Part shown: positions 1 through 64,000 of the stretch, in pieces
Layout: the number at the start of each line of letters is the position of its first letter
Numbering within the stretch: the stretch's first letter is position 1
NCBI GenBank assembly: GCA_902778375.1
Contig: CACYXJ010000003.1
Span: 1 to 64,000, forward strand
DNA: 64,000 nucleotides
From: an uncultured Erysipelotrichaceae bacterium
GTDB lineage: Bacteria > Bacillota_I > Bacilli_A > Erysipelotrichales > Erysipelotrichaceae
Direction of reading: 5' to 3'
The notes under the pieces: model-generated
The model's input: the letters and a program-made list of their open reading frames with translations, nothing else
The model's database searches: none
Told to the model about the DNA's origin: nothing
Made by a program: the position numbers and the translations under genes

Positions 1-2
1 TT

Positions 3-275
3 GCCTATGAAATTGACCAGGAAGTCCGCAAGATCATCAACAGCTGTCATGACAAGGCCAGAGTGATTCTTGAGGAACACCGTGAACAGCTGATCGCGAT
101 TGCGGAAGCATTGATCGAATACGAAACACTGACGGCGGAGGAAATCCAGAAGATCGTCAATGGTGAATCGATCGAAGAAGAACATGCAAAAGCAGAGCAG
201 CCTGTTTCTGAACCGGCAGCTGCGGTAACCGAAACACCGGCAGAAAATGCCGATGAGGAAGAATCCGACTGGTAA
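3..275 (+). CDS. ftsH: FtsH ATP-dependent zinc protease, C-terminal end (partial)
   Basis: Open at the left edge; 90 codons are visible in frame 3. The first residues (AYEIDQEVRKII) match the helical end of the FtsH M41 protease domain, followed by a long acidic, Glu/Ala-rich tail ending in EEESDW. FtsH is a hexameric membrane AAA+ protease that degrades unassembled membrane proteins and some regulators. The AAA module and HEXXH site lie outside the window, so identification rests on the tail helix and on the downstream hslO-dusB pair, which often follows ftsH in Firmicutes. An intrinsic terminator follows. Confidence 0.82.
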   Translation, partial: AYEIDQEVRKIINSCHDKARVILEEHREQLIAIAEALIEYETLTAEEIQKIVNGESIEEEHAKAEQPVSEPAAAVTETPAENADEEESDW

Positions 276-288
276 TCAGATTCAACAG

Positions 289-324
289 GGAAGACTGATG
301 ACATGGTCAGTCTTCCTTTCTTTT
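289..324 (+). terminator. Intrinsic terminator after ftsH
   Basis: Perfect 10-bp stem (GGAAGACTGA with TCAGTCTTCC), 8-nt loop, then TTTCTTTT. It separates ftsH from the next gene. Confidence 0.85.
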
Positions 325-377
325 GGTAAAATACCACTGATATAAAAAGTGAAACGGAAAGGAATGCGGAGGGAAAC

Positions 378-758
378 ATGAACAGAACGAATATATCTAG
401 TATAGCCGCGGGTATGCTGGGCGGTGTTCTGATGGCGCTTGTCATGCTGTATATGATGATTCATATGTCCTTTCGTCTGGAAGGTTTTTCTGCTGTAATC
501 GCAGTGATTCTTTCGGCTGCTTTGCCGCTGTGTTTCGGTTTTGTGAAACGGCTGAATCTTTCCGCTTCTCTTTTCGAGACAGCGGCGGTCGTCACATCCT
601 TTCTGATCACGCTGCTGTACGGGATGGTTGCCGGCAATCCGGCGGATCTTGCGGCTGAAAACACATTGCTGCAGGAAGTGCTGCCGATGAGTGCCATACT
701 GCACGGATGCGCCTTAGCTGCAGTGGTGTTCTGGAACAGTATCCCGGGCAGGGAATGA
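378..758 (+). CDS. Small four-helix membrane protein, unknown function
   Basis: 126 residues, almost entirely hydrophobic, with about four membrane segments (roughly 8-30, 36-55, 66-88 and 100-120). The start has a GGAGG site 5 nt upstream. It resembles the small TIGR04086-type conserved membrane proteins in topology and size, but I see no diagnostic motif. It stands between the ftsH terminator and a GH2 gene, inside a region where ftsH and hslO are usually close neighbours. No function assigned. Confidence 0.7.
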   Translation: MNRTNISSIAAGMLGGVLMALVMLYMMIHMSFRLEGFSAVIAVILSAALPLCFGFVKRLNLSASLFETAAVVTSFLITLLYGMVAGNPADLAAENTLLQEVLPMSAILHGCALAAVVFWNSIPGRE

Positions 759-799
759 ACAGGGATGTATGGTACAATATTGAAGAATAAAGAGGAATT

Positions 800-2530
800 A
801 TGGTGCTGTTGAGCAAATGGGGAAAACAGCTGGATGAGAAGAGTCCGTTGCAGGACTATCCCCGCATGCAGCTGCAGAGAGACAGTTATTTCAATCTGAA
901 CGGTGTATGGGAATACCAGATCACGGGACTAAAGGAAGAACCGAAGCCCGGAAAATGGAAAAAGATCATCGTTCCTTTTGCGCTTGGCTCGAAACTGTCC
1001 GGAGCTGATGACATCCTGCAGCCCAATCAGGCGCTGTGGTACCGTAAACAGTTTGCCTACAAGCCTTCTGTCGCCCACACATGGCTCAACTTCGAAGCCG
1101 TGGACCAGGTATGCACGGTCTATCTCAACGGAATCAAGGCCGGTTCGCATATCGGCGGTTATGCGCCTTTTTCGCTGGACATCACCGATATGATCAAGTA
1201 TCAGAATTCGCTGATGGTCAAATGCACGGATGATTCCGACATGGGAATCCTTGCCTACGGGAAACAGAAACTGGATCACAGCGGCATGTGGTATACACCC
1301 TCAGCCGGAATCTGGCAGAGTGTCTGGATCGAAGATCTCAATGAGCATGCGATCCATGACCTCAAGATCACACCTGATTACGACGAGCAGAAGGTATATA
1401 TCGATCTCGCCGGGAATTTCTCCCAGGCGGCAATCACGATCGGAGCTGCCGGGGAAGTCGTCCACCGGGGATTGACGAATGATATGCACTATGAAGCGCC
1501 GATCGATCCGATGCACCCATGGACACCGGAGGATCCGTTCCTCTATGACCTGTATATCCAAACCGAGGATGATGTGGTCAAAAGCTATTTCGGCATGCGC
1601 AAGTTCAGTGTCGGTCATGACGCTGACGGAACGACCCGGTTCTGCCTGAACAACAAGCCTCTCTTTCTGAGCGGTCTTCTGGATCAGGGATATACTGTCG
1701 ACGGACTGATGACCTATCCGGACGAGGAAGCCATTACATATGAACTCGCCAAAATCAAGGAGATGGGTTTCAACATGCTGCGCAAGCATGTCAAGGTGGA
1801 ATGCCGGCAGTGGTATTACAACTGCGATAAACTGGGTATTCTTGTCATGCAGGACATGCCCAGCGGCGGCAAGTTCAATTTCCGGGAAATGGGAATCAAG
1901 CCGACACTGGGATTCCGCCATCAGAGCGATATCGACAACCCGGCTCTCGGCCGCTCGACCGAGGATGAAAAGCAGCTCTATTACCACGAACTGGACGAGA
2001 TGCTGGATAATCTGTACAACTTCACAAGTCTGTTCGCCTGGGTTCCGTTCAATGAAGGCTGGGGCCAGTTTGACAGTGCGAAGGTGACGGAGCATATCCG
2101 CGACTACGACGCAACACGACTGATCGATTCAGCCAGCGGATGGCACGATCAGGGAGCGGGAGACTTCGACAGTATCCATGACTATTTCTTCCCGTTCAAG
2201 GCAAAGAAACCAAAAGACGAAAGAATCCTGATCCTTTCCGAATTCGGCGGCTATTCCTATGTGGAACACGGTCACAGCGAGCCGCAGAAGACATACGGAT
2301 ACAGGAAATTCAGCGACCGTATCGATCTCGACAGTGCCGTGAACAAGCTGTACGAGAAGATGATCCTGAACAATATCAAAAACGGGCTTTCCGGCTGTAT
2401 CTATACCCAGGTCTCGGATGTCGAGGACGAATGCAACGGTCTGTTCACTGCTGACCGGGAAATCGTGAAGATCGATATCCGCAAGATGAAAAGGATGAAC
2501 GAAAAGCTCTACAGGAGATGTGCAAAATGA
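800..2530 (+). CDS. Glycoside hydrolase family 2 protein (beta-galactosidase/glucuronidase-like)
   Basis: 576 residues. The order is GH2 sugar-binding jelly roll (about 1-165), immunoglobulin-like domain (165-265) and TIM barrel (265-576). The acid/base glutamate is E419 in PFNEGWGQF and the nucleophile is E481 in LSEFGGYS. There is no signal peptide, so it should act in the cytoplasm on an imported beta-glycoside. The length fits short GH2 enzymes without the extra C-terminal domains of LacZ. The start has AGAGG 6 nt upstream, and the stop overlaps the hslO start as ATGA, so the two are probably co-translated. Substrate (galactoside, glucuronide or mannoside) cannot be read from sequence. 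Confidence 0.92.
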   Translation: MVLLSKWGKQLDEKSPLQDYPRMQLQRDSYFNLNGVWEYQITGLKEEPKPGKWKKIIVPFALGSKLSGADDILQPNQALWYRKQFAYKPSVAHTWLNFEAVDQVCTVYLNGIKAGSHIGGYAPFSLDITDMIKYQNSLMVKCTDDSDMGILAYGKQKLDHSGMWYTPSAGIWQSVWIEDLNEHAIHDLKITPDYDEQKVYIDLAGNFSQAAITIGAAGEVVHRGLTNDMHYEAPIDPMHPWTPEDPFLYDLYIQTEDDVVKSYFGMRKFSVGHDADGTTRFCLNNKPLFLSGLLDQGYTVDGLMTYPDEEAITYELAKIKEMGFNMLRKHVKVECRQWYYNCDKLGILVMQDMPSGGKFNFREMGIKPTLGFRHQSDIDNPALGRSTEDEKQLYYHELDEMLDNLYNFTSLFAWVPFNEGWGQFDSAKVTEHIRDYDATRLIDSASGWHDQGAGDFDSIHDYFFPFKAKKPKDERILILSEFGGYSYVEHGHSEPQKTYGYRKFSDRIDLDSAVNKLYEKMILNNIKNGLSGCIYTQVSDVEDECNGLFTADREIVKIDIRKMKRMNEKLYRRCAK

Positions 2531-3414
2531 AAAAAGACGGAATCGTCATTGCATCGGCAATGAACGGACAGATCAGAATACACGCAGCCAGGACGACAGA
2601 ACTTGTGGAAGCCGCAAGAATCGCCCATCAATGCATGCCGACCAGCGCTGCAGCGCTCGGCCGCACCCTGACGGTCACAGCCATCATGGCCAGCGACCTG
2701 AAAAATGAAAACGAAAAGATCGTAGCTGTAATCAATGGCCACGGACCCTCCGGCACGATTCTTGCCCAGGCAGGCGGAAACGGGGACGTGCGCGGCTTTA
2801 TCGGTGATCCGGGACTGTATTATGCAAGAGAAGACGGTCACCTGGATGTCGCCCGGGCAGTCGGAACCAACGGCACGCTGACCGTTACCAGGGACATGGG
2901 GCTGAAAGATACCTTCTCCGGTGTGTCGGCTCTGCAGTCAGGCGAGATCGGCGATGATTTTGCCTATTATTTTGCCATCAGCGAACAGACACCCTCAGTC
3001 GTCGGTGTCGGTGTGCTGGTGGATACGGATCTGACGATCAAGGCTGCCGGCGGACTGATCTATCAGCTGATGCCGGGAGCAGGCGAAGAAGCAATCAGCA
3101 AGTGCGAGCAGGTGGCGGCACATATGAAGCCGGTATCGGTGCTGATCGAGGAAGGAAATGATCTTGAAGACATCATAAAGATGTATTTCGAAGATGCGGT
3201 GATTCTCGATCACCGTGATGTCAGATGGCACTGCGGCTGTTCCCGTGAACATTTTTTCAGTGCACTGCTGACATTGAAGGAAAGCGACCTGCAGGAAATG
3301 ATCGACGACGGAGAAGGGGCAGAGATCCGCTGCCAGTACTGCAACTCCGTTTACCGGTATGATACGGAAGATCTCAAGCAGGTCCTGGAGAAGCGGCGTG
3401 TGGAAAATCGGTAA
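2527..3414 (+). CDS. hslO: Redox-regulated chaperone Hsp33
   Basis: 295 residues. Hsp33 is a cytoplasmic holdase activated by oxidation of a zinc-bound cysteine cluster. The C-terminal cluster is present as HCGC and CQYC, and the N-terminal domain carries typical Hsp33 sequence such as GNGDVRGFIG. I chose ATG 2527: it overlaps the GH2 stop as ATGA and has AGGAG 9 nt upstream, whereas the in-frame ATG at 2518 abuts that AGGAG. The gene overlaps dusB by 17 nt, a tight translational arrangement. Confidence 0.95.
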   Translation: MKKDGIVIASAMNGQIRIHAARTTELVEAARIAHQCMPTSAAALGRTLTVTAIMASDLKNENEKIVAVINGHGPSGTILAQAGGNGDVRGFIGDPGLYYAREDGHLDVARAVGTNGTLTVTRDMGLKDTFSGVSALQSGEIGDDFAYYFAISEQTPSVVGVGVLVDTDLTIKAAGGLIYQLMPGAGEEAISKCEQVAAHMKPVSVLIEEGNDLEDIIKMYFEDAVILDHRDVRWHCGCSREHFFSALLTLKESDLQEMIDDGEGAEIRCQYCNSVYRYDTEDLKQVLEKRRVENR

Positions 3415-4372
3415 TGTCACAATCGGAAACCGGATTGTCGCAGCTCCGTTGGCAGGTATTTCAAATCCGGTATACCGGAAGATGTGCCGCGACTACGGCG
3501 CCGGGCTGACGGTCAGCGAGATGATCAGCGACAAAGCCCTGCACTACGGAAACGTCAAGACACAGGAAATGTGTGCGACAGTCGAAGGCGAACACCCGGT
3601 TGCCCTGCAGCTCTTTGGCTCGGATCCGGAAACAATGGCGGAGGCGAGTGAATATCTGACTGCCAATACTGACTGCGATATCATCGATATCAACATGGGC
3701 TGCCCCGTCAACAAGGTGCTCAAGGCCCATGCCGGCAGCTGGCTGATGCAGTATCCCGGGCTCGCCTATGATGTCATGAAGGCTGTTGTCGATCATACAG
3801 ACCGACCGGTTACGGTAAAGATCAGAGCCGGCTTTGACAGCCGGCATATCAACTGTGCCGAAATCGCCATGGCGGCAGAGAAAGCAGGCATAGCGGCAGT
3901 TGCCGTTCATGGCCGGACCCGGACCCAGATGTATTCCGGATCTTCCGACAACCGCTATATCCGGATGGTCAGGGAAGCGGTATCGATCCCGGTCATCGGT
4001 AACGGCGATATCCGTACTGTGGCAGATGCAAAGCGGATGTTCGATGAAACCGGCTGTGATGCTGTCATGATCGGTCGCGGGCTGATTGGCAGGCCGTTCT
4101 TCCTGCAGGAACTGAATGCGGCACTTTCCGGCGGGGAATATATCGAACCTTCCTGTCCCGAACGGCTCGACCTGGCTCTGTCCTATGCGAAGGATCTCTG
4201 CGCCTATGAAAGCGAGGGAACCGGGATCCGCATGATGCGGGGAATCGCATCGTGGTACATTGCCGGCATGCCGCATGCGGCAGGTTATAAAAACCGTCTG
4301 TCGATGATGAAATCGCTGGCGGAAATGGAAGAAATCATCAATGACTACAAGCAGAAACTGATGTCGATGTAA
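3398..4372 (+). CDS. dusB: tRNA-dihydrouridine synthase (DusB family)
   Basis: 324 residues from a GTG start. The enzyme reduces uridine to dihydrouridine in tRNA with FMN and NADPH. Visible signatures are the N-terminal IGNRIVAAPLAGISN, the catalytic cysteine C102 in NMGCPVNK, and the FMN-phosphate-binding VIGNGDI and IGRGLIGRPFF. The GTG at 3398 is preferred over ATG 3359 because it places the family N-terminus correctly and has GGAG 7 nt upstream. It lies downstream of hslO, the usual Firmicutes order. Confidence 0.93.
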   Translation: MWKIGNVTIGNRIVAAPLAGISNPVYRKMCRDYGAGLTVSEMISDKALHYGNVKTQEMCATVEGEHPVALQLFGSDPETMAEASEYLTANTDCDIIDINMGCPVNKVLKAHAGSWLMQYPGLAYDVMKAVVDHTDRPVTVKIRAGFDSRHINCAEIAMAAEKAGIAAVAVHGRTRTQMYSGSSDNRYIRMVREAVSIPVIGNGDIRTVADAKRMFDETGCDAVMIGRGLIGRPFFLQELNAALSGGEYIEPSCPERLDLALSYAKDLCAYESEGTGIRMMRGIASWYIAGMPHAAGYKNRLSMMKSLAEMEEIINDYKQKLMSM

Positions 4373-4399
4373 TAGGCATTAATATCTGCTTTTTTTATA
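4350..4399 (+). terminator. Probable terminator after dusB
   Basis: Outer 7-bp stem (AAGCAGA with TCTGCTT) encloses an imperfect inner stem and is followed by seven T. The 5' arm lies within the last dusB codons. Less clean than other terminators here. Confidence 0.5.
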
Positions 4400-4419
4400 T
4401 ATTGAGGTAAAATGGGTCT

Positions 4420-5271
4420 ATGAAAAAAGGATTGATTATGGAAGGCGGAGCGATGCGCGGTCTGTTTACAGCCGGTGTCATGGATGCCTTTATGAAGAAC
4501 GGTCTGACATTCGACGGGGCGATCGGTGTCTCGGCTGGTGCGGTGTTCGGCTGCAATTACAAAAGCAGACAGCCGGGAAGGGTATTGCGCTACAATACCC
4601 GTTTCGCCCGTTATCCCGAATACGGCAGTGTCCGCTCGCTGATCAGAACCGGTGATATCTTCGAGCGCCAGTTCTGCTATGTCGACGTGCCGGAACGGCT
4701 GGAACCGTTTGACACAAAGGCCTTTATGGAGGATCCGTCGGAATTCTGGGCGGTCGCGACAGACTGCCGGACCGGCCTGCCGGAGTACCGGAAACTGGAA
4801 ACCCTGCAGGGCGATGAGATGGAATTCATGCGGGCTTCAGCATCGATGCCGGCCGCATCCAGACCGGTGCAGATCGGTGACAAAGCATATCTTGACGGCG
4901 GCATCAGCGATCCGATTCCCTTGAAAGCATTCGAGGAAAGAGGATATGACAGAAATGTCGTGATCCTGACCCAGGCGGAGGACTATGTCAAAAAACCGCA
5001 GCAGCTGATGTGGCTGATGAATGTGGCTCTCAAAGACACACCGGCTGTGGCAGAAGCAATGAAAAACCGCCACGAAGTATATAATCAGGAACGCGAATAT
5101 ATCCTGAAGAGACAGGAAGAAGGAGCCGCTTACCTGATTTTCCCGCCGTATAAACTGCCGATCGGCAGAATTGAGCATGACGCCAACAAGATGCGGGAAG
5201 TCTATGATATCGGTTATGAGACCGGCATGAAGCATCTCGAAGCCGTCAGAGAATTCCTGGAGAAAGAATAA
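4420..5271 (+). CDS. Patatin-like phospholipase family protein
   Basis: 283 residues. Patatin-type serine hydrolases use a Ser-Asp dyad to cleave acyl chains from lipids. Visible are the glycine-rich oxyanion loop GGAMRGLF, nucleophile S38 in GVSAGA, and D159 in the DGGISDP motif. No signal peptide, so it is presumably cytoplasmic or peripheral on the inner membrane. Translation initiation looks weak: a TAAAAT hexamer lies only 6 nt before the ATG and GAGG is 12 nt away, so the mRNA may be leaderless. Substrate unknown. Confidence 0.9.
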   Translation: MKKGLIMEGGAMRGLFTAGVMDAFMKNGLTFDGAIGVSAGAVFGCNYKSRQPGRVLRYNTRFARYPEYGSVRSLIRTGDIFERQFCYVDVPERLEPFDTKAFMEDPSEFWAVATDCRTGLPEYRKLETLQGDEMEFMRASASMPAASRPVQIGDKAYLDGGISDPIPLKAFEERGYDRNVVILTQAEDYVKKPQQLMWLMNVALKDTPAVAEAMKNRHEVYNQEREYILKRQEEGAAYLIFPPYKLPIGRIEHDANKMREVYDIGYETGMKHLEAVREFLEKE

Positions 5272-5273
5272 CA

Positions 5274-5298
5274 AAAGCCGGGTTTGAAACCCGGCTTT
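5274..5298. terminator. Bidirectional terminator between convergent genes
   Basis: 9-bp stem AAAGCCGGG/CCCGGCTTT, A-rich on one side and T-rich on the other, between the patatin gene and the convergent sseB-like gene. Confidence 0.8.
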
Positions 5299-5762
5299 CA
5301 GCGTTCTTTCGATACCCGGATCATGTTCTGCAGATGCATGCGGTACAGCAGCAGATCGTCCTCGCCGGGATTGACAACACAGGCGGCGACTTTTTCGTTG
5401 GCATGCAGGAAATCGAGAAGATTCTGCTTGTCGGCAATCAGGATCATTTCCCTATGCTGCAGCTGCGGTTTAAAGGTGTGAAGTCTGTTCAGGTCGGTAA
5501 AGACCGGAAGATAGCGTTCCTCATCGCTTGCATACATGATATCGACACGGTCGATATCGCCGGCGCCGATTGTTTCCTTTCCGGCCGCTTCGTCTTTGAT
5601 GAAAGCAGCCAGAAGTACCTGAAAACTGCCGGTGATATGCCATGTCAGATCCTGCAGGACCTGCTGCATCGCAGCTTCCGTGAGCGGTGCTCTTCTTTTC
5701 TGCAGCAGGGATGCAAGGGTGGAATCGGAGCGGAATTCCACTGTTTCGTCGTACTTTCTCAT
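5298..5762 (-). CDS. SseB-like protein
   Basis: 154 residues, soluble. The segment around YLPVFTDLNRLHTFKP followed by a C-terminal alpha/beta region resembles the SseB N-terminal domain family (enhanced-serine-sensitivity type), where a similar loop-strand pattern is conserved. Function of the family is unclear. Transcribed divergently from the MarR/radical-SAM gene, with 131 bp between. Assignment is by pattern only. Confidence 0.6.
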   Translation of the reverse strand: MRKYDETVEFRSDSTLASLLQKRRAPLTEAAMQQVLQDLTWHITGSFQVLLAAFIKDEAAGKETIGAGDIDRVDIMYASDEERYLPVFTDLNRLHTFKPQLQHREMILIADKQNLLDFLHANEKVAACVVNPGEDDLLLYRMHLQNMIRVSKER

Positions 5763-5810
5763 ACCCGGAATTCTACCATGAATCTGCCTCTGTGAAAATC
5801 TGCACGATTA

Positions 5811-5824
5811 ATGTTTCAAAACAT
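5811..5824. promoter_or_regulatory. Candidate operator in the divergent sseB-like / MarR-activase region
   Basis: Inverted repeat ATGTTT-CA-AAACAT in the 131-bp divergent region upstream of a gene with a MarR-type winged helix. Position and dyad fit an autoregulatory operator, but it occurs once only and is not proven. Confidence 0.3.
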
Positions 5825-5893
5825 CTGCAAACAGGTTTACAATGACAGTAATGAGAATGTTGGAAGTCCCACCTTTCCGAAAGGAGACATGCA

Positions 5894-9121
<3,228 letters not shown>

Positions 9122-9143
9122 AAAATATCAGGAGGAAAAGATT

Positions 9144-9944
9144 ATGGAACAGACACTACAGCAGATTCAGTCACTTCTGGTCAATGCCGGCGGCAAAATA
9201 TTGCTGGCACTGGCTGTCTGGATCGTCGGCAGATTCGTCATCAGCAAAATCACAGGTTCTCTCAACAAACTTCCGAGCGTCAGAAAGATGGATGAAACGG
9301 TACGGAGTTTCCTCAACAGTTTCGTCAAGATCCTGCTCAACATCATTCTTGTAATCTCAATCGTATCGATCCTCGGCGTGCCGATGACCAGCGTGATCGC
9401 CGTACTGGCTTCTGCCGGCGTGACGATCGGCATGGCCCTGCAGGGAGCGCTGGGCAACCTGGCCGGCGGCATCATGCTGCTGATCTTCAGACCGTTCAAT
9501 GTCGGTGAATATATCTCCGCTGCCGGCGCAGCCGGAACAGTCAGGGAAATCACGCTTCTCTACACGATCCTGACAACACCGGACGGCCGTAAGGTAACGA
9601 TCCCCAACGGTTCGCTGATGAATGCCAATGTCGAGAATTTCTCGAGCGAGGATGTTCGCCGTGTCGACCTGAAGTTCACCTGCGACCGCTGCGAGGATTT
9701 CCGGAAGGTACAGGAAATCGCGATGGCTGCCATGGAAGCCAACGAGAAAGTTCTGAAAGACCTGGCACCGTTTGTTTCCCTGGGCGGGGCAACCAACGAG
9801 GCGCTGGAGTTCGATGTCCGTCCGTATTGCAAGAGCGGCGATTACTGGGCAGTCTACTACGGCGTGATCCAGGATGTATCGGAAGCTCTCGGCAAAGCCG
9901 GAATCAAGTCTCCGAAGGTCCGCATTGTTCAGGAAAGCGAATAA
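9144..9944 (+). CDS. mscS: Small-conductance mechanosensitive channel (MscS family)
   Basis: 266 residues. Three membrane helices (about 10-32, 55-77 and 80-108); the third is glycine/alanine-rich (ASAGVTIGMALQGALGNLAGG) as in the MscS pore. The beta domain with FNVGEYI, VTIPNGSLMNANVENFS and a C-terminal alpha/beta domain follow. It releases solutes during hypo-osmotic shock. Start at ATG 9144, with AGGAGG upstream; the longer frame from 9102 overlaps the methyltransferase and lacks a site. Confidence 0.94.
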   Translation: MEQTLQQIQSLLVNAGGKILLALAVWIVGRFVISKITGSLNKLPSVRKMDETVRSFLNSFVKILLNIILVISIVSILGVPMTSVIAVLASAGVTIGMALQGALGNLAGGIMLLIFRPFNVGEYISAAGAAGTVREITLLYTILTTPDGRKVTIPNGSLMNANVENFSSEDVRRVDLKFTCDRCEDFRKVQEIAMAAMEANEKVLKDLAPFVSLGGATNEALEFDVRPYCKSGDYWAVYYGVIQDVSEALGKAGIKSPKVRIVQESE

Positions 9945-9952
9945 GAAATCTC

Positions 9953-9982
9953 AAAGTGCACACACCACGTGCACTTTTTCTT
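9953..9982 (+). terminator. Terminator after mscS
   Basis: 9-bp stem AAAGTGCAC/GTGCACTTT with a 7-nt loop, then a T-rich tract. Confidence 0.85.
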
Positions 9983-10032
9983 TGTGTCCGGCGGGTTATG
10001 GTATGATGGAAACAATATGAGAGGAAAACAGT

Positions 10033-11421
10033 ATGCTTGAGAAAAAACAGCTGGAAAAGTATCTTTCCGCATGCATGCGCTCGGAAGCGGATTTCGCGGA
10101 GATATTTGAACAGTCAGAAAAAGATGAAACGATCTCAATGCTCAACGGCAAAGTCGAAGACGTCAACCGCATTACCATCAGCGGTATCGGCATCCGTCTC
10201 TACAAAGGCGTGCAGTCTGTCTATGCCTATGGCAATGAAACGGATGAAGAGTCTGTGATGAAGCTGATCGACGATCTGAGAACAGCGCTCGGTGCGAAAG
10301 AGGAAGGGCCGGAAGTATCGTTGCAGAGAGTCGAGTATGAAAACCGTCATCCCGTGAAGATCGATTTTGAACAGGCCAGTCTTGAGGAAAAGGCGGATCT
10401 TCTGAAACGGGCCAATGATGCGGCATTTGCGGCTGATGAAAGAATCGTCAAGGTAACCGGTTCGCTGCTGAACGTCAGACAGCTGGTGCAGATCTCCAAT
10501 TCCGAAGGACGTCTGATTTCCGATACCAGAGTCAGGACCCGTCTGATGGTGGAAGCACTTGCCCAGGAAGGCGATAACGTTCAGAGCGGATCCGACCGTC
10601 CCGGTGCCGGTATGGGTCTGGAATTCTATGAGCAGAGAAAACCGGAGGATTCCGGCCGTGAGGCAGCCCGCGAAGCGCTGGTCAACCTGTCTGCCAGAGA
10701 CTGCCCGTCCGGACAGATGCCGGTCGTAATCGACAATGCTTTCGGCGGTGTCATTTTCCATGAAGCCTGCGGTCATTCCCTGGAAGCGACATCGGTTGCC
10801 AAAAACATGTCCGTTTTCTGCGGCAAGCTTGGCCAGCAGATCGCCAATCCCTGTGTTTCCGCAGTCGATGACGGAACGATTCCGAATGCCTGGGGCTCGG
10901 AGAATATCGATGACGAAGGCAACTTCCAGAAACGCCGTGTCCTGATCAAGGACGGCATCCTGACATCCTATATGATCGACAGGCTGAATGCCCGCCGCAT
11001 GAACATGGAGGGCACAAACAGTTCACGCCGCCAGTCATATCAGTACGAACCGACATCCCGTATGACCAACACCTTTATTCTGGAGGGCAATTCGACATTC
11101 GATGAACTGTTCGAAGGAATAGAAAAAGGTCTCTATGCGAAGAAGATGGGCGGCGGCAGCGTCAATCCGCAGACCGGTGAATTCAATTTCGCAGTCAATG
11201 AAGGCTATATGATCGAAAACGGCAAGATCACATACCCGGTCAGAGGTGCTTCCCTGATTGGCAACGGCCGTGACATCCTGATGAATATCGACAGGATCTG
11301 CGACAACCTGACGACCGGCCAGGGCAACTGCGGATCGCTCAGCGGCAGTATTCCGACCGATGTCGGACAGCCATCCTTAAGAGTCACTTCCATTACCGTA
11401 GGAGGTACGGCAAATGAATAA
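10033..11421 (+). CDS. tldD: Metalloprotease TldD
   Basis: 462 residues. TldD is the catalytic half of the TldD-TldE (PmbA) zinc protease, which in other bacteria trims peptides such as microcin B17 or the CcdA antitoxin. The zinc site is H243EACGH248-type (HExxxH, in IFHEACGHSLEATSV), with the C-terminal GQGNCGSLSGSIPT segment typical of the family. Its end overlaps the tldE start by 8 nt, so the two subunits are translationally coupled. GAGG lies upstream of the ATG. Confidence 0.94.
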   Translation: MLEKKQLEKYLSACMRSEADFAEIFEQSEKDETISMLNGKVEDVNRITISGIGIRLYKGVQSVYAYGNETDEESVMKLIDDLRTALGAKEEGPEVSLQRVEYENRHPVKIDFEQASLEEKADLLKRANDAAFAADERIVKVTGSLLNVRQLVQISNSEGRLISDTRVRTRLMVEALAQEGDNVQSGSDRPGAGMGLEFYEQRKPEDSGREAAREALVNLSARDCPSGQMPVVIDNAFGGVIFHEACGHSLEATSVAKNMSVFCGKLGQQIANPCVSAVDDGTIPNAWGSENIDDEGNFQKRRVLIKDGILTSYMIDRLNARRMNMEGTNSSRRQSYQYEPTSRMTNTFILEGNSTFDELFEGIEKGLYAKKMGGGSVNPQTGEFNFAVNEGYMIENGKITYPVRGASLIGNGRDILMNIDRICDNLTTGQGNCGSLSGSIPTDVGQPSLRVTSITVGGTANE

Positions 11422-12739
11422 GCAGAGATGGATCGATTATGCCCTGCAGGAAGGGTTTGAAGATTTTGAAATCTACCAGTCCCTCAGCGGCGAAAAGACA
11501 GTCACATGGTTTGACGGCCAGATGGACACCTTCGTGACCAGCAGGGTACTGGGAACGGCACTGCGCGGAACCTATCTGGGAAAGATGGTCAATCTGGCAA
11601 CGGAAGATACATCCGACGAGCAGATTGAAGTTCTCGTCAGCCAGATGAAGGAACAGGCAAAGACGATCCAGGCCGAAGAGACTGCCGTGATTTCCGCACC
11701 GGCCGAATGCGAAGAGGTACAATCTCAGAAGCACTGGGTTGAACCGGACAATGTCCTGATTCAGAAAACCCTGAAAGCAGTCGAGGAAAAGATCATGGCA
11801 GCGGATGAAAGAATCATTCAGGCCAGTCATCTGCAGTGGGTCGAGGAAACCGGCAGCCGTGAAATCGTCAATTCGAAAGGTTTGCATATCCATGATGAAA
11901 GCAGGGTACAGGCAATTGTCGCCGGTGCGGCTGCCGCATCCGGCGAGGAAGTAAAGAACAGTTTCGGAATTGAAGTTGTAGAGAATCTGGAAGATTTCGA
12001 TCTCGATGCCTTCGTAAAGAAAACGACTGACGAAGCACTGAACAAGCTTGATTCCGTACAGCTGACAAGCGGCACCTATCCCGTCATCTTCGAAAAGGGA
12101 GCGATGACAAGTCTGTTTTCGGCTTTGACTGGACTGTACAGCGGCGATCTGATCGGCAAGGGTATTTCTCCTCTGAGAGACAAGCTGAACACAAAGATTT
12201 TCTCGGACCTGATTACCGTCGTGGACGATCCCCGCAATACGGACGCGGTATCCCTGGCAAATTATGATGATGAAGGCACACCGACAAAGCGTAAGGTGCT
12301 GGTGGATCACGGCGTCTTCACGACGATTCTGCACAATACCAGAAGCGCTGCCAGAATGAACGCGGAAACAAGCGGAAACGGCTTCCGGAGTTCCTATACT
12401 TCGCCGATCGGCGTATCTCCGTTCAACTGCTATATCGAACCGGGCGAAAAGAGTCTCGATGAACTCTGCGCGGATATGAAGGACGGCTTTGTCATCACCG
12501 ACCTGGCCGGCCTGCATGCCGGCATCGACTTCGTCACCACCAATTTCTCCCTGCAGTGTTCCGGCTACTGGGTGAAAGACGGGAAGCGCGACCACAGTGT
12601 CTCACTGGTGACCGTGGCTGCCAATTTCCTGGAAATGATGAGCAATGTCACTGCTGTCGGCAGTGATCTGGAATGGAAACAGCATTCCGTGGTAACCCCG
12701 AGCATCGCCTTCAAAGGCTGTGCCATCTCCGGCAAATAA
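11414..12739 (+). CDS. pmbA: TldD/PmbA family protein, TldE subunit
   Basis: 441 residues, homologous to TldD but without the HExxxH site, as expected for the non-catalytic partner TldE/PmbA. Conserved features include the central GTYPVIFEKGAM segment and the glycine-rich C-terminus ending in VVTPSIAFKGCAISG. It forms a heterodimer with TldD that admits unfolded peptides to the active site. The start codon sits within the tldD tail. Confidence 0.93.
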   Translation: MNKQRWIDYALQEGFEDFEIYQSLSGEKTVTWFDGQMDTFVTSRVLGTALRGTYLGKMVNLATEDTSDEQIEVLVSQMKEQAKTIQAEETAVISAPAECEEVQSQKHWVEPDNVLIQKTLKAVEEKIMAADERIIQASHLQWVEETGSREIVNSKGLHIHDESRVQAIVAGAAAASGEEVKNSFGIEVVENLEDFDLDAFVKKTTDEALNKLDSVQLTSGTYPVIFEKGAMTSLFSALTGLYSGDLIGKGISPLRDKLNTKIFSDLITVVDDPRNTDAVSLANYDDEGTPTKRKVLVDHGVFTTILHNTRSAARMNAETSGNGFRSSYTSPIGVSPFNCYIEPGEKSLDELCADMKDGFVITDLAGLHAGIDFVTTNFSLQCSGYWVKDGKRDHSVSLVTVAANFLEMMSNVTAVGSDLEWKQHSVVTPSIAFKGCAISGK

Positions 12740-12748
12740 GACAAAAAG

Positions 12749-12785
12749 AAAAAGACTGGTTCAATCATGAGAATCAGTCTTTTTA
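12749..12785. terminator. Bidirectional terminator between convergent pmbA and M20 peptidase genes
   Basis: AAAAGACTG and CAGTCTTTT pair, extended by GTTC/GAAT with one wobble; A and T tracts flank both sides. Confidence 0.82.
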
Positions 12786-12792
12786 TAATGCT

Positions 12793-14142
12793 TTAGAGTT
12801 CTTTGCCGTAACGGGAGAAGAGATTGACATAGAATTCGACGTTGTCAGAGAGGACAGCCGTGTCGATGTGTTCATTGACCGAATGAGCGCCGCCGGATTT
12901 TCCGTCATAGAAGATGCCGGTGAAGCGGTAGACGCTGCGGGAAGGCGACAGGTCGCTGTAGTAGCGGGAGTCGGTGCCGCCGGCCATCATGCTGGGAATG
13001 AATACGATACCGGGGTATTTTTCCGCCATGATCTTCTGCAGCAGTTTATATCCGTAGCTGTCGACTGAGGACACCGGCGGCGGATTATGACCTTTGATCA
13101 GCCGGAACTGTACTTCCTCAGGCAGGACGGAACGGAAATGTTCCTCCAGCTGTTCCAGTGTTTCTGTCGGCAGGATGCGGCTGTTGGTGATCACCGAAGC
13201 ATGTTCCGGAAGAATGTTTGCCTGGTCACTGCCTTTGGCCATTGTCGGGGTTGTTGTCGTTCTCAGCATCTGGTTGATGAGGGCGCTTTCCTCTGCCAGT
13301 TCCTTCAGAGTGTCTTCATTTCCTTCCGGATCTGCAAACAGCGTTCGTACCGTTTCGTCCTTGCGGAAAGGTGCGTCTGCTTTCATCTGGTTGATCACCG
13401 GTTCGCAGAGTTTCGGTTTCATACGATTGCTTTCCAGATCGTAGATTGCCTTGCCGAGTCTTCCGAGGGCGTTATGCACAGGCGGGTAGGCGGAATGGCC
13501 GCCCTTGGCATCGATATAGATTTCATGATCGGCATAGCCTTTTTCCGAAACGAAGATCTCGGCGACATATTTTTCTTGCTTGAGGGAGACACCGCCGCAT
13601 TCATCGATCGCCATGCCGAGCTGTATGCCGCGCTTCTGCAGTTCGTCATGGAGAATGGCACCGGCCGCACCGGGACCGCCCATGATTTCTTCGTTGTAAC
13701 CGAAGGCAAGATACAGGTCGTAATCTGGTGTGAAGCCGTCTTCAATCAGGAGTTCTATGGCGTCCATATAAGCCTGGATATTGCATTTGGAATCGGTTGT
13801 GCCGCGGCCGTACATGATGCCTTCCTCATCGACATGAGCAGAGTACGGCGGATATTTCCACATCTTATGATCGCCTTCCGGAACGACATCCTGGTGGGCT
13901 GTCATAAGCAGAGGCAGCTGACTGGATTTTCCCGTTCCTTTCCAGGTATACAGCAGGGCGCACTTGCCGATGATCTCCCGCTTCAGTGTCTTATGGACCA
14001 GCGGATAGTTTTCCTCGAGACAGCGGTGCAGTTTTTCGAATTCTTCAACTCTTGTCAGTTCGGGATCGGCGCTGGACACGGTCGGAATCTGAACCATGGC
14101 CTGCAGATGACGGATAAAACGTTCCTTGTCATATGAAATCAT
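12793..14142 (-). CDS. M20 family metallopeptidase
   Basis: 449 residues from ATG 14142, preceded by AGAGG 9 nt upstream; the longer frame to 14232 adds a hydrophobic stretch without a ribosome site. Metal-binding and catalytic motifs of M20 exopeptidases are visible: TAHQDVVPEG, GRGTTDSKCN, the general-base pair in YNEEIMGG, and a C-terminal HSVNEHI histidine motif. It hydrolyses small peptides or acylated amino acids in the cytoplasm. It is divergent from the amidohydrolase gene. Confidence 0.9.
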   Translation of the reverse strand: MISYDKERFIRHLQAMVQIPTVSSADPELTRVEEFEKLHRCLEENYPLVHKTLKREIIGKCALLYTWKGTGKSSQLPLLMTAHQDVVPEGDHKMWKYPPYSAHVDEEGIMYGRGTTDSKCNIQAYMDAIELLIEDGFTPDYDLYLAFGYNEEIMGGPGAAGAILHDELQKRGIQLGMAIDECGGVSLKQEKYVAEIFVSEKGYADHEIYIDAKGGHSAYPPVHNALGRLGKAIYDLESNRMKPKLCEPVINQMKADAPFRKDETVRTLFADPEGNEDTLKELAEESALINQMLRTTTTPTMAKGSDQANILPEHASVITNSRILPTETLEQLEEHFRSVLPEEVQFRLIKGHNPPPVSSVDSYGYKLLQKIMAEKYPGIVFIPSMMAGGTDSRYYSDLSPSRSVYRFTGIFYDGKSGGAHSVNEHIDTAVLSDNVEFYVNLFSRYGKEL

Positions 14143-14286
14143 AGAGACGTACCTCTTTCTTTTTCCATTGTTAATTGTACTGAAAAACAGAAGGAAAAGA
14201 ATCATAAAAAGCCCATGCGGATATGCGTTCATGTTGAATGAGTGCCAGAATCATGTAAAATCATACGTAAAAGAAGGGGATAGATT

Positions 14287-15504
14287 ATGAAAAAAGTAGT
14301 TTTATGCGGAAAACTGTTCACAGCCGAAAACGATGACGTGCAGAAGAACATGGCCGTTGTCGTTGAAGACAATCTGATCACTGCTGTACTGCCGGCATCC
14401 GAGGCTGATACGGACGGAGCGGAGGTCATCGATCTTTCCGGCCGGTTTGTCATGCCGGGGCTGATTGACGGCCATATGCACTGCACATCCAACGGGGATA
14501 CAAGGGAAATTCCCGGCTACTATCCGACAAGTGCCGAAGCAACGCTCAACGGCGTGGTCAACCTGAAGAAAGACCTGATGGCAGGCTTCACGACAGTCCG
14601 TGATGAAGGCTGCAGCGACTTCGAGGACGTAGCGCTGAAGAAAGCAATCATTGCCGGCAAGATCGACGGACCGCGTATGATCACTTCCGGAAAATGCCTG
14701 ACTGCGACCGGCGGCCATGCCGACAGCAGATATCCGTATTACCTGGAACCGGGACAGCATGAATCGCTTGTCTGCGATTCACCTGACGCTGCCCGCAAGG
14801 CAGCCCGTATGGTCTTCAAATACGGAGCCGACCAGATCAAGCTGATGGGAACCGGCGGCGTCATGTCGATGGGTGATGAACCGGGTGCACCGGAATTCAC
14901 TTTTGAAGAGATGAAGGCTGCCCTCGATGTCGCGAACTCCCGCGGCCGCATGTCATCCGTACATGCCCATGGCGCGGAAGGCATCAAGATCGCCGTCAGA
15001 GCCGGAATCCATTCCGTGGAACACGGCATGCTGATGGACGATGAGGCAATCGACCTGATGGCTGAACACCATACCTATCTGATTCCGACGATCGTAGCCG
15101 CCAAGGCAATTGTTGAAAACGGCGTCGCTTCCGGCATTCATCCGGAAAACGTCGAAAAGGCAGCACGCTGTGTCGCCAATCATTACGAAAACCTGAAGAA
15201 ATGCCTGAACAAGGGTGTACCGATCTGCTTCGGTACGGACGCCGGAACACCGGGCAACTATCATGGAACCCAAACCAGGGAATTCGGCTTCATGCAGGAA
15301 GCAGGACTGCCGACAGCCTATATCCTGCAGGCAGCCACCAGCAGAAATGCGGAACTGGTCAGAATGAACGACTGCATCGGAACAGTGACCGCCGGCAAGC
15401 TGGCTGACCTGGTTGCTGTGGACGAGGATCCGTTCGACAATATCCATACCATGGAACATGTTTCCTTCGTCATGAAAGACGGCAAGGTATACAAGAACAA
15501 CTGA
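14287..15504 (+). CDS. Metal-dependent amidohydrolase (imidazolonepropionase/prolidase-like)
   Basis: 405 residues. Amidohydrolase barrel with the first-strand metal pair in LIDGHMH, later histidines in SVHAHG and HSVEHG, and the final aspartate in FGTDAGTP. Composite beta-sandwich at both ends (MKKVVLCGKLF... and ...DPFDNIHTME...). Related proteins in this subgroup act on Xaa-Pro dipeptides or hydantoin-like rings. Close to an M20 peptidase and an S9 prolyl peptidase, so a role in dipeptide breakdown is plausible. AGAAGGGG lies upstream of the start. Confidence 0.88.
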   Translation: MKKVVLCGKLFTAENDDVQKNMAVVVEDNLITAVLPASEADTDGAEVIDLSGRFVMPGLIDGHMHCTSNGDTREIPGYYPTSAEATLNGVVNLKKDLMAGFTTVRDEGCSDFEDVALKKAIIAGKIDGPRMITSGKCLTATGGHADSRYPYYLEPGQHESLVCDSPDAARKAARMVFKYGADQIKLMGTGGVMSMGDEPGAPEFTFEEMKAALDVANSRGRMSSVHAHGAEGIKIAVRAGIHSVEHGMLMDDEAIDLMAEHHTYLIPTIVAAKAIVENGVASGIHPENVEKAARCVANHYENLKKCLNKGVPICFGTDAGTPGNYHGTQTREFGFMQEAGLPTAYILQAATSRNAELVRMNDCIGTVTAGKLADLVAVDEDPFDNIHTMEHVSFVMKDGKVYKNN

Positions 15505-15515
15505 GAAACATGATC

Positions 15516-15541
15516 AGGGTGCGGGAAACCGCACCTTTTTC
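15516..15541 (+). terminator. Terminator after the amidohydrolase gene
   Basis: 7-bp GC-rich stem GGTGCGG/CCGCACC with a GAAA tetraloop and five or more T. Confidence 0.88.
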
Positions 15542-15627
15542 ATGTTTCAAAAAAGATTGAACAGAATGATTCCGGAGATATATAATCAAATGCTGCGGTA
15601 TTTTTGCGGCGAAAGGAAGTGGAAAGA

Positions 15628-16080
15628 ATGAAGAAACTGAAAAAACTGATTCTTGCCGGTATTATGATGTGCGCACTTTGCGGCTGCAGCCCGAAGGCTG
15701 AAGACGGACAGAATCCCGTCATGAACTTCGTCGGCAATTACGCAAGCGGCAGAGCTTCGATGCTGGTGGAGGCAACAGACATGAACCATGGCACAAAGAT
15801 TTCCGTGACATGGGGAAGCAGCGCTGCCGAGCACAGCGAATGGACAATGTCCGGTGAATTCGATGAAGAAAGTCTGACTGTGACATACAGCGACTGCACC
15901 AGAAAAGATGTTGTGTTCAATGAAGACGGCAGTATCAAATCCGAAACCGTGGGATATGAAAACGGCAAAGGAAAAATCATCTTCAGCGAAGACGGCGGTC
16001 TGTCACTGACATGGCAGGATGACACCGAACATGCGGCGGACGATATGGTCTTCGAATATGTTTCACAGCCAGTCGAATAA
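15628..16080 (+). CDS. Small lipoprotein, unknown function
   Basis: 150 residues. Signal peptide with lipobox ALCG-C (lipidated cysteine at residue 20), then a soluble, beta-rich domain of about 130 residues rich in T, S and E. ATG 15628 is preferred over 15604 because it starts the signal peptide properly (MKKLKKLIL). No recognisable domain. It is probably processed by the Lgt encoded at 56166. Confidence 0.8.
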   Translation: MKKLKKLILAGIMMCALCGCSPKAEDGQNPVMNFVGNYASGRASMLVEATDMNHGTKISVTWGSSAAEHSEWTMSGEFDEESLTVTYSDCTRKDVVFNEDGSIKSETVGYENGKGKIIFSEDGGLSLTWQDDTEHAADDMVFEYVSQPVE

Positions 16081-16090
16081 CGGCAGAAGA

Positions 16091-16118
16091 GAAACGGCAA
16101 ACGTGCCGTTTTCTTTTT
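16091..16118 (+). terminator. Terminator after lipoprotein gene
   Basis: Stem AAACGGCA/TGCCGTTT with loop AACG, then TTCTTTTT. Confidence 0.85.
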
Positions 16119-16189
16119 GATGGTCAAACATTCCGGCTGATCGGACCAGAATGTATATAATAGTCATAAGAACTTTGGAGGATATCATA

Positions 16190-18178
16190 ATGACAAAGAA
16201 GAAACTGCAGCCGATTGAAATTACTGACCTGCTGGATTACCGGTTCCCGGGAAATCTGCAGTACAGTCCTGACGGAAAGTATATTGCTTTTGATACCAGC
16301 CGTTCCGACAAGGAGAAAAATGAATACCGCCATGATGTCTGGGCGGTCATTGACGGAAAGGCAAAGCAGCTGACATACAGTCTGGATACGACTGTGGCTT
16401 TCTGGGAGAATGCGGAAACGTTGGTCGTGCAACGCTCCGTTCCGGATGTGAAACCCGGCACCACAGCACTGTTTACTCTTGACATGCAGGGCGGGGAAGC
16501 ACAGCCGTGGCAGGTACTCCCGTTCCCTCTGAAGCAAATCAAGAAAGTCCGTAACGGAGTTTATGCGGCGCTGGGTATGATCGATGCCAACGATCCGGAC
16601 GGTTATCTGGATGATGAAGAAACAAAGAAACAGAAAGCTGCCGCAAAGGAAGCGGAGAAGGACTATACCGTCGTTGACGAAGTGCCGTACTGGTTCAACG
16701 GGGCGTACTTCACCAACAAGATGAGGACTGCGCTGTTCCTGGTCGACTGCGGAAAGAACAAGATCAAGCGGGTCAGCGATCCGTTTGAGAACGTACAGAG
16801 CATGCTGGTCGTTGAGGATACAGTGTATTTCACCAGCGAAACCTTTACCCGCAAGAGTACAGTTCCCTGCAATTCCGTTTATGCAGTCAACACCGTCACA
16901 AACAGAAGAAGCAGTGTTTATACAAAGAACGGCATGGCTTTCAGCAGTCTGTTTGCCAGAGAAGGAAAACTGTATGCGATGGCTTCCAATATGCAGGAGA
17001 TGGGATACGGTCAGACACCGGATATCTGTCTGGTTGAAAAGAACAAGGTCACCAAGCTGCTCGATCCGCACCGCCAGTTCGGCAACCATGTTGCCAGCGA
17101 CATGCTGATGGGTACCGGAACCGTCAATGCCGAGACAGACGGCGAATGGTTCACGGTCGTCACCGATTTCGACCATGCCGGAATCTGGAAATATGACAAA
17201 GATTTCAACAAGACGATCGTCCATGAACAGCCCGGTGTTGTTTCCCTGCTGGATGCCTGCAACGGCAAGGTTGTCTTCGCCTGGACAGGCGCGGCCGCAC
17301 CGACGGAAATCTATGAAATGAGTGCCGATGGTTCGGATATCAGGCAGCTGAGCAATCTGAACACGGCGGCAATGAAAGACAAATATGCCGCTCTTCCGGA
17401 ATCTGTGGAATTCACCTCCACCGGCTGGGAACTGCGCGGCTGGGTGCTCAAACCGATCAATTATGATCCGAAAAAGAAATATCCGGCAATTCTCGAAGTT
17501 CACGGCGGTCCGCGTGCTGCTTACGGCGAAACGTTCTATCACGAGATGCAGGCAATGGCATCGAAGGGTTACTTCGTATTCTTCGCGAATATCGTCGGTT
17601 CTGACGGACGCGATGATGAATTCGGCGATCTGCGCGGGAAATACGGTGAAACCGACTATCAGAATGTCATGGATTTCACCGACGCGGTCGTGAAGAAGTA
17701 TCCGGCAATCGACGAGTCCAGGCTCTGCGTCACCGGCGGCTCCTACGGCGGATTTATGACCAACTGGATCATCGGCCATACCGACCGTTTCTGTGCCGCT
17801 GCTTCCCAGCGCTCCATTGCCAGCTGGATCTCGATGACATTCATCGCTGATATCGGTCTCTGGTTTGATGGTAATGAAATGGGAATTCCGCTGAATGACA
17901 GTCTGTTCGACCACTTCGACACGATGTGGAAACATTCGCCGCTGAAATACATGAAGGGAGCCAAGACTCCGACTCTGTTCATCCACAGCGACCAGGACTG
18001 CCGCTGCCCGCTTCCGGAAGGAATGCAGATGATGCAGTCGCTGGCATATCAGGATGTCGAGACAAGACTGGTCATCTTCCATGGCGAGCATCACGGACTT
18101 TCCCGTGTCGGCAAACCGCTGCACAGGATCCGCAGACTGGAAGAAATCATCGGTTGGTTCGAAAAGCACGCAAAATAA
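16190..18178 (+). CDS. S9 family serine peptidase (acylaminoacyl/dipeptidyl peptidase type)
   Basis: 662 residues. An N-terminal beta-propeller (about 1-410) precedes an alpha/beta-hydrolase domain. Catalytic triad: S518 in TGGSYGGF, D603 in HSDQDCRCP, H635 in EHHGLSR. It should cleave short peptides or N-blocked residues in the cytoplasm; there is no signal peptide. Start at ATG 16190 with GGAGG upstream. Paralogue of the gene at 28923-30866, sharing the same triad contexts. Confidence 0.93.
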   Translation: MTKKKLQPIEITDLLDYRFPGNLQYSPDGKYIAFDTSRSDKEKNEYRHDVWAVIDGKAKQLTYSLDTTVAFWENAETLVVQRSVPDVKPGTTALFTLDMQGGEAQPWQVLPFPLKQIKKVRNGVYAALGMIDANDPDGYLDDEETKKQKAAAKEAEKDYTVVDEVPYWFNGAYFTNKMRTALFLVDCGKNKIKRVSDPFENVQSMLVVEDTVYFTSETFTRKSTVPCNSVYAVNTVTNRRSSVYTKNGMAFSSLFAREGKLYAMASNMQEMGYGQTPDICLVEKNKVTKLLDPHRQFGNHVASDMLMGTGTVNAETDGEWFTVVTDFDHAGIWKYDKDFNKTIVHEQPGVVSLLDACNGKVVFAWTGAAAPTEIYEMSADGSDIRQLSNLNTAAMKDKYAALPESVEFTSTGWELRGWVLKPINYDPKKKYPAILEVHGGPRAAYGETFYHEMQAMASKGYFVFFANIVGSDGRDDEFGDLRGKYGETDYQNVMDFTDAVVKKYPAIDESRLCVTGGSYGGFMTNWIIGHTDRFCAAASQRSIASWISMTFIADIGLWFDGNEMGIPLNDSLFDHFDTMWKHSPLKYMKGAKTPTLFIHSDQDCRCPLPEGMQMMQSLAYQDVETRLVIFHGEHHGLSRVGKPLHRIRRLEEIIGWFEKHAK

Positions 18179-18187
18179 TACAGTATG

Positions 18188-18218
18188 AAAAGATCCGGCT
18201 TATCTGCCGGGTCTTTCT
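18188..18218. terminator. Terminator between S9 peptidase and tautomerase genes
   Basis: AAAGATCCGGC/GCCGGGTCTTT stem with one wobble and a 6-nt loop, serving convergent genes. Confidence 0.75.
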
Positions 18219-18226
18219 GTTCTGTG

Positions 18227-18577
18227 CTATTTGTTGAAACGGAGCGTACCGCCGCTGCCCCAATGGTCATGTTCCAGGAAGGTCATATACATCCTGCTGG
18301 CGGGGATATCCAGTTTCCCGCTCAGATACTCCATCAGTTTTTCTGTGAATTCCTTTCTGGCGTCATCGTCACTGTGCATATACAGCTCGACCGTGATCTT
18401 CAGGCATTTTTCGAAACTGCTGCCAAAGTAAAGACAGCATTCATCTTCAAAGCAGACCATGGTATGGGAGGGCAGCTTATTCGGCAGGACAGGAATCATT
18501 TCGGTAATGTAACGGCAGATTTCCTTTTTGGTTTCACCGCAGACCTTTTCGCTGCAGTCGATTCTGATATATGGCAT
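18227..18577 (-). CDS. Tautomerase (MIF/4-oxalocrotonate tautomerase superfamily)
   Basis: 116 residues. After Met removal it would begin with proline (MPYIRID), the catalytic base of this superfamily. Length of about 115 residues fits MIF-like two-repeat subunits rather than 60-residue 4-OT. I chose the start at 18577 since it exposes this proline and has AAAGGA 8 nt upstream. Substrate unknown; phenylpyruvate-type enol/keto conversions are typical. Confidence 0.82.
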   Translation of the reverse strand: MPYIRIDCSEKVCGETKKEICRYITEMIPVLPNKLPSHTMVCFEDECCLYFGSSFEKCLKITVELYMHSDDDARKEFTEKLMEYLSGKLDIPASRMYMTFLEHDHWGSGGTLRFNK

Positions 18578-18637
18578 GACACAATTCCTTTCTTTCCGGA
18601 TCATGTAATTCTGTACTCATTATAGCAGGAGAAAAAA

Positions 18638-18663
18638 GAAAAGCCTTTTTTCAAAGGCTTTTC
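18638..18663. terminator. Terminator after tRNA-Lys
   Basis: 11-bp stem GAAAAGCCTTT/AAAGGCTTTTC with a 4-nt loop, located just past the 3' end of the reverse-strand tRNA gene. Confidence 0.8.
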
Positions 18664-18668
18664 AGCAA

Positions 18669-18744
18669 TGGTGACCTCTTAGGGACTCGAACCCTAGACC
18701 CACTGATTAAGAGTCAGTTGCTCTACCAACTGAGCTAAGAAGTC
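18669..18744 (-). tRNA. tRNA-Lys (CTT anticodon)
   Basis: Full cloverleaf on the reverse strand: acceptor GACTTCT/AGAGGTC (one T-G wobble), D arm with AGCTCAGTTGGTAGAGC, anticodon stem ACTGA/TCAGT around loop CTCTTAA, and T arm with GGTTCGAGTCC. Anticodon CTT reads AAG. The 3' CCA is encoded (18669-18671). Confidence 0.96.
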
Positions 18745-18832
18745 ATTCCTTAGTGCTAATTGATTATATATCCCATTGTTTTAAAATTCAAGAATAAATA
18801 TAAAAAAAATATCATGTGCGAAGTGAAAAATA

Positions 18833-19043
18833 TCATGCCGTTTTCAGACGGACCGGAAGGGGAAAGGCCGGCCCGTCTTTCAGCAGCATTTTATAAGGGA
18901 TGGCATCAGTGACAGGAACCGGGAAAACTCGGCACAGCAATCTCAGCAAAACTGTCCGCCAGCATCCGGTACAGCTGTTCCGGAGTCAGTTCTTCTGTTT
19001 CGATCACTGTTTTTATGGGGTCATACACTTCGGGGTTTCTCAT
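18833..19043 (-). pseudogene. Short ORF with probable frameshift
   Basis: A 45-codon reverse ORF (19043 to 18906) begins MRNPEVYDPI after GAAGG and contains an amphipathic helix around ELTPEQLYRMLADSF. After it stops, another frame continues at once with a plausible protein tail (VTDAIPYKMLLKDGPAF...) to a stop at 18833. A one-base indel near 18915-18925 would join them into about 68 residues. Either a decayed gene or a short real ORF with a chance extension. No homology recognised. Confidence 0.35.
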
Positions 19044-19218
19044 GTCATACCTTCTTTCTGTCTGTTTTCCGATCCGGTCACAATTAAAGTATAACTGCCG
19101 TAAAGAGTAATACAGTACGCCATTGTGTACAATGACTCTGGTTTTAAAAGAATATCTTTCATGATAATTTCACATGCCTGAAAATGAAGAGGATGTATAA
19201 TACCCATGGAGGATTTAC

Positions 19219-20070
19219 ATGAAGGCTATCAGCACCATTACGACAGCACTGCACAACGGTACTGTGATCCCGAGTCTGGGTTACAGGATCGATAAAGATA
19301 ATATAGATGATTTATATGACAGTGTACGAACAGCTCTGGACGCAGGATTCCGGCATTTCGACCTGCCGGTTGACCCCGACAGCGAAAAGCTTGCCGGTCA
19401 GGCACTGCGCGATTCCGGGGTTCCAAGAAACGAACTGTTTCTGACATTCAAGGTCGGCAATGACGATCACAGCCATGATCTTGTCCTGCGCGGTCTGGAG
19501 CGATCATTCAAAAGAGTCGGCACCGATTATGCTGATCTCTTCCTGGTCAACTGGCCGAACCCGCTGAAATTCAGGGATGATTATGAAAAGTCCAGTATTG
19601 ATACCTGGCGGGGCGTGGAGGAGGCCTATAAGATGGGCAAAGCCAGAGCGGTCGGTCTTGCGAACTCGCATGCCCATCATATCGAGCATATCCTCGAACA
19701 CGCGGAAATCGCACCGATGGCCAACCAGGCACGTATTTATCCCGGGTTCCCGTTTGAGAATAACCTGAACTGTGCCAATGACCACGCCATCCAGACAATC
19801 GGCTTTCTGCCGCCCAGACACGACGAGATCCTGAAGTCCAGGGAACTGCAGATCTTCGCGGAGAAGTACAATGTCACAACAAGACATATCTGCATCCGCT
19901 ATCTTCTGGAAAAAGGGTGTCTGGCATTGTGCCAGGGGAAGGACCTTTCCGAACTGAAGGATTGTGTCCATGTCTTTGACTTCTCTTTGACAGAGGATGA
20001 TATGAAATTCCTTGACCATATGAAAAACTATGGAATGGAAATGATTGATCCCGACACCTGTGATTTCTGA
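19219..20070 (+). CDS. Aldo/keto reductase-fold protein lacking catalytic residues
   Basis: 283 residues with the AKR barrel pattern: GFRHFDLP, LFLTFKVG, DYADLFLVNWP and GKARAVGLANS. Of the usual Asp-Tyr-Lys-His tetrad, D48 and K78 remain, but the Tyr position (five after the Asp) is P53 and the His position is N111. The NADPH-phosphate loop normally written IPKS is also not recognisable near ALCQGKDL. It may be a non-reducing AKR-like protein. An isolated gene, followed by a terminator. Confidence 0.8.
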   Translation: MKAISTITTALHNGTVIPSLGYRIDKDNIDDLYDSVRTALDAGFRHFDLPVDPDSEKLAGQALRDSGVPRNELFLTFKVGNDDHSHDLVLRGLERSFKRVGTDYADLFLVNWPNPLKFRDDYEKSSIDTWRGVEEAYKMGKARAVGLANSHAHHIEHILEHAEIAPMANQARIYPGFPFENNLNCANDHAIQTIGFLPPRHDEILKSRELQIFAEKYNVTTRHICIRYLLEKGCLALCQGKDLSELKDCVHVFDFSLTEDDMKFLDHMKNYGMEMIDPDTCDF

Positions 20071-20110
20071 AAAAGAGTTCTGCGTTATCATGACGCAGAA
20101 CCCTTTTTTT
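20071..20110. terminator. Terminator between AKR-like and hypothetical genes
   Basis: 9-bp stem GTTCTGCGT/ACGCAGAAC, flanked by A-rich and T-rich tracts, shared by convergent genes. Confidence 0.87.
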
Positions 20111-21098
20111 ATTCTTCTTCATTCAGAAATACATATCTGTTGCCGGGCATGACGTCACACGGCCGGTGGCCGTTGCACATCAGCATGCGGGTCGTATCCC
20201 AGGCCTCAGCCATCAGCACGCTCAGTTCCCGCCGCTGTTTTTCACTGACTTCGATCCGTTCGCCGCGGAACATTTCCATAATGTCTCCGAAGGTATTGCC
20301 GTAGCCGATATAGCGGAAGACTGCCTCCAGCATGGCATCGGCATAGTATTCGTTCAGTTTCATATTGCGGATCAGATAGCGGCGCAATGCGGCGTAGGCT
20401 TTGTTGCGGGAAGGATAGCGGTGATCCAGAATGTCCTTGATCTCGCTGTAGGAAGGAAGTTCGAGAGGAATACTGGCGTGCAGTTCCCTGAGTTTTGCCT
20501 CATTGCCGGCTTCGTTGAGCCCGATCGTAATGATTTCGTTTCCCTGACGGATACAGAGACAGTCGGGATGGTTGATGACGGTGGGCAGCAGCCGCATGAC
20601 AATGGCGGCATTGTCATCATCCATGCCTTTCTTCAGCCGGTACATATCTCCGAGGTCATGAATGGTCATATAACCGTAGAAGTTGGGAACCAGGCTGACA
20701 CAGTCCCACAGCCAGGATACCTTACGGCGCAGACTGTGGAATGATACCTGGTCAAACCCCTGATACACTTCCCTGAGATCGTCCGGCACGGACAGATTTC
20801 TTTTCTTATCGGTGATAAATGCCAGATTCATCTGTCTCAGGCGGTCGGCGCTGCGGTAATTCACTGCTGCCGGATGAACGCTGCCGGTGCGGATCACATA
20901 TTCAAAAAAGGAAATATCGTCGTCATTCAGTACCAGCATCCGGGCTGCCAGGTTGTCCGGGTCCAACATGTGCTCAGCCAGGTTTCCGGCGGTTATGACC
21001 GGATCATTGTCCGGCTGGATCCCGTTCATTGCGGATGTTTCCATCAGCCAGCTGATATCATGACTCATCAGTAAAGCATCTCTCAGTGTCAGTTCCAT
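20109..21098 (-). CDS. Hypothetical protein, 329 residues
   Basis: Soluble, mostly alpha-helical, no signal peptide or membrane segment. A winged-helix-like stretch may occur around residues 85-150, and a conserved-looking C-terminal block WDTTRMLMCNGHRPCDV precedes an acidic end. Start ATG 21098 has GGAG 10 nt upstream. I do not recognise a family. Standing alone, it gives no functional context. Confidence 0.65.
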   Translation of the reverse strand: MELTLRDALLMSHDISWLMETSAMNGIQPDNDPVITAGNLAEHMLDPDNLAARMLVLNDDDISFFEYVIRTGSVHPAAVNYRSADRLRQMNLAFITDKKRNLSVPDDLREVYQGFDQVSFHSLRRKVSWLWDCVSLVPNFYGYMTIHDLGDMYRLKKGMDDDNAAIVMRLLPTVINHPDCLCIRQGNEIITIGLNEAGNEAKLRELHASIPLELPSYSEIKDILDHRYPSRNKAYAALRRYLIRNMKLNEYYADAMLEAVFRYIGYGNTFGDIMEMFRGERIEVSEKQRRELSVLMAEAWDTTRMLMCNGHRPCDVMPGNRYVFLNEEE

Positions 21099-21307
21099 AT
21101 TATCCAGGCTCCGTATGATACTATCTTACCCGACAATGAAGGATGTCAGAAATGTAAATGTTTTCAGCAAAAAAGAAGAAATGTTTTACAAAAATGTATG
21201 AAAATTATCTGTTTTCACTTTATTTATTTCCTGATTTTTAGTATTAAATACATATACCTGTTTTTGATGACTGTCAAAATGGGGTAGGCATTGAGGAGGA
21301 AAAGAAT

Positions 21308-21715
21308 ATGAAAGCATCTGCATCTAAAAACTGTCTGGTAAAACTTGTTTTGGCAGCTACAATGACCTTCGGAATGGTTGGCTGCAGCGGCGGCGGTTCA
21401 TCTGCATCAAACGCACCCCGTACCGGCTCCAATAATACAAACTACCAAGCATCCAAAATCGAGCTTGCTGATATGAATGATCCGGAAGTTGTCGATTCCG
21501 GTCTGGTATTCATCGATTCGTCCCAGCTGACTTCCAGCACGACCTTCACATATCAGGGTTCTGTTGTCAGCTTTACCGGCTTCAAGCGCGACCAGATGGG
21601 CCCGCAGAACATCATCATGGCTTACAACAAGGACAACGCTGTCAAGAACAACAAGGTGACTGTCTTTGTCGGAACACCGGAAGAATTCGCGGCTTATCAG
21701 GAGTCCGGCGAATAA
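21308..21715 (+). CDS. Small lipoprotein, unknown function
   Basis: 135 residues. Signal peptide ending in lipobox GMVG-C, then a Gly/Ser/Asn-rich linker and a compact domain containing FIDSSQLTSSTTFTY. AGGAGG lies upstream of the ATG. The 208 bp before it is AT-rich with no other gene. No family recognised; a terminator follows. Confidence 0.78.
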   Translation: MKASASKNCLVKLVLAATMTFGMVGCSGGGSSASNAPRTGSNNTNYQASKIELADMNDPEVVDSGLVFIDSSQLTSSTTFTYQGSVVSFTGFKRDQMGPQNIIMAYNKDNAVKNNKVTVFVGTPEEFAAYQESGE

Positions 21716-21732
21716 TCAAATATAAACAAACG

Positions 21733-21761
21733 GCAGTTTCCTCAGGGAAACTGCTTTTTTT
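21733..21761 (+). terminator. Terminator after lipoprotein gene
   Basis: 9-bp stem GCAGTTTCC/GGAAACTGC with loop TCAG, then seven T. Confidence 0.9.
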
Positions 21762-21827
21762 GACCCCCTGGGAGGCTTCCGCACGGTTTTCCGCACTTGT
21801 AAAATTTAGAAGTATTCATAAGGGGTC
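21762..21827 (+). promoter_or_regulatory. Candidate regulatory leader of cbiM
   Basis: GACCCC (21762-21767) can pair with GGGGTC (21822-21827), and the latter contains the only Shine-Dalgarno-like run (AAGGGG) 9 nt before the cbiM ATG. A GGA-GGCT-TCC mini-hairpin lies inside. Pairing would hide the ribosome site. No cobalamin box or other known metal/cofactor riboswitch consensus is visible. Confidence 0.4.
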
Positions 21828-21834
21828 TTTTATT

Positions 21835-22890
21835 ATGCATATGGCAGATGCTTTGCTTTCGCCGGCAGTCGCTGCGACAATGTACGCTGCATCGGGAAGT
21901 GTTGCAGCATATTCCATAAACAAACTGAAAAAGGATGACGAACAGTCCAAACTGCCGGTCATGGCAGTTGCGGCGGCAATGGTCTTTGCCGGTCAGATGA
22001 TCAATTATACGATCCCGGGAACAGGGTCGTCCGGACATCTGTGCGGCGGTATGCTGCTGAGTGCGCTTCTGGGACCGTATGCCGGATTCCTGTCGATGAT
22101 CGTCGTTCTGGCGATACAATGTCTCTTCTTTGCCGACGGGGGACTCATGGCCCTGGGGGCGAATGTCTGGAACATGGCATTCTACGGCTGCTTTGTCGGT
22201 TATTTCCTGATCTGGCGGCCGATCATGGGAAGCAGACTGTTCGGGCCTGAAAACGACCATAATGCCCAGCGTCTGAGAATCATCCTGGCTTCCATTCTCG
22301 GCTGTGTAATCACTCTGCAGCTGGGAGCTTTCTCGGTCGTGGTCGAAACAACTCTGTCCGGCATTACTGAACTTCCGTTCAGCGCCTTTGCCGGTCTGAT
22401 GCTGCCGATCCATCTGGCCATCGGCCTGGTGGAAGGACTGATCACAGCCGCGGTTCTGACCTTTGTCTTTGAAGCAAGAAGCGAACTGCTGCAGTGTGTC
22501 GATCCGGCGACAGCGGGAGAATCCAAACTGTCTCTGAAACAGACAGTTACTGTTCTGGCAATTATCACCTGTCTGGTAGGCGGCGGTCTGTCGCTCTATG
22601 CAAGTTCCAACCCTGACGGTCTGGAATGGGCACTGTTCGGCAATGCTGACGCAGGCTATGCGGAAAACATGGGACTTGATGAAGAAGAATTCGGTATCAG
22701 CAGTTCCGCGGCGGAAACAGCAGCGGGCATTCAGGAAACGACATCTTTCCTGCCTGACTACGCATTCCCTGACAGCGACAGCGCTGTCGGAACGACAGTG
22801 TCCGGTCTGGTCGGCTCAGCCATCGTTGCCGGTGTGGCAATACTGACCTGCATGGCGGGCGGCTTCTTCCGGAAGAAGAAAACAGCCTGA
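21835..22890 (+). CDS. cbiM: Cobalt/nickel ECF transporter substrate-binding protein CbiM with PDGLE domain
   Basis: 351 residues. Begins MHMADALLSP, the CbiM/NikM N-terminus whose His2 ligates the metal. About seven membrane helices follow, then an extracytoplasmic C-terminal extension containing SSNPDGLEWA and a last membrane helix, the CbiN/NikN-like PDGLE domain fused in one chain. Works with CbiQ and CbiO to import Co or Ni. I chose the ATG at 21835 over 21760 because it exposes the metal-binding N-terminus. Confidence 0.93.
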   Translation: MHMADALLSPAVAATMYAASGSVAAYSINKLKKDDEQSKLPVMAVAAAMVFAGQMINYTIPGTGSSGHLCGGMLLSALLGPYAGFLSMIVVLAIQCLFFADGGLMALGANVWNMAFYGCFVGYFLIWRPIMGSRLFGPENDHNAQRLRIILASILGCVITLQLGAFSVVVETTLSGITELPFSAFAGLMLPIHLAIGLVEGLITAAVLTFVFEARSELLQCVDPATAGESKLSLKQTVTVLAIITCLVGGGLSLYASSNPDGLEWALFGNADAGYAENMGLDEEEFGISSSAAETAAGIQETTSFLPDYAFPDSDSAVGTTVSGLVGSAIVAGVAILTCMAGGFFRKKKTA

Positions 22891-22907
22891 TAAACAGGTT
22901 TAAAACG

Positions 22908-22928
22908 AGGCATCTACGGATGCCTTTT
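22908..22928 (+). terminator. Possible intra-operon terminator between cbiM and cbiQ
   Basis: 7-bp stem AGGCATC/GATGCCT with TACG loop and a weak TTTTGC tail. Partial attenuation would lower cbiQO relative to cbiM. Confidence 0.5.
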
Positions 22929-22951
22929 GCTATACTTAGAAAGGTTTTATC

Positions 22952-23755
22952 ATGAGCAGGATCGATCAGGCACTTACCGAATTCAGGGAAATGGATGAAC
23001 TGGCGGATCTGGATTCACCGGTCCATCGTTTTCCTGCGTCCGTCAAGCTGCTTCTGACAGTTCTGTATATCATGACCGTGCTGTCATTTGACAAATACAA
23101 TCTGAGCGGTCTGTTTCTCATGATTCTGTTCCCGCTGTTCTTCTTCCAGCTCAGCGGTATTCCTGTCAGCAAGTGTTTTTATAAGCTGAGATATGTTCTG
23201 CCGCTGGTCATGGCGGTCGGTATTCTGAATCCGCTGTTTGACAGGACACCGCTGCTCCAGCTCGGTTCATTGACAGTCAGCGGTGGCTGGATATCGATGC
23301 TGACATTGATGATGAAAGGTGTCTTCAGCCTGATGGCGTCCTTCCTGCTGGTCGCTTCTTCCGGCATCAGTGCGATCTGTGCCGCGTTGCGGCGTATGCA
23401 TGTGCCTTCGGTGATCGTGACGCTTCTGCTTCTGACCTACCGGTATATCACCCTGATGGGTGAAGAAGTATCCGTCATGACCAATGCCTATCATCTGCGG
23501 GCACCGGAACAGAAAGGTATCGAATACTCTGCCTGGGGATCGTTTCTCGGCCAGCTGCTGCTTCGCAGTATGGACCGGGCGGATGACATCTACCAGGCTA
23601 TGCTGCTGCGCGGCTATGACGGCCGCTTCCATTATGTGGAAGAGAAAAGAGCCGGATGGAAACAGTGGCTGACCGGTCTTCTGATTGCCGCGCTGATCGT
23701 TCTCTGCCGTTATTACAATGTGACGGAACTGCTGGGAAGGCTGTTTGTGAGGTAG
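22952..23755 (+). CDS. cbiQ: ECF transporter transmembrane protein CbiQ
   Basis: 267 residues, four to six membrane helices, and the cytoplasmic coupling region containing MYRA-like helices around AFRAP-type sequence (NAYHLRAPEQKG and ILLRGYDGRF). The T component of the cobalt/nickel ECF transporter, linking CbiM to CbiO. AAAGG precedes the ATG. It is separated from cbiO by 3 nt. Confidence 0.92.
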   Translation: MSRIDQALTEFREMDELADLDSPVHRFPASVKLLLTVLYIMTVLSFDKYNLSGLFLMILFPLFFFQLSGIPVSKCFYKLRYVLPLVMAVGILNPLFDRTPLLQLGSLTVSGGWISMLTLMMKGVFSLMASFLLVASSGISAICAALRRMHVPSVIVTLLLLTYRYITLMGEEVSVMTNAYHLRAPEQKGIEYSAWGSFLGQLLLRSMDRADDIYQAMLLRGYDGRFHYVEEKRAGWKQWLTGLLIAALIVLCRYYNVTELLGRLFVR

Positions 23756-23758
23756 TTT

Positions 23759-24484
23759 ATGATAGAAATGAAACATGTGTCATTCCGCTATGATGCCGGA
23801 AAAGAAATACTGCATGATATCAGCTTTGCCGTTGCCAAAGGGGAAAGTGTCGGACTGATCGGTGCCAATGGCGCCGGCAAATCGACGATCATGAAACTGC
23901 TGAGCGGCATTCTTTCCGGTGAAGGGGAAACACTGATCTGCGGCACACCGGTCAGCCGGGACAATCTGCCGGAAGTGCGCCGGAAGCTCGGATATGTATT
24001 GCAGGACTCTGACGATCAGATGTTCATGCCCACTGTGTATGAAGATATGATCTTTGCACCGCGCAACTACGGTCTTTCCAAAGAAGAGACGGAAAAGAAG
24101 GTCGATGCTGTTCTGGAACAGCTGGACCTGACGGAGCTCAAACACAGCCGCAACCATAAGATCTCCGGCGGCGAGAAGCGTATGGCTGCGATAGCGACGA
24201 TCCTGACAATGGAACCGGAAGTGATCCTGATGGATGAGCCTACCGCTTCCCTGGATCCTTACAACCGCCGGCTGGTAATCAATACCATCCGCGCATTGCC
24301 GCAGACAAAGCTGATCACGTCCCATGATCTCGACATGATCCTTGATACCTGCAGCCGGGTCATTCTGATCGATGGCGGAACGATCATCGCTGACGGCAGG
24401 GCGGAGGAAATCCTTGCGGATAAAGAGCTTCTGGAGGCACACCGTATGGAACTGCCGCTTTCCCTGACAAGGAGACAACAATGA
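23759..24484 (+). CDS. cbiO: ECF transporter ATPase CbiO
   Basis: 241 residues. ABC ATPase with Walker A GANGAGKST, Q-loop VLQDSDDQM, signature ISGGEKRM, Walker B VILMDEP and switch histidine in TSHD. Powers metal uptake through CbiM and CbiQ. Its stop overlaps the next gene start (ATGA). Confidence 0.95.
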   Translation: MIEMKHVSFRYDAGKEILHDISFAVAKGESVGLIGANGAGKSTIMKLLSGILSGEGETLICGTPVSRDNLPEVRRKLGYVLQDSDDQMFMPTVYEDMIFAPRNYGLSKEETEKKVDAVLEQLDLTELKHSRNHKISGGEKRMAAIATILTMEPEVILMDEPTASLDPYNRRLVINTIRALPQTKLITSHDLDMILDTCSRVILIDGGTIIADGRAEEILADKELLEAHRMELPLSLTRRQQ

Positions 24485-25179
24485 AGGAATTCTATATTCA
24501 GACACAGCAGGATCTGATCGATGCGATAGAGGAACTGGGCTTCCTGCCGTATTTTTCCCATGAGATCAAAGGCTTCTCAATCGAGGAAAACTGCGATCCG
24601 AAAGTCTATTTTTCCGATCAGCCGGGAATCTGGGAGTGGAAGGGACCGGTCATTCAGGCGACAAACTGCGCCTATGGCAAGTTCTTCCATAAGAAAGCCG
24701 GCTTCATATCGAAAAAATGGTATCCGGATTTCGCCAATTACCGCCGCGACGGCTATGACTTCGATGCCAGGGTGGATGAAGGTCTTGCGACTTATAACGA
24801 GCAGTATCTTTACGACATCATCGCTTCCCGCCATTCCATCCTTTCCAAGGATGCCAAGGTCATCGGCGGTTATGTCAAGCCGAAGGCAAACGGTCCGGAT
24901 CAGTGGGAACCGCGCAAAGGGTTTGATACCATCATCACGAAACTGCAGATGCAGGGCTATATCGTCACCAGCAATTTCGAATATGAAATGGACAGAAACG
25001 GGAATTTCTATGGTTGGGGTATCGCCCGCTACACGACGCCGGAAGAGTTCTTCGGCAAACGCTTCCGCAATCATGTCTATGACCGCAGTCCCGAGGAATC
25101 AAAAAAGCGGATCATCCGCCATCTGAAGAAAATACTGCCGGAAGCCAGCGAAGCAGAAATCGAATACTTCCTGAAATAA
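24481..25179 (+). CDS. AlkZ-related protein
   Basis: 232 residues, soluble. The sequence with GIWEWKGPVIQ, CAYGKFF, ADF-like WYPDFANYRRDGYDFDAR and GFDTIITKLQ matches what I recall of the AlkZ-related winged-helix group, distant relatives of the AlkZ/YcaQ DNA glycosylases that unhook crosslinks. The catalytic QxQ/QxD motif of AlkZ is not evident, so activity is uncertain. It overlaps cbiO by 4 nt and is likely the last gene of the transporter operon; the link to metal uptake is unexplained. Confidence 0.65.
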   Translation: MKEFYIQTQQDLIDAIEELGFLPYFSHEIKGFSIEENCDPKVYFSDQPGIWEWKGPVIQATNCAYGKFFHKKAGFISKKWYPDFANYRRDGYDFDARVDEGLATYNEQYLYDIIASRHSILSKDAKVIGGYVKPKANGPDQWEPRKGFDTIITKLQMQGYIVTSNFEYEMDRNGNFYGWGIARYTTPEEFFGKRFRNHVYDRSPEESKKRIIRHLKKILPEASEAEIEYFLK

Positions 25180-25181
25180 CA

Positions 25182-25225
25182 TATAGTCAAAATGACTATA
25201 CAAATGCAGGAATAGGTGCTATAAC
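25182..25225 (+). promoter_or_regulatory. Promoter of EIIC gene with overlapping palindrome
   Basis: TATACA (25197-25202), 17-bp spacer, TATAAC (25220-25225). A perfect palindrome TATAGTCA-AAA-TGACTATA (25182-25200) overlaps the -35 hexamer, a good place for a repressor. Confidence 0.55.
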
Positions 25226-25254
25226 TATATCGACAGAAGTCAGGGAGGTGTGCG

Positions 25255-26310
25255 ATGGCAGACTTGAAAGAATTTCTGGAGAAAAAAGATGTAACACTTT
25301 CTGCTCACCGTTACGGGATCGAGGCTATGAGCGCAATGGCGCAGGGACTCTTCGCGAGTCTGCTGATCGGAACGATCATTGAAACTCTGGGAACCCAGCT
25401 GGGAATCCAGTTTCTGGTCGATGCCGGAACATTTGCCAAAAGCGTAGCCGGCCCGGCCATGGCTGTATCGATCGGTTATGCCCTGAAGGCACCGCAGCTG
25501 GTATTGTTCAGCCTCATCGCTGTCGGCGCCGCCGCCAACAGTCTGGGCGGGGCAGGCGGTCCTCTGGCTGTCTATCTGATTGCCATCGTCGCTTGTGAAT
25601 GCGGAAAACTTGTTTCCAAGGAAACCAAAGTGGATATTCTCGTGACACCGGCGGTCACGATTCTGGTCGGAACACTGCTCAGCGTGCTGTTTGCACCGGC
25701 AATCGGCTCTGCAGCAAGTTCCCTCGGCAATGTCATTATGTGGGCGACGGAACTGCAGCCGTTCTTCATGGGCATTATCGTGGCGGTTCTTGTCGGAATT
25801 GCTCTGACCCTGCCGATTTCCAGTGCTGCGATCTGTGCGGCGCTCGGTCTCACCGGCCTGGCGGGCGGTGCTGCGGTAGCAGGCTGCTGCGCGCAGATGG
25901 TGGGCTTTGCGGTCATGAGTTTCAAGGAAAACGGAGTCGGCGGAATTGTTTCCCAGGGCCTTGGCACCAGCATGCTGCAGATGCCGAATATCATCAAAAA
26001 CCCGAAGACATGGCTGCCGCCGATCATCGCCAGTGCGATCACCGGTCCGCTCGCGACCTGTGTCTTCCGCATGCAGATGAACGGTCCGGCGGTTTCCTCC
26101 GGCATGGGCACCTGCGGTCTGGTAGGTCAGATTGGTGTGTATACCGGCTGGCTGAATGATATCGCTGCCGGTACGAAAGCCGGAATCACCGGCATGGACT
26201 GGCTTGGTCTGGTGCTGATCTGCTTTGTTCTTCCGGCTCTGATCAGTTTCTTCGTCTGCGAAGCGGAAAGAAAAGCCGGCTGGATCAAGGAAAACGATCT
26301 GAAACTGTAA
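25255..26310 (+). CDS. PTS EIIC-like membrane protein (PTS_EIIC_2 family)
   Basis: 351 residues, eight or more membrane segments, with glycine-rich stretches SLGGAGGPLAVY and ALGLTGLAGGAAVAG. This matches the stand-alone EIIC_2 family, found without cognate EIIA/EIIB domains. Substrate unknown. GGGAGG precedes the ATG and a promoter with a palindrome lies just upstream. No PTS partner gene adjacent. Confidence 0.82.
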   Translation: MADLKEFLEKKDVTLSAHRYGIEAMSAMAQGLFASLLIGTIIETLGTQLGIQFLVDAGTFAKSVAGPAMAVSIGYALKAPQLVLFSLIAVGAAANSLGGAGGPLAVYLIAIVACECGKLVSKETKVDILVTPAVTILVGTLLSVLFAPAIGSAASSLGNVIMWATELQPFFMGIIVAVLVGIALTLPISSAAICAALGLTGLAGGAAVAGCCAQMVGFAVMSFKENGVGGIVSQGLGTSMLQMPNIIKNPKTWLPPIIASAITGPLATCVFRMQMNGPAVSSGMGTCGLVGQIGVYTGWLNDIAAGTKAGITGMDWLGLVLICFVLPALISFFVCEAERKAGWIKENDLKL

Positions 26311-26334
26311 AAAAACCATAAATCGCATAATGAA

Positions 26335-26368
26335 AAACGGATGCTTCCTGACGGGAAACATCCGTTTA
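26335..26368. terminator. Bidirectional terminator between EIIC and carbonic anhydrase genes
   Basis: AAACGGATG/CATCCGTTT stem with an inner TTCC/GGAA pair, A-rich on the left, T-rich on the right. Confidence 0.82.
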
Positions 26369-26388
26369 TTGTTTTTGTTAAGCCGTAT

Positions 26389-26943
26389 TCAGTCCAGCCA
26401 TTCGATCGATCCGTCTTCGATATGATACAGGGCACTGACGACTTTGAAGTTTGCGTGTTCGGCCAGAACGCCGCGAATACGTTCTGCCTGCCAGAGGGCG
26501 TTTCTGCGGCTGGCGGCGATGGGGTCGATAGTTCCTTTGACAGCCTTGATGATATCTTTGGTGATGACACCGACATGCCCGTCTGTATGACCTTCCAGGG
26601 CGGCACCGACTGCACCGCAGTTTGTGTGTCCCAGCACGACTGTCAGCGGAACACCGAGATGTTCGGCGGCATATTCGATACTTCCCAGCTGGGTGTCGTT
26701 GATGACATTGCCGGCAACGCGGATAGCGAATATCTCACCGATCCCGCAGGAAAAGATTGCTTCTGGAATCTCGCGGGAATCCGAACATGCGACGACGGTC
26801 GCATAGGGGTGCTGGCCATGGGCATAAGTCTCCTGACGGATCCGGCATGAGACATCACCGGGATTCTGCTCGCACTGCAGATAGCGGGCATTTCCTTCCT
26901 TCAGTTTCTGCAGGGCTTCTTCTGCTGTATATTGTGTTTTCAT
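26389..26943 (-). CDS. Beta-class carbonic anhydrase
   Basis: 184 residues. Zinc ligands and catalytic dyad are visible: CSDSR, then GHTNCGAV (His and Cys). It interconverts CO2 and bicarbonate, supplying carboxylases. Start at 26943 (AGGAG 10 nt upstream) rather than 26991, which has no ribosome site. Monocistronic. Confidence 0.93.
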   Translation of the reverse strand: MKTQYTAEEALQKLKEGNARYLQCEQNPGDVSCRIRQETYAHGQHPYATVVACSDSREIPEAIFSCGIGEIFAIRVAGNVINDTQLGSIEYAAEHLGVPLTVVLGHTNCGAVGAALEGHTDGHVGVITKDIIKAVKGTIDPIAASRRNALWQAERIRGVLAEHANFKVVSALYHIEDGSIEWLD

Positions 26944-27148
26944 TTCTGCCTGTCTCCTGTTTTCATTATACCCTGCGGACAGTGAATGCATGAAGAAAAG
27001 CGATATGGGAAAACAGAATCATCTGTCGTCAATTTTCCCACTGCAGATAATATAATCAAAGTAGGCAATATGAGATGAAAGAAGGAGTATCGGACTGTTT
27101 TATTTCATCTTCATGCAAATTCAGAATAATAAAAAGAGGTATCTGATC

Positions 27149-28903
27149 ATGACAAAAGAACTCAACAGCCAGAAAATGCGCAGACTTGCTCCGGAACTGG
27201 ATCCGTTAAGAATCGGAACCGGGTGGAAACCGGAAGAACTGTCACTGCCGCAGATTTTTATCGAAAGCACATTCGGCGACAGCCATCCCGGCAGCGGTCA
27301 TCTCGACCAGCTGGTGGAAGCAGCCAGACGCGGTATCAGTGACGGCGGAGGCCATGGCGCCAGATATTTCTGCACGGATATGTGCGACGGCGAAAGCCAG
27401 GGAACCGACGGCATCAACTATTCCCTGGTTTCCCGGGAAATGATTGCCAATATGATCGAAATCCAGGCAAACGCCACACCGTTTGACGCCGGTGTCTTCA
27501 TTGCCAGCTGCGACAAAGGCATGCCGGGAAATCTGATCGGTCTGGCAAGAGTCAATCTGCCGTCAATTGTTGTCTGCGGAGGTACTATGAAGGCCGGCCC
27601 GAAACTGCTGACACTGAATGAACTCGGCGTCTATTCCGCCCGTTATGAACGCGGTGAAATCGATCTTGAGACACTGGAATGGGCAAAGACCAACGCCTGC
27701 CCGGGCTGCGGTGCCTGCAGTTTTATCGGTACAGCTTCAACCATGCAGATCATGGCGGAAGCGCTCGGTCTGACACTGCCCGGTTCGGCCTTGCTGCCGG
27801 CGGACAGTGCTGACCTTCTGGAATATGCGTATGAAAGCGGCAAACAGGCAGTCCGTCTTGCCCTGGAAGGTAAAACGGTACAGGACATGATCACGATGGA
27901 CAGTTTCGAGAACGCCATCATGGTTCATGCTGCCATTTCAGGAAGCACGAACACGCTGCTGCATCTGCCGGCAATTGCCCATGAGTTCGGTCTGGAGATC
28001 GACGGCGATACATTTGACAGACTGCATCGCGGCGCCCGTTTCCTGCTGGATCTCAGACCGACCGGAAAATGGCCGGCGGAAGTGTTCTACTATGCCGGCG
28101 GTGTGCCTGCCATCATGGAGGAAATCAGGGAATTCCTGCATCTTGACGCAATGACCGTCACCGGAAAGACTCTTGGTGAAAATCTCGATGAACTGAAAAC
28201 AAACGGATTCTATGAAAAGTGTCAGAAATGGCTGGACCGTTTCAACGAACGCTACGGTCTTTCTCTGAAGAAGGAAGATATTATCCGTCCATATGACAAT
28301 GCCATGGGATGTGACGGCAGTATTGCTGTATTGAAGGGCAACCTGGCACCGGAAGGAGCGGTCATCAAGCATACCGCCTGCCCGAAGGAAATGTTCAAAG
28401 CTGTACTGCGGGCACGTCCGTTCGACTCTGAAGAAGAATGTCTGGATGCTGTTCTGCATCATAAGGTGGAAAAGGGCGATGCGGTGTTTATCCGCTATGA
28501 AGGACCGAAAGGTTCCGGCATGCCGGAGATGTTCTATACATCGGAGGCTATCAGTTCCGATCCTGAACTCGGCCGCAGTATCGCTCTGATCACGGACGGA
28601 AGATTCTCCGGTGCATCGACCGGACCTGTCATCGGCCACTGTTCACCGGAAGCGGCAGTCGGCGGTCCGATTGCCCTGGTCAGGGAAGGGGATCTGATTG
28701 AAATCGATATTCCCGAGAGAAAACTGAATATCATCGGTATCGGCGGAGAAAGAAAAGACCCGCAGGAGATCGGGGAAATACTGAAAAAGAGAAAAGAAGA
28801 ATGGCAGCCGAAACCGATGCGCTACAAACGCGGGGCACTGCGGATATTCAGCGAACATGCCGTCAGCCCGATGAAAGGCGCATATCTGAAATTTGACGAC
28901 TGA
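27149..28903 (+). CDS. IlvD/Edd family dehydratase
   Basis: 584 residues. Iron-sulfur dehydratase with cluster-ligand contexts SCDKGMPGN and PGCGACSFIGTASTMQ, and the C-terminal DGRFSGAS motif. Family members act on dihydroxy-acids in branched-chain synthesis or on sugar acids such as gluconate, xylonate or arabinonate. No other ilv gene is nearby, and the next gene is a peptidase, so sugar-acid use is equally possible. Start at ATG 27149 after AGAGG; the frame to 27113 lacks a site. Confidence 0.88.
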   Translation: MTKELNSQKMRRLAPELDPLRIGTGWKPEELSLPQIFIESTFGDSHPGSGHLDQLVEAARRGISDGGGHGARYFCTDMCDGESQGTDGINYSLVSREMIANMIEIQANATPFDAGVFIASCDKGMPGNLIGLARVNLPSIVVCGGTMKAGPKLLTLNELGVYSARYERGEIDLETLEWAKTNACPGCGACSFIGTASTMQIMAEALGLTLPGSALLPADSADLLEYAYESGKQAVRLALEGKTVQDMITMDSFENAIMVHAAISGSTNTLLHLPAIAHEFGLEIDGDTFDRLHRGARFLLDLRPTGKWPAEVFYYAGGVPAIMEEIREFLHLDAMTVTGKTLGENLDELKTNGFYEKCQKWLDRFNERYGLSLKKEDIIRPYDNAMGCDGSIAVLKGNLAPEGAVIKHTACPKEMFKAVLRARPFDSEEECLDAVLHHKVEKGDAVFIRYEGPKGSGMPEMFYTSEAISSDPELGRSIALITDGRFSGASTGPVIGHCSPEAAVGGPIALVREGDLIEIDIPERKLNIIGIGGERKDPQEIGEILKKRKEEWQPKPMRYKRGALRIFSEHAVSPMKGAYLKFDD

Positions 28904-28922
28904 AAAACGAAAGGAAACATCT

Positions 28923-30866
28923 ATGAAACCGATTTTGATGGAAGACATTGCCGCCTTCAGGACATTGACGCAGCTGAAAATGAATCCGGCAAACACGCAT
29001 GTGAGCTTCACCATGTTTACACCGGACAGGGAAGAGAACAATTATATCCGCGATATCTATGTCACTGACTGCAGAAGTGAGAAAACCGTCCGGATGACCG
29101 GTACCGGCAAGGACGGCTGGGCAATCTGGGATGATGACGACACATTGCTGCTGATGAGCGAAAGAACCGACAGCGACAAGCCGAAAGACTTCGAGGAGAA
29201 AACGGTATTCTACCGACTGAACATTCACGGCGGCGAAGCCGTGAAGGCTTTCGAGATAAACCGGAATGTCGAGGATGCCAGAAAACTGGCGGACGGAAAA
29301 TATGTTCTCAAGATTCTGACCGACAGAAACATGCCGGAAAAGACAGAGGACAGAAAAGAAGAAGCGGACTATCACATTTTTGACGAACTGCCGTTCTGGG
29401 CGAACGGCCGCGGCTATGTCTCCGGCAAAAGAAGTGTTCTGTTCCTGTTTGACGAAAAGGACGGCAGTCTTCAGCCGTTGTGCGAGCACAGCACAGACTG
29501 CGGATACTTCACGGTAAAAAAAGGCAGACTGCTTTATATCGCCAGCACCTGGCAGGACATCCTGCCGCAGACATCCGGTCTGTATCTCTATGATTCCGCA
29601 AGCGGCGATACGACATGTCTGGTGGAGGAAGGCAGGGTCAGGATCGATCATTGCCAGTTTGCCGGCGACAATGTGATTTTCACAGCCACCGACATGAAAC
29701 AGTGGGGAAGCGGACAGATTGCGGATTTCTGGATCTATGATGCCGGAGAAAAACAATGCCGTCTTCTGTACAAAAACAAGGAAGAACTCGCAGTCGGAGA
29801 CACTCCGATCACCGATACGCTGCGACCGGGTGGAACGACATTCCGCGGTCATGATGACAAGGTCATGTTCATCGCCCTGAACCATTATGAGACAGCTGTC
29901 TACACACTTAAGGACAATGCGATAGCCAAAACAGAGTGCATCAAGGATGGTGCAATTACCTGTTTTGCCGGTGAGGAAGGAGACCTCTGGTATCTCGGCG
30001 CCGAACCGGATTCCCTCAATGCCCTGTACCATAACGGCCGCAAGGTTTTCGATCCCAACGAAGAACTTTTCAGGGACAGGGAAACGGCGAAGATGGAATA
30101 CACACCGTTCGTGAACCGCTATGGCCAGAAGGTGGACGGCTGGGTACTGGAACCGAAGGACTACGATCCAAACAGGAAGTATCCGGGCATCCTTGAAATC
30201 CACGGCGGACCGCGGGCTGCCTACGGAATGGTGCTTTATCATGAAATGCAGATCTGGGCCGGCATGGGTTACTTTGTTTTCTGCTGCAATCCCCATGGCT
30301 CGGAAGGATATGGTGAAGAGTTTGCCGATCTGAGAGGGAAATACGGTAAGATCGACTTTGAAGACCTGATGGATTTCACCGATCATGTGCTGAAAGAATA
30401 TCCGGCTCTTGATCCGATGCGTCTTGGCGCATCCGGCGGATCTTACGGCGGCTTCATGTGCAACTGGATCGAAGGTCATACCGACCGCTTCGCAGCCATC
30501 GCTTCCCAGCGCTCTGTTTCCAACTGGGTCGCTGATTTCGGAACCAGCGAAATCGGTTTCTCCTTCGACAGAAACGAAATGGGGGCCGATCCCTGGACGG
30601 ATATGGAGAAAATGTGGGAACAGTCACCGCTGAAATATGCCGATCAGGCCAAGACACCGATCCTGTTCATCCACTCCCTGCGTGACTATAACTGCTTTAT
30701 CGATCAGGGTGTGCAGATGTTCACGGCAATGAAGCACTTCGGTGTACCGAGCCGGATGGTGATCTTCGAAGAAGAGAACCACGGTCTGTCCCGCAACGGC
30801 AAACCGAAGCACAGGATCCGCCGTCTGAAAGAGATGACGGACTGGTTCGACAAATATCTGAAATAG
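28923..30866 (+). CDS. S9 family serine peptidase, second paralogue
   Basis: 647 residues with N-terminal propeller and hydrolase domain. Triad: S507 in ASGGSYGGF, D588 in HSLRDYNC, H620 in ENHGLSR. Clearly related to the gene at 16190-18178. Start at ATG 28923 with AAAGGA upstream, 19 nt after the dehydratase stop, so probably in one transcript with it. Cytoplasmic; cleaves small peptides. Confidence 0.92.
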   Translation: MKPILMEDIAAFRTLTQLKMNPANTHVSFTMFTPDREENNYIRDIYVTDCRSEKTVRMTGTGKDGWAIWDDDDTLLLMSERTDSDKPKDFEEKTVFYRLNIHGGEAVKAFEINRNVEDARKLADGKYVLKILTDRNMPEKTEDRKEEADYHIFDELPFWANGRGYVSGKRSVLFLFDEKDGSLQPLCEHSTDCGYFTVKKGRLLYIASTWQDILPQTSGLYLYDSASGDTTCLVEEGRVRIDHCQFAGDNVIFTATDMKQWGSGQIADFWIYDAGEKQCRLLYKNKEELAVGDTPITDTLRPGGTTFRGHDDKVMFIALNHYETAVYTLKDNAIAKTECIKDGAITCFAGEEGDLWYLGAEPDSLNALYHNGRKVFDPNEELFRDRETAKMEYTPFVNRYGQKVDGWVLEPKDYDPNRKYPGILEIHGGPRAAYGMVLYHEMQIWAGMGYFVFCCNPHGSEGYGEEFADLRGKYGKIDFEDLMDFTDHVLKEYPALDPMRLGASGGSYGGFMCNWIEGHTDRFAAIASQRSVSNWVADFGTSEIGFSFDRNEMGADPWTDMEKMWEQSPLKYADQAKTPILFIHSLRDYNCFIDQGVQMFTAMKHFGVPSRMVIFEEENHGLSRNGKPKHRIRRLKEMTDWFDKYLK

Positions 30867-30871
30867 ACAAG

Positions 30872-30900
30872 CATACTGCCGCAAGGCAGTATGTTTTGTT
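30872..30900 (+). terminator. Terminator after second S9 peptidase
   Basis: 9-bp stem CATACTGCC/GGCAGTATG, GCAA tetraloop, then TTTTGTTT. Confidence 0.88.
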
Positions 30901-30907
30901 TCAAACA

Positions 30908-30936
30908 ATGAAAAAAACTGTTCAGTAGTTTATAAT
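30908..30936 (+). promoter_or_regulatory. Promoter of murD-murI
   Basis: ATGAAA, 17-bp spacer, perfect TATAAT; murD starts 18 nt past the -10. Confidence 0.6.
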
Positions 30937-30954
30937 GGTGTGCGAGGTGTCAGT

Positions 30955-32292
30955 ATGGATCTGAAAGAAAAGAAAGTGCTGGTGATCGGTCTTGCCCGCA
31001 GCGGCATGGCAGCGATCAGACTGCTTCATGAAATCGGCGTGCAGGATATCACGCTGAGCGAAAGAAAAGAAGTTGAAGACAGGGAATACCTGGACCGGAC
31101 CGGTGTGAAGATTACCGGCCAGGATGATGAAGTATTCGAAGGCGATTATGACCTGGTCATCAAGAACCCGGGTGTACCGCCTGTCAGCCCGTTTGTCAGA
31201 CGGCTGAAGGAACGCGGTATTCCTGTCATTACCGAGATCGAACTGGCATATCAGGCTGTAAAACCGCAGCACTGGATCACGATTACCGGTACCAACGGCA
31301 AGACGACCACGACAACGCTGGTATATGAAATTCTGAAGAAAGCATATGGCGATAAAGCGCATGTTGCCGGCAATATCGGCATTCCCCTTGCGGAAGTGGT
31401 GCTGGATCAGAACCTGCTGAATGAAGAAGGCCATTATATCGCCCTTGAAATCTCCCAGGGTCAGCTTGTGGATATCGATACCTTCCGTCCGGAAGTGGCA
31501 GCGATAACCAACCTGACACCGGATCATATCGATTCGATGGGCGGTCTGGACAATTATTACCGTTCCAAGACAAGGGTGTATGAAAACATGAAAGGGGAGG
31601 ATACTTTCCTGCGCAATCTGGACGATCCGACCCTGATGGACTATACCGAGCGTTATCCGATTCCCTGCCGCATTTCCACCTTCTCACTGAAGCATGAGGA
31701 TGCGGACAGCTTCCTGAAGGACGGATGGATGTATATCGGCAAAGAGAAAATGCTGGATCTGTCACGGATTTCACTCGTAGGTGAACATAATCTGCAGAAT
31801 ATCATGATTGCGGCAGCTGCCTGTGCCCGCATCGGGATTGGCAGCGATGTGATCCGGGAAACCGTGTACGGGTTCAAAGGTGTGGAACACCGGATCGAAT
31901 TTGTCCGGGAACTGGACGGAGTCAAGTACTACAACGATTCCAAAGGCACCAATACGGATGCGACAATCACCGCCCTGAAGGCGTTTGATCACGGTGTGAT
32001 CCTTCTCGTCGGCGGATTTGAAAAAGGTCTTTCCATGGACGAAATGAAAAAGCATCTCGGCTGTGTGAAACAGGTAATCGGCTATGGTGCTTCCGGCCGC
32101 AGGATCGCCACTGACCTTGTCGGTGACAAGGCAATCGTCGTCACCGATCTTGTCGAAGCAACCAACCAGGCAAGAGACCTTGCGGAAAGCGGCGACACGG
32201 TACTGCTGTCACCGACAACATCCTCTTTCGACCAGTATTCCTGTTTCGAGGAAAGAGGCGAGCATTTTAAGAAGATCGTGAATGAATTATGA
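30955..32292 (+). CDS. murD: UDP-N-acetylmuramoyl-L-alanine:D-glutamate ligase
   Basis: 445 residues. Adds D-glutamate to the peptidoglycan precursor in the cytoplasm. Mur ligase ATP loop TGTNGKTTTT, the central EISQGQL and later VEHRIEFV and NDSKGTN motifs are clear. Start at ATG 30955 with GAGGTG upstream. Overlaps murI by 4 nt, and murI makes its D-glutamate substrate, a direct functional pairing. Confidence 0.96.
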   Translation: MDLKEKKVLVIGLARSGMAAIRLLHEIGVQDITLSERKEVEDREYLDRTGVKITGQDDEVFEGDYDLVIKNPGVPPVSPFVRRLKERGIPVITEIELAYQAVKPQHWITITGTNGKTTTTTLVYEILKKAYGDKAHVAGNIGIPLAEVVLDQNLLNEEGHYIALEISQGQLVDIDTFRPEVAAITNLTPDHIDSMGGLDNYYRSKTRVYENMKGEDTFLRNLDDPTLMDYTERYPIPCRISTFSLKHEDADSFLKDGWMYIGKEKMLDLSRISLVGEHNLQNIMIAAAACARIGIGSDVIRETVYGFKGVEHRIEFVRELDGVKYYNDSKGTNTDATITALKAFDHGVILLVGGFEKGLSMDEMKKHLGCVKQVIGYGASGRRIATDLVGDKAIVVTDLVEATNQARDLAESGDTVLLSPTTSSFDQYSCFEERGEHFKKIVNEL

Positions 32293-33095
32293 GTAAAAAA
32301 GAAGGATATATCGGTGTCTTTGACTCGGGAATCGGCGGACTGACAGTTGCCGGAAGCATCATGAAGTCCCTGCCGAAAGAGAATATCATCTACTTCGGTG
32401 ATACCGCTCATCTGCCATACGGCACCAAAAGTGAAAAACAGATCAGGGAATACGCCGTCAATGACGTTCTTTTCCTGTCACAGTTTGATCTGAAGGCTCT
32501 GGTCATCGCCTGCAACACTGCTGACTCTGTTGCCCGCCATGCCCTGGAAGAGAAGTTTGACATGCCGATCTACGGCGTGATCAAACCGGCTTCCATCAAA
32601 GCCGCAAGGGTGACCCGCAACAACCGGATCGGCATCATGGCGACAACGGCGACAGTCCGTTCCGATGCCTATCCCCGCACCATTCACCGCTACAGCGAGG
32701 AGGCGGAAGTCTTCCAGCTGGCCTGCCCGCTGCTGGTGCCGCTGGTGGAAAACGGCCGTTTCAGCAAGGATGATATCGTTGTCAGAACGGTACTGAAGGA
32801 ATATCTCGACCAGCTTACCGCCCATGGCATCGACACACTGGTCCTCGGCTGCACGCATTATCCGCTGCTGATGGATGCCATCTCTTCACTGGTGCCGGAC
32901 CTGACGATCATCAGTTCTTCGGAAGCAGCGGCGGAAACCCTTCGCCGCGGTCTGCAGGAACTGGATCTTCTCAACGAGAGCGAAGGCGGCAAAAGAAAGT
33001 ATTTTGTCAGCGATGCTCCGGAACACTTTCATGAAAATGCCGTCCTGTTCCTTGGCGAAGACGCAGCTGACGAAGCGGAACTGGCAGAAGTCTGA
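32289..33095 (+). CDS. murI: Glutamate racemase
   Basis: 268 residues. Converts L- to D-glutamate for MurD. The two catalytic cysteines sit in ACNTADS and LGCTHYPLL, and the N-terminus shows VFDSGIGGL. ATGA overlap with murD. Most relatives have CNTAS; here the motif reads CNTAD, a small deviation. Confidence 0.95.
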   Translation: MSKKEGYIGVFDSGIGGLTVAGSIMKSLPKENIIYFGDTAHLPYGTKSEKQIREYAVNDVLFLSQFDLKALVIACNTADSVARHALEEKFDMPIYGVIKPASIKAARVTRNNRIGIMATTATVRSDAYPRTIHRYSEEAEVFQLACPLLVPLVENGRFSKDDIVVRTVLKEYLDQLTAHGIDTLVLGCTHYPLLMDAISSLVPDLTIISSSEAAAETLRRGLQELDLLNESEGGKRKYFVSDAPEHFHENAVLFLGEDAADEAELAEV

Positions 33096-33154
33096 AACAG
33101 TTTCTGGTGCTTTATGAAGAAATCTATAAGGCGAAACACATAGGAGTTTTATCA

Positions 33155-35005
33155 ATGGACACATTCTACAAAATTGTATCCCTGCTGGGCGGCCTGGCGC
33201 TGTTCCTGTACGGTATGCGGATCATGGGTGACGGACTCAAGAGCAGTTCCGGCGGCGCGCTGAAGGCCGCTCTGGCAAAAGTCACCAATAAAGCCTATAT
33301 GGGATTTCTGCTGGGTCTTCTGGTGACCTGCATGATTCAGAGTTCGACAGCGACGATTGTTCTGACAGTCGGTCTTGTCGGTGCCGGTTTTCTGACATTC
33401 CGGCAGTCGATTGGAATCGTTCTCGGTGCCAATGTCGGTACCAGCATCACAGCCCAGATCATCCGTCTGATGGATATCAGTGCCGGATCGACAAGCATCA
33501 TGTATTTCTTCAAATCCGACAACCTGGCACCGATGGCACTGATCATCGGTATTGTGCTGATCATGTTTGTCGGAACCAGAAAATCCAAGAACGCCGGTAC
33601 CATATGCATGGGCTTCGGTATTCTGTTTGTCGGTCTGATGAACATGAGCGCCGCGGTAAGCACGATGTCTGATTCCCTGAGCGGATTTCTTGTGTCGTTT
33701 GAAAACAACTATCTGCTCGGCTTTATGGCCGGTGTGATCGCGACCGGAATCATTCAGAGTTCATCCGCTGTCGTCGGTATTCTGCAGTCGGTAGCCAGTT
33801 CCGTCGGCGTCACTTTCTGCGCTGTTTTCGCAGTCATTCTCGGTGTTAATATCGGCGACTGTCTGACGACGTATGCCGTGTGCCGGATCGGCGCCTCAAG
33901 AGAACAGATCCGCACGGTTCTGATTCATATTATCTATAACGTGTTTGCCCTGGTGCTGATCGTCACGGCCCTGTTTGTCCTGCGCTCGGCCGGAATCCTG
34001 AACGATGAGATCTGGTACCGCACCCTGAATTCCGGCGGCGTTGCGAATGTTCACGGTATTTTCCGTCTCGTGCCGGCAGTCGTTCTTCTGCCGTTCACCG
34101 GCGTGTTCGCGAAGATTTCGGAAATCCTGGTCAAGGACGCGCCTGTCGATCCGGAAGAGGAAGAAAATGAAAAACTGCTCAGGGAACTGGACAGCCATCT
34201 GCTCGGCAATCCGGGTCTTGCCCTGGACGAATCGCACCATCTGATCGTTCACATGGCAAAAAACTCCCTGAAGAACTATACAGACACGATCGATGTCATG
34301 AAGAAATATGACGAAAAGAAAATCGAGAAGATCGAAAGCCGCGAGAATGCCCTTGACCGCATGGCAGATGCTTCCAACCGCTATCTCGTGGACCTTTCAC
34401 CGAACCTTACGACGGAAGAGGATGAAAACAACCAGAATTATCAGATGAAGGCGATCATCTGCTTCGAACGTGTCGGCGATCTCTGCATCAATATTCTTTC
34501 CGCCATCAAGCAGCTTCATGAATCCCAGGAGGAAATTTCCGATATGGCGGCAGCCGAACTGCCGGTCGCCTTTATGTCTGTCAACCAGATCCTCGGTATG
34601 ACGGTGACGGCATACCAGGAAGAGAACCCGGCGCTTGCCCGCAGGATCGAACCTCTGGAGGAAGTGGTCGACGAACTGATCGACGAGCTGAAGGACAGAC
34701 ATATTGCCAGAGTCAAGAGACAGGAATGCAATATGAACGCCGCCCTGCATTATCAGGAAATTCTCCAGAACCTGGAGAGAATTTCCGACCAGTGTTCCGA
34801 CCTGGGAGTGTATCTTCTTGCCAGGGAAGACAATTATATCCGCGGCATGGAGCACCGCTATATCCATAATCTGCACCATCAGCCGGACGCGGAATATACA
34901 AAGGAATATGAGGATCATTACGACCGCTACTTTGACATGCTCAGGATAATCGATCTGGAGAAAACGAACAAGGACTTGAAAAAACAACAGACAGCTGCCG
35001 CCTGA
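33155..35005 (+). CDS. Na/Pi cotransporter family protein with PhoU-like domain
   Basis: 616 residues. N-terminal membrane part (about 1-320) contains two repeats with QSSTATIVLT and QSSSAVVGI, the sodium/phosphate symporter signature. The C-terminal 250 residues are PhoU-like helices. Imports phosphate or modulates it. Start at ATG 33155 with AGGAG upstream. 59 nt after murI without a terminator, so readthrough from the mur genes is likely. Confidence 0.9.
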   Translation: MDTFYKIVSLLGGLALFLYGMRIMGDGLKSSSGGALKAALAKVTNKAYMGFLLGLLVTCMIQSSTATIVLTVGLVGAGFLTFRQSIGIVLGANVGTSITAQIIRLMDISAGSTSIMYFFKSDNLAPMALIIGIVLIMFVGTRKSKNAGTICMGFGILFVGLMNMSAAVSTMSDSLSGFLVSFENNYLLGFMAGVIATGIIQSSSAVVGILQSVASSVGVTFCAVFAVILGVNIGDCLTTYAVCRIGASREQIRTVLIHIIYNVFALVLIVTALFVLRSAGILNDEIWYRTLNSGGVANVHGIFRLVPAVVLLPFTGVFAKISEILVKDAPVDPEEEENEKLLRELDSHLLGNPGLALDESHHLIVHMAKNSLKNYTDTIDVMKKYDEKKIEKIESRENALDRMADASNRYLVDLSPNLTTEEDENNQNYQMKAIICFERVGDLCINILSAIKQLHESQEEISDMAAAELPVAFMSVNQILGMTVTAYQEENPALARRIEPLEEVVDELIDELKDRHIARVKRQECNMNAALHYQEILQNLERISDQCSDLGVYLLAREDNYIRGMEHRYIHNLHHQPDAEYTKEYEDHYDRYFDMLRIIDLEKTNKDLKKQQTAAA

Positions 35006-35018
35006 CAGCTGTTTTTTT
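34991..35018 (+). terminator. Terminator overlapping the Na/Pi gene stop
   Basis: ACAGCTG/CAGCTGT stem, loop of 8 nt, then seven T; the stop codon lies in the loop. Confidence 0.75.
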
Positions 35019-35069
35019 GCGATTTTCAGGAACTTATATATAATGTAATAGCCTGCGGAGGTGATTGTT

Positions 35070-36317
35070 ATGAAAGAGTTCTGTCTGCTTCAGGAAGAAG
35101 AATACGCAAGGTTTCAGGAAACATCCGAGCTGCGCGGATTTCTGAATTCCAGGGAAGCAATCAAACTGAAGGAAATGAACGGCTGGGAAACGGAATATGC
35201 AGGCGTGAAGGAAGACGGCAGAATCATTGCCGCTACCCCGCTGACCTATATCCCGGTCATGAAAATATACAGGTTCTGCCATGCCCAGAGCGGTTTTCTC
35301 TGCGATTACCGTGACACGGAAACCCTGCGTTTTTTTACTGAGGAACTGAAGAAGTACCTTGCCGGCAGGAAGGTCATGTACATGATGATCAATCCCAACA
35401 TGAATTATCTGGAAAGGGATATGGACGGCAATCCGGTCGAGGGAGGATATGACAACAGCGATGTCATGAAGACGCTTCAGGAACTGGGTTTTGAGCACCA
35501 GGGATTCCCGACCGATTATTCCGCTTTCACGATGATCAGCTGGGTTTTCGCCATGAATCTGAAGGATAAGACCTACGAACAGGTGCTGAAGGAAATGGAT
35601 CAGCAGACCCGCTGGTCGGCCAACCGCACGCAGAAGCAGGGAATCCAGGTCAGAGAGCTGAAAGCGGACGAAATTGACAAGTTCATCCGTATGGAGGAGG
35701 AAACAGCCAGACGCCGCGGCTTTGAAATGCGGGAAAAGGATTTCTACCGCAACCAGCTGAAGGCGTACGGCGACCATGCAAAAGTTTTGCTGGCGTATCT
35801 GGATCTGAACGAATTCAAAAAGCGTCTGGCAGAGGAAAAGGAACAGCTTGAAAAGGAAATGGCGGAGATCGAAGCGAAACTGGCGGAAATGCCGGGCTCC
35901 AAAAAGTTCCAGAAGAAACAGAAAGTCGCACAGGAGGCATTGGACCTGAACGCGAAAAAACTGCAGGAAGCTCTCGAAGAAGAGGAAAAACACGGTTCCG
36001 TACTGGAAATGGCCGCATCCTTCTTCATTGTCTATGACAACGAGGCAGTTTATCTCTACAGTGCCGCCAACGACGAATTCCGCAAATATTACGCACCGTA
36101 TGCGATCCAGCTGGAAATGATCCGCTATGCCATCGACAATCATATTCCACGTTATAACTTCTACGGCATTTCCGGAAACTTCGACAAGGAGGCTTCCGAC
36201 TACGGCGTCTATGAATTCAAACGCGGATTCGGCGGACAGGTCGAACAGCTGCTGGGAGAATTCATCCTGCCTGTCAATAAAGCGGTATACAAACTTTACA
36301 AAACGGTCAAAAAGTAA
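35070..36317 (+). CDS. FemABX-type peptidoglycan bridge aminoacyltransferase
   Basis: 415 residues. Two GNAT-like domains with a helical coiled-coil arm (about 250-310, Glu/Lys-rich), the Fem layout. Conserved-looking segments are SANRTQKQGI, YNFYGISGNF and GVYEFKRGFGG. Uses aminoacyl-tRNA to add cross-bridge residues to lipid II. Start at ATG 35070 with GGAGG upstream. Fits the neighbouring murD-murI context. Confidence 0.92.
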   Translation: MKEFCLLQEEEYARFQETSELRGFLNSREAIKLKEMNGWETEYAGVKEDGRIIAATPLTYIPVMKIYRFCHAQSGFLCDYRDTETLRFFTEELKKYLAGRKVMYMMINPNMNYLERDMDGNPVEGGYDNSDVMKTLQELGFEHQGFPTDYSAFTMISWVFAMNLKDKTYEQVLKEMDQQTRWSANRTQKQGIQVRELKADEIDKFIRMEEETARRRGFEMREKDFYRNQLKAYGDHAKVLLAYLDLNEFKKRLAEEKEQLEKEMAEIEAKLAEMPGSKKFQKKQKVAQEALDLNAKKLQEALEEEEKHGSVLEMAASFFIVYDNEAVYLYSAANDEFRKYYAPYAIQLEMIRYAIDNHIPRYNFYGISGNFDKEASDYGVYEFKRGFGGQVEQLLGEFILPVNKAVYKLYKTVKK

Positions 36318-36346
36318 AATATCAGTCCTCCGGGACTGATATTTTG
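36316..36346 (+). terminator. Terminator after Fem gene
   Basis: 13-bp stem AAAATATCAGTCC with its complement, 4-nt loop. Confidence 0.82.
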
Positions 36347-36394
36347 CATTCTCTCTTGTTACAATAACGGTAACTCTCTGAAAAGGACTTGGTG

Positions 36395-38857
36395 ATGAAA
36401 TACGTAAAAAGTTTTTATCTTGATAAGGAAAAAGATATCATTGTGGACCTCTTTCGCGAAAAAGAGGAATTTCATTATGTTCTCAAGACACCTCATCACA
36501 GCACCGGCAATCTGATCCGCAATCTGGCAAGGCTGTGCGGTCTGCCGCTTTCCGAAGACGAAAACGGTCTGCTGGTGATCAGGGGAATCATTCCCTGCTA
36601 TATCGACGGCTATAACCGCAGGGTCTATGTTTTCCGGCTGGGCAATACGAAAGTCGCCAATATCTATCCTGACGGAACGGTGGAAATGAAGGCACAGGTG
36701 CCGTCCATCGCCAAGACGCTGATGAGCCAGACAAAGAATTACCGTCTCGGCGAACATGAGTCGATCGTCAAAACGTATATCCGCCGCGAGTGCAAATTCA
36801 CGACCGATCTGCATACGCATATGAATGCCAACCTGAATGCTGACATTCTGATTGCCCTCGGCATTTTCCACCAGATCCGTTATCCCTTGTACTACATAAA
36901 AAAGCTGGATCTCAAATGCACGGAGAAACAATGGAAGAAACTGCTGGAACGGCGGAAGAAGGCGGAAGAAAAACTGGCGGACTGCGGCCTGGAGGGAAAG
37001 TATCTCGAGCGCCGCATCGACGACAATACATGGATCAACTTCGCCGACCTGATCCTGAACAATCTGAAGAATGCCGCCTACAATATCGCCCGTATCCGCA
37101 TGTCGCTTTCGGTTCTGAAAGACGGTCAGGCGGTGTTTACCAATCTGGAAAAGGTCTATCTGTACCGCTATGTCTTTACCAAAGGCACATCCAGTGAGAG
37201 AAAGATCAGACTGAAAGACACTGAGAGGATCCCGGATGAGGACATTTCACGCGCGCTTTCGCAGATGCTTGCAGACGCCGGGGATCCCCGCTACGAAAAC
37301 AACACGCTTTTTCAGAACAAGCTGCTGTGGATTGCCCGCAGCTACCAGTCACGCGGCATCGTCTATGCCGAGATTTCCGACACCACCCTTGTCAAGGAAA
37401 ACGGTGCGGCACAGATGCTGCAGCAGGTGCATCAGGTCATGCCCGCCATTTATGCCGAGACCGGTGTCAGGCTGCGCTTCCTTGCGGCTATACGAAGAAT
37501 CCCGCTGACCATCGTAAAGGACCAGGTCGCGACAGATTACTTCCGTCATAATCTGAAAGTACTCAAGGCAGTCGCTTCCGACCCGTATGTGGCAGGCAGC
37601 GACATCCTGGGAGAAGAAATCAACGATATCCGCGATATCGCACCGGTAATCAGGGAAATTGTCAGAATCGCAAAGGATGTGCCGGGATATGTGATCCGTA
37701 TTCATGCCGGGGAAAACGACAGTCTGCGTGACAATGTCGCCAACAGTATCCACTGCGTCCGCGATGCTCTTGAGCCCGGTCAGCAGATGCCTTCGGTACG
37801 CATCGGACACGGACTCTATACAGCCAATCTTCAGAGTCAGAAAGGACAGGCTCTGATCAAAGCATTGAAGGAGACCGGTGCCGTGCTGGAATTCCAGATC
37901 ACATCGAATGTCAGACTGAACAACCTCAGCAGTATGAAAAACCATCCGCTGCGTACCTATCTTTCCTATGGCCTGGATTGTGTGCAGGGAACAGACGGCG
38001 GGGCATTATACGGAACTGATTCAATGGATGAACAGCTGGCGCTGGAGCGTTTTCTGGGACTGGGCATGGACGAAATGGTCCATATGAAAAAGAGCGAAAA
38101 CAAAGTTCTGGCAAAGGCAGAAAAGGCATTTGCCGAAAAAATGAATAATATGCCGGCAGTCTCTGACGTCAGGGATTATTACCAGCAGCGCATCGATCAT
38201 ACAGAAGCCGGACTGATCAGTGAAAAAACAGCTGACAGCCGGCTGATCTCGGAAGTTGTGCTGGCTGATCAGATCCGCTCCCTTCCGGAGGGCGGCTTGC
38301 CGGTCGTTGTTGCCGGCGGCAGCTTCAACAACGATAAACATGTCACAAAAGTCAGGAAGGAAGGACTGGAACTGATCGACGAACTGCTGGACAGCGGCGA
38401 TCCGAAGAAGATGTTCTTCCTGGTCGGCCATCATCTGACCGGTTACGAAAAGTATCTGATTGATCAGAACCGCGGCCGGTATCTCATCTATGCGATCGTG
38501 CCTAAAATGATCACTGCCCGCCAGGCGAAAGCCCTCAGGGAGAGCGGTCTGAGGATCCGGGTATCGATCGAAGTCTCGTCCATGGGCCTGTATAAGAGTT
38601 TTACCTATGAGATTTTCAAACGCCGCAAGGCAGTGCTTCTTGCCTTTGACGGCAACAGTGCCGGCGCGAATATGATCCAGGAAGTGAAAAACAGCCGCCG
38701 CAAGTCGCTGATCTATGTCAACAGAAGAAGCAGGGCTCTGAAGACCAAAGCAGCTTCCCTGCTGGGTTATGTCACGATGTTCATGCCGGAAACGGAAGGA
38801 GTCAGCGAAACCATTATCCGCTGTTCCTGTGAATTCCCTGATATCGAGGGGGAGTAG
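36395..38857 (+). CDS. Adenosine-deaminase-like protein with SLOG-like C-terminal domain
   Basis: 820 residues, about 2.4 times the length of a plain adenosine deaminase. Residues 1-125 are a separate alpha/beta region. Deaminase metal/catalytic motifs follow: H140 and H142 (DLHTHMNA), H437 and E440 (HAGE), H472 (IGHGL), D534 (GTDGG). The usual second Asp after D534 is Gly, so the base pocket differs. Residues about 630-790 form a Rossmann-like domain (VVVAGGSF, FFLVGHHLTGYEK, VLLAFDGNSAGAN) resembling SLOG/LOG nucleotide-binding folds. Start at 36395 with AAAAGGA 7 nt upstream. The radical-SAM gene starts 5 nt after its stop. Substrate unknown; roles in purine salvage or nucleotide signalling are both open. 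Confidence 0.72.
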   Translation: MKYVKSFYLDKEKDIIVDLFREKEEFHYVLKTPHHSTGNLIRNLARLCGLPLSEDENGLLVIRGIIPCYIDGYNRRVYVFRLGNTKVANIYPDGTVEMKAQVPSIAKTLMSQTKNYRLGEHESIVKTYIRRECKFTTDLHTHMNANLNADILIALGIFHQIRYPLYYIKKLDLKCTEKQWKKLLERRKKAEEKLADCGLEGKYLERRIDDNTWINFADLILNNLKNAAYNIARIRMSLSVLKDGQAVFTNLEKVYLYRYVFTKGTSSERKIRLKDTERIPDEDISRALSQMLADAGDPRYENNTLFQNKLLWIARSYQSRGIVYAEISDTTLVKENGAAQMLQQVHQVMPAIYAETGVRLRFLAAIRRIPLTIVKDQVATDYFRHNLKVLKAVASDPYVAGSDILGEEINDIRDIAPVIREIVRIAKDVPGYVIRIHAGENDSLRDNVANSIHCVRDALEPGQQMPSVRIGHGLYTANLQSQKGQALIKALKETGAVLEFQITSNVRLNNLSSMKNHPLRTYLSYGLDCVQGTDGGALYGTDSMDEQLALERFLGLGMDEMVHMKKSENKVLAKAEKAFAEKMNNMPAVSDVRDYYQQRIDHTEAGLISEKTADSRLISEVVLADQIRSLPEGGLPVVVAGGSFNNDKHVTKVRKEGLELIDELLDSGDPKKMFFLVGHHLTGYEKYLIDQNRGRYLIYAIVPKMITARQAKALRESGLRIRVSIEVSSMGLYKSFTYEIFKRRKAVLLAFDGNSAGANMIQEVKNSRRKSLIYVNRRSRALKTKAASLLGYVTMFMPETEGVSETIIRCSCEFPDIEGE

Positions 38858-38862
38858 GGCAC

Positions 38863-39945
38863 GTGTCAGTCAGACAGATCTCGATGATGATCAAACCTGC
38901 GTCAGCTTCATGCAATCTGCGCTGCCGTTACTGTTTTTATGCTGATATCAGTGAAAACAGAATGACGGCGACGAACGGCATCATGTCAGATGCGACAGCT
39001 GATCTGATCACTGCCCGCATCAACGAGGTGCTGCAGGGGGAGGGAATTGCCAGCATCAGCTTTCAGGGCGGCGAACCGACGCTTGCCGGTCTTGACTATT
39101 TCCGGCATTTTACCGAAACGATGAAACAGTATCCCGGAATCAGAACAGTTTATTCCCTGCAGACCAACGGCACACTGATCGATGAAGAATGGGCTGATTT
39201 CTTTCACGAGAATCATTTTCTCATCGGCATTTCCATTGACGGCTATCAGGCCAACATGGATCGCTGCCGTTTCGATGCCGATGGGAAAAGTGTATATTAC
39301 CGTGTCCTGAATACGGCGGAACTGCTGAAGAAAAAGAATGTTGAATTCAACATACTGACTGTTGTCACGAAGAAGCTGGCTGCGCATACCAAAGCCTTGA
39401 TGAAGTTTTACACTGATCATCATTTTCAGTACGTGCAGCTGATACCGTGTCTGCCGCCATTGGCTGTTGCCGATGATTCCGAAGCTCTCAGTCCGAAGGA
39501 ATATGCGCAGTTTTTTAATACCTTCTTTGATGAATGGATCAGAAAGATGGAGAAGGGGAAACTGATGAGCGTCAATCTGTTCGACAATCTGTTTGAAATG
39601 GTCCATGGCAGAATACCTTATCAATGCGGCATGCTCGGACGATGCACTGTGCAGTTTGTCATTGAATCCAACGGTGACACCTATCCCTGCGATTTCTGGT
39701 GCCTGGACGAGTATCTGATGGGCAACCTTCATGACATGTCTTTTGAACAGCTGCTGCAGGGCGATGCCGCAAAGACATTCATGGCGACAGACAGCTGTAC
39801 GAAAAATCCATGTCAGGAATGCCCGTATCTCAGGATGTGCAACGGCGGCTGCCGGCGTCAGAATGTCTGTTATCTGAATGACGATTTCTGTGCATACCGG
39901 ATGGTTCTCGACCATGTGCTGCCGTATATTTCCCGTCTGGGCTGA
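38863..39945 (+). CDS. SPASM-domain radical SAM enzyme (anaerobic sulfatase maturase-like)
   Basis: 360 residues. Radical SAM CxxxCxxC at residues 18-25 in ASCNLRCRYC, SFQGGEPTL downstream, and a C-terminal cysteine-rich SPASM part (CDFWCLDEY, NPCQECPYLRMCNGGCRR). Closest in style to anaerobic sulfatase-maturating enzymes, which form formylglycine, but the family also modifies peptides. No sulfatase is nearby. GTG start with GGGGGAG about 8 nt upstream, inside the end of the deaminase-like gene, so the two are co-expressed. Confidence 0.85.
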   Translation: MSVRQISMMIKPASASCNLRCRYCFYADISENRMTATNGIMSDATADLITARINEVLQGEGIASISFQGGEPTLAGLDYFRHFTETMKQYPGIRTVYSLQTNGTLIDEEWADFFHENHFLIGISIDGYQANMDRCRFDADGKSVYYRVLNTAELLKKKNVEFNILTVVTKKLAAHTKALMKFYTDHHFQYVQLIPCLPPLAVADDSEALSPKEYAQFFNTFFDEWIRKMEKGKLMSVNLFDNLFEMVHGRIPYQCGMLGRCTVQFVIESNGDTYPCDFWCLDEYLMGNLHDMSFEQLLQGDAAKTFMATDSCTKNPCQECPYLRMCNGGCRRQNVCYLNDDFCAYRMVLDHVLPYISRLG

Positions 39946-39969
39946 TAATAATAAATGACAAAACAGAAT

Positions 39970-40026
39970 AATGACAGGGCAGCGGGGCATGAATGCCAAT
40001 GGCATGCATACCGGCTGTCTTTTTTA
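39970..40026 (+). terminator. Probable terminator after radical-SAM gene
   Basis: GACAG/CTGTC outer pair enclosing GCATG-type inner pairing, then TTTTTT. Imperfect but ends in a T-tract. Confidence 0.55.
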
Positions 40027-40058
40027 TGAAATTTCCAAGCGCACAGGTTTTGGAAAAT

Positions 40059-40089
40059 ATGACAGGAGAGAGGGAAACTGTGTCATAAT
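40059..40089 (+). promoter_or_regulatory. Promoter of pgi
   Basis: Extended -10 TGT-CATAAT (40081-40089) with ATGACA 19 bp upstream as a weak -35. Confidence 0.45.
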
Positions 40090-40118
40090 AGAATTGGAAA
40101 ATAGGAGGAAAACATATA

Positions 40119-41699
40119 ATGGTTAACTGGAAGAACCTTGATACGCTGGAAGCGTACAAGGAACTGGAAGCGGATCCGCGCGTTTGTCTGCCGGAAGTCA
40201 TGAGCGGCGAAAACGGAGCTGACCGTGTTAAGAAGTATTGCGTACCGATGGCTGAAGGTCTGGTTTTTAACTATGCCGCAAAAGCAGTCGACGACAAGAT
40301 CCTCGCATCCCTCAAAAAGCTTGGTGAAGAAGCACAGCTGCAGGACAAATTTGCCGAACTTTACAATGGCGCTGTTGTAAACACAGGTGAAAAGCGTCTC
40401 GTTCTGCACCAGCTCTGCCGCGGTCAGCTGGGCAATGATGTCATCGCTGACGGCGTCAACAAACGTGAATTCTATGTAAAACAGCAGGAAAGAATCGCAG
40501 CTTTCGCGAATAAGGTTCACAGCGGCGAAATCACAAACGCTGACGGTGAAAAATTCACAACTGTTGTTCAGATCGGTATCGGCGGCTCCGACCTCGGTCC
40601 GCGTGCCATCTATATCGCACTTGAAAACTGGGCAAGAAAGAACAACACCCTGAAGATGGAAGCGAAGTTCATCAGCAACGTCGATCCTGATGACGCAGCT
40701 GCAGTTCTGAACTCCCTCGATGTCAAGCACTCCCTGTTCGTTCTTGTCTCCAAGTCCGGAACGACTCTGGAAACACTGACAAACGAAGCATTCGTCAAGA
40801 ACGCCCTGCAGGAAGCAAGACTGGATCCGGCCAAGCATATGGTCGCTGTCACCAGCGAAACATCACCGCTCGCCAAGAATGAAGGATATCTGGATGCCTT
40901 CTATATGGACGACTACATCGGCGGACGTTATTCTTCCTCTTCCGCTGTCGGCTGCGGTGTTCTTTCCCTGGCTTTCGGTCCGGAAGTATTCGCCCAGTTC
41001 CTCGACGGTGCGGCAGCAGCTGACAAGCTGGCTCTGGAAGCCGACCCGCTGAAGAACGCAGCCATGCTGGATGCCCTGATCGGTGTCTACGAGCGCAATG
41101 TTCTCGGTTTTGAAAATACAGCAGTTCTTCCGTATTCGCAGGCTCTGAGCCGCTTCCCGGCACATCTGCAGCAGCTGGATATGGAATCCAATGGCAAGTC
41201 TGTCAACCGTTTCGGCGAACCGGTCGATTATCCGACAGGACCGATCATCTTCGGTGAACCCGGCACAAACGGACAGCATTCCTTCTATCAGCTGCTCCAT
41301 CAGGGCAAGACGATCGTACCGCTGCAGTTCATCGGCTACAGAAACTCGCAGATCGGCACAGATGTCGTCATTGAAGGCAGCACCTCACAGCAGAAGCTCT
41401 CTGCCAACGTCGCTGCCCAGATCGTCGCCTTTGCCTGCGGCAAGGATGATGCCAACCCGAACAAGAAGTTCGACGGCGGCCGTCCTTCCAGCATCATTAT
41501 CGGCGAACAGCTGACACCGGCTTCTCTCGGATCCCTGCTGGCACACTTCGAAAACAAGGTAATGTTCCAGGGCTTCATCTGGAATGTCAACAGCTTCGAC
41601 CAGGAAGGCGTACAGCTCGGTAAGGTTCTGGCCAAGAAGGTTCTGGCTCACGATACCGACGGTGCCCTGGCAGTTTACAGCGAACTGCTGAACATCTGA
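40119..41699 (+). CDS. pgi: Glucose-6-phosphate isomerase
   Basis: 526 residues. Interconverts glucose-6-P and fructose-6-P in glycolysis. Signatures: IGIGGSDLGPR, VSKSGTTLET, and GEPGTNGQHSFYQ containing the catalytic His/Glu contexts. The long (about 530) rather than short (about 445) form. AGGAGG precedes the ATG. Monocistronic between its own promoter and a strong terminator. Confidence 0.96.
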   Translation: MVNWKNLDTLEAYKELEADPRVCLPEVMSGENGADRVKKYCVPMAEGLVFNYAAKAVDDKILASLKKLGEEAQLQDKFAELYNGAVVNTGEKRLVLHQLCRGQLGNDVIADGVNKREFYVKQQERIAAFANKVHSGEITNADGEKFTTVVQIGIGGSDLGPRAIYIALENWARKNNTLKMEAKFISNVDPDDAAAVLNSLDVKHSLFVLVSKSGTTLETLTNEAFVKNALQEARLDPAKHMVAVTSETSPLAKNEGYLDAFYMDDYIGGRYSSSSAVGCGVLSLAFGPEVFAQFLDGAAAADKLALEADPLKNAAMLDALIGVYERNVLGFENTAVLPYSQALSRFPAHLQQLDMESNGKSVNRFGEPVDYPTGPIIFGEPGTNGQHSFYQLLHQGKTIVPLQFIGYRNSQIGTDVVIEGSTSQQKLSANVAAQIVAFACGKDDANPNKKFDGGRPSSIIIGEQLTPASLGSLLAHFENKVMFQGFIWNVNSFDQEGVQLGKVLAKKVLAHDTDGALAVYSELLNI

Positions 41700-41709
41700 T
41701 TCACTTTCC

Positions 41710-41736
41710 AGACCGGTCAATGACCGGTCTTTTTTT
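41710..41736 (+). terminator. Terminator after pgi
   Basis: AGACCGGT/ACCGGTCT with a 5-nt loop, then TTTTTTT. Confidence 0.9.
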
Positions 41737-41750
41737 CGTTTCCGGCAAAA

Positions 41751-41777
41751 GAAAAACAGAAGCGCTCAGGCTTCTGT
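41751..41777 (-). terminator. Terminator of the small Fur-box ORF
   Basis: 8-bp stem ACAGAAGC/GCTTCTGT with a 6-nt loop, then a TTTTTC tract on the reverse strand. It gives the small ORF its own transcript end. Confidence 0.75.
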
Positions 41778-41835
41778 TATATGCATATGTTCAGTTTCGC
41801 CGGTCTTTAAAAGTGACAGCGGCTGTATGGATCGT

Positions 41836-41946
41836 TTAGAAACGGATTTCAGATGTTACTTCAATGATTTCGTCTAAAGTCAGAGATTTTCCCTCCGGAG
41901 TCTGTGTTTTCTGTTCTTCCGCGGTTCTTTCTTTATTCTCATTCAT
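41836..41946 (-). CDS. Small protein, 36 residues, behind a Fur-like box
   Basis: Starts MNENKERTAEEQ and ends in VTSEIRF; charged first half, hydrophobic/acidic end, no signal peptide. Preceded by GGAGG 11 nt upstream, a TATAAT -10 (41993-41998) and an AT-rich Fur-like dyad at 41976-41995, and followed by an intrinsic terminator. The set of signals argues for a real gene although it is short. Longer starts at 41955 or 41964 are possible but sit on the ribosome site. Could be a regulatory or modified peptide. Confidence 0.55.
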   Translation of the reverse strand: MNENKERTAEEQKTQTPEGKSLTLDEIIEVTSEIRF

Positions 41947-41975
41947 AAAGTACATTACCTCCATCCCACACCAGA

Positions 41976-41998
41976 AATAATGATAATCAATTATTATA
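41976..41998 (-). promoter_or_regulatory. Fur-like box overlapping a -10 hexamer
   Basis: Reverse strand AATAAT-TGATTATC-ATTATT (41976-41995), close to the Fur consensus with one inserted base, overlapping TATAAT at 41993-41998. The -35 is weak. Confidence 0.5.
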
Positions 41999-42043
41999 TT
42001 AAAACAAATCTTGAAAAAATCATTTTTTGTGCTTGCGGAAAAA

Positions 42044-42793
42044 TCACTTTTTATAGCACGTTGTATAGATTGCCGGAATAAAGAGGGCACCGCCGATCAG
42101 ATTGCCGGCAGTGACCGGCAGAAGGCTGCCGAGCAGGAAGGAAACAACGGACACATCCGCACCCAGGAACATTCCCAGCGGGATATATGTCATGTTGGCG
42201 ACACTGTGTTCGAATCCGGCAAATACAAACAGTGTGATGGGAAACCAGACTGCCAGGATCTTGCCGGCCATTTCTTTCGCACCAGCCTGGAACCAGCAGG
42301 CAAGAACGACCAGGATATTGCAGAGGATACCGCGGATCAGTGCTTCCGCAAACGGCATCGAAGCCTTGGAGGAAGCCAGGGCAATGGCTCTGGCGGCTGC
42401 GGCATCGGTGTAAAGTCCGCTTTTTGCCAGCAGAAATGCCAGCAGAACAGAACCGATGAAGTTCCCGAGATATACCAGTCCCCAGTTTCTGAGCATGTCC
42501 TTCAGGGAGATATCACCGCTCATCACGGCCAAGGTCATCAGGTTGTTGCCGGTAAACAGTTCGGCGCCGCAGAAGATGACCATCATGAGACCGGCCGGAA
42601 ACAGAGCCGCGCCGATCAGTTTTGTCAGCACAGTTGTCTCGGCTGCTGTTGCCAGTACAAAGACGTGGCATCCGAACCCGATATATATTCCTGCCAGCAT
42701 TCCCAGCAGGACCATTTTCAGCGGTGACAGCGCAGCCTTGTTCTTACTGTTCTGAATCCAGACGGAAAGGATTTCTTTAGGTGTGTTTATCAT
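42044..42793 (-). CDS. Formate/nitrite transporter family channel
   Basis: 249 residues, six membrane helices in an inverted repeat; GAELFTGNN and FEHSVANM are the FNT signature loops. Family members carry formate, nitrite or hydrosulfide as pentamers. Start at 42793 with GGAGG 5 nt upstream. Lies 23 nt downstream of the tetR gene and is probably regulated by it. Formate export fits a mixed-acid fermenter. Confidence 0.92.
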   Translation of the reverse strand: MINTPKEILSVWIQNSKNKAALSPLKMVLLGMLAGIYIGFGCHVFVLATAAETTVLTKLIGAALFPAGLMMVIFCGAELFTGNNLMTLAVMSGDISLKDMLRNWGLVYLGNFIGSVLLAFLLAKSGLYTDAAAARAIALASSKASMPFAEALIRGILCNILVVLACWFQAGAKEMAGKILAVWFPITLFVFAGFEHSVANMTYIPLGMFLGADVSVVSFLLGSLLPVTAGNLIGGALFIPAIYTTCYKK

Positions 42794-42816
42794 AATTGCC
42801 TCCGTTGCCAGAAAGA

Positions 42817-43335
42817 TCAATGGCGGTTTTTCTGAGACTGTTCGATCATACGGATCAGTTCCGGTCCCGGTTCCTGCATGCCGCGGAGGATCCATTCATG
42901 AATCCAGCCGTAGATCATGAATGCCAGGGAAGACTGACGGTAAGCTTCTTCGTTTGGCTTGTCATCGCCGATCGGGAAGGAATCAACGATCGTGTACATG
43001 ACGATATCTGAAAGATCAGCTTTGTATAGAGCCTGATAGAACGTCCTGTGGGAACGGTAGAAATCGAGCAGGCTGCTCAGGACTGCATTGAAGGATGTTT
43101 CTGAGCCCCCTTCAAACTGCTTTTCCCATTCCGTCATCAGACGGTCTGCTTCCTGCCGCAGCACATCCTTGGCATCAGTGTAATTGCGGTAAAAGGATGC
43201 CCGGCCGACTCCTGCCCGGCGGACAAGTTCACTGACGGAGATCTCATCGATTTCCGTATCCTCCAGCATGAGTAAAAGAGCGGAGAGGATACGCTGCCGT
43301 ACATGTGCGTTTTTTTGTTCGTTGTTCAGATTCAT
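42817..43335 (-). CDS. TetR/AcrR family transcriptional regulator
   Basis: 172 residues. N-terminal helix-turn-helix with ISVSELVRRAGVGRASFYRNY, then a helical ligand domain. Co-directional with the FNT gene 23 nt away, so it likely autoregulates this unit. A GACA-AA-TGTC dyad at 43353-43362, just upstream of its start, is a candidate operator. Confidence 0.88.
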   Translation of the reverse strand: MNLNNEQKNAHVRQRILSALLLMLEDTEIDEISVSELVRRAGVGRASFYRNYTDAKDVLRQEADRLMTEWEKQFEGGSETSFNAVLSSLLDFYRSHRTFYQALYKADLSDIVMYTIVDSFPIGDDKPNEEAYRQSSLAFMIYGWIHEWILRGMQEPGPELIRMIEQSQKNRH

Positions 43336-43352
43336 AAAAAATCCCGCGTCAG

Positions 43353-43362
43353 GACAAATGTC
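43353..43362. promoter_or_regulatory. Candidate TetR operator
   Basis: GACAAATGTC inverted repeat directly upstream of the tetR-like start. Single, short site. Confidence 0.3.
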
Positions 43363-43428
43363 TCATCTGGTTAAAATGTTACAGTTGTCACGGCGCGAAG
43401 TCAATTTGAATTGCAGAAAGACAGACAG

Positions 43429-44115
43429 TTACTCTTCGATGAACCGGGCATGATTGGGATCGGTTTCACTGTGCCCGCTGAACCAGTCGCAAAGAACAGT
43501 GTAGATGGCATTTGCAAGCAGGACGTGATTGTCCGCATCAAGATGGATGCCGTCAGTTTCCGATACTTTCACGTAATCGGCAGCGTCCAGGAACAGGATG
43601 TTCTTTTCTTCCGCGGTCCTGCGGAAAGAACTTCCAAGCTGCCTGGAAACTGCCACGGAATGTTCATCGAAATCCATGACATCAGCGGACATTGCCGCAT
43701 CGCTCAACGGTGCCGGGGCAATCAGAAGAATCACCGGGGAGTAGTTCTGCTTTTCAAGCATGAAAGATTTTGTGTCATCGATGATCGTTCTGATTCCGGT
43801 ATCAACAGGTTCCGCTTCCCGGTGAAAGGATGCCTTGAGATCATTGGTCCCGAGCATCAGGATCATCATGTCAACCGGACGATGGGAACTCAGTACCGAC
43901 TTCAGCACGGAAAGACCGTTCTTCCACGGCTCCTGGGAGAGGGCGGTATCGGTTGTTCGGCCGGGAAGTCCTTCTTCGATGACGGTGTAATCACCGCCCA
44001 GCATTTTTGCCAGCCGGGAAGGCCAGCGGATGTTTTCGCCATATCGTCTGCCGTTGCCGCGGGCGATATAACCGTAGGTGTTTGAATCGCCAAAACAAAG
44101 AATTCTTTTTTTCAT
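43429..44115 (-). CDS. SGNH/GDSL hydrolase
   Basis: 228 residues. Block I CFGDSNTYG (nucleophile Ser), block III LGTNDLK, and the C-terminal DGIHLDADNH with Asp and His. An esterase or acyl hydrolase, cytoplasmic since there is no signal peptide. GGAG lies 7 nt before the ATG. Convergence or operon partners are not evident. Confidence 0.92.
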   Translation of the reverse strand: MKKRILCFGDSNTYGYIARGNGRRYGENIRWPSRLAKMLGGDYTVIEEGLPGRTTDTALSQEPWKNGLSVLKSVLSSHRPVDMMILMLGTNDLKASFHREAEPVDTGIRTIIDDTKSFMLEKQNYSPVILLIAPAPLSDAAMSADVMDFDEHSVAVSRQLGSSFRRTAEEKNILFLDAADYVKVSETDGIHLDADNHVLLANAIYTVLCDWFSGHSETDPNHARFIEE

Positions 44116-44140
44116 ACCAATGCTCCGTTTTCAGAATGAT

Positions 44141-44399
44141 TTATTCCTGGATCGTCAGTCCCGATGTGATTTTCAGGTTATCTGATTTCATGTCTGTGTA
44201 TTTCTCTGTAAGCAAATTGTACCGCATCGTATCAGCATAATCTAATCCTGTGTCAATCAATTCCTGCTTAAAAACCGAAACCTTTTCACTCTGTCCGTTC
44301 TTCGCCTTGAATTACGGATGGAACTATTGCCAGTCCCCGAAAAACCATTGAGAAACCTGTCCATATCAGGATCGTGCAGAAGAAAAAGCAGAACATCAT
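44141..44399 (-). pseudogene. Remnant of a membrane-anchored protein, frameshifted
   Basis: Reverse strand: an N-terminal membrane helix (MMFCFFFCTILIWTG) runs to a stop, and a second frame continues from about 44305 with AKNGQSEKVSVFKQELIDTGLDYADT to a stop at 44141. One frameshift would join them. The second part resembles the start of DUF4230-type domains, but the bulk of such a protein is missing. Fills most of an otherwise empty 338-bp gap. Confidence 0.35.
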
Positions 44400-44453
44400 T
44401 AGTGTAAACTGTCGTATGGTATAGAATGAAAGGGAAGAAAAGAGGAAAACATA

Positions 44454-45410
44454 ATGGAAGAAAGAAAATGGCCGGGTCCCAAGGGGATGATTCCGGAACC
44501 GGACAGAAACGCGGCAGATGCCAATATGCACAACAGAAGATATCTGGATGAACTGCTTGTCGAAATGAGAGTAATCGATGCCTTTGAACCGGATCTGACG
44601 CTTCATCTGTTTAATGAAACTTTCGCTTCTCCGATCATGATGCCGGCTTTCTCACATCTGAACAAGGTTGGTATTACCGGCAGGACGCCGATGCAGGAAT
44701 ATGCAGCGGCCGCAAAGGATCTGAACCTCGTCAACTGGGTCGGCATGGAACCGGATGAGGAATATGAAGCTATTGCCAACGAAGGAGCAAGGACAGTACG
44801 TATTATCAAGCCATTTATGGATCATGATGAAATACTGAAACAGATTGCTTTCGCAAAGGAGCACAATGCCATCGCTGTCGGTGTGGACATTGATCATGTC
44901 TTTGGTAAAAACGGAAAATATGATGTGGTCGACGGTATTCCGCTTGGTCCGGTAACCCTGGACGATCTGACTTCCTATGTCAAAGCGGCAGGCAGCACTC
45001 CGTTTGTCGCAAAAGGAGTTTTATCCGTTCAGGATGCCCGCAAGTGCGAGCAGGCAGGATGCGCCGGTATCTTTGTCAGCCATCATCACGGCCGGCTTCC
45101 TTTCGGCATTCCGCCGGTCATGGCACTGCAGGAAATCCGCAGAGCCATGCCTCAAACCGGTATGAAGATCTTTGTGGACTGCTCAATTGAAACCGGTTAT
45201 GACGCATTCAAAGCACTGGCCTTAGGTGCGGATGCTGTATCGGTCGGCCGCGGCATTCTTCCCGGTCTTCTGAAAGAAGGAAAGGAAGGTGTCGTTAAGA
45301 AAGTGAACAGAATGAATGAAGAACTGTCGGAAATGATGGGATACACAGGCATCAGAGATCTCAGTCAGATGGATTCTACTGTCATTGTTCACCAGGGCCG
45401 GCATTTATAA
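44454..45410 (+). CDS. FMN-dependent alpha-hydroxy-acid oxidizing protein
   Basis: 318 residues, TIM barrel. Family features: ASPIMMPAFS near the N-terminus, GVDIDHVFG, AKGVLS, VSHHHGR (the catalytic-His loop normally SNHGGR), IFVDCSIETGYD and ALGADAVSVGRG for FMN phosphate. Relatives oxidise lactate or other 2-hydroxyacids. The SHHHGR form deviates from the canonical loop, so the substrate may differ. Extended -10 TGG-TATAGA at 44417-44425; AGAGG precedes the ATG. Confidence 0.87.
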   Translation: MEERKWPGPKGMIPEPDRNAADANMHNRRYLDELLVEMRVIDAFEPDLTLHLFNETFASPIMMPAFSHLNKVGITGRTPMQEYAAAAKDLNLVNWVGMEPDEEYEAIANEGARTVRIIKPFMDHDEILKQIAFAKEHNAIAVGVDIDHVFGKNGKYDVVDGIPLGPVTLDDLTSYVKAAGSTPFVAKGVLSVQDARKCEQAGCAGIFVSHHHGRLPFGIPPVMALQEIRRAMPQTGMKIFVDCSIETGYDAFKALALGADAVSVGRGILPGLLKEGKEGVVKKVNRMNEELSEMMGYTGIRDLSQMDSTVIVHQGRHL

Positions 45411-45449
45411 AACGATCGTGTACTTTTACAGAGAATCAGAGCGGTATGG

Positions 45450-45477
45450 AAAAGGCTGTCAGATGTGACAGCCTTTT
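45450..45477. terminator. Bidirectional terminator between convergent genes
   Basis: 11-bp stem AAAGGCTGTCA/TGACAGCCTTT with loop GATG. Confidence 0.88.
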
Positions 45478-45512
45478 GACTGAGTAAGGATCTTCTGAGT
45501 AACAGCTGGTTA

Positions 45513-46208
45513 TTACCGGAAGGCGTTTTTCCTGCGGATGTCGAGTATTCTGTACTGGATTTTCTGTTCTGCCAGTTTTTCGAACAGAGTGTCCGCGTCG
45601 TTCTCGATTTTGAACTGCAGTTCTTCCGGATAAAGCGGAATGATCTCGTAGAAGTTGATGACTTTTCCGGATGACATGATCAGCCGGACGTCACCATCTC
45701 TGTTTTCGGCATATTTCAGCACGACACTGTTGAATTCTGTATTTGCAGCATATGCGGAACCTTCTTCATCGGATTGCAGAGTATGTCCGTAACAGAGCCA
45801 TGTTTCGTTCCAGATCGGCAGCCGGGCTGTGTCTTTCAGAACCCTGATCGGCCAGTAGTCCGTTTCGTCACTGCTGTCGAGATTCCAGTCAGCCGGCAGA
45901 TAAATCACATATTCGGCATAATCAAGCCGATATTTCTGCTACTGTTCGGGAATACTCATTTTATAGGCGCCGGCTCCCATCGTGACCAGTTTGTAATATG
46001 GATCATTTTCCGTCGGGTCCACGATACAGACATCAAGATGCACATCCGGGGATGCGATTTCATGAAAGACGTTTTTATAATTCCCGAACATGTCACAGAT
46101 AAAACTGTCCAGTTCGTTTATCTCAGATTCATCATACAGATAGGGCGGCAGGCTCTTTGCTTTCTCAGTTTGTTTTTTATCTTTTTTCAGCCAGTCAAAT
46201 AATCCCAT
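45513..46208 (-). pseudogene. Suppressor-of-fused domain protein, interrupted by an in-frame TAG
   Basis: 231 codons from ATG 46208 (GAGGAAC upstream). Begins MGLFDWLKKDKK; the SUFU-like pattern runs through HEIASPDVHLDV, VTMGAGAYKM, then TAG at 45939-45941, and continues in the same frame with KYRLDYAEYVIYLPADWNL to the end at 45513. Flanking codons read CAG-TAG-CAG. With the frame intact on both sides, a recent nonsense mutation is most likely; readthrough is possible. SUFU-domain proteins in bacteria are often immunity-like proteins of polymorphic toxins, but no toxin is adjacent. Confidence 0.75.
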
Positions 46209-46386
46209 ATGGTTCCTCACAGACGGTGTTCTGCTGAAACTGATTATCAGCAGTTCTCTGCCATCATTATACTGTCTGACAGAACAGAAAGACATTGATC
46301 CGTAATGACGTTCAGGAAGCGGGATCTTCAATCAGCCGCATGATTCCGATGTGCTTTCTGCTATGATGATTAAAAGGAGGCGTCTT

Positions 46387-47253
46387 ATGGATCTGAGGGT
46401 ATTGAGCTACTTTCTGGCCGTTGCCCGGGAAGAGAGTTTTTCGAAAGCAGCCGCCGCCATTCACGTTTCCCAGCCGACTCTGTCCAGACAGATCGCTGAA
46501 CTTGAAGCGGAACTAGGCAAACAGCTGTTTATACGCGGGACAAGAATGCTGAGTCTGACCGCGGAAGGGCAGTTTTTAAAGAAGCGGGCGCAGGAATTGC
46601 TTTCCCTTGCCGAAAAGACAGAAACAGAGATCCGCGGTGACATGGATGAAATCAGCGGCAATATCTATATCGGCGCCGGTGAAACGTACGGCATTCATAC
46701 GATTACCCAGGCATTCAGAAATCTGCAGGAAACCTATACGGATATCTATCTCCATTTCAGCAGCGGTGACGGCCGCGATCTTGCATATCAGCTGGACAAT
46801 GGCCTGATCGACATGGCGGTCGTTTTCGGCGACTTTGATCATTCCCGTTATGAAAGCATCGAGCTTCCGTTCCGCGACAGGATGGGTATCTATCTGCGCA
46901 AAGACGATCCGCTGTCCGAAAGAAAACAGATCTTTCCGGAGAAAGATCTGACCGACAAACCAATTATCGTCAACCGGGAAAGCAGCGGTGATCTGATTCC
47001 CGGCATCCGACTGCATCGGTTCCGTATTATCGGCACCTATAACCTTCTGTACAATGCTTCACTTATGGCAGAGGACGGTCTGGGTTATGTGGTGGGTCTT
47101 GAACACATTATTCATACCGAAGGCACGGATCTGGTTTTTATCCCGTTTGCGCCGGAGTACAGACTGAAGATGCATCTGATCTACAAGAAATTCCAGGTCA
47201 TGCAGAGACATGTCATCCTGCTGATCGATGAAATCAGGAAGATAGCTGAATAA
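46387..47253 (+). CDS. LysR family transcriptional regulator
   Basis: 288 residues. N-terminal winged helix MDLRVLSYFLAVAREESFSKAAAAIHVSQPTLSRQI-type sequence, typical LysR, then a periplasmic-binding-like effector domain. Start at ATG 46387 with AGGAGG upstream. Convergent with the MFS gene 10 nt away; such neighbours are sometimes regulator and target, but LysR regulators are usually divergent from their targets. Confidence 0.93.
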   Translation: MDLRVLSYFLAVAREESFSKAAAAIHVSQPTLSRQIAELEAELGKQLFIRGTRMLSLTAEGQFLKKRAQELLSLAEKTETEIRGDMDEISGNIYIGAGETYGIHTITQAFRNLQETYTDIYLHFSSGDGRDLAYQLDNGLIDMAVVFGDFDHSRYESIELPFRDRMGIYLRKDDPLSERKQIFPEKDLTDKPIIVNRESSGDLIPGIRLHRFRIIGTYNLLYNASLMAEDGLGYVVGLEHIIHTEGTDLVFIPFAPEYRLKMHLIYKKFQVMQRHVILLIDEIRKIAE

Positions 47254-47263
47254 GCTGTCTATT

Positions 47264-48406
47264 TTATTCACCGATGGCGAATCCGACGGCTGCGAGAAGC
47301 ACATACAGCACACCGCAGATCATAAACTGTGAATTAAGTGATGATGTAAACAGGGAGAGTAAGGTTCCGGCATAAGGAGCGATAAAGGCGCCAAGGCCCT
47401 GGAAGACGAGAATCACGGTCGTGCCGGATGCACCGAACGAAGCGAATTTGGTGGAGACTCTTTCCTGCAGAAACGGTACAAAGGCAAGATAGCCGAAGCC
47501 AAGCAGGAACGCGGCAGCCATCATCGGCAAAGCAGTGCCGGATACGTAGGCAAGGATGAAACCGGCGGTGCAGATCAGGTAGAAGACCGGCAGACTGAGA
47601 CGCTTCAGGATGTTTTTCATTTTGCCGTAAACGAAGCCGGCAAGCAGAGAACCGGCAGAAATGCACATGACAAGCAGGGAACCGATGGAAGAACCGCCGA
47701 TTTCCTTCAGAGCCGCAAGACTTGAGCACTTGACGACGAAGACAGTTGCCAGCGCTACCGAAACAAATGTCAGAAGACCAAGAGCAATCAGTCTGAACCA
47801 TTCCGAACCGCTGTGCGTTTCATTGCCGCCGGTGGTGTTTGTGCGGATGGATCCGACATGAGGAATAAAGAACAGGACGGCGAGGAAGACCAGGAAACCA
47901 AACAGGTAAACGAGGAAGGACGCATGCCAGCTGATGGCCAGCAGACGGCCGCCGATAAACGCGGTGACCAGGGAGGCCAGACCGCCGGCACTGCCCTGCA
48001 GACCGATCATGGAAGAACGCTCGTCACCGGTAAAGAAGAAGATGATCAGGATCAGCATCGCCGAAGTAATCAGACCGCAGCCGAAGCCGAAGACACCTCT
48101 GGCCAGCAGAATCAGCCAGATATTATTCAGGATCACCGGAACGGTGCCGAAGATACCGGCAATCAGAGAACCGAGCAGAACGATTTTTTTATATCCGATA
48201 GCGGAAGCGATTCTGGATGAACACAGAACCGCCAGCATGGAAAACAGGGAAGGAATCGTTGTGACCAGTTCGATTAGTGAAAGAGGAATTTCCGGCATAT
48301 CCGCAGCCATGGCAGGAATGTTGCCGGCAATCGCATTGAGGGAAGCAGTCACAAAGCAGCAGGACAGGATCGCGAGTTTCAGCACCAGGTTGTTTTTCAT
48401 ATTCAT
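47264..48406 (-). CDS. MFS family transporter
   Basis: 380 residues, twelve membrane helices. The helix 2-3 loop SAIGYKKIVLLGS and the GFGCGLITS segment fit major facilitator exporters or sugar/drug transporters. GGAAGG precedes the ATG. Substrate unknown. Confidence 0.9.
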   Translation of the reverse strand: MNMKNNLVLKLAILSCCFVTASLNAIAGNIPAMAADMPEIPLSLIELVTTIPSLFSMLAVLCSSRIASAIGYKKIVLLGSLIAGIFGTVPVILNNIWLILLARGVFGFGCGLITSAMLILIIFFFTGDERSSMIGLQGSAGGLASLVTAFIGGRLLAISWHASFLVYLFGFLVFLAVLFFIPHVGSIRTNTTGGNETHSGSEWFRLIALGLLTFVSVALATVFVVKCSSLAALKEIGGSSIGSLLVMCISAGSLLAGFVYGKMKNILKRLSLPVFYLICTAGFILAYVSGTALPMMAAAFLLGFGYLAFVPFLQERVSTKFASFGASGTTVILVFQGLGAFIAPYAGTLLSLFTSSLNSQFMICGVLYVLLAAVGFAIGE

Positions 48407-48507
48407 ACCTTCCTTACAGGCAAAGTATAAAAGGGATTCAATGATATTTGAAATATTAATAAAGTATATTGATGTATTTATAAAACGAATACATATAGAA
48501 AAAGAGA

Positions 48508-48552
48508 AAACGGATCCCTGAAGACCGGTTCAGCCATGCAAGAGATCCGTTT
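48508..48552 (-). terminator. Terminator of the tetR remnant
   Basis: 9-bp stem AAACGGATC/GATCCGTTT with an inner CTGAA/TTCAG hairpin; on the reverse strand it is followed by TTTTCTCTTTTT. Confidence 0.65.
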
Positions 48553-48580
48553 CAACTGTCAGACAATGTCTGGAAATCAT

Positions 48581-48840
48581 TCATTGAAAAGGAGTCGTGC
48601 TGAGAAAGAAACCGGAAATATCTTCCGGTGAATACTCCGGGTGATTCATCCACCAGCGCACCGTCTCCGCGAAGTCACATACCATATGGTTCAGCAGGTA
48701 ATCTTTCGGAATATCCGTTTTTTTCTCTTCTCCAGTTCCCCGGCGAAGATCCTGGCGAGATATTCCTTGTAGTACTGCATGAACATTTCACCGCTTTCAC
48801 AGGACAGGATCCGGCTGATATAACGGCTGCTGTCCTTCAG
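48581..48840 (-). pseudogene. TetR regulator remnant, C-terminal half only, frameshifted
   Basis: Reverse strand from the junction at 48840: LKDSSRYISRILSCESGEM..., typical of the TetR ligand domain, runs into a stop after an A7 run (about 48724). The next frame then continues with KDYLLNHMVCDFAETVRWWM and ends at 48581. One A missing from an A8 run explains it. The DNA-binding half is absent; it has been cut at 48835-48846, where an ATPase remnant begins on the other strand. Confidence 0.65.
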
Positions 48841-48845
48841 CTGAA

Positions 48846-49466
48846 GCCTTGGAAAAACTGCGGAACGAAGGCAAGGCATCGATCCTCATCGCAAATGAAG
48901 ATTCCGTCATCGGCGTGATCGCTTTGTCTGATACGGTCCGGCCGGAGGCAGCGGATGTTGTAAATCGTCTTTCCGGCATGAATGCAAAATCCGTTCTTCT
49001 CACCGGTGATAACCGGAAGGCAGCTGACTTCCTGGCCGGCAAGGTTGGTATCACGGATATCCACGCCGATCTTCTCCCCGAACAGAAAGTTGAGAGTATC
49101 AATCTGCTGAAACAGTCCGGTACTGTCTGCATGATCGGTGACGGTGTCAATGATGCCCCGGCTCTGAAAACCGCTGATGTCGGTGTGGCGATGGGAGCCA
49201 TGAGCAGCGATATCGCTGTGGAAGCGGCAGATATTGCCTTGATGAGCGATGATATTTCCCGGCTGCCGTATCTGAAATGGCTTTCCAACACGACGGTAAA
49301 GACTATTAAAACAGCAATCACATTATCCATGATCATCAACTTTGTGGCAGTTACTCTGTCAGTCATTGGCAAACTGACTCCGACAACCGGAGCATTGGTC
49401 CACAATGCCGGTTCCTGCTTCGTTGTGCTGCTTGCCGCACTGCTGTATGACAGGAAATACGAATGA
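48846..49466 (+). pseudogene. Heavy-metal P-type ATPase remnant, C-terminal third
   Basis: About 206 codons. HAD hinge and phosphatase motifs LLTGDN and IGDGVNDAPAL, and the last two membrane helices (TIKTAITLSMIINFVAV and SCFVVLLAALLYD) of CadA/ZntA-like metal exporters. Missing are the metal-binding domain, the first membrane helices with CPC, the DKTGT phosphorylation site and the nucleotide-binding part. No start codon with a ribosome site. The 5' end coincides with the end of the tetR remnant. Confidence 0.85.
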
Positions 49467-49487
49467 ATTCTGGCGAAGAAACACAGC

Positions 49488-49513
49488 GCCTCTGCTGAAC
49501 AGAGGCGTTTTTG
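49488..49513 (+). terminator. Terminator of the ATPase remnant
   Basis: 8-bp stem CGCCTCTG/CAGAGGCG, 5-nt loop, five T. Confidence 0.88.
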
Positions 49514-49559
49514 TTATTCCATCCTTAAACTGAATGTGAAACAGCAGATGTAATGAAAA

Positions 49560-49587
49560 GTGCTGACAGCATTTCTGCCGTCAGCAC
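49560..49587 (-). terminator. Terminator of proBA
   Basis: GTGCTGAC/GTCAGCAC stem, 12-nt loop, TTTTCAT on the reverse strand. Confidence 0.75.
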
Positions 49588-49618
49588 AGCGGTTTCAGGA
49601 ATCAATACAGTTTCAGCG

Positions 49619-50860
49619 TTATCTGATTTCACCGTTTCCTTCCAGATAATATGCATATGTAGTCAGTTCGTTCAGACCCATCGGACCTCTGGCATGGAGT
49701 TTCTGGGTGCTGATGCCGATTTCCGCACCCATACCGAATTCGCCTCCGTCTGTGAACCGTGTTGAAGCGTTGTGGTATACACAGGCACTGTCCACGCCGT
49801 TGAAGAAGGCGAGGACGTTTTCAGCGTTTTCGGTCACGATACAGTCACTGTGGTGTGTGCCGAAAGTCTCGATATGAGCGATGGCTTCGCTGACGTCCTT
49901 TACGATTTTGATGTTCATCTCAAAATCATTGTATTCCGTCGCATAATTCGTATCATCTGCCGGCAGGATGTCTTTCAGGATAGTCCTGCTTTGTTCGTCA
50001 CCGTGTATGATGACGTTCTTTTCCTTCAGGGAAGATGCGCAAATGGGCAGGAACTGTTCTGAGATCTTTTCGTGAACGAGCAGTGTTTCCATCGCGTTGC
50101 ATACGCTCGGTCTGGAACATTTTGCGTTGAATACGATTCTGTCCGCCATCTGCAGATCGGCGCTTTCATCCACAAACGTGTGACAGATACCGGCTCCGGT
50201 TTCGATGACAGGTACCTTTGCCTGGCGGACAACAGCGTTGATCAGACGGCTGCTTCCTCTGGGAATCAGAAGATCCACATACTCCCGGCATTCCATCAGG
50301 GCATTTGTTTCTTCCCGGTCCGGGTTTTCCAGCAGAACAAGTGCATTCTCGTCGAGATGGTATTTCCCCATGGCCTTATGCATTTCTTCCGTAATGGCAA
50401 GACAGGAATGCAGGGATTCCTTCCCGCCCTTGAGGATGCAGGCATTGCCTGCTTTGAGGCACAGTGCCGCACAGTCGGCTGTAACATTGGGACGGGATTC
50501 GAAGATGATGCCGATCACGCCCATCGGTACAGTTTTCTTTACCAATCTGACTCCGGATCTGATTGTCTTTTTTTCGAGAACGCGGCCAAGCGGATCTGCC
50601 ATGGCAGCAATTTCACGCACTCCCTGTGCCATAGCGGCGATTCTTTCCGGTGTCAGTCTGAGACGGTCAAGGAATGCGTCAGTTCTGCCTTCAGCTCTGG
50701 CTGCAGCGATATCCTGATCGTTGGCGGTGAGGATGGATTCCTGTCCGTTCAGGAGATTGTCCGCGAATTCATTCAGAATAGAACTGCGCACTTCGTTATC
50801 CAGCAGGCGGACAGAGCGGGACGCGGTTTTCGCCAGTGCGGCGAGTTCGATCGTTTTCAT
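49619..50860 (-). CDS. proA: Glutamate-5-semialdehyde dehydrogenase
   Basis: 413 residues. Reduces glutamyl-5-phosphate to the semialdehyde in proline synthesis. Conserved segments MGVIGIIFESRPNVT, LKGGKES, RGSSRLI, and the catalytic cysteine in NAKCSRPSVCN. Overlaps proB by 4 nt; GGAGG is 6 nt before the ATG. proC is not in the window. Confidence 0.96.
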   Translation of the reverse strand: MKTIELAALAKTASRSVRLLDNEVRSSILNEFADNLLNGQESILTANDQDIAAARAEGRTDAFLDRLRLTPERIAAMAQGVREIAAMADPLGRVLEKKTIRSGVRLVKKTVPMGVIGIIFESRPNVTADCAALCLKAGNACILKGGKESLHSCLAITEEMHKAMGKYHLDENALVLLENPDREETNALMECREYVDLLIPRGSSRLINAVVRQAKVPVIETGAGICHTFVDESADLQMADRIVFNAKCSRPSVCNAMETLLVHEKISEQFLPICASSLKEKNVIIHGDEQSRTILKDILPADDTNYATEYNDFEMNIKIVKDVSEAIAHIETFGTHHSDCIVTENAENVLAFFNGVDSACVYHNASTRFTDGGEFGMGAEIGISTQKLHARGPMGLNELTTYAYYLEGNGEIR

Positions 50861-51630
50861 TGTTTTCCTCCGGCCACGAACAGTGTGCCTTTTGCGCTGT
50901 TTTCCATAATGCTGTAAAGGATTGCGGGATTTTTTCCCGATGCCAGGAATGTATTGATGCCATTGGCACCGGCGATTTCCGCGGCATGCAGCTTGGTGAT
51001 CATGCCGCCTGTCCCGTGTTCTGATTTGGATTCGGTCGCGGTGATATTCAGTTTGGAAACATCCCTGACCAAAGGAATCAGCTGTGCATCGGGATCAACG
51101 GAAGGATCTTTGTCATATAATCCGTCGATGTCGGAAAGGATGATCAGCAGGTCGGCTTTGACGAAACCTGCCACTACTGCGGAAAGGGTATCGTTGTCGC
51201 CGTATACGATTTCTTCCGTTGCGACAGAGTCATTTTCGTTCACAATGGGAATAGCATGCCTTTTCAGCAAAGCTTCGAATGTGGCGATGACGTTTTTCCG
51301 GCCTTTTGTATCTTCCGTAATGCCTTTTGTCAGGAGAATCTGGCCGCTCAGACATCCGTAGCTGAGCAGGAACCGGTCATAGATGGACATGAGTTCACAT
51401 TGTCCGATGGCAGCGGCAGCCTGTCGGCCGGCCATGCTTTTCGGCCGTTTTCTGAGACCCATTTTGTTGGTTCCGACACCGATGGCACCGGATGTGACCA
51501 GTACGATCTCGTAATTCTCATTTTTCAGATCCGCTATGACCCTGCACAGGGCGTCAATGCGGCGCAGATCAGGAGCCCCGTTTTTATGACATACAGTTGA
51601 TGTTCCTACTTTGATTACGATTCGTTCCAT
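50857..51630 (-). CDS. proB: Glutamate 5-kinase, without PUA domain
   Basis: 257 residues from ATG 51630 (GAAGG upstream). Amino acid kinase fold: IVIKVGTS, TSGAIGVG, NENDSV, and LSDIDGLYDKDP. First step of proline synthesis. Shorter than the E. coli enzyme (about 367) because the C-terminal PUA domain is missing, as in several Firmicutes. The frame extends to 51765 but that part is not protein-like. Confidence 0.95.
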   Translation of the reverse strand: MERIVIKVGTSTVCHKNGAPDLRRIDALCRVIADLKNENYEIVLVTSGAIGVGTNKMGLRKRPKSMAGRQAAAAIGQCELMSIYDRFLLSYGCLSGQILLTKGITEDTKGRKNVIATFEALLKRHAIPIVNENDSVATEEIVYGDNDTLSAVVAGFVKADLLIILSDIDGLYDKDPSVDPDAQLIPLVRDVSKLNITATESKSEHGTGGMITKLHAAEIAGANGINTFLASGKNPAILYSIMENSAKGTLFVAGGKQ

Positions 51631-51945
51631 AGTATTTACCTTCGTGTGGCTATTATGCCATAAAAGAAATGAAAACTGTATCATTTTCGATGAAAACATT
51701 TTCAGAACAAGCCTTTGCGAGACTGTTTTGATGCGGAAAGAATCCGCAACAAGGCTATTCCTCAAGCGGGGGGGGTGAAACAGGTTCCTCAGAATTATGG
51801 ATATATGGATATATGTTTATATGATAAATGGCTGATGTGCCGTTCGTTGCTATTATGAGGTAAGTATCACGGAACAGGAAATACAAGAAAAAAGACTGAA
51901 GTTTTCTGCAAATAGAAAAAACCGCCTTTTCAGGCGGTTATCAAG
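51631..51945. other. Non-coding stretch between proB and tRNA-Val
   Basis: No convincing gene. Contains a hairpin TGCGGA/TCCGCA (51732-51748), a run of eight G (51768-51775) and a short tandem ATGGATAT repeat (51797-51812). It may hold the proB promoter on the reverse strand; no clear T-box or other riboswitch was recognised. Confidence 0.5.
51920..51939 (-). terminator. Terminator after tRNA-Val
   Basis: AACCGCC/GGCGGTT stem with TGAAAA-type loop and T-tract on the reverse strand. Confidence 0.8.
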
Positions 51946-52018
51946 TGAGCGCTAAGGGACTCGAACCCATGACCCCTTCCACGTCAAGGAAGTGCTCTCC
52001 CAGCTGAGCTAAGCACTC
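51946..52018 (-). tRNA. tRNA-Val (GAC anticodon)
   Basis: Reverse-strand cloverleaf: acceptor GAGTGCT/AGCGCTC with one T-G wobble, D arm AGCTCAGCTGGGAGAGC, anticodon stem CTTCC/GGAAG with loop TTGACGT, T arm GGTTCGAGTCC. Anticodon GAC. The 3' CCA is not encoded, unlike the tRNA-Lys. Confidence 0.95.
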
Positions 52019-52091
52019 ATATTGGATGCTTAATAAGAATAGCACGGCATGAAATAAAAATAAAGCAGAAAATTACTGTATCAAAATAAAC

Positions 52092-52120
52092 CTGCAAAGT
52101 CCCGCCTTTTATCGTACAAT
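52092..52120 (+). promoter_or_regulatory. Promoter implying a leaderless mRNA
   Basis: CTGCAA, 17-bp spacer, TACAAT ending 8 nt before the ATG at 52129; no Shine-Dalgarno sequence in the gap. Confidence 0.5.
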
Positions 52121-52128
52121 TTATATAA

Positions 52129-52725
52129 ATGAAAGTACTGCTGGTTTATGCACATACAGCCGGGGGTTCCCTGCTGGCCGATTCGATGGATTACCTGGGA
52201 AAGTTTTTTGCTGAAAAGGGAATCAAAACGGATTATTTAAGAATTGAAAACAGCCAGCTGAAAGGCTGTGTAGCCTGCGGGAAATGCTGGCGGGCAGGAA
52301 AATGTATCTTTGATGACGAGGTCAATAAAGCAATCACCTTGATGCAGGACTGCGACGCACTGCTGGTCGGAAGCGAGGTGCTGTATGGAAAACCGGGTGA
52401 TCAGACGGTGCGCTTTCTGGAACGGCTGTTTCATGCCGGCACAGAGGTTCTTGCGAGAAAACCGGCAAGTGCGCTTCTGACGAGCCGGCGCAGAACCGGT
52501 TCTTCCGCGTTTCTGGAAATCTGCGATTTCTTCTCGAAGGCAAATATGCCGGTCGCTGCTGTCCATACAGGTCATGTGATTCATGCTGAAGAAGGTAGTC
52601 ATACAGTGCTTTCGGCAATTGTTTCCCAGCTTGTCTGGCTGATGCGATGCGTTGACGCGGGAAAGAAGGACAATGTGGATTTCAGCGACGGAGCACCGAA
52701 ACGGATCCTCGATCATGTCCGTTAA
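52129..52725 (+). CDS. Flavodoxin-fold NAD(P)H oxidoreductase with Cys cluster
   Basis: 198 residues. Begins directly with strand 1 (MKVLLVYAHT), then KGCVACGKCWRAGKC, a Cx2Cx2Cx5C pattern as in iron-sulfur flavoproteins, and GSEVLYGKPG for FMN phosphate. It should carry FMN and possibly a 4Fe-4S cluster, acting as a reductase. The start cannot be moved without breaking strand 1, and no ribosome site precedes it. malQ starts 22 nt downstream. Confidence 0.85.
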   Translation: MKVLLVYAHTAGGSLLADSMDYLGKFFAEKGIKTDYLRIENSQLKGCVACGKCWRAGKCIFDDEVNKAITLMQDCDALLVGSEVLYGKPGDQTVRFLERLFHAGTEVLARKPASALLTSRRRTGSSAFLEICDFFSKANMPVAAVHTGHVIHAEEGSHTVLSAIVSQLVWLMRCVDAGKKDNVDFSDGAPKRILDHVR

Positions 52726-52747
52726 TATATAATAAGGAGTTTGAATT

Positions 52748-54241
52748 ATGAAACGTAGTGCAGGTATTCTGTTACCGATCACATCACTGCCGTCCCCATA
52801 CGGTATCGGGACGATGGGAAAGAGCGCCCGGGATTTTGTGGATTTTCTTGTTGCCGCGAAGCAGACCTACTGGCAGATTCTGCCGATCGGTCCGACCGGT
52901 TACGGAGATTCGCCGTATGCATCCTTTTCCTCATATGCCGGCAATCCCTACATGATCGATCTTGACGATCTGGCTGAACAGGGACTGCTGAAAAAGAGCG
53001 AATACAAGAATCTGTACTGGGGAAGCAATCCCGGATACGTGGATTATGAAGCCGTCTACAACAGCCGCTTCACGGTTCTGCGTAAAGCCGCCAGACGTCT
53101 GATCAAAAAACGTCACAGCGAACTGATGGCATTTATTGAAAAAGAAGAAAAGTGGCTGCAGGATTATGCTCTTTATATGGCAATCAAAGACAGTCTGGGC
53201 GGAATCGCACTTGAGGAATGGCCCAAACCGCTGCGCACCCGTGAGGAATCGGAAGTCTGGTTTGAAAGAGAAAGACTGCATGATGATGTGCTGTTCTACG
53301 AGGCAGTGCAGTTCATGTTCTTCGACCAGTGGGCACGGATGAAGAAGTATGCCAATGACAACGGTATTCTGATTATCGGCGATCTGCCGATCTATGCGGC
53401 AAAGGACAGTGCCGATGTCTGGGCTTCGGCTGATCAGTTCCAGCTGAACCGTCAAGGCCGGCCGAAAGAAGTGGCCGGTGTTCCGCCGGATGCTTTCTCC
53501 GAGGACGGACAGCTGTGGGGCAATCCGCTCTATGACTGGAATAAGATGAAAAAGGACAATTACAGCTGGTGGTTCAGCCGTATTTCCCAGCAGCTGCGTT
53601 TCTATGATGTTCTGCGGATCGATCATTTCCGCGGCTTCGAATCCTATTTTGCCATTCCGGCAGGTGACACGACCGCCAAAAACGGCAGATGGAAAAAAGG
53701 CCCCGGTGCGGGTCTGTTCAAGGCAATCGAGAACATTCTCGGCAAACAGGAAATCATTGCCGAAGATCTCGGCGTGCTGACACCGGCTGTCTACAAGATG
53801 CTGGCGGATACGGGATATCCGGGAATGAAGGTCCTGCAGTTTGCCTTTGACGGCAGAACAGACAATGAATATCTGCCGCACAACCATGTGAAAAACAGTG
53901 TTGTCTATGTCGGCACACATGACAACGATACCGTTCTCGGCTGGATCAACAGCGCTGACCCGGCTGTCCGTGATCAGGCAAAGGAATATCTGCATCTCGA
54001 TAAGGCAGAAGGATATAACTGGGGCTTTATCCGGGCTGCATACATGAGCACTGCCGACGTGGCAATCATCACAATGCAGGATCTGCTCGGCATCGGCAGC
54101 GAAGGCCGTATCAACACACCTTCCACTCTCGGTTTCAACTGGCAGTGGCGCTACAGCAAAAAGACATATGACAAACGTCTGGCCAAGAAGATCGCAAAGA
54201 TGACGGAATGCTACGATCGTGTGCCTGCGGCGGATGAATGA
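52748..54241 (+). CDS. malQ: 4-alpha-glucanotransferase
   Basis: 497 residues, GH77 amylomaltase. Motifs: LLPITSLPSPYGIGT, PTGYGDSPY, LRIDHFRGF (nucleophile Asp), IAEDLG (acid/base Glu), GTHDNDT. Transfers glucan chains in malto-oligosaccharide use. AAGGAG precedes the ATG. The membrane-protein gene starts 20 nt after its stop. Confidence 0.96.
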   Translation: MKRSAGILLPITSLPSPYGIGTMGKSARDFVDFLVAAKQTYWQILPIGPTGYGDSPYASFSSYAGNPYMIDLDDLAEQGLLKKSEYKNLYWGSNPGYVDYEAVYNSRFTVLRKAARRLIKKRHSELMAFIEKEEKWLQDYALYMAIKDSLGGIALEEWPKPLRTREESEVWFERERLHDDVLFYEAVQFMFFDQWARMKKYANDNGILIIGDLPIYAAKDSADVWASADQFQLNRQGRPKEVAGVPPDAFSEDGQLWGNPLYDWNKMKKDNYSWWFSRISQQLRFYDVLRIDHFRGFESYFAIPAGDTTAKNGRWKKGPGAGLFKAIENILGKQEIIAEDLGVLTPAVYKMLADTGYPGMKVLQFAFDGRTDNEYLPHNHVKNSVVYVGTHDNDTVLGWINSADPAVRDQAKEYLHLDKAEGYNWGFIRAAYMSTADVAIITMQDLLGIGSEGRINTPSTLGFNWQWRYSKKTYDKRLAKKIAKMTECYDRVPAADE

Positions 54242-54261
54242 TCCCGATTGGAGAATAGGAT

Positions 54262-54642
54262 ATGGAGAAGAAACCCTGGAACAGCTGGACACAGATTTCC
54301 CTGGCCATGACAGTCGTATTTGCCTGTGCCGGTATCTGGTGGCTTGTCTCGGAAGGAATGAACGCAGTTTCCATGGCAATGTTCGTCCTTGCCCTGCATT
54401 CATTGCTGGTTACGCTGATGTATTATAAATGGCCGCAGTTTGCGGACAATGTTTCGAACATGACGCAGTTTGTCAATCACAGCAGACTGACTCTGATCTG
54501 GATCGGCTTTCTGGTCAGCGACACATTTCGGGAAACACTGAACAGCGATATTATCTATAAGGTTCTGGTGATTGTCGCCATCGCTGCTTTCGGGTACATG
54601 AGCATCCGTTCCCTGATGGCATTTCTCAGGGATATACGCTGA
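54262..54642 (+). CDS. Small membrane protein, unknown function
   Basis: 126 residues with four likely membrane helices (about 10-30, 35-55, 72-90, 98-118). GGAG and AGGA precede the ATG. Follows malQ in the same operon; no domain recognised. A strong terminator follows. Confidence 0.75.
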   Translation: MEKKPWNSWTQISLAMTVVFACAGIWWLVSEGMNAVSMAMFVLALHSLLVTLMYYKWPQFADNVSNMTQFVNHSRLTLIWIGFLVSDTFRETLNSDIIYKVLVIVAIAAFGYMSIRSLMAFLRDIR

Positions 54643-54674
54643 AAAACAGCCGTAAACAGTACGAAAATGAGATG

Positions 54675-54707
54675 AAAAGGCTTACATCAAAAAAGCCTTT
54701 TCTTTTT
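54675..54707 (+). terminator. Terminator of the malQ operon
   Basis: 9-bp stem AAAAGGCTT/AAGCCTTTT, loop of 9 nt, then CTTTTT. Confidence 0.85.
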
Positions 54708-54730
54708 ATGAAAAAATAATAAAAAAGCTA

Positions 54731-54759
54731 TTGCAAAGGGGTTTTCAGGGTGCTATATT
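54731..54759 (+). promoter_or_regulatory. Promoter of the tandem-hairpin RNA
   Basis: TTGCAA (54731-54736), 17-bp spacer, TATATT (54754-54759), preceded by an A-rich tract (54710-54728) that could act as an UP element. Confidence 0.75.
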
Positions 54760-54780
54760 TCTACAGACGGAAGGAAAAAA

Positions 54781-55025
54781 CGCTGGAGAATAAAGGCTCT
54801 GGCGAGTATATACAACCGTAAATTGGTCGGTGCACGCCGACCAAGCGAAATACAGCAGCAAATTGACCGCTGCACGGCGGTCAAGCGAAATATAAAAACA
54901 AATCGGTGCAATCACCGAGCGATATATAACAACAAATCGGTGACAATCACCGAGTGATATATAACAGCAAATCGGTGACAATCACCGAGTGATATATAAC
55001 AGCAAATCGATGGCTCGGCCATCGA
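54781..55025 (+). repeat. Tandem array of inverted repeats with similar linkers
   Basis: Seven inverted repeats; the last six have starts 40, 40, 34, 35 and 35 nt apart. Units 5 and 6 are identical, indicating recent duplication, whereas the outer units have diverged in the stems by paired changes. Confidence 0.88.
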
Positions 55026-55042
55026 GCGAAATATAACGATTC

Positions 55043-55064
55043 CGGAACTGAGGTTCCGTTTTTA
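55043..55064 (+). terminator. Terminator of the tandem-hairpin RNA
   Basis: CGGAAC/GTTCCG stem, TGAG tetraloop, then TTTTTAT. Confidence 0.87.
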
Positions 55065-55077
55065 TATGCCTGAAGAA

Positions 55078-55106
55078 AAAAGATCCGGTTTCTGGCCGGA
55101 TCTTTT
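55078..55106 (-). terminator. Terminator of the 2-hydroxyacid dehydrogenase gene
   Basis: AAAGATCCGG/CCGGATCTTT stem with a 7-nt loop and a T-tract on the reverse strand. Confidence 0.8.
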
Positions 55107-56044
55107 CAGTATCCAATGGATTTGTCGACGACATGCTGCAGAGGTTCGCCGTTGACATAGCGCTGCAGGTTGTCGTGGAAGATCTGCAGCACCTTGTCGA
55201 AGGTTACGGCAGCGTTGAATCTTCCGGAAATGTGCGGTGTCAGATAGACATGTTCCATATTCCATAACGGATGGTTCTTCGGAAGTGGTTCGGGATCGGT
55301 GACATCCAGGCACACACCTGAAAAGTGTCCGTCTTTGACAACACGAAGAAGGTCTTCGGTAACGATTGCCGTACCGCGGCCGACATTGACAAGGATCGCA
55401 CCTTTCTTGATTTTTCTCAAGCGTGCTTCATCGAAGAGATGGACAGTTTCTTCCGTCTCTGGCAGGGAAAGGGCAACGACGTCGCATTCCGGCAGGATCT
55501 CATCCATGTTGTCCATGGTATACATGCCCTCCGCATAATCCGGCACGCCATGGAAGGAACGTCTGACGCCGTATACTTTGGCACCAAGGGCATGCATTTT
55601 CTTTGCGAAAGAGGAACCGATATCGCCCATGCCGACGGAAAGAACGGTCGAGGACGTCAGTGTATTGACGGATCCCAGGTTGGTGGAATCATGGTTCTTC
55701 TGGACTTCGATGTAATTGGCCAGGTTTTTCATGACCATCAGGACGCAGCCGAGCATGTGTTCGGAAATGGCTGTTCCGTAGGCGCCGCTGGCATTGGTCA
55801 GTATGATTTCCTCGGGCAGGTCCTTGTGGGTATTTGCACCGGCCCAGTCCAGCTGGAGCCATTTCAGGTTCGGACGGTTTCCCAGACGGGACATCGGCAG
55901 ACCGCCGAGAATGACTTCAGCATTATCAATATCTTCTTCGGTGACATGTTCGCGGTCGATAAAACGGATGCAGACCTGATCGATGTCAGAAAACAGTTTC
56001 TGATGTTCTTCATCGACCGGGGTGACACACAGTACGTTGATCAT
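55106..56044 (-). CDS. D-isomer-specific 2-hydroxyacid dehydrogenase
   Basis: 312 residues. NAD-binding VGMGDIGSSFAKK, VNVGRGTAIV with the catalytic-Arg region, LDVTDPEPLP with the Glu context and TPHISG with the His. Reduces 2-oxoacids to D-hydroxyacids. ATG 56044 is chosen as AGAGGT lies 8 nt upstream; earlier ATGs at 56065 and 56104 lack it. Confidence 0.92.
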   Translation of the reverse strand: MINVLCVTPVDEEHQKLFSDIDQVCIRFIDREHVTEEDIDNAEVILGGLPMSRLGNRPNLKWLQLDWAGANTHKDLPEEIILTNASGAYGTAISEHMLGCVLMVMKNLANYIEVQKNHDSTNLGSVNTLTSSTVLSVGMGDIGSSFAKKMHALGAKVYGVRRSFHGVPDYAEGMYTMDNMDEILPECDVVALSLPETEETVHLFDEARLRKIKKGAILVNVGRGTAIVTEDLLRVVKDGHFSGVCLDVTDPEPLPKNHPLWNMEHVYLTPHISGRFNAAVTFDKVLQIFHDNLQRYVNGEPLQHVVDKSIGY

Positions 56045-56165
56045 ATTCTTTACCTCTGTTTTCATTGTACAGCATAGAAATCCATACGTTGACTGATATG
56101 CCAAAAGAGCAATGCTTTTAAAATAAAGGAAAATGAAATAGAATGATGGTCATGGAGGCGGCAGT

Positions 56166-56918
56166 ATGTACAATGACTGGCTGACAATCGGCAATTTCAC
56201 GATCCACGGATACGGTGTCATGATCGCCATTGGTATCATGACAGCATATTTTATGGGCGATAAACTGGGAAAGAAATACGGTCTGAATACGGACGAGATC
56301 GATACGATCATCTTTCTGGTTCTGGTCGGCGGTTTTGCCTGTGCCAAGCTGCTGTACTGTCTGACGGTATTCGACCAGTTCATCAGCGATCCGCTTTCGG
56401 TTCTGGGAAGCGGCGGCTGGGTCGTCTACGGCGGCATTATCGGCGGTCTTCTGACCGGATGGTTCTATTGCCGCTATAAGAAACTGAATTTCATGGATTA
56501 TTTCAATGTCCTGGCACCATGTGTCGCTGTGGCGCAGGGCTTTGGCCGCATCGGCTGCTTCTTTGCCGGCTGCTGCTACGGCATCGAGACCCATACAGCG
56601 CTGGATGTGCATTTTCCGGACGGTTCGCTCGGTCCCGGATCGGCGACAGGAGCGCTGCCGACACAGCTGATCATGTCGGCCGGCAACTTCCTGATCTGCT
56701 GGTATCTTCTGAAAAATCTTGAGAAAGACAGGGACAATACCGCTGCGAAGTATCTGATCCTTTATTCCGCCGGCAGATTCATGATTGAATTTGTACGCGG
56801 TGATGCCGCAAGAGGGCATATCGGATTTCTTTCCACATCGCAGTTCATCGCCATATTCATCTTCATTCTGGGGGTGATCCTGCTGATGAAAAACAGACAA
56901 AAAACAACGATTCTGTAA
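56166..56918 (+). CDS. lgt: Prolipoprotein diacylglyceryl transferase
   Basis: 250 residues, about seven membrane helices. HGYG near the N-terminus and the Lgt signature GFGRIGCFFAGCCYG are present. Transfers diacylglycerol to lipobox cysteines, so it would process the lipoproteins encoded at 15628, 21308 and 58052. GGAGG lies 7 nt upstream. Confidence 0.95.
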   Translation: MYNDWLTIGNFTIHGYGVMIAIGIMTAYFMGDKLGKKYGLNTDEIDTIIFLVLVGGFACAKLLYCLTVFDQFISDPLSVLGSGGWVVYGGIIGGLLTGWFYCRYKKLNFMDYFNVLAPCVAVAQGFGRIGCFFAGCCYGIETHTALDVHFPDGSLGPGSATGALPTQLIMSAGNFLICWYLLKNLEKDRDNTAAKYLILYSAGRFMIEFVRGDAARGHIGFLSTSQFIAIFIFILGVILLMKNRQKTTIL

Positions 56919-56946
56919 AAGTTCAGAAATTTCTGAACTTTTTTTG
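56918..56946 (+). terminator. Terminator after lgt
   Basis: AAAGTTCAGAAA/TTTCTGAACTTT stem with a long T-tract. Confidence 0.87.
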
Positions 56947-56962
56947 TAAGATTAAAGTAATT

Positions 56963-56978
56963 CCGTACACTGTTACGG
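56963..56978. promoter_or_regulatory. Dyad in front of the ECF sigma gene
   Basis: CCGTA-CACTGT-TACGG, 13 bp upstream of the sigma start codon; possible operator or ECF-type promoter element. Confidence 0.3.
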
Positions 56979-56991
56979 TTGAAGGGGAGAG

Positions 56992-57561
56992 ATGGAAGAC
57001 AGAGAAATTCTGGATCTGTATTTTGCCAGAGATGAAGATGCGATCCGTGAGACCGATCGTAAGTACGGTCACTATTGTTTTTCTGTCGCCTGGAACATCC
57101 TCTTCGATCGTGAAGATTCTCAGGAATGTGTCAATGACACGTGGAATCAGACATGGCAGCTGATCCCGCCCCAGAGGCCGAACCGCTTTCAGTACTTTCT
57201 GGCAAAGATCACCCGCGGTTTTGCTCTGAACTGTCTGCGTACGAAGACAAGGGAAAAACGGGGCGGCGGTGAGTATGACGCGGCACTCTCCGAACTGGAG
57301 GCGGTGCTTGCCTCCGGTGATGATCCGGCGAAGACATTCGCGGCAAAGGAACTTGCCGAGACAATCAACCGTTTTCTGAAGAAACTGAAGGACAGGGACA
57401 GAAATGTCTTTGTCAGACGCTACTTCTACCTGGAAAGCGCAGCGAAGATCGCCAAAAGATATGATTTGAGCGAAAGCAATGTCAATGTCATTCTGAACCG
57501 TGTCAGGACACAGCTGAAGGAATATCTTCAGAAGGAGGGATATCTCAATGAAACTGAGTGA
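56992..57561 (+). CDS. ECF-type RNA polymerase sigma factor
   Basis: 189 residues. Region 2 (DLYFARDEDAIRETDRKYG, CVNDTWNQTW) and region 4 with the helix-turn-helix SAAKIAKRYDLSESNVNVILNRVR. It directs polymerase to stress or envelope promoters. Overlaps the next gene by 14 nt, which likely encodes its anti-sigma factor. Confidence 0.92.
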   Translation: MEDREILDLYFARDEDAIRETDRKYGHYCFSVAWNILFDREDSQECVNDTWNQTWQLIPPQRPNRFQYFLAKITRGFALNCLRTKTREKRGGGEYDAALSELEAVLASGDDPAKTFAAKELAETINRFLKKLKDRDRNVFVRRYFYLESAAKIAKRYDLSESNVNVILNRVRTQLKEYLQKEGYLNETE

Positions 57562-58036
57562 AACGCTTCTTGAATCTCTGAATGATATCGACACGGTCTA
57601 TCTTGAGAAGAGCGAGAAGGAATACGGATGGCTGTACAGATACCGCCGTCAGGTGACGGCAGTCCTGAGTCTTTCGGCAGTACTTGTTCTTTCCCTGCTG
57701 ATTTTGCCGAAACAGCAGAACATGAGTGGCGGATCCTATAGCACAGCACCGGCGGAAAACGTCCAGGAAAGCATGAAGCAGGAAGACAGCTACGATGTGA
57801 CGGAAACCGAAGGCGCAGCCGGGACGGAAATGCGTTCCTATATGCTTGTGCTGCAGGACGAAAACGGCAACGTGGCGGACGAAGCAATCCGCAGGGAAGT
57901 GTATGAGACGCTGAAGGCAGCCGGATACGACATCTATTACGATGAATGTGGCGAACTGATCGTCAGGGGCGATCCGGAAGAACTGAAGACATACCTGGAA
58001 CAGCTGAAGTATTCGTATGAACTGATAGAACAGTAA
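57548..58036 (+). CDS. Putative membrane-bound anti-sigma factor
   Basis: 162 residues. Cytoplasmic N-terminal 36 residues (LLESLNDIDTVYLEKSEKEYG), one membrane helix (about 38-54), then an external domain of about 100 residues with a helix-strand core. Position directly after an ECF sigma gene with overlap and AGGAGG fits an anti-sigma factor; no zinc HxxxCxxC motif is present. Confidence 0.7.
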   Translation: MKLSETLLESLNDIDTVYLEKSEKEYGWLYRYRRQVTAVLSLSAVLVLSLLILPKQQNMSGGSYSTAPAENVQESMKQEDSYDVTETEGAAGTEMRSYMLVLQDENGNVADEAIRREVYETLKAAGYDIYYDECGELIVRGDPEELKTYLEQLKYSYELIEQ

Positions 58037-58051
58037 CGGGAGGAAAGAATC

Positions 58052-59050
58052 ATGAAACAAAAATGGCTGATGAGTGTTACTCTGGCAGCAATGCTGCTTT
58101 GCGGCTGCGGCAGTTCCCACGGCAGCAGCGGCAGTTACGCAACGGAACAGGCCTATGACGGAGGCTCCGCCGGCGGTTCCGGATATATGGCTTCCTACAA
58201 TGCCAAGGATGCAGACGGTGACTATAGTAATATGGCGGAGGTCGAAGCACCCCGGGAAGACGGGAACGGTACAGCACCTGTCACAGATCCCGTTCTCAGC
58301 CAGGAAAAACTGGTCTATACCGGAAACCTGACAATTCAGTCACTGGAATATGACGAGAGTATTACAGCTTTGAAGAACAAAATCAAGGAATACGGAGGCA
58401 TCATCGAATGGGAGAATGAATCCGACAGCAATTACCGCTGGTATGATTCCGATTATTCCGGCAGCCGTACCCTGAACATGACAGTCAGGATTCCGACGGA
58501 AAACTTCGAGGCCTTCATGAACGATGCCGGCGGCGTCGGAAAAGTCATATCCCGCACCACCGGTGTGGAGAATATTTCCCGCCAGTACAACGATACGACT
58601 GTCCAGATCGAAGCTCTGGAAAAACAGCAGGAAAGACTGCTGGAAATGATGGATAAAGCCGAGACGATTGAAGACATGATCATGGTCGAAAGCCGTCTGA
58701 CGGAAGTACAGAGCCAGCTGAACCAGCTGCGCACATACCGTCAGTCCATGGATACCGATGTTATGTATTCCACCGTTTCCCTTTCCCTGCAGGAAGTCAA
58801 GGAATATGTCCATGTCAATGAATCCTTCTTCGAAAGAGCATGGAATTCCTTCGTGGACGGCTGGAAGAACTTCCTCTGGTTCCTGGAAGACTTCACAATC
58901 GAAATTCTCTATGCACTGCCGTATCTGCTGATCGCTGCCGTGGCAATCTGGCTGGTTGTCAAAAGCAAGGTTCTGCAGAAGATCAGACTGCCCAGATTCC
59001 TGAGATGGAACAAAAAGGACAAGGATAACAGCAGCACTGACGAATCATAA
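58052..59050 (+). CDS. DUF4349 lipoprotein
   Basis: 332 residues. Lipobox LLCG-C at 16-19, low-complexity Gly/Ser region, then the DUF4349 domain (about 85-270) with a coiled coil (EALEKQQERLLEMM...), and a C-terminal membrane helix (about 283-305) with a basic tail. Third gene of the sigma/anti-sigma unit; may sense the envelope. GGAGG precedes the ATG. Confidence 0.85.
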   Translation: MKQKWLMSVTLAAMLLCGCGSSHGSSGSYATEQAYDGGSAGGSGYMASYNAKDADGDYSNMAEVEAPREDGNGTAPVTDPVLSQEKLVYTGNLTIQSLEYDESITALKNKIKEYGGIIEWENESDSNYRWYDSDYSGSRTLNMTVRIPTENFEAFMNDAGGVGKVISRTTGVENISRQYNDTTVQIEALEKQQERLLEMMDKAETIEDMIMVESRLTEVQSQLNQLRTYRQSMDTDVMYSTVSLSLQEVKEYVHVNESFFERAWNSFVDGWKNFLWFLEDFTIEILYALPYLLIAAVAIWLVVKSKVLQKIRLPRFLRWNKKDKDNSSTDES

Positions 59051-59053
59051 GTT

Positions 59054-59082
59054 TTGGACAAATCAGCAAACAGTGATATGAT
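59054..59082 (+). promoter_or_regulatory. Promoter implying a leaderless mRNA
   Basis: TTGGAC, 17-bp spacer, TATGAT ending 6 nt before the ATG at 59089; no ribosome site in the gap. Confidence 0.5.
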
Positions 59083-59088
59083 TCTCGC

Positions 59089-59922
59089 ATGCTGATTATA
59101 GGAATACTGGCTACCGTGGCGCTGGCGTTCTTCGGGGTTGCATACAGCCTTCTTGGCTACAACATGAATCTCCGCAACCGCGTGATCGAACGGATTTCCC
59201 AGACCGCTACCGATGCCGGAAGAAAAGAAGAAAGTCTTCTGAAAGGCAGAAGACTGTATATAGACAGGGAAGAATTGAGGCCTGTACGTGTCAACCTGTA
59301 TCAGCCGGACAGTGAAAACAAGCTGCCGGCTGTCTTTGTTGCCCATGGCGGAAACTTCAATGACCATGACGCGGATGATATCGATGATTTCTGCGACCGG
59401 ATTGCTAGGGAATGGCAGGTCAATGTCATCAGTATCAGCTATACCAAGATCAAGGCTCATGTGACCAGTTATCCCCAGGATGAGATCCGCGATACAATAC
59501 TGTATTTCCGTGATCATAAAAATGAGTACAACCTGGATATGAAGCATTTCCTGCTGCTGGGTTTCGAGGCCGGGGCATATCTGTCGCTGATCGCCCACCG
59601 TTCTGTTCTGCATGTCGGAGTCGTACCCGATGGCATCATCATGATCGATCCGTTTATCGATTATGTGGCGGTGAGTTTCGCCCAGGCCGGACTTCATCCA
59701 AGCCCGGTGGGACTGCTGCTCAGCGGCAGGGATACTGCACTGTGGGACCGCTATGAATACGAGCTCAGACAGGCGGATGTATATGTGCTTACCAGGCGTA
59801 TGCCGTTCAGTCCGACCGAGGTTCTGCTCAATGACGATATTACCGGTGAGGTTGCCGAAAGAGACCGTGAACATGCCATGCGGTGGCTGAAAGATACTGT
59901 CGACTTCTTTCTGCACAGATAA
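59089..59922 (+). CDS. Alpha/beta-hydrolase-fold protein with altered nucleophile
   Basis: 277 residues. N-terminal membrane anchor (about 2-22), then a hydrolase core with oxyanion motif VFVAHGGNF. The nucleophile elbow reads LLGFEAGAY, so E160 occupies the position usually held by Ser in GxSxG. The C-terminal part contains GLLLSGRDT. It may be a non-catalytic or unusual hydrolase. No ribosome site; a promoter lies directly upstream. Confidence 0.72.
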   Translation: MLIIGILATVALAFFGVAYSLLGYNMNLRNRVIERISQTATDAGRKEESLLKGRRLYIDREELRPVRVNLYQPDSENKLPAVFVAHGGNFNDHDADDIDDFCDRIAREWQVNVISISYTKIKAHVTSYPQDEIRDTILYFRDHKNEYNLDMKHFLLLGFEAGAYLSLIAHRSVLHVGVVPDGIIMIDPFIDYVAVSFAQAGLHPSPVGLLLSGRDTALWDRYEYELRQADVYVLTRRMPFSPTEVLLNDDITGEVAERDREHAMRWLKDTVDFFLHR

Positions 59923-59923
59923 A

Positions 59924-59953
59924 AAAGGCTGCGGCTGGTCATCAGCCTGCAGC
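59924..59953 (-). terminator. Terminator of the ATC-hydrolase-like gene
   Basis: GGCTG/CAGCC core extended by CTGCA/GCAG pairing, followed on the reverse strand by TTTTTT. Confidence 0.7.
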
Positions 59954-59956
59954 GCC

Positions 59957-60616
59957 TCAGGATGCAAATATGATTTCAGCGGCTTCCGGATGAATCTTCC
60001 GGAAGTCGTTTTCTGTTCCGGCAAGGATCTTTTCCGTCATTGTCGGGTTTTTTCTGTCAAGAATATCCTTTGTGCATGCCAGCAGTTCGCGGCAATGGAA
60101 ACTGAAAGGCCTGATCAGGGATTCTGTCTGACTTTTACGCTTTTCCGCAATTTCATTCTGGTCTGCCGGTCTGTCCCATACGAAGCAGCAGACGGGATCG
60201 CCGGCGGACAGGATGCTGTTGACATGCAGGGTAAAGTCACCGTCGAAACCTTCGGCAATGGCTTTGTCGATATACTGGCAGTACAGCGGTCCGTATGACA
60301 TCAGATCATATTTTTTCCATGTTTCGCACCATTTGCATACCTGTACTTCCGAGCGCACAGAATCCGGGTCAAAGAATAATTCAGATCTGTTTTCACCCGG
60401 TTCGCCCTGCCACTCGCCGCACAGCATATAAGCATCCGTGCTTTCGCCATAGCCAAGACGCAAAGCACTTTCCTTCATTCGTTTTCCCCGGCATCTGCCG
60501 TAGTGTTTTGTGGCTTCTGCCATCACTGCTTTTCCTTCTTCTTCACCCAGTTCTGCACAGGCATTTCTGACCAGCAGACCGTAGAGAAGGGCATGTTCTT
60601 CAATTCCGGTTTTCAT
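59957..60616 (-). CDS. L-2-amino-thiazoline-4-carboxylic acid hydrolase-like protein
   Basis: 219 residues, soluble. The central VCKWCETWKKYDLMSYGPLYC, then FTLHVNSILSAGDPVCCFVWD resemble the ATC-hydrolase-like family, where a Tyr/Cys and a late Asp-Cys context are conserved. Some members open the thiazoline ring of the L-cysteine precursor; most are uncharacterised, so this activity is only a family guess. Confidence 0.65.
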   Translation of the reverse strand: MKTGIEEHALLYGLLVRNACAELGEEEGKAVMAEATKHYGRCRGKRMKESALRLGYGESTDAYMLCGEWQGEPGENRSELFFDPDSVRSEVQVCKWCETWKKYDLMSYGPLYCQYIDKAIAEGFDGDFTLHVNSILSAGDPVCCFVWDRPADQNEIAEKRKSQTESLIRPFSFHCRELLACTKDILDRKNPTMTEKILAGTENDFRKIHPEAAEIIFAS

Positions 60617-60633
60617 GTCTTCATTGTAACAGA

Positions 60634-60666
60634 AAAAGACGATATGGCTTTTGCCATACCGTCTTT
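60634..60666. terminator. Hairpin between ATC-hydrolase-like gene and GH1
   Basis: AAAGACG-A-TATGGC/GCCATA-C-CGTCTTT stem with TTTT loop; ends the GH1 transcript. Confidence 0.75.
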
Positions 60667-60677
60667 ACAGACAAAGA

Positions 60678-62162
<1,485 letters not shown>

Positions 62163-62240
62163 TTATTCCTCCGTTTCTGTTATGAGTTTTGAAAAGCTTT
62201 ATGTTTCTGTCTATATTATATCAGCAGACCGTATAAAAAA

Positions 62241-62260
62241 ATGTGAAGAAACCTTCACAT
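62241..62260. promoter_or_regulatory. Palindrome upstream of the GH1 promoter
   Basis: ATGTGAAG-AAAC-CTTCACAT, perfect 8-bp arms, lying upstream of the GH1 -10; differs from the operators near 63085-63314, so another regulator may bind. Confidence 0.4.
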
Positions 62261-62290
62261 ATGTCAGGAATATCCTGATGCGGGAAGAAC

Positions 62291-62310
62291 AAAAAAGCGG
62301 CATGTGCCGC
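62291..62310 (-). terminator. Terminator of gntR
   Basis: GCGGCA/TGCCGC stem, followed on the reverse strand by TTTTTT. Confidence 0.8.
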
Positions 62311-62316
62311 ATGATA

Positions 62317-63045
62317 TCAGACTTTCTGTCTGACAGCTGATTCAACAAAGCAGACCTGGTCGGGAACGTGTCTCGATTCGGTGTATTCGAACATCACACC
62401 GCGGGAATTGAACACCTGGCCGGCAACGGAAAGAATGAAGTCGAAGTGATTCAGATCCAGAAGTTCCCGGTCGCGTTCCGTCGCTGTCTGGGCAGTGATC
62501 CGCCGGCGGCTGGTGGTGATCGTCATACCAAGTGTGCCTTCAAGATAGCGGTAGATGGAATCGGCGGCGATGGAAGGCTGCAGTCCCGGGGTTTCCGATA
62601 CCAGGAAGTAGTTGGTATCGAAGATCACGGCCCGCTTGCCGACATAACGGACACGCTCGATATAATACAGTTCGGCACCGATGTCGAAGCCGGTTTTCAG
62701 GCTGGTCTTTTTATCAGCAATGATCTGCTTGAAAATAATGACTTTGGTAACGGTTTTGCGGCCGGAACGGTTCGCTGCTTCTGCGAAACTTTCGATACCG
62801 CCTATGGTAAACAGGGATCTTCCGTCGTCGGGGCGGTAGATTACCTGAACGCCGCGGCCATGCTGGGGAAGCAGGTAGCCTTCGGAGGTCAGAAGGGAAA
62901 GCGCTCTGCGGACTGTATTTCTGGTACAGCCGAAGCGTTCGGTATATTCATTTTCGGAAGGCAGAAAGTCATTGTATTTATAAAGACCGGTTTCAATGTC
63001 TTCCTTGATGCTGCGGTAAATCTGTTCGTATTTGGACTGCGGCAT
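62317..63045 (-). CDS. GntR/UTRA family regulator, TreR-like
   Basis: 242 residues. N-terminal winged helix with YNDFLPSENEYTERFGCTRNTVRRAL, then a UTRA ligand domain (ELYYIERVRYVG, EYTESRHVPDQVCF). Resembles trehalose-type repressors that respond to the sugar phosphate. Divergent from the PTS gene, with five matching operators between. AAGGAGAAAG precedes the ATG. Confidence 0.9.
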   Translation of the reverse strand: MPQSKYEQIYRSIKEDIETGLYKYNDFLPSENEYTERFGCTRNTVRRALSLLTSEGYLLPQHGRGVQVIYRPDDGRSLFTIGGIESFAEAANRSGRKTVTKVIIFKQIIADKKTSLKTGFDIGAELYYIERVRYVGKRAVIFDTNYFLVSETPGLQPSIAADSIYRYLEGTLGMTITTSRRRITAQTATERDRELLDLNHFDFILSVAGQVFNSRGVMFEYTESRHVPDQVCFVESAVRQKV

Positions 63046-63068
63046 GAGACTTTCTCCTTTCTTTTTTT

Positions 63069-63097
63069 ATTATATTGAAAATAACTTGTTTAAACAA
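63069..63097 (-). promoter_or_regulatory. Promoter of the gntR gene
   Basis: TTGTTT (63097-63092), 17-bp spacer, TATAAT (63074-63069). Operator 1 covers the -35, implying autorepression. Confidence 0.6.
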
Positions 63098-63098
63098 T
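63085..63098. promoter_or_regulatory. Operator 1 (CTTGTTTAAACAAT)
   Basis: Near-palindromic, overlaps the gntR -35. Confidence 0.7.
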
Positions 63099-63160
63099 AA
63101 TGAACAACGTGAAAGGATGGAATCTGTGGCCGGAAAATGGTATATTATCAGTACAGATAA

Positions 63161-63174
63161 CTCGTTTAAACAAG
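63161..63174. promoter_or_regulatory. Operator 2 (CTCGTTTAAACAAG)
   Basis: Same core GTTTAAAC; lies mid-region, a possible looping site. Confidence 0.65.
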
Positions 63175-63232
63175 TTTAATAATCCCACAATTGATATCAT
63201 CCACTAACCAGGCAAAACAAGCCTTTTCGCAA

Positions 63233-63246
63233 CATGTTTAAACAAA
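63233..63246. promoter_or_regulatory. Operator 3 (CATGTTTAAACAAA)
   Basis: Same core, 15 bp upstream of the PTS -35. Confidence 0.65.
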
Positions 63247-63260
63247 TTTATAATTTTGCA

Positions 63261-63288
63261 TTGACATGTTTAAACAAGGTGATATAGT
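63261..63288 (+). promoter_or_regulatory. Promoter of the PTS EIIBC gene
   Basis: Perfect -35 TTGACA (63261-63266), 16-bp spacer, TATAGT (63283-63288). Operator 4 fills the spacer. Confidence 0.75.
63265..63278. promoter_or_regulatory. Operator 4 (CATGTTTAAACAAG)
   Basis: Lies between -35 and -10 of the PTS promoter, so binding would exclude polymerase. Confidence 0.7.
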
Positions 63289-63300
63289 GAAGGTACAGAA

Positions 63301-63314
63301 CTTGTATAAACAAG
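63301..63314. promoter_or_regulatory. Operator 5 (CTTGTATAAACAAG)
   Basis: Just downstream of the expected transcription start, before the ribosome site. Confidence 0.7.
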
Positions 63315-63330
63315 TGGAAAGGATTGGAAT

Positions 63331-64000
63331 ATGGCAAAATTCACTGATGATGCGACCAAGCTGCTTGAATATGTAGGCGGTAAGGAAAACATCAACGCAA
63401 TCACTCACTGTGTCACAAGAATGCGTTTCGTTCTTGCTGATCCAAACAAGGCAAACATCAAAAAAATCGAATCTCTTCCGTCCGTAAAGGGCACATTTAC
63501 CCAGGCTGGTCAGTTCCAGGTAATTATCGGCAACGAAGTCGCTGATTTCTACAAGGAATTCACCTCCATCGCCGGTATTGAAGGCGTCTCCAAGGATGCC
63601 GCCAAGAATGCAGCAAAGGATAATCAGACACCGCTGCAGAAGGTGATGTCCAACATCGCTGAAATCTTCGCACCGTTGATTCCGGCTATCATCTGCGGAG
63701 GTTTGATTCTCGGCTTCCGTAACATTCTTGAAACTGCTGTCGTTCTGCAGGAAGGCACATTCCTGGCAGGTCTCGACAAATTCCTGTGGATCATCGGTGA
63801 AGCAGTATTCCACACGGGTATCCCGGTCGGCATCTGCTGGTCCGTTCAGAGAAAAATGGGCGGCACACCGATGCTCGGTATCGTTCTCGGTCTGACACTG
63901 ATCTCCGGCCAGCTGGTCAACGCTTACGGTGTTCCCGGCATGGCTGCTGACGCATGGGCTCCGACCTACACATGGAACTTCGGATTCGCAAGCTTCCGTA
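63331..64000 (+). CDS. PTS EIIBC, trehalose/beta-glucoside family (partial, 3' end outside)
   Basis: 223 residues visible. EIIB domain first (about 1-85) with phospho-cysteine C27 in ITHCVTRMRF, a TreP-like context, then linker and EIIC with membrane helices starting near residue 108 (EIFAPLIPAIICGGLILG). Phosphorylates and imports a disaccharide. GGAAAGGA precedes the ATG. Neighbouring TreR-like regulator and GH1 suggest the sugar is a beta-linked disaccharide or trehalose; the downstream hydrolase may follow outside the window. Confidence 0.93.
   Translation, partial: MAKFTDDATKLLEYVGGKENINAITHCVTRMRFVLADPNKANIKKIESLPSVKGTFTQAGQFQVIIGNEVADFYKEFTSIAGIEGVSKDAAKNAAKDNQTPLQKVMSNIAEIFAPLIPAIICGGLILGFRNILETAVVLQEGTFLAGLDKFLWIIGEAVFHTGIPVGICWSVQRKMGGTPMLGIVLGLTLISGQLVNAYGVPGMAADAWAPTYTWNFGFASFR

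Follow-up and report, generated by a model that had tools for sequence, protein, structure and literature searches.

A conserved three-domain protein family of gut bacteria combining an adenosine-deaminase-like barrel with a predicted SLOG-fold domain

A gene in the window, the whole 64,000-nucleotide stretch of DNA analysed here, encodes a member of a conserved family of three-domain proteins, hereafter ADA-SLOG, in which an additional N-terminal domain is followed by a TIM barrel of the adenosine deaminase (ADA) family and a C-terminal domain with a predicted SLOG fold. Two canonical substrate contacts of ADA are substituted in the aligned family members, the gene has no conserved partner, and the gene tree conflicts with taxonomy. 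We tentatively favor, at somewhat less than even confidence, the reading that ADA-SLOG is a stand-alone ADA-family zinc deaminase of a phosphorylated purine, with the SLOG domain as a second nucleotide site, that spread horizontally as an accessory metabolic enzyme. The ADA barrel would deaminate, or strip the N6-amine from, a phosphorylated purine nucleotide instead of free adenosine, and the SLOG domain would hold a second nucleotide-type ligand, either gating the deaminase or processing its product, e.g. by cleavage of the N-glycosidic bond. The gene would have moved among gut Firmicutes and Coriobacteriia and, in this genome, would have integrated upstream of a radical-SAM gene to which it has no relation. 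The active site together with the SLOG domain points to nucleotide chemistry unlike that of a textbook adenosine deaminase; once the substrate is known, either an abundant route for purine nucleotides in gut microbes, largely those of ruminants, would come to light or the growing group of regulated nucleotide deaminases that includes RADAR and Cad1 would gain a single-gene member outside CRISPR.

Gene and domain organization

The ADA-SLOG open reading frame runs from an ATG at 36395 to a TAG ending at 38857 on the plus strand and encodes 820 amino acids. The gene order in the window is FemAB-like, ADA-SLOG, radical SAM and phosphoglucose isomerase (PGI), with the following features:

36314–36347, plus strand: strong terminator-like hairpin of 15 pairs between the femX-like gene and the deaminase gene
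36395–38857, plus strand: ADA-SLOG gene, encoding a three-domain deaminase-like protein (open reading frame, Pfam, relatives, structure model)
36395–36703, plus strand: N-terminal domain, residues 1–103 (predicted secondary structure, conservation)
36770–38137, plus strand: ADA-type TIM-barrel deaminase domain, residues ~126–581 (Pfam, alignments, fold search)
38291–38794, plus strand: predicted SLOG-fold domain, residues ~633–800 (conservation, separate model, fold search)
38847–38854, plus strand: ribosome-binding-site-like AGGGGGAG for the radical-SAM gene, within the end of the deaminase gene (sequence)
38863–39945, plus strand: SPASM radical-SAM gene, anaerobic sulfatase-maturase-like, 360 amino acids, GTG start

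The upstream gene was assigned by Pfam to the FemAB family (femX-like), and the hairpin that separates it from the ADA-SLOG gene suggests that the latter probably begins its own transcription unit. In the ADA-SLOG protein, A_deaminase (PF00962) is the sole Pfam domain above threshold (E 1.3e-12, over the gathering cutoff). Searches of NCBIfam returned adenosine deaminase models only, all far under their cutoffs; the adenosine deaminase equivalog TIGR01430 scored 38.3 bits against a required 216.55. The full-length AlphaFold2 model has a mean pLDDT of 87.7.

The N-terminal 103 residues are predicted to be mostly beta, with one helix and an FYLDKEKDI motif, and they are as conserved within the family as the ADA domain (0.76 versus 0.74 per column), so that the extra N-terminal region described in the earlier note proved to be real. 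No Pfam or PDB-sequence match was obtained for residues 1–128, and judged by these sequence searches the domain appears to be novel.

Deaminase domain and active site

The barrel contains the HxH, HAGE and GHG motifs and the metal Asp of the ADA family (PF00962; ADA, ADAL/MAPDA, AMP deaminase, ADGF), with which ADA-SLOG has in common the TIM barrel, the Zn ligands, the catalytic Glu and His, and the HPL and SN motifs. It differs from that family in its length of 820 residues, two extra domains and the changes of Asp19 to Asn and Asp296 to Gly, and its identity to the solved members is 14–19% in structural alignments. The metal and catalytic motifs seen earlier in this single protein hold across the family: H140, H142, H437, E440, H472 and D534 are all invariant in 63 aligned members, implying that the zinc site and the catalytic Glu and His are intact, and zinc chemistry is the best reading of these invariant residues and the fold. 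In the model, the ADA fold spans residues ~119–581 and matches ADA-family structures with Z scores up to 26.5. The top Foldseek match is human ADAL (E 1.3e-9), which by Z is level with several ADAs, and the ADA domain of Cad1 superposes on the barrel at Z ~22–23.

In a HMMER alignment with Salmonella ADA, N144 pairs with Asp19 (TDLHTHMNANL versus TDIHRHLDGNI) and G535 with Asp296 (GTDGG versus NTDDP). Position 144 is Asn in 62 of the 63 members and position 535 is Gly in every one, in agreement with the Gly previously noted in place of the second Asp; by alignment, both canonical substrate contacts are thus replaced throughout the family. In ADA, Asp19 contacts the 5′- and 3′-hydroxyls of the adenosine ribose, and Cad1, an ATP deaminase, has Gly at the Asp19 position and Asn at the Asp296 position (PMC12669630). 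Substitution at the Asp296 position severely impairs the activity of mouse ADA, according to earlier work as cited in PMC12669630. Human ADAL acts on nucleoside monophosphates only, not on nucleosides, and its Asn28, located two residues after the second metal ligand His26, is among the residues that check the 5′-monophosphate (PMC11349198). N144 occupies this same position, second metal His + 2, and together with the Cad1 and ADAL comparison it would favor a phosphorylated substrate for ADA-SLOG. The non-canonical active site supports, at the level of sequence, a substrate other than free adenosine. Considering that Gly at the Asp296 position removes the N7 contact of ADA, the deaminase activity could also be weak, or the substrate could be something besides an adenine nucleotide.

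A special case of the phosphorylated-purine reading is salvage or detoxification of N6-substituted AMP, such as N6-methyl-AMP or the nucleotides of plant cytokinins, which are plentiful in the rumen, in the manner of ADAL. We consider this special case rather unlikely. It would explain why Asn144 corresponds to ADAL Asn28, since the Asn at second metal His + 2 is common to ADA-SLOG and the N6-methyl-AMP deaminases human ADAL and plant MAPDA, and it agrees with the rank of ADAL as top Foldseek match. The Gly at the Asp296 equivalent, which ADAL is not known to share, speaks against it; ADAL also differs in being a ~350-residue monomer that has neither the N-terminal domain nor SLOG.

The predicted SLOG domain

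When residues 608–820 were modelled alone, the pLDDT was 93.5, and the best fold matches were Moco-carrier, DprA and TRPM MHR1/2 domains, with Z scores of 11–13 over 150–190 residues. The highest entries in the VIA list were 6y01 (Z 13.3) and HpDprA (Z 12.9), and the MHR1/2 domains of TRPM2/4/8, LOG and PpnN were also among the listed matches. Because the best matches are proteins of the SLOG superfamily, the modelling confirms the earlier suggestion that the C-terminal part is SLOG-like. Toprim had appeared as a sub-threshold Pfam hit in 22 of 57 members, and this assignment was dropped because the fold search consistently gave SLOG. A search of a viral structure library returned nothing beyond weak matches.

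The predicted fold is common to ADA-SLOG and the SLOG superfamily (DprA, LOG, Moco carrier, TRPM MHR1/2, ThsA), whereas at the sequence level neither Pfam SLOG models nor the LOG profile shows a detectable relationship to it. The C-terminal domain is not matched by any SLOG model of Pfam or NCBIfam, and hhalign gave a probability of 0.3% for its alignment with the LOG profile. The LOG catalytic motif PGGxGTxxE, with which a DGNSAxAN segment closing a predicted strand was compared, is missing. These differences, judged from sequence and model, indicate that the domain forms a separate subfamily of SLOG, marked by a particular set of invariant residues in the pocket, S643-F644, G678, E685, P703, Y733-K734-S735, G753-N754, N759, Q762 and N766. 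The missing PGGxGT makes a glycosidase role doubtful, and a LOG-type glycosidase was set aside on the missing motif and the lack of profile similarity. In 167 genomes, this SLOG domain was found only within the long ADA-SLOG protein or its contig-edge and broken pieces. From its fold, the domain may serve as a second nucleotide site.

Distribution and horizontal spread

Relatives were detected by an alignment-based scan of genome contigs, a single-sequence scan having returned none. By whole-genome search, 94 of 295 genomes of the order contain relatives (E <= 0.001); in ~75 of these genomes the match is strong and represents the full ADA-SLOG family, not canonical ADA. The relatives are 49–80% identical over essentially the whole length, typically 795–850 residues long, and always contain all three domains. 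In a genome collection with one genome per species, a profile scan identified at least 526 species with ADA-SLOG relatives; the best 80 of these come from Erysipelotrichaceae, Lachnospiraceae, Ruminococcus/Oscillospiraceae, Coriobacteriaceae and Atopobiaceae. Elsewhere the gene is rare: the query's own genome aside, it is carried by 1 of 299 genomes sampled in the phylum of the Lachnospiraceae and by 0 of 296 in that of the Coriobacteriia. No curated family model for the enzyme was found, and searches of the openly accessible literature returned no description of ADA-SLOG fusions.

In a tree of 86 sequences, built by a quick method and mostly from metagenome bins, the clade of the window lies nested between Lachnospiraceae sequences (SH-aLRT 98 for the set of 21 rows), and a single clade of all Erysipelotrichales sequences was rejected (p-AU 0.004). 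This conflict between gene tree and taxonomy, together with the lack of synteny, indicates that the gene spread horizontally among gut Firmicutes and Coriobacteriia, as far as such sequence comparisons can tell.

By the sample names in the record titles, most of the nearest 80 relatives originate from the ruminant gut or rumen. Such a habitat would suit an enzyme for N6-substituted AMP, but the signal is drawn solely from the nearest relatives, in a collection where ruminant genomes are abundant. A second point in favor of such an enzyme is a weak co-occurrence of ADA-SLOG with a cytokinin-type LOG gene, which was seen in 5 of 8 carriers versus 4 of 51 others (Fisher p 0.001, uncorrected for phylogeny) but emerged from an unplanned test.

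Alternatively, ADA-SLOG could act as a canonical adenosine deaminase, its extra domains being decorative, and stand in for Add where the latter is missing. We regard this as improbable, even though ADA-SLOG is the sole ADA-family protein found in this genome. Both Asp19 and Asp296 are lost, the protein scores far below the equivalog cutoff, and across the order many genomes hold ADA-SLOG and canonical ADA together. Replacement of canonical ADA was rejected, as the two show no clear mutual exclusion in the order.

Genomic context and comparison with nucleotide-based defence systems

The phosphorylated-purine reading assigns ADA-SLOG to metabolism, probably as an accessory function, and the surroundings of the gene are of a mixed kind. 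Across 62 ADA-SLOG loci, no family of neighboring genes is shared by more than 5. Pfam hits of the 102 flanking proteins belong to diverse metabolic and housekeeping families, with no enrichment of defence genes; the PADLOC hits among them are generic or single, including one WYL and one Csa3 model hit, and no core cas model is listed. When the ADA-SLOG protein itself was compared with PADLOC, no family matched at E <= 1, hence there was no RADAR or RdrB match. Searches of viral, phage and plasmid collections yielded no ADA-SLOG copies, merely weak matches to the ADA part, and the gene was accordingly rejected as phage or plasmid cargo.

These observations bear on the possibility that ADA-SLOG is a signal-gated nucleotide-depletion effector, in which the SLOG domain would sense a nucleotide signal and activate the ADA domain to spoil the nucleotide pool, by analogy with Cad1 and ThsA. 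The analogy has a structural basis. Cad1, the CARF-fused ADA of type III CRISPR that converts ATP to ITP, likewise joins an ADA domain to a Rossmann-type nucleotide-binding domain, and both proteins have lost the same two substrate aspartates, to Gly and Asn. ThsA has a SIR2-SLOG architecture, in which SLOG is the signal-binding domain (PMC11204291), and the patchy, horizontally spread ADA-SLOG gene is distributed as such an effector might be. In Cad1, however, CARF is N-terminal and of another family, and the protein is CRISPR-linked, whereas ADA-SLOG is a solitary gene. RdrB of RADAR is, like ADA-SLOG, an ADA-family enzyme with large additions, but ADA-SLOG lacks the RdrA ATPase, and its extra part is SLOG instead of shell-forming insertions; RADAR membership was rejected because neither a PADLOC match nor RdrA was present. 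Further evidence against an effector comes from the lack of a conserved partner gene to make the signal, from the metabolic and housekeeping neighbors, from the absence of an RdrB match at E 1 and of copies in phage, plasmid and viral collections, and from the fact that roughly one in four genomes sampled in the order carries the very highly conserved gene. We therefore see only a slim chance for the gated effector, and a marginally slimmer one for its variant as a single-gene effector of gut anaerobes, in which a SLOG-sensed signal would trigger deamination of an essential nucleotide pool with no need for a genomic partner. For a function in defence, as the analogy with Cad1 and ThsA would have it, the genomic context offers no support, and the link to nucleotide-signal conflict systems drawn in the earlier note finds no RdrB match, conserved neighbor, defence enrichment or phage or plasmid copy to uphold it. 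Its remark that an ATPase partner is missing is correct, as the neighbors in the window are the FemAB-like, radical-SAM and PGI genes.

The neighboring radical-SAM gene

The GTG start of the radical-SAM gene at 38863 lies 5 nt past the ADA-SLOG stop codon, with its ribosome site inside the ADA-SLOG gene, just as described before. The models that the encoded SPASM-type protein resembles most are indeed those of anaerobic sulfatase maturases, and it scores slightly below their cutoffs (TIGR03942, narrowly missed with 325.9 versus 349.45 bits). The lack of a sulfatase, also remarked on in the earlier note, is true of the neighborhood and not of the genome, which encodes a 504-residue sulfatase with a CVPSR signature on a different contig (C15). 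In light of this sulfatase, the radical-SAM enzyme is most simply taken, from its sequence, as the maturase of that protein.

The 5-nt spacing and overlapping ribosome site could reflect a two-gene system in which the radical-SAM enzyme modifies or otherwise uses the deaminase, and the two genes are adjacent in each of the four genomes that make up one subclade, namely the genome of the window and three relatives whose deaminases are 77–80% identical. Adjacency was found in 0 of ~60 other family loci, and the coupling proposed initially was dropped on these counts. Of the two points on which the earlier note staked its reading, the SLOG fold holds and the conservation of the neighbors in relatives does not. 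At E 1e-40, 38 of 70 genomes of the genus contain a radical-SAM relative. Among them are genomes with no deaminase found (G150, G202, G215, G199, G230 and G156), and in G187 the two are on separate contigs. With the CVPSR sulfatase available as an ordinary maturase substrate, the two-gene system is largely refuted, and we consider it extremely improbable. The radical-SAM gene was judged to be an accidental neighbor that is not functionally tied to the deaminase; tight spacing of two genes in a single genome can be a recent accident.

Radical-SAM protein and a candidate substrate

The radical-SAM protein encoded directly downstream of the deaminase gene (window 38863-39945) scored 325.9 bits against the anaerobic sulfatase-maturase model, slightly under the cutoff of 349.45; it could represent a branch specific to its genus. 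Elsewhere in the window's own genome (G000) we located a second radical-SAM paralogue and a sulfatase carrying a CVPSR formylglycine signature, the latter being a plausible candidate substrate for the maturase of the window.

G000:C53:14048-15070, second radical-SAM paralogue
L165:1042-2556 (contig C15), minus strand, sulfatase, 504 aa, CVPSR signature

LOG gene and surroundings of the deaminase gene

The same genome encodes a LOG-type phosphoribohydrolase, and a strong, bidirectional terminator-like hairpin separates the deaminase gene from the femX-like gene.

L178:93-647 (contig C35), LOG-type phosphoribohydrolase gene
Window 36314-36347, terminator-like hairpin

In a set of 59 genomes from the order, the deaminase-like ADA-SLOG protein and LOG occurred together above expectation (5/8 versus 4/51; Fisher p 0.001, a value that ignores phylogeny and comes from a test chosen afterwards).

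Irregular family members

Two members of the ADA-SLOG family have an in-frame stop within or adjoining the match, while an additional C-terminal fragment sits at a contig edge in one genome (irregular loci: G119:C63, G190:C73 and G038 C45/C72), reflecting either decay or assembly error.
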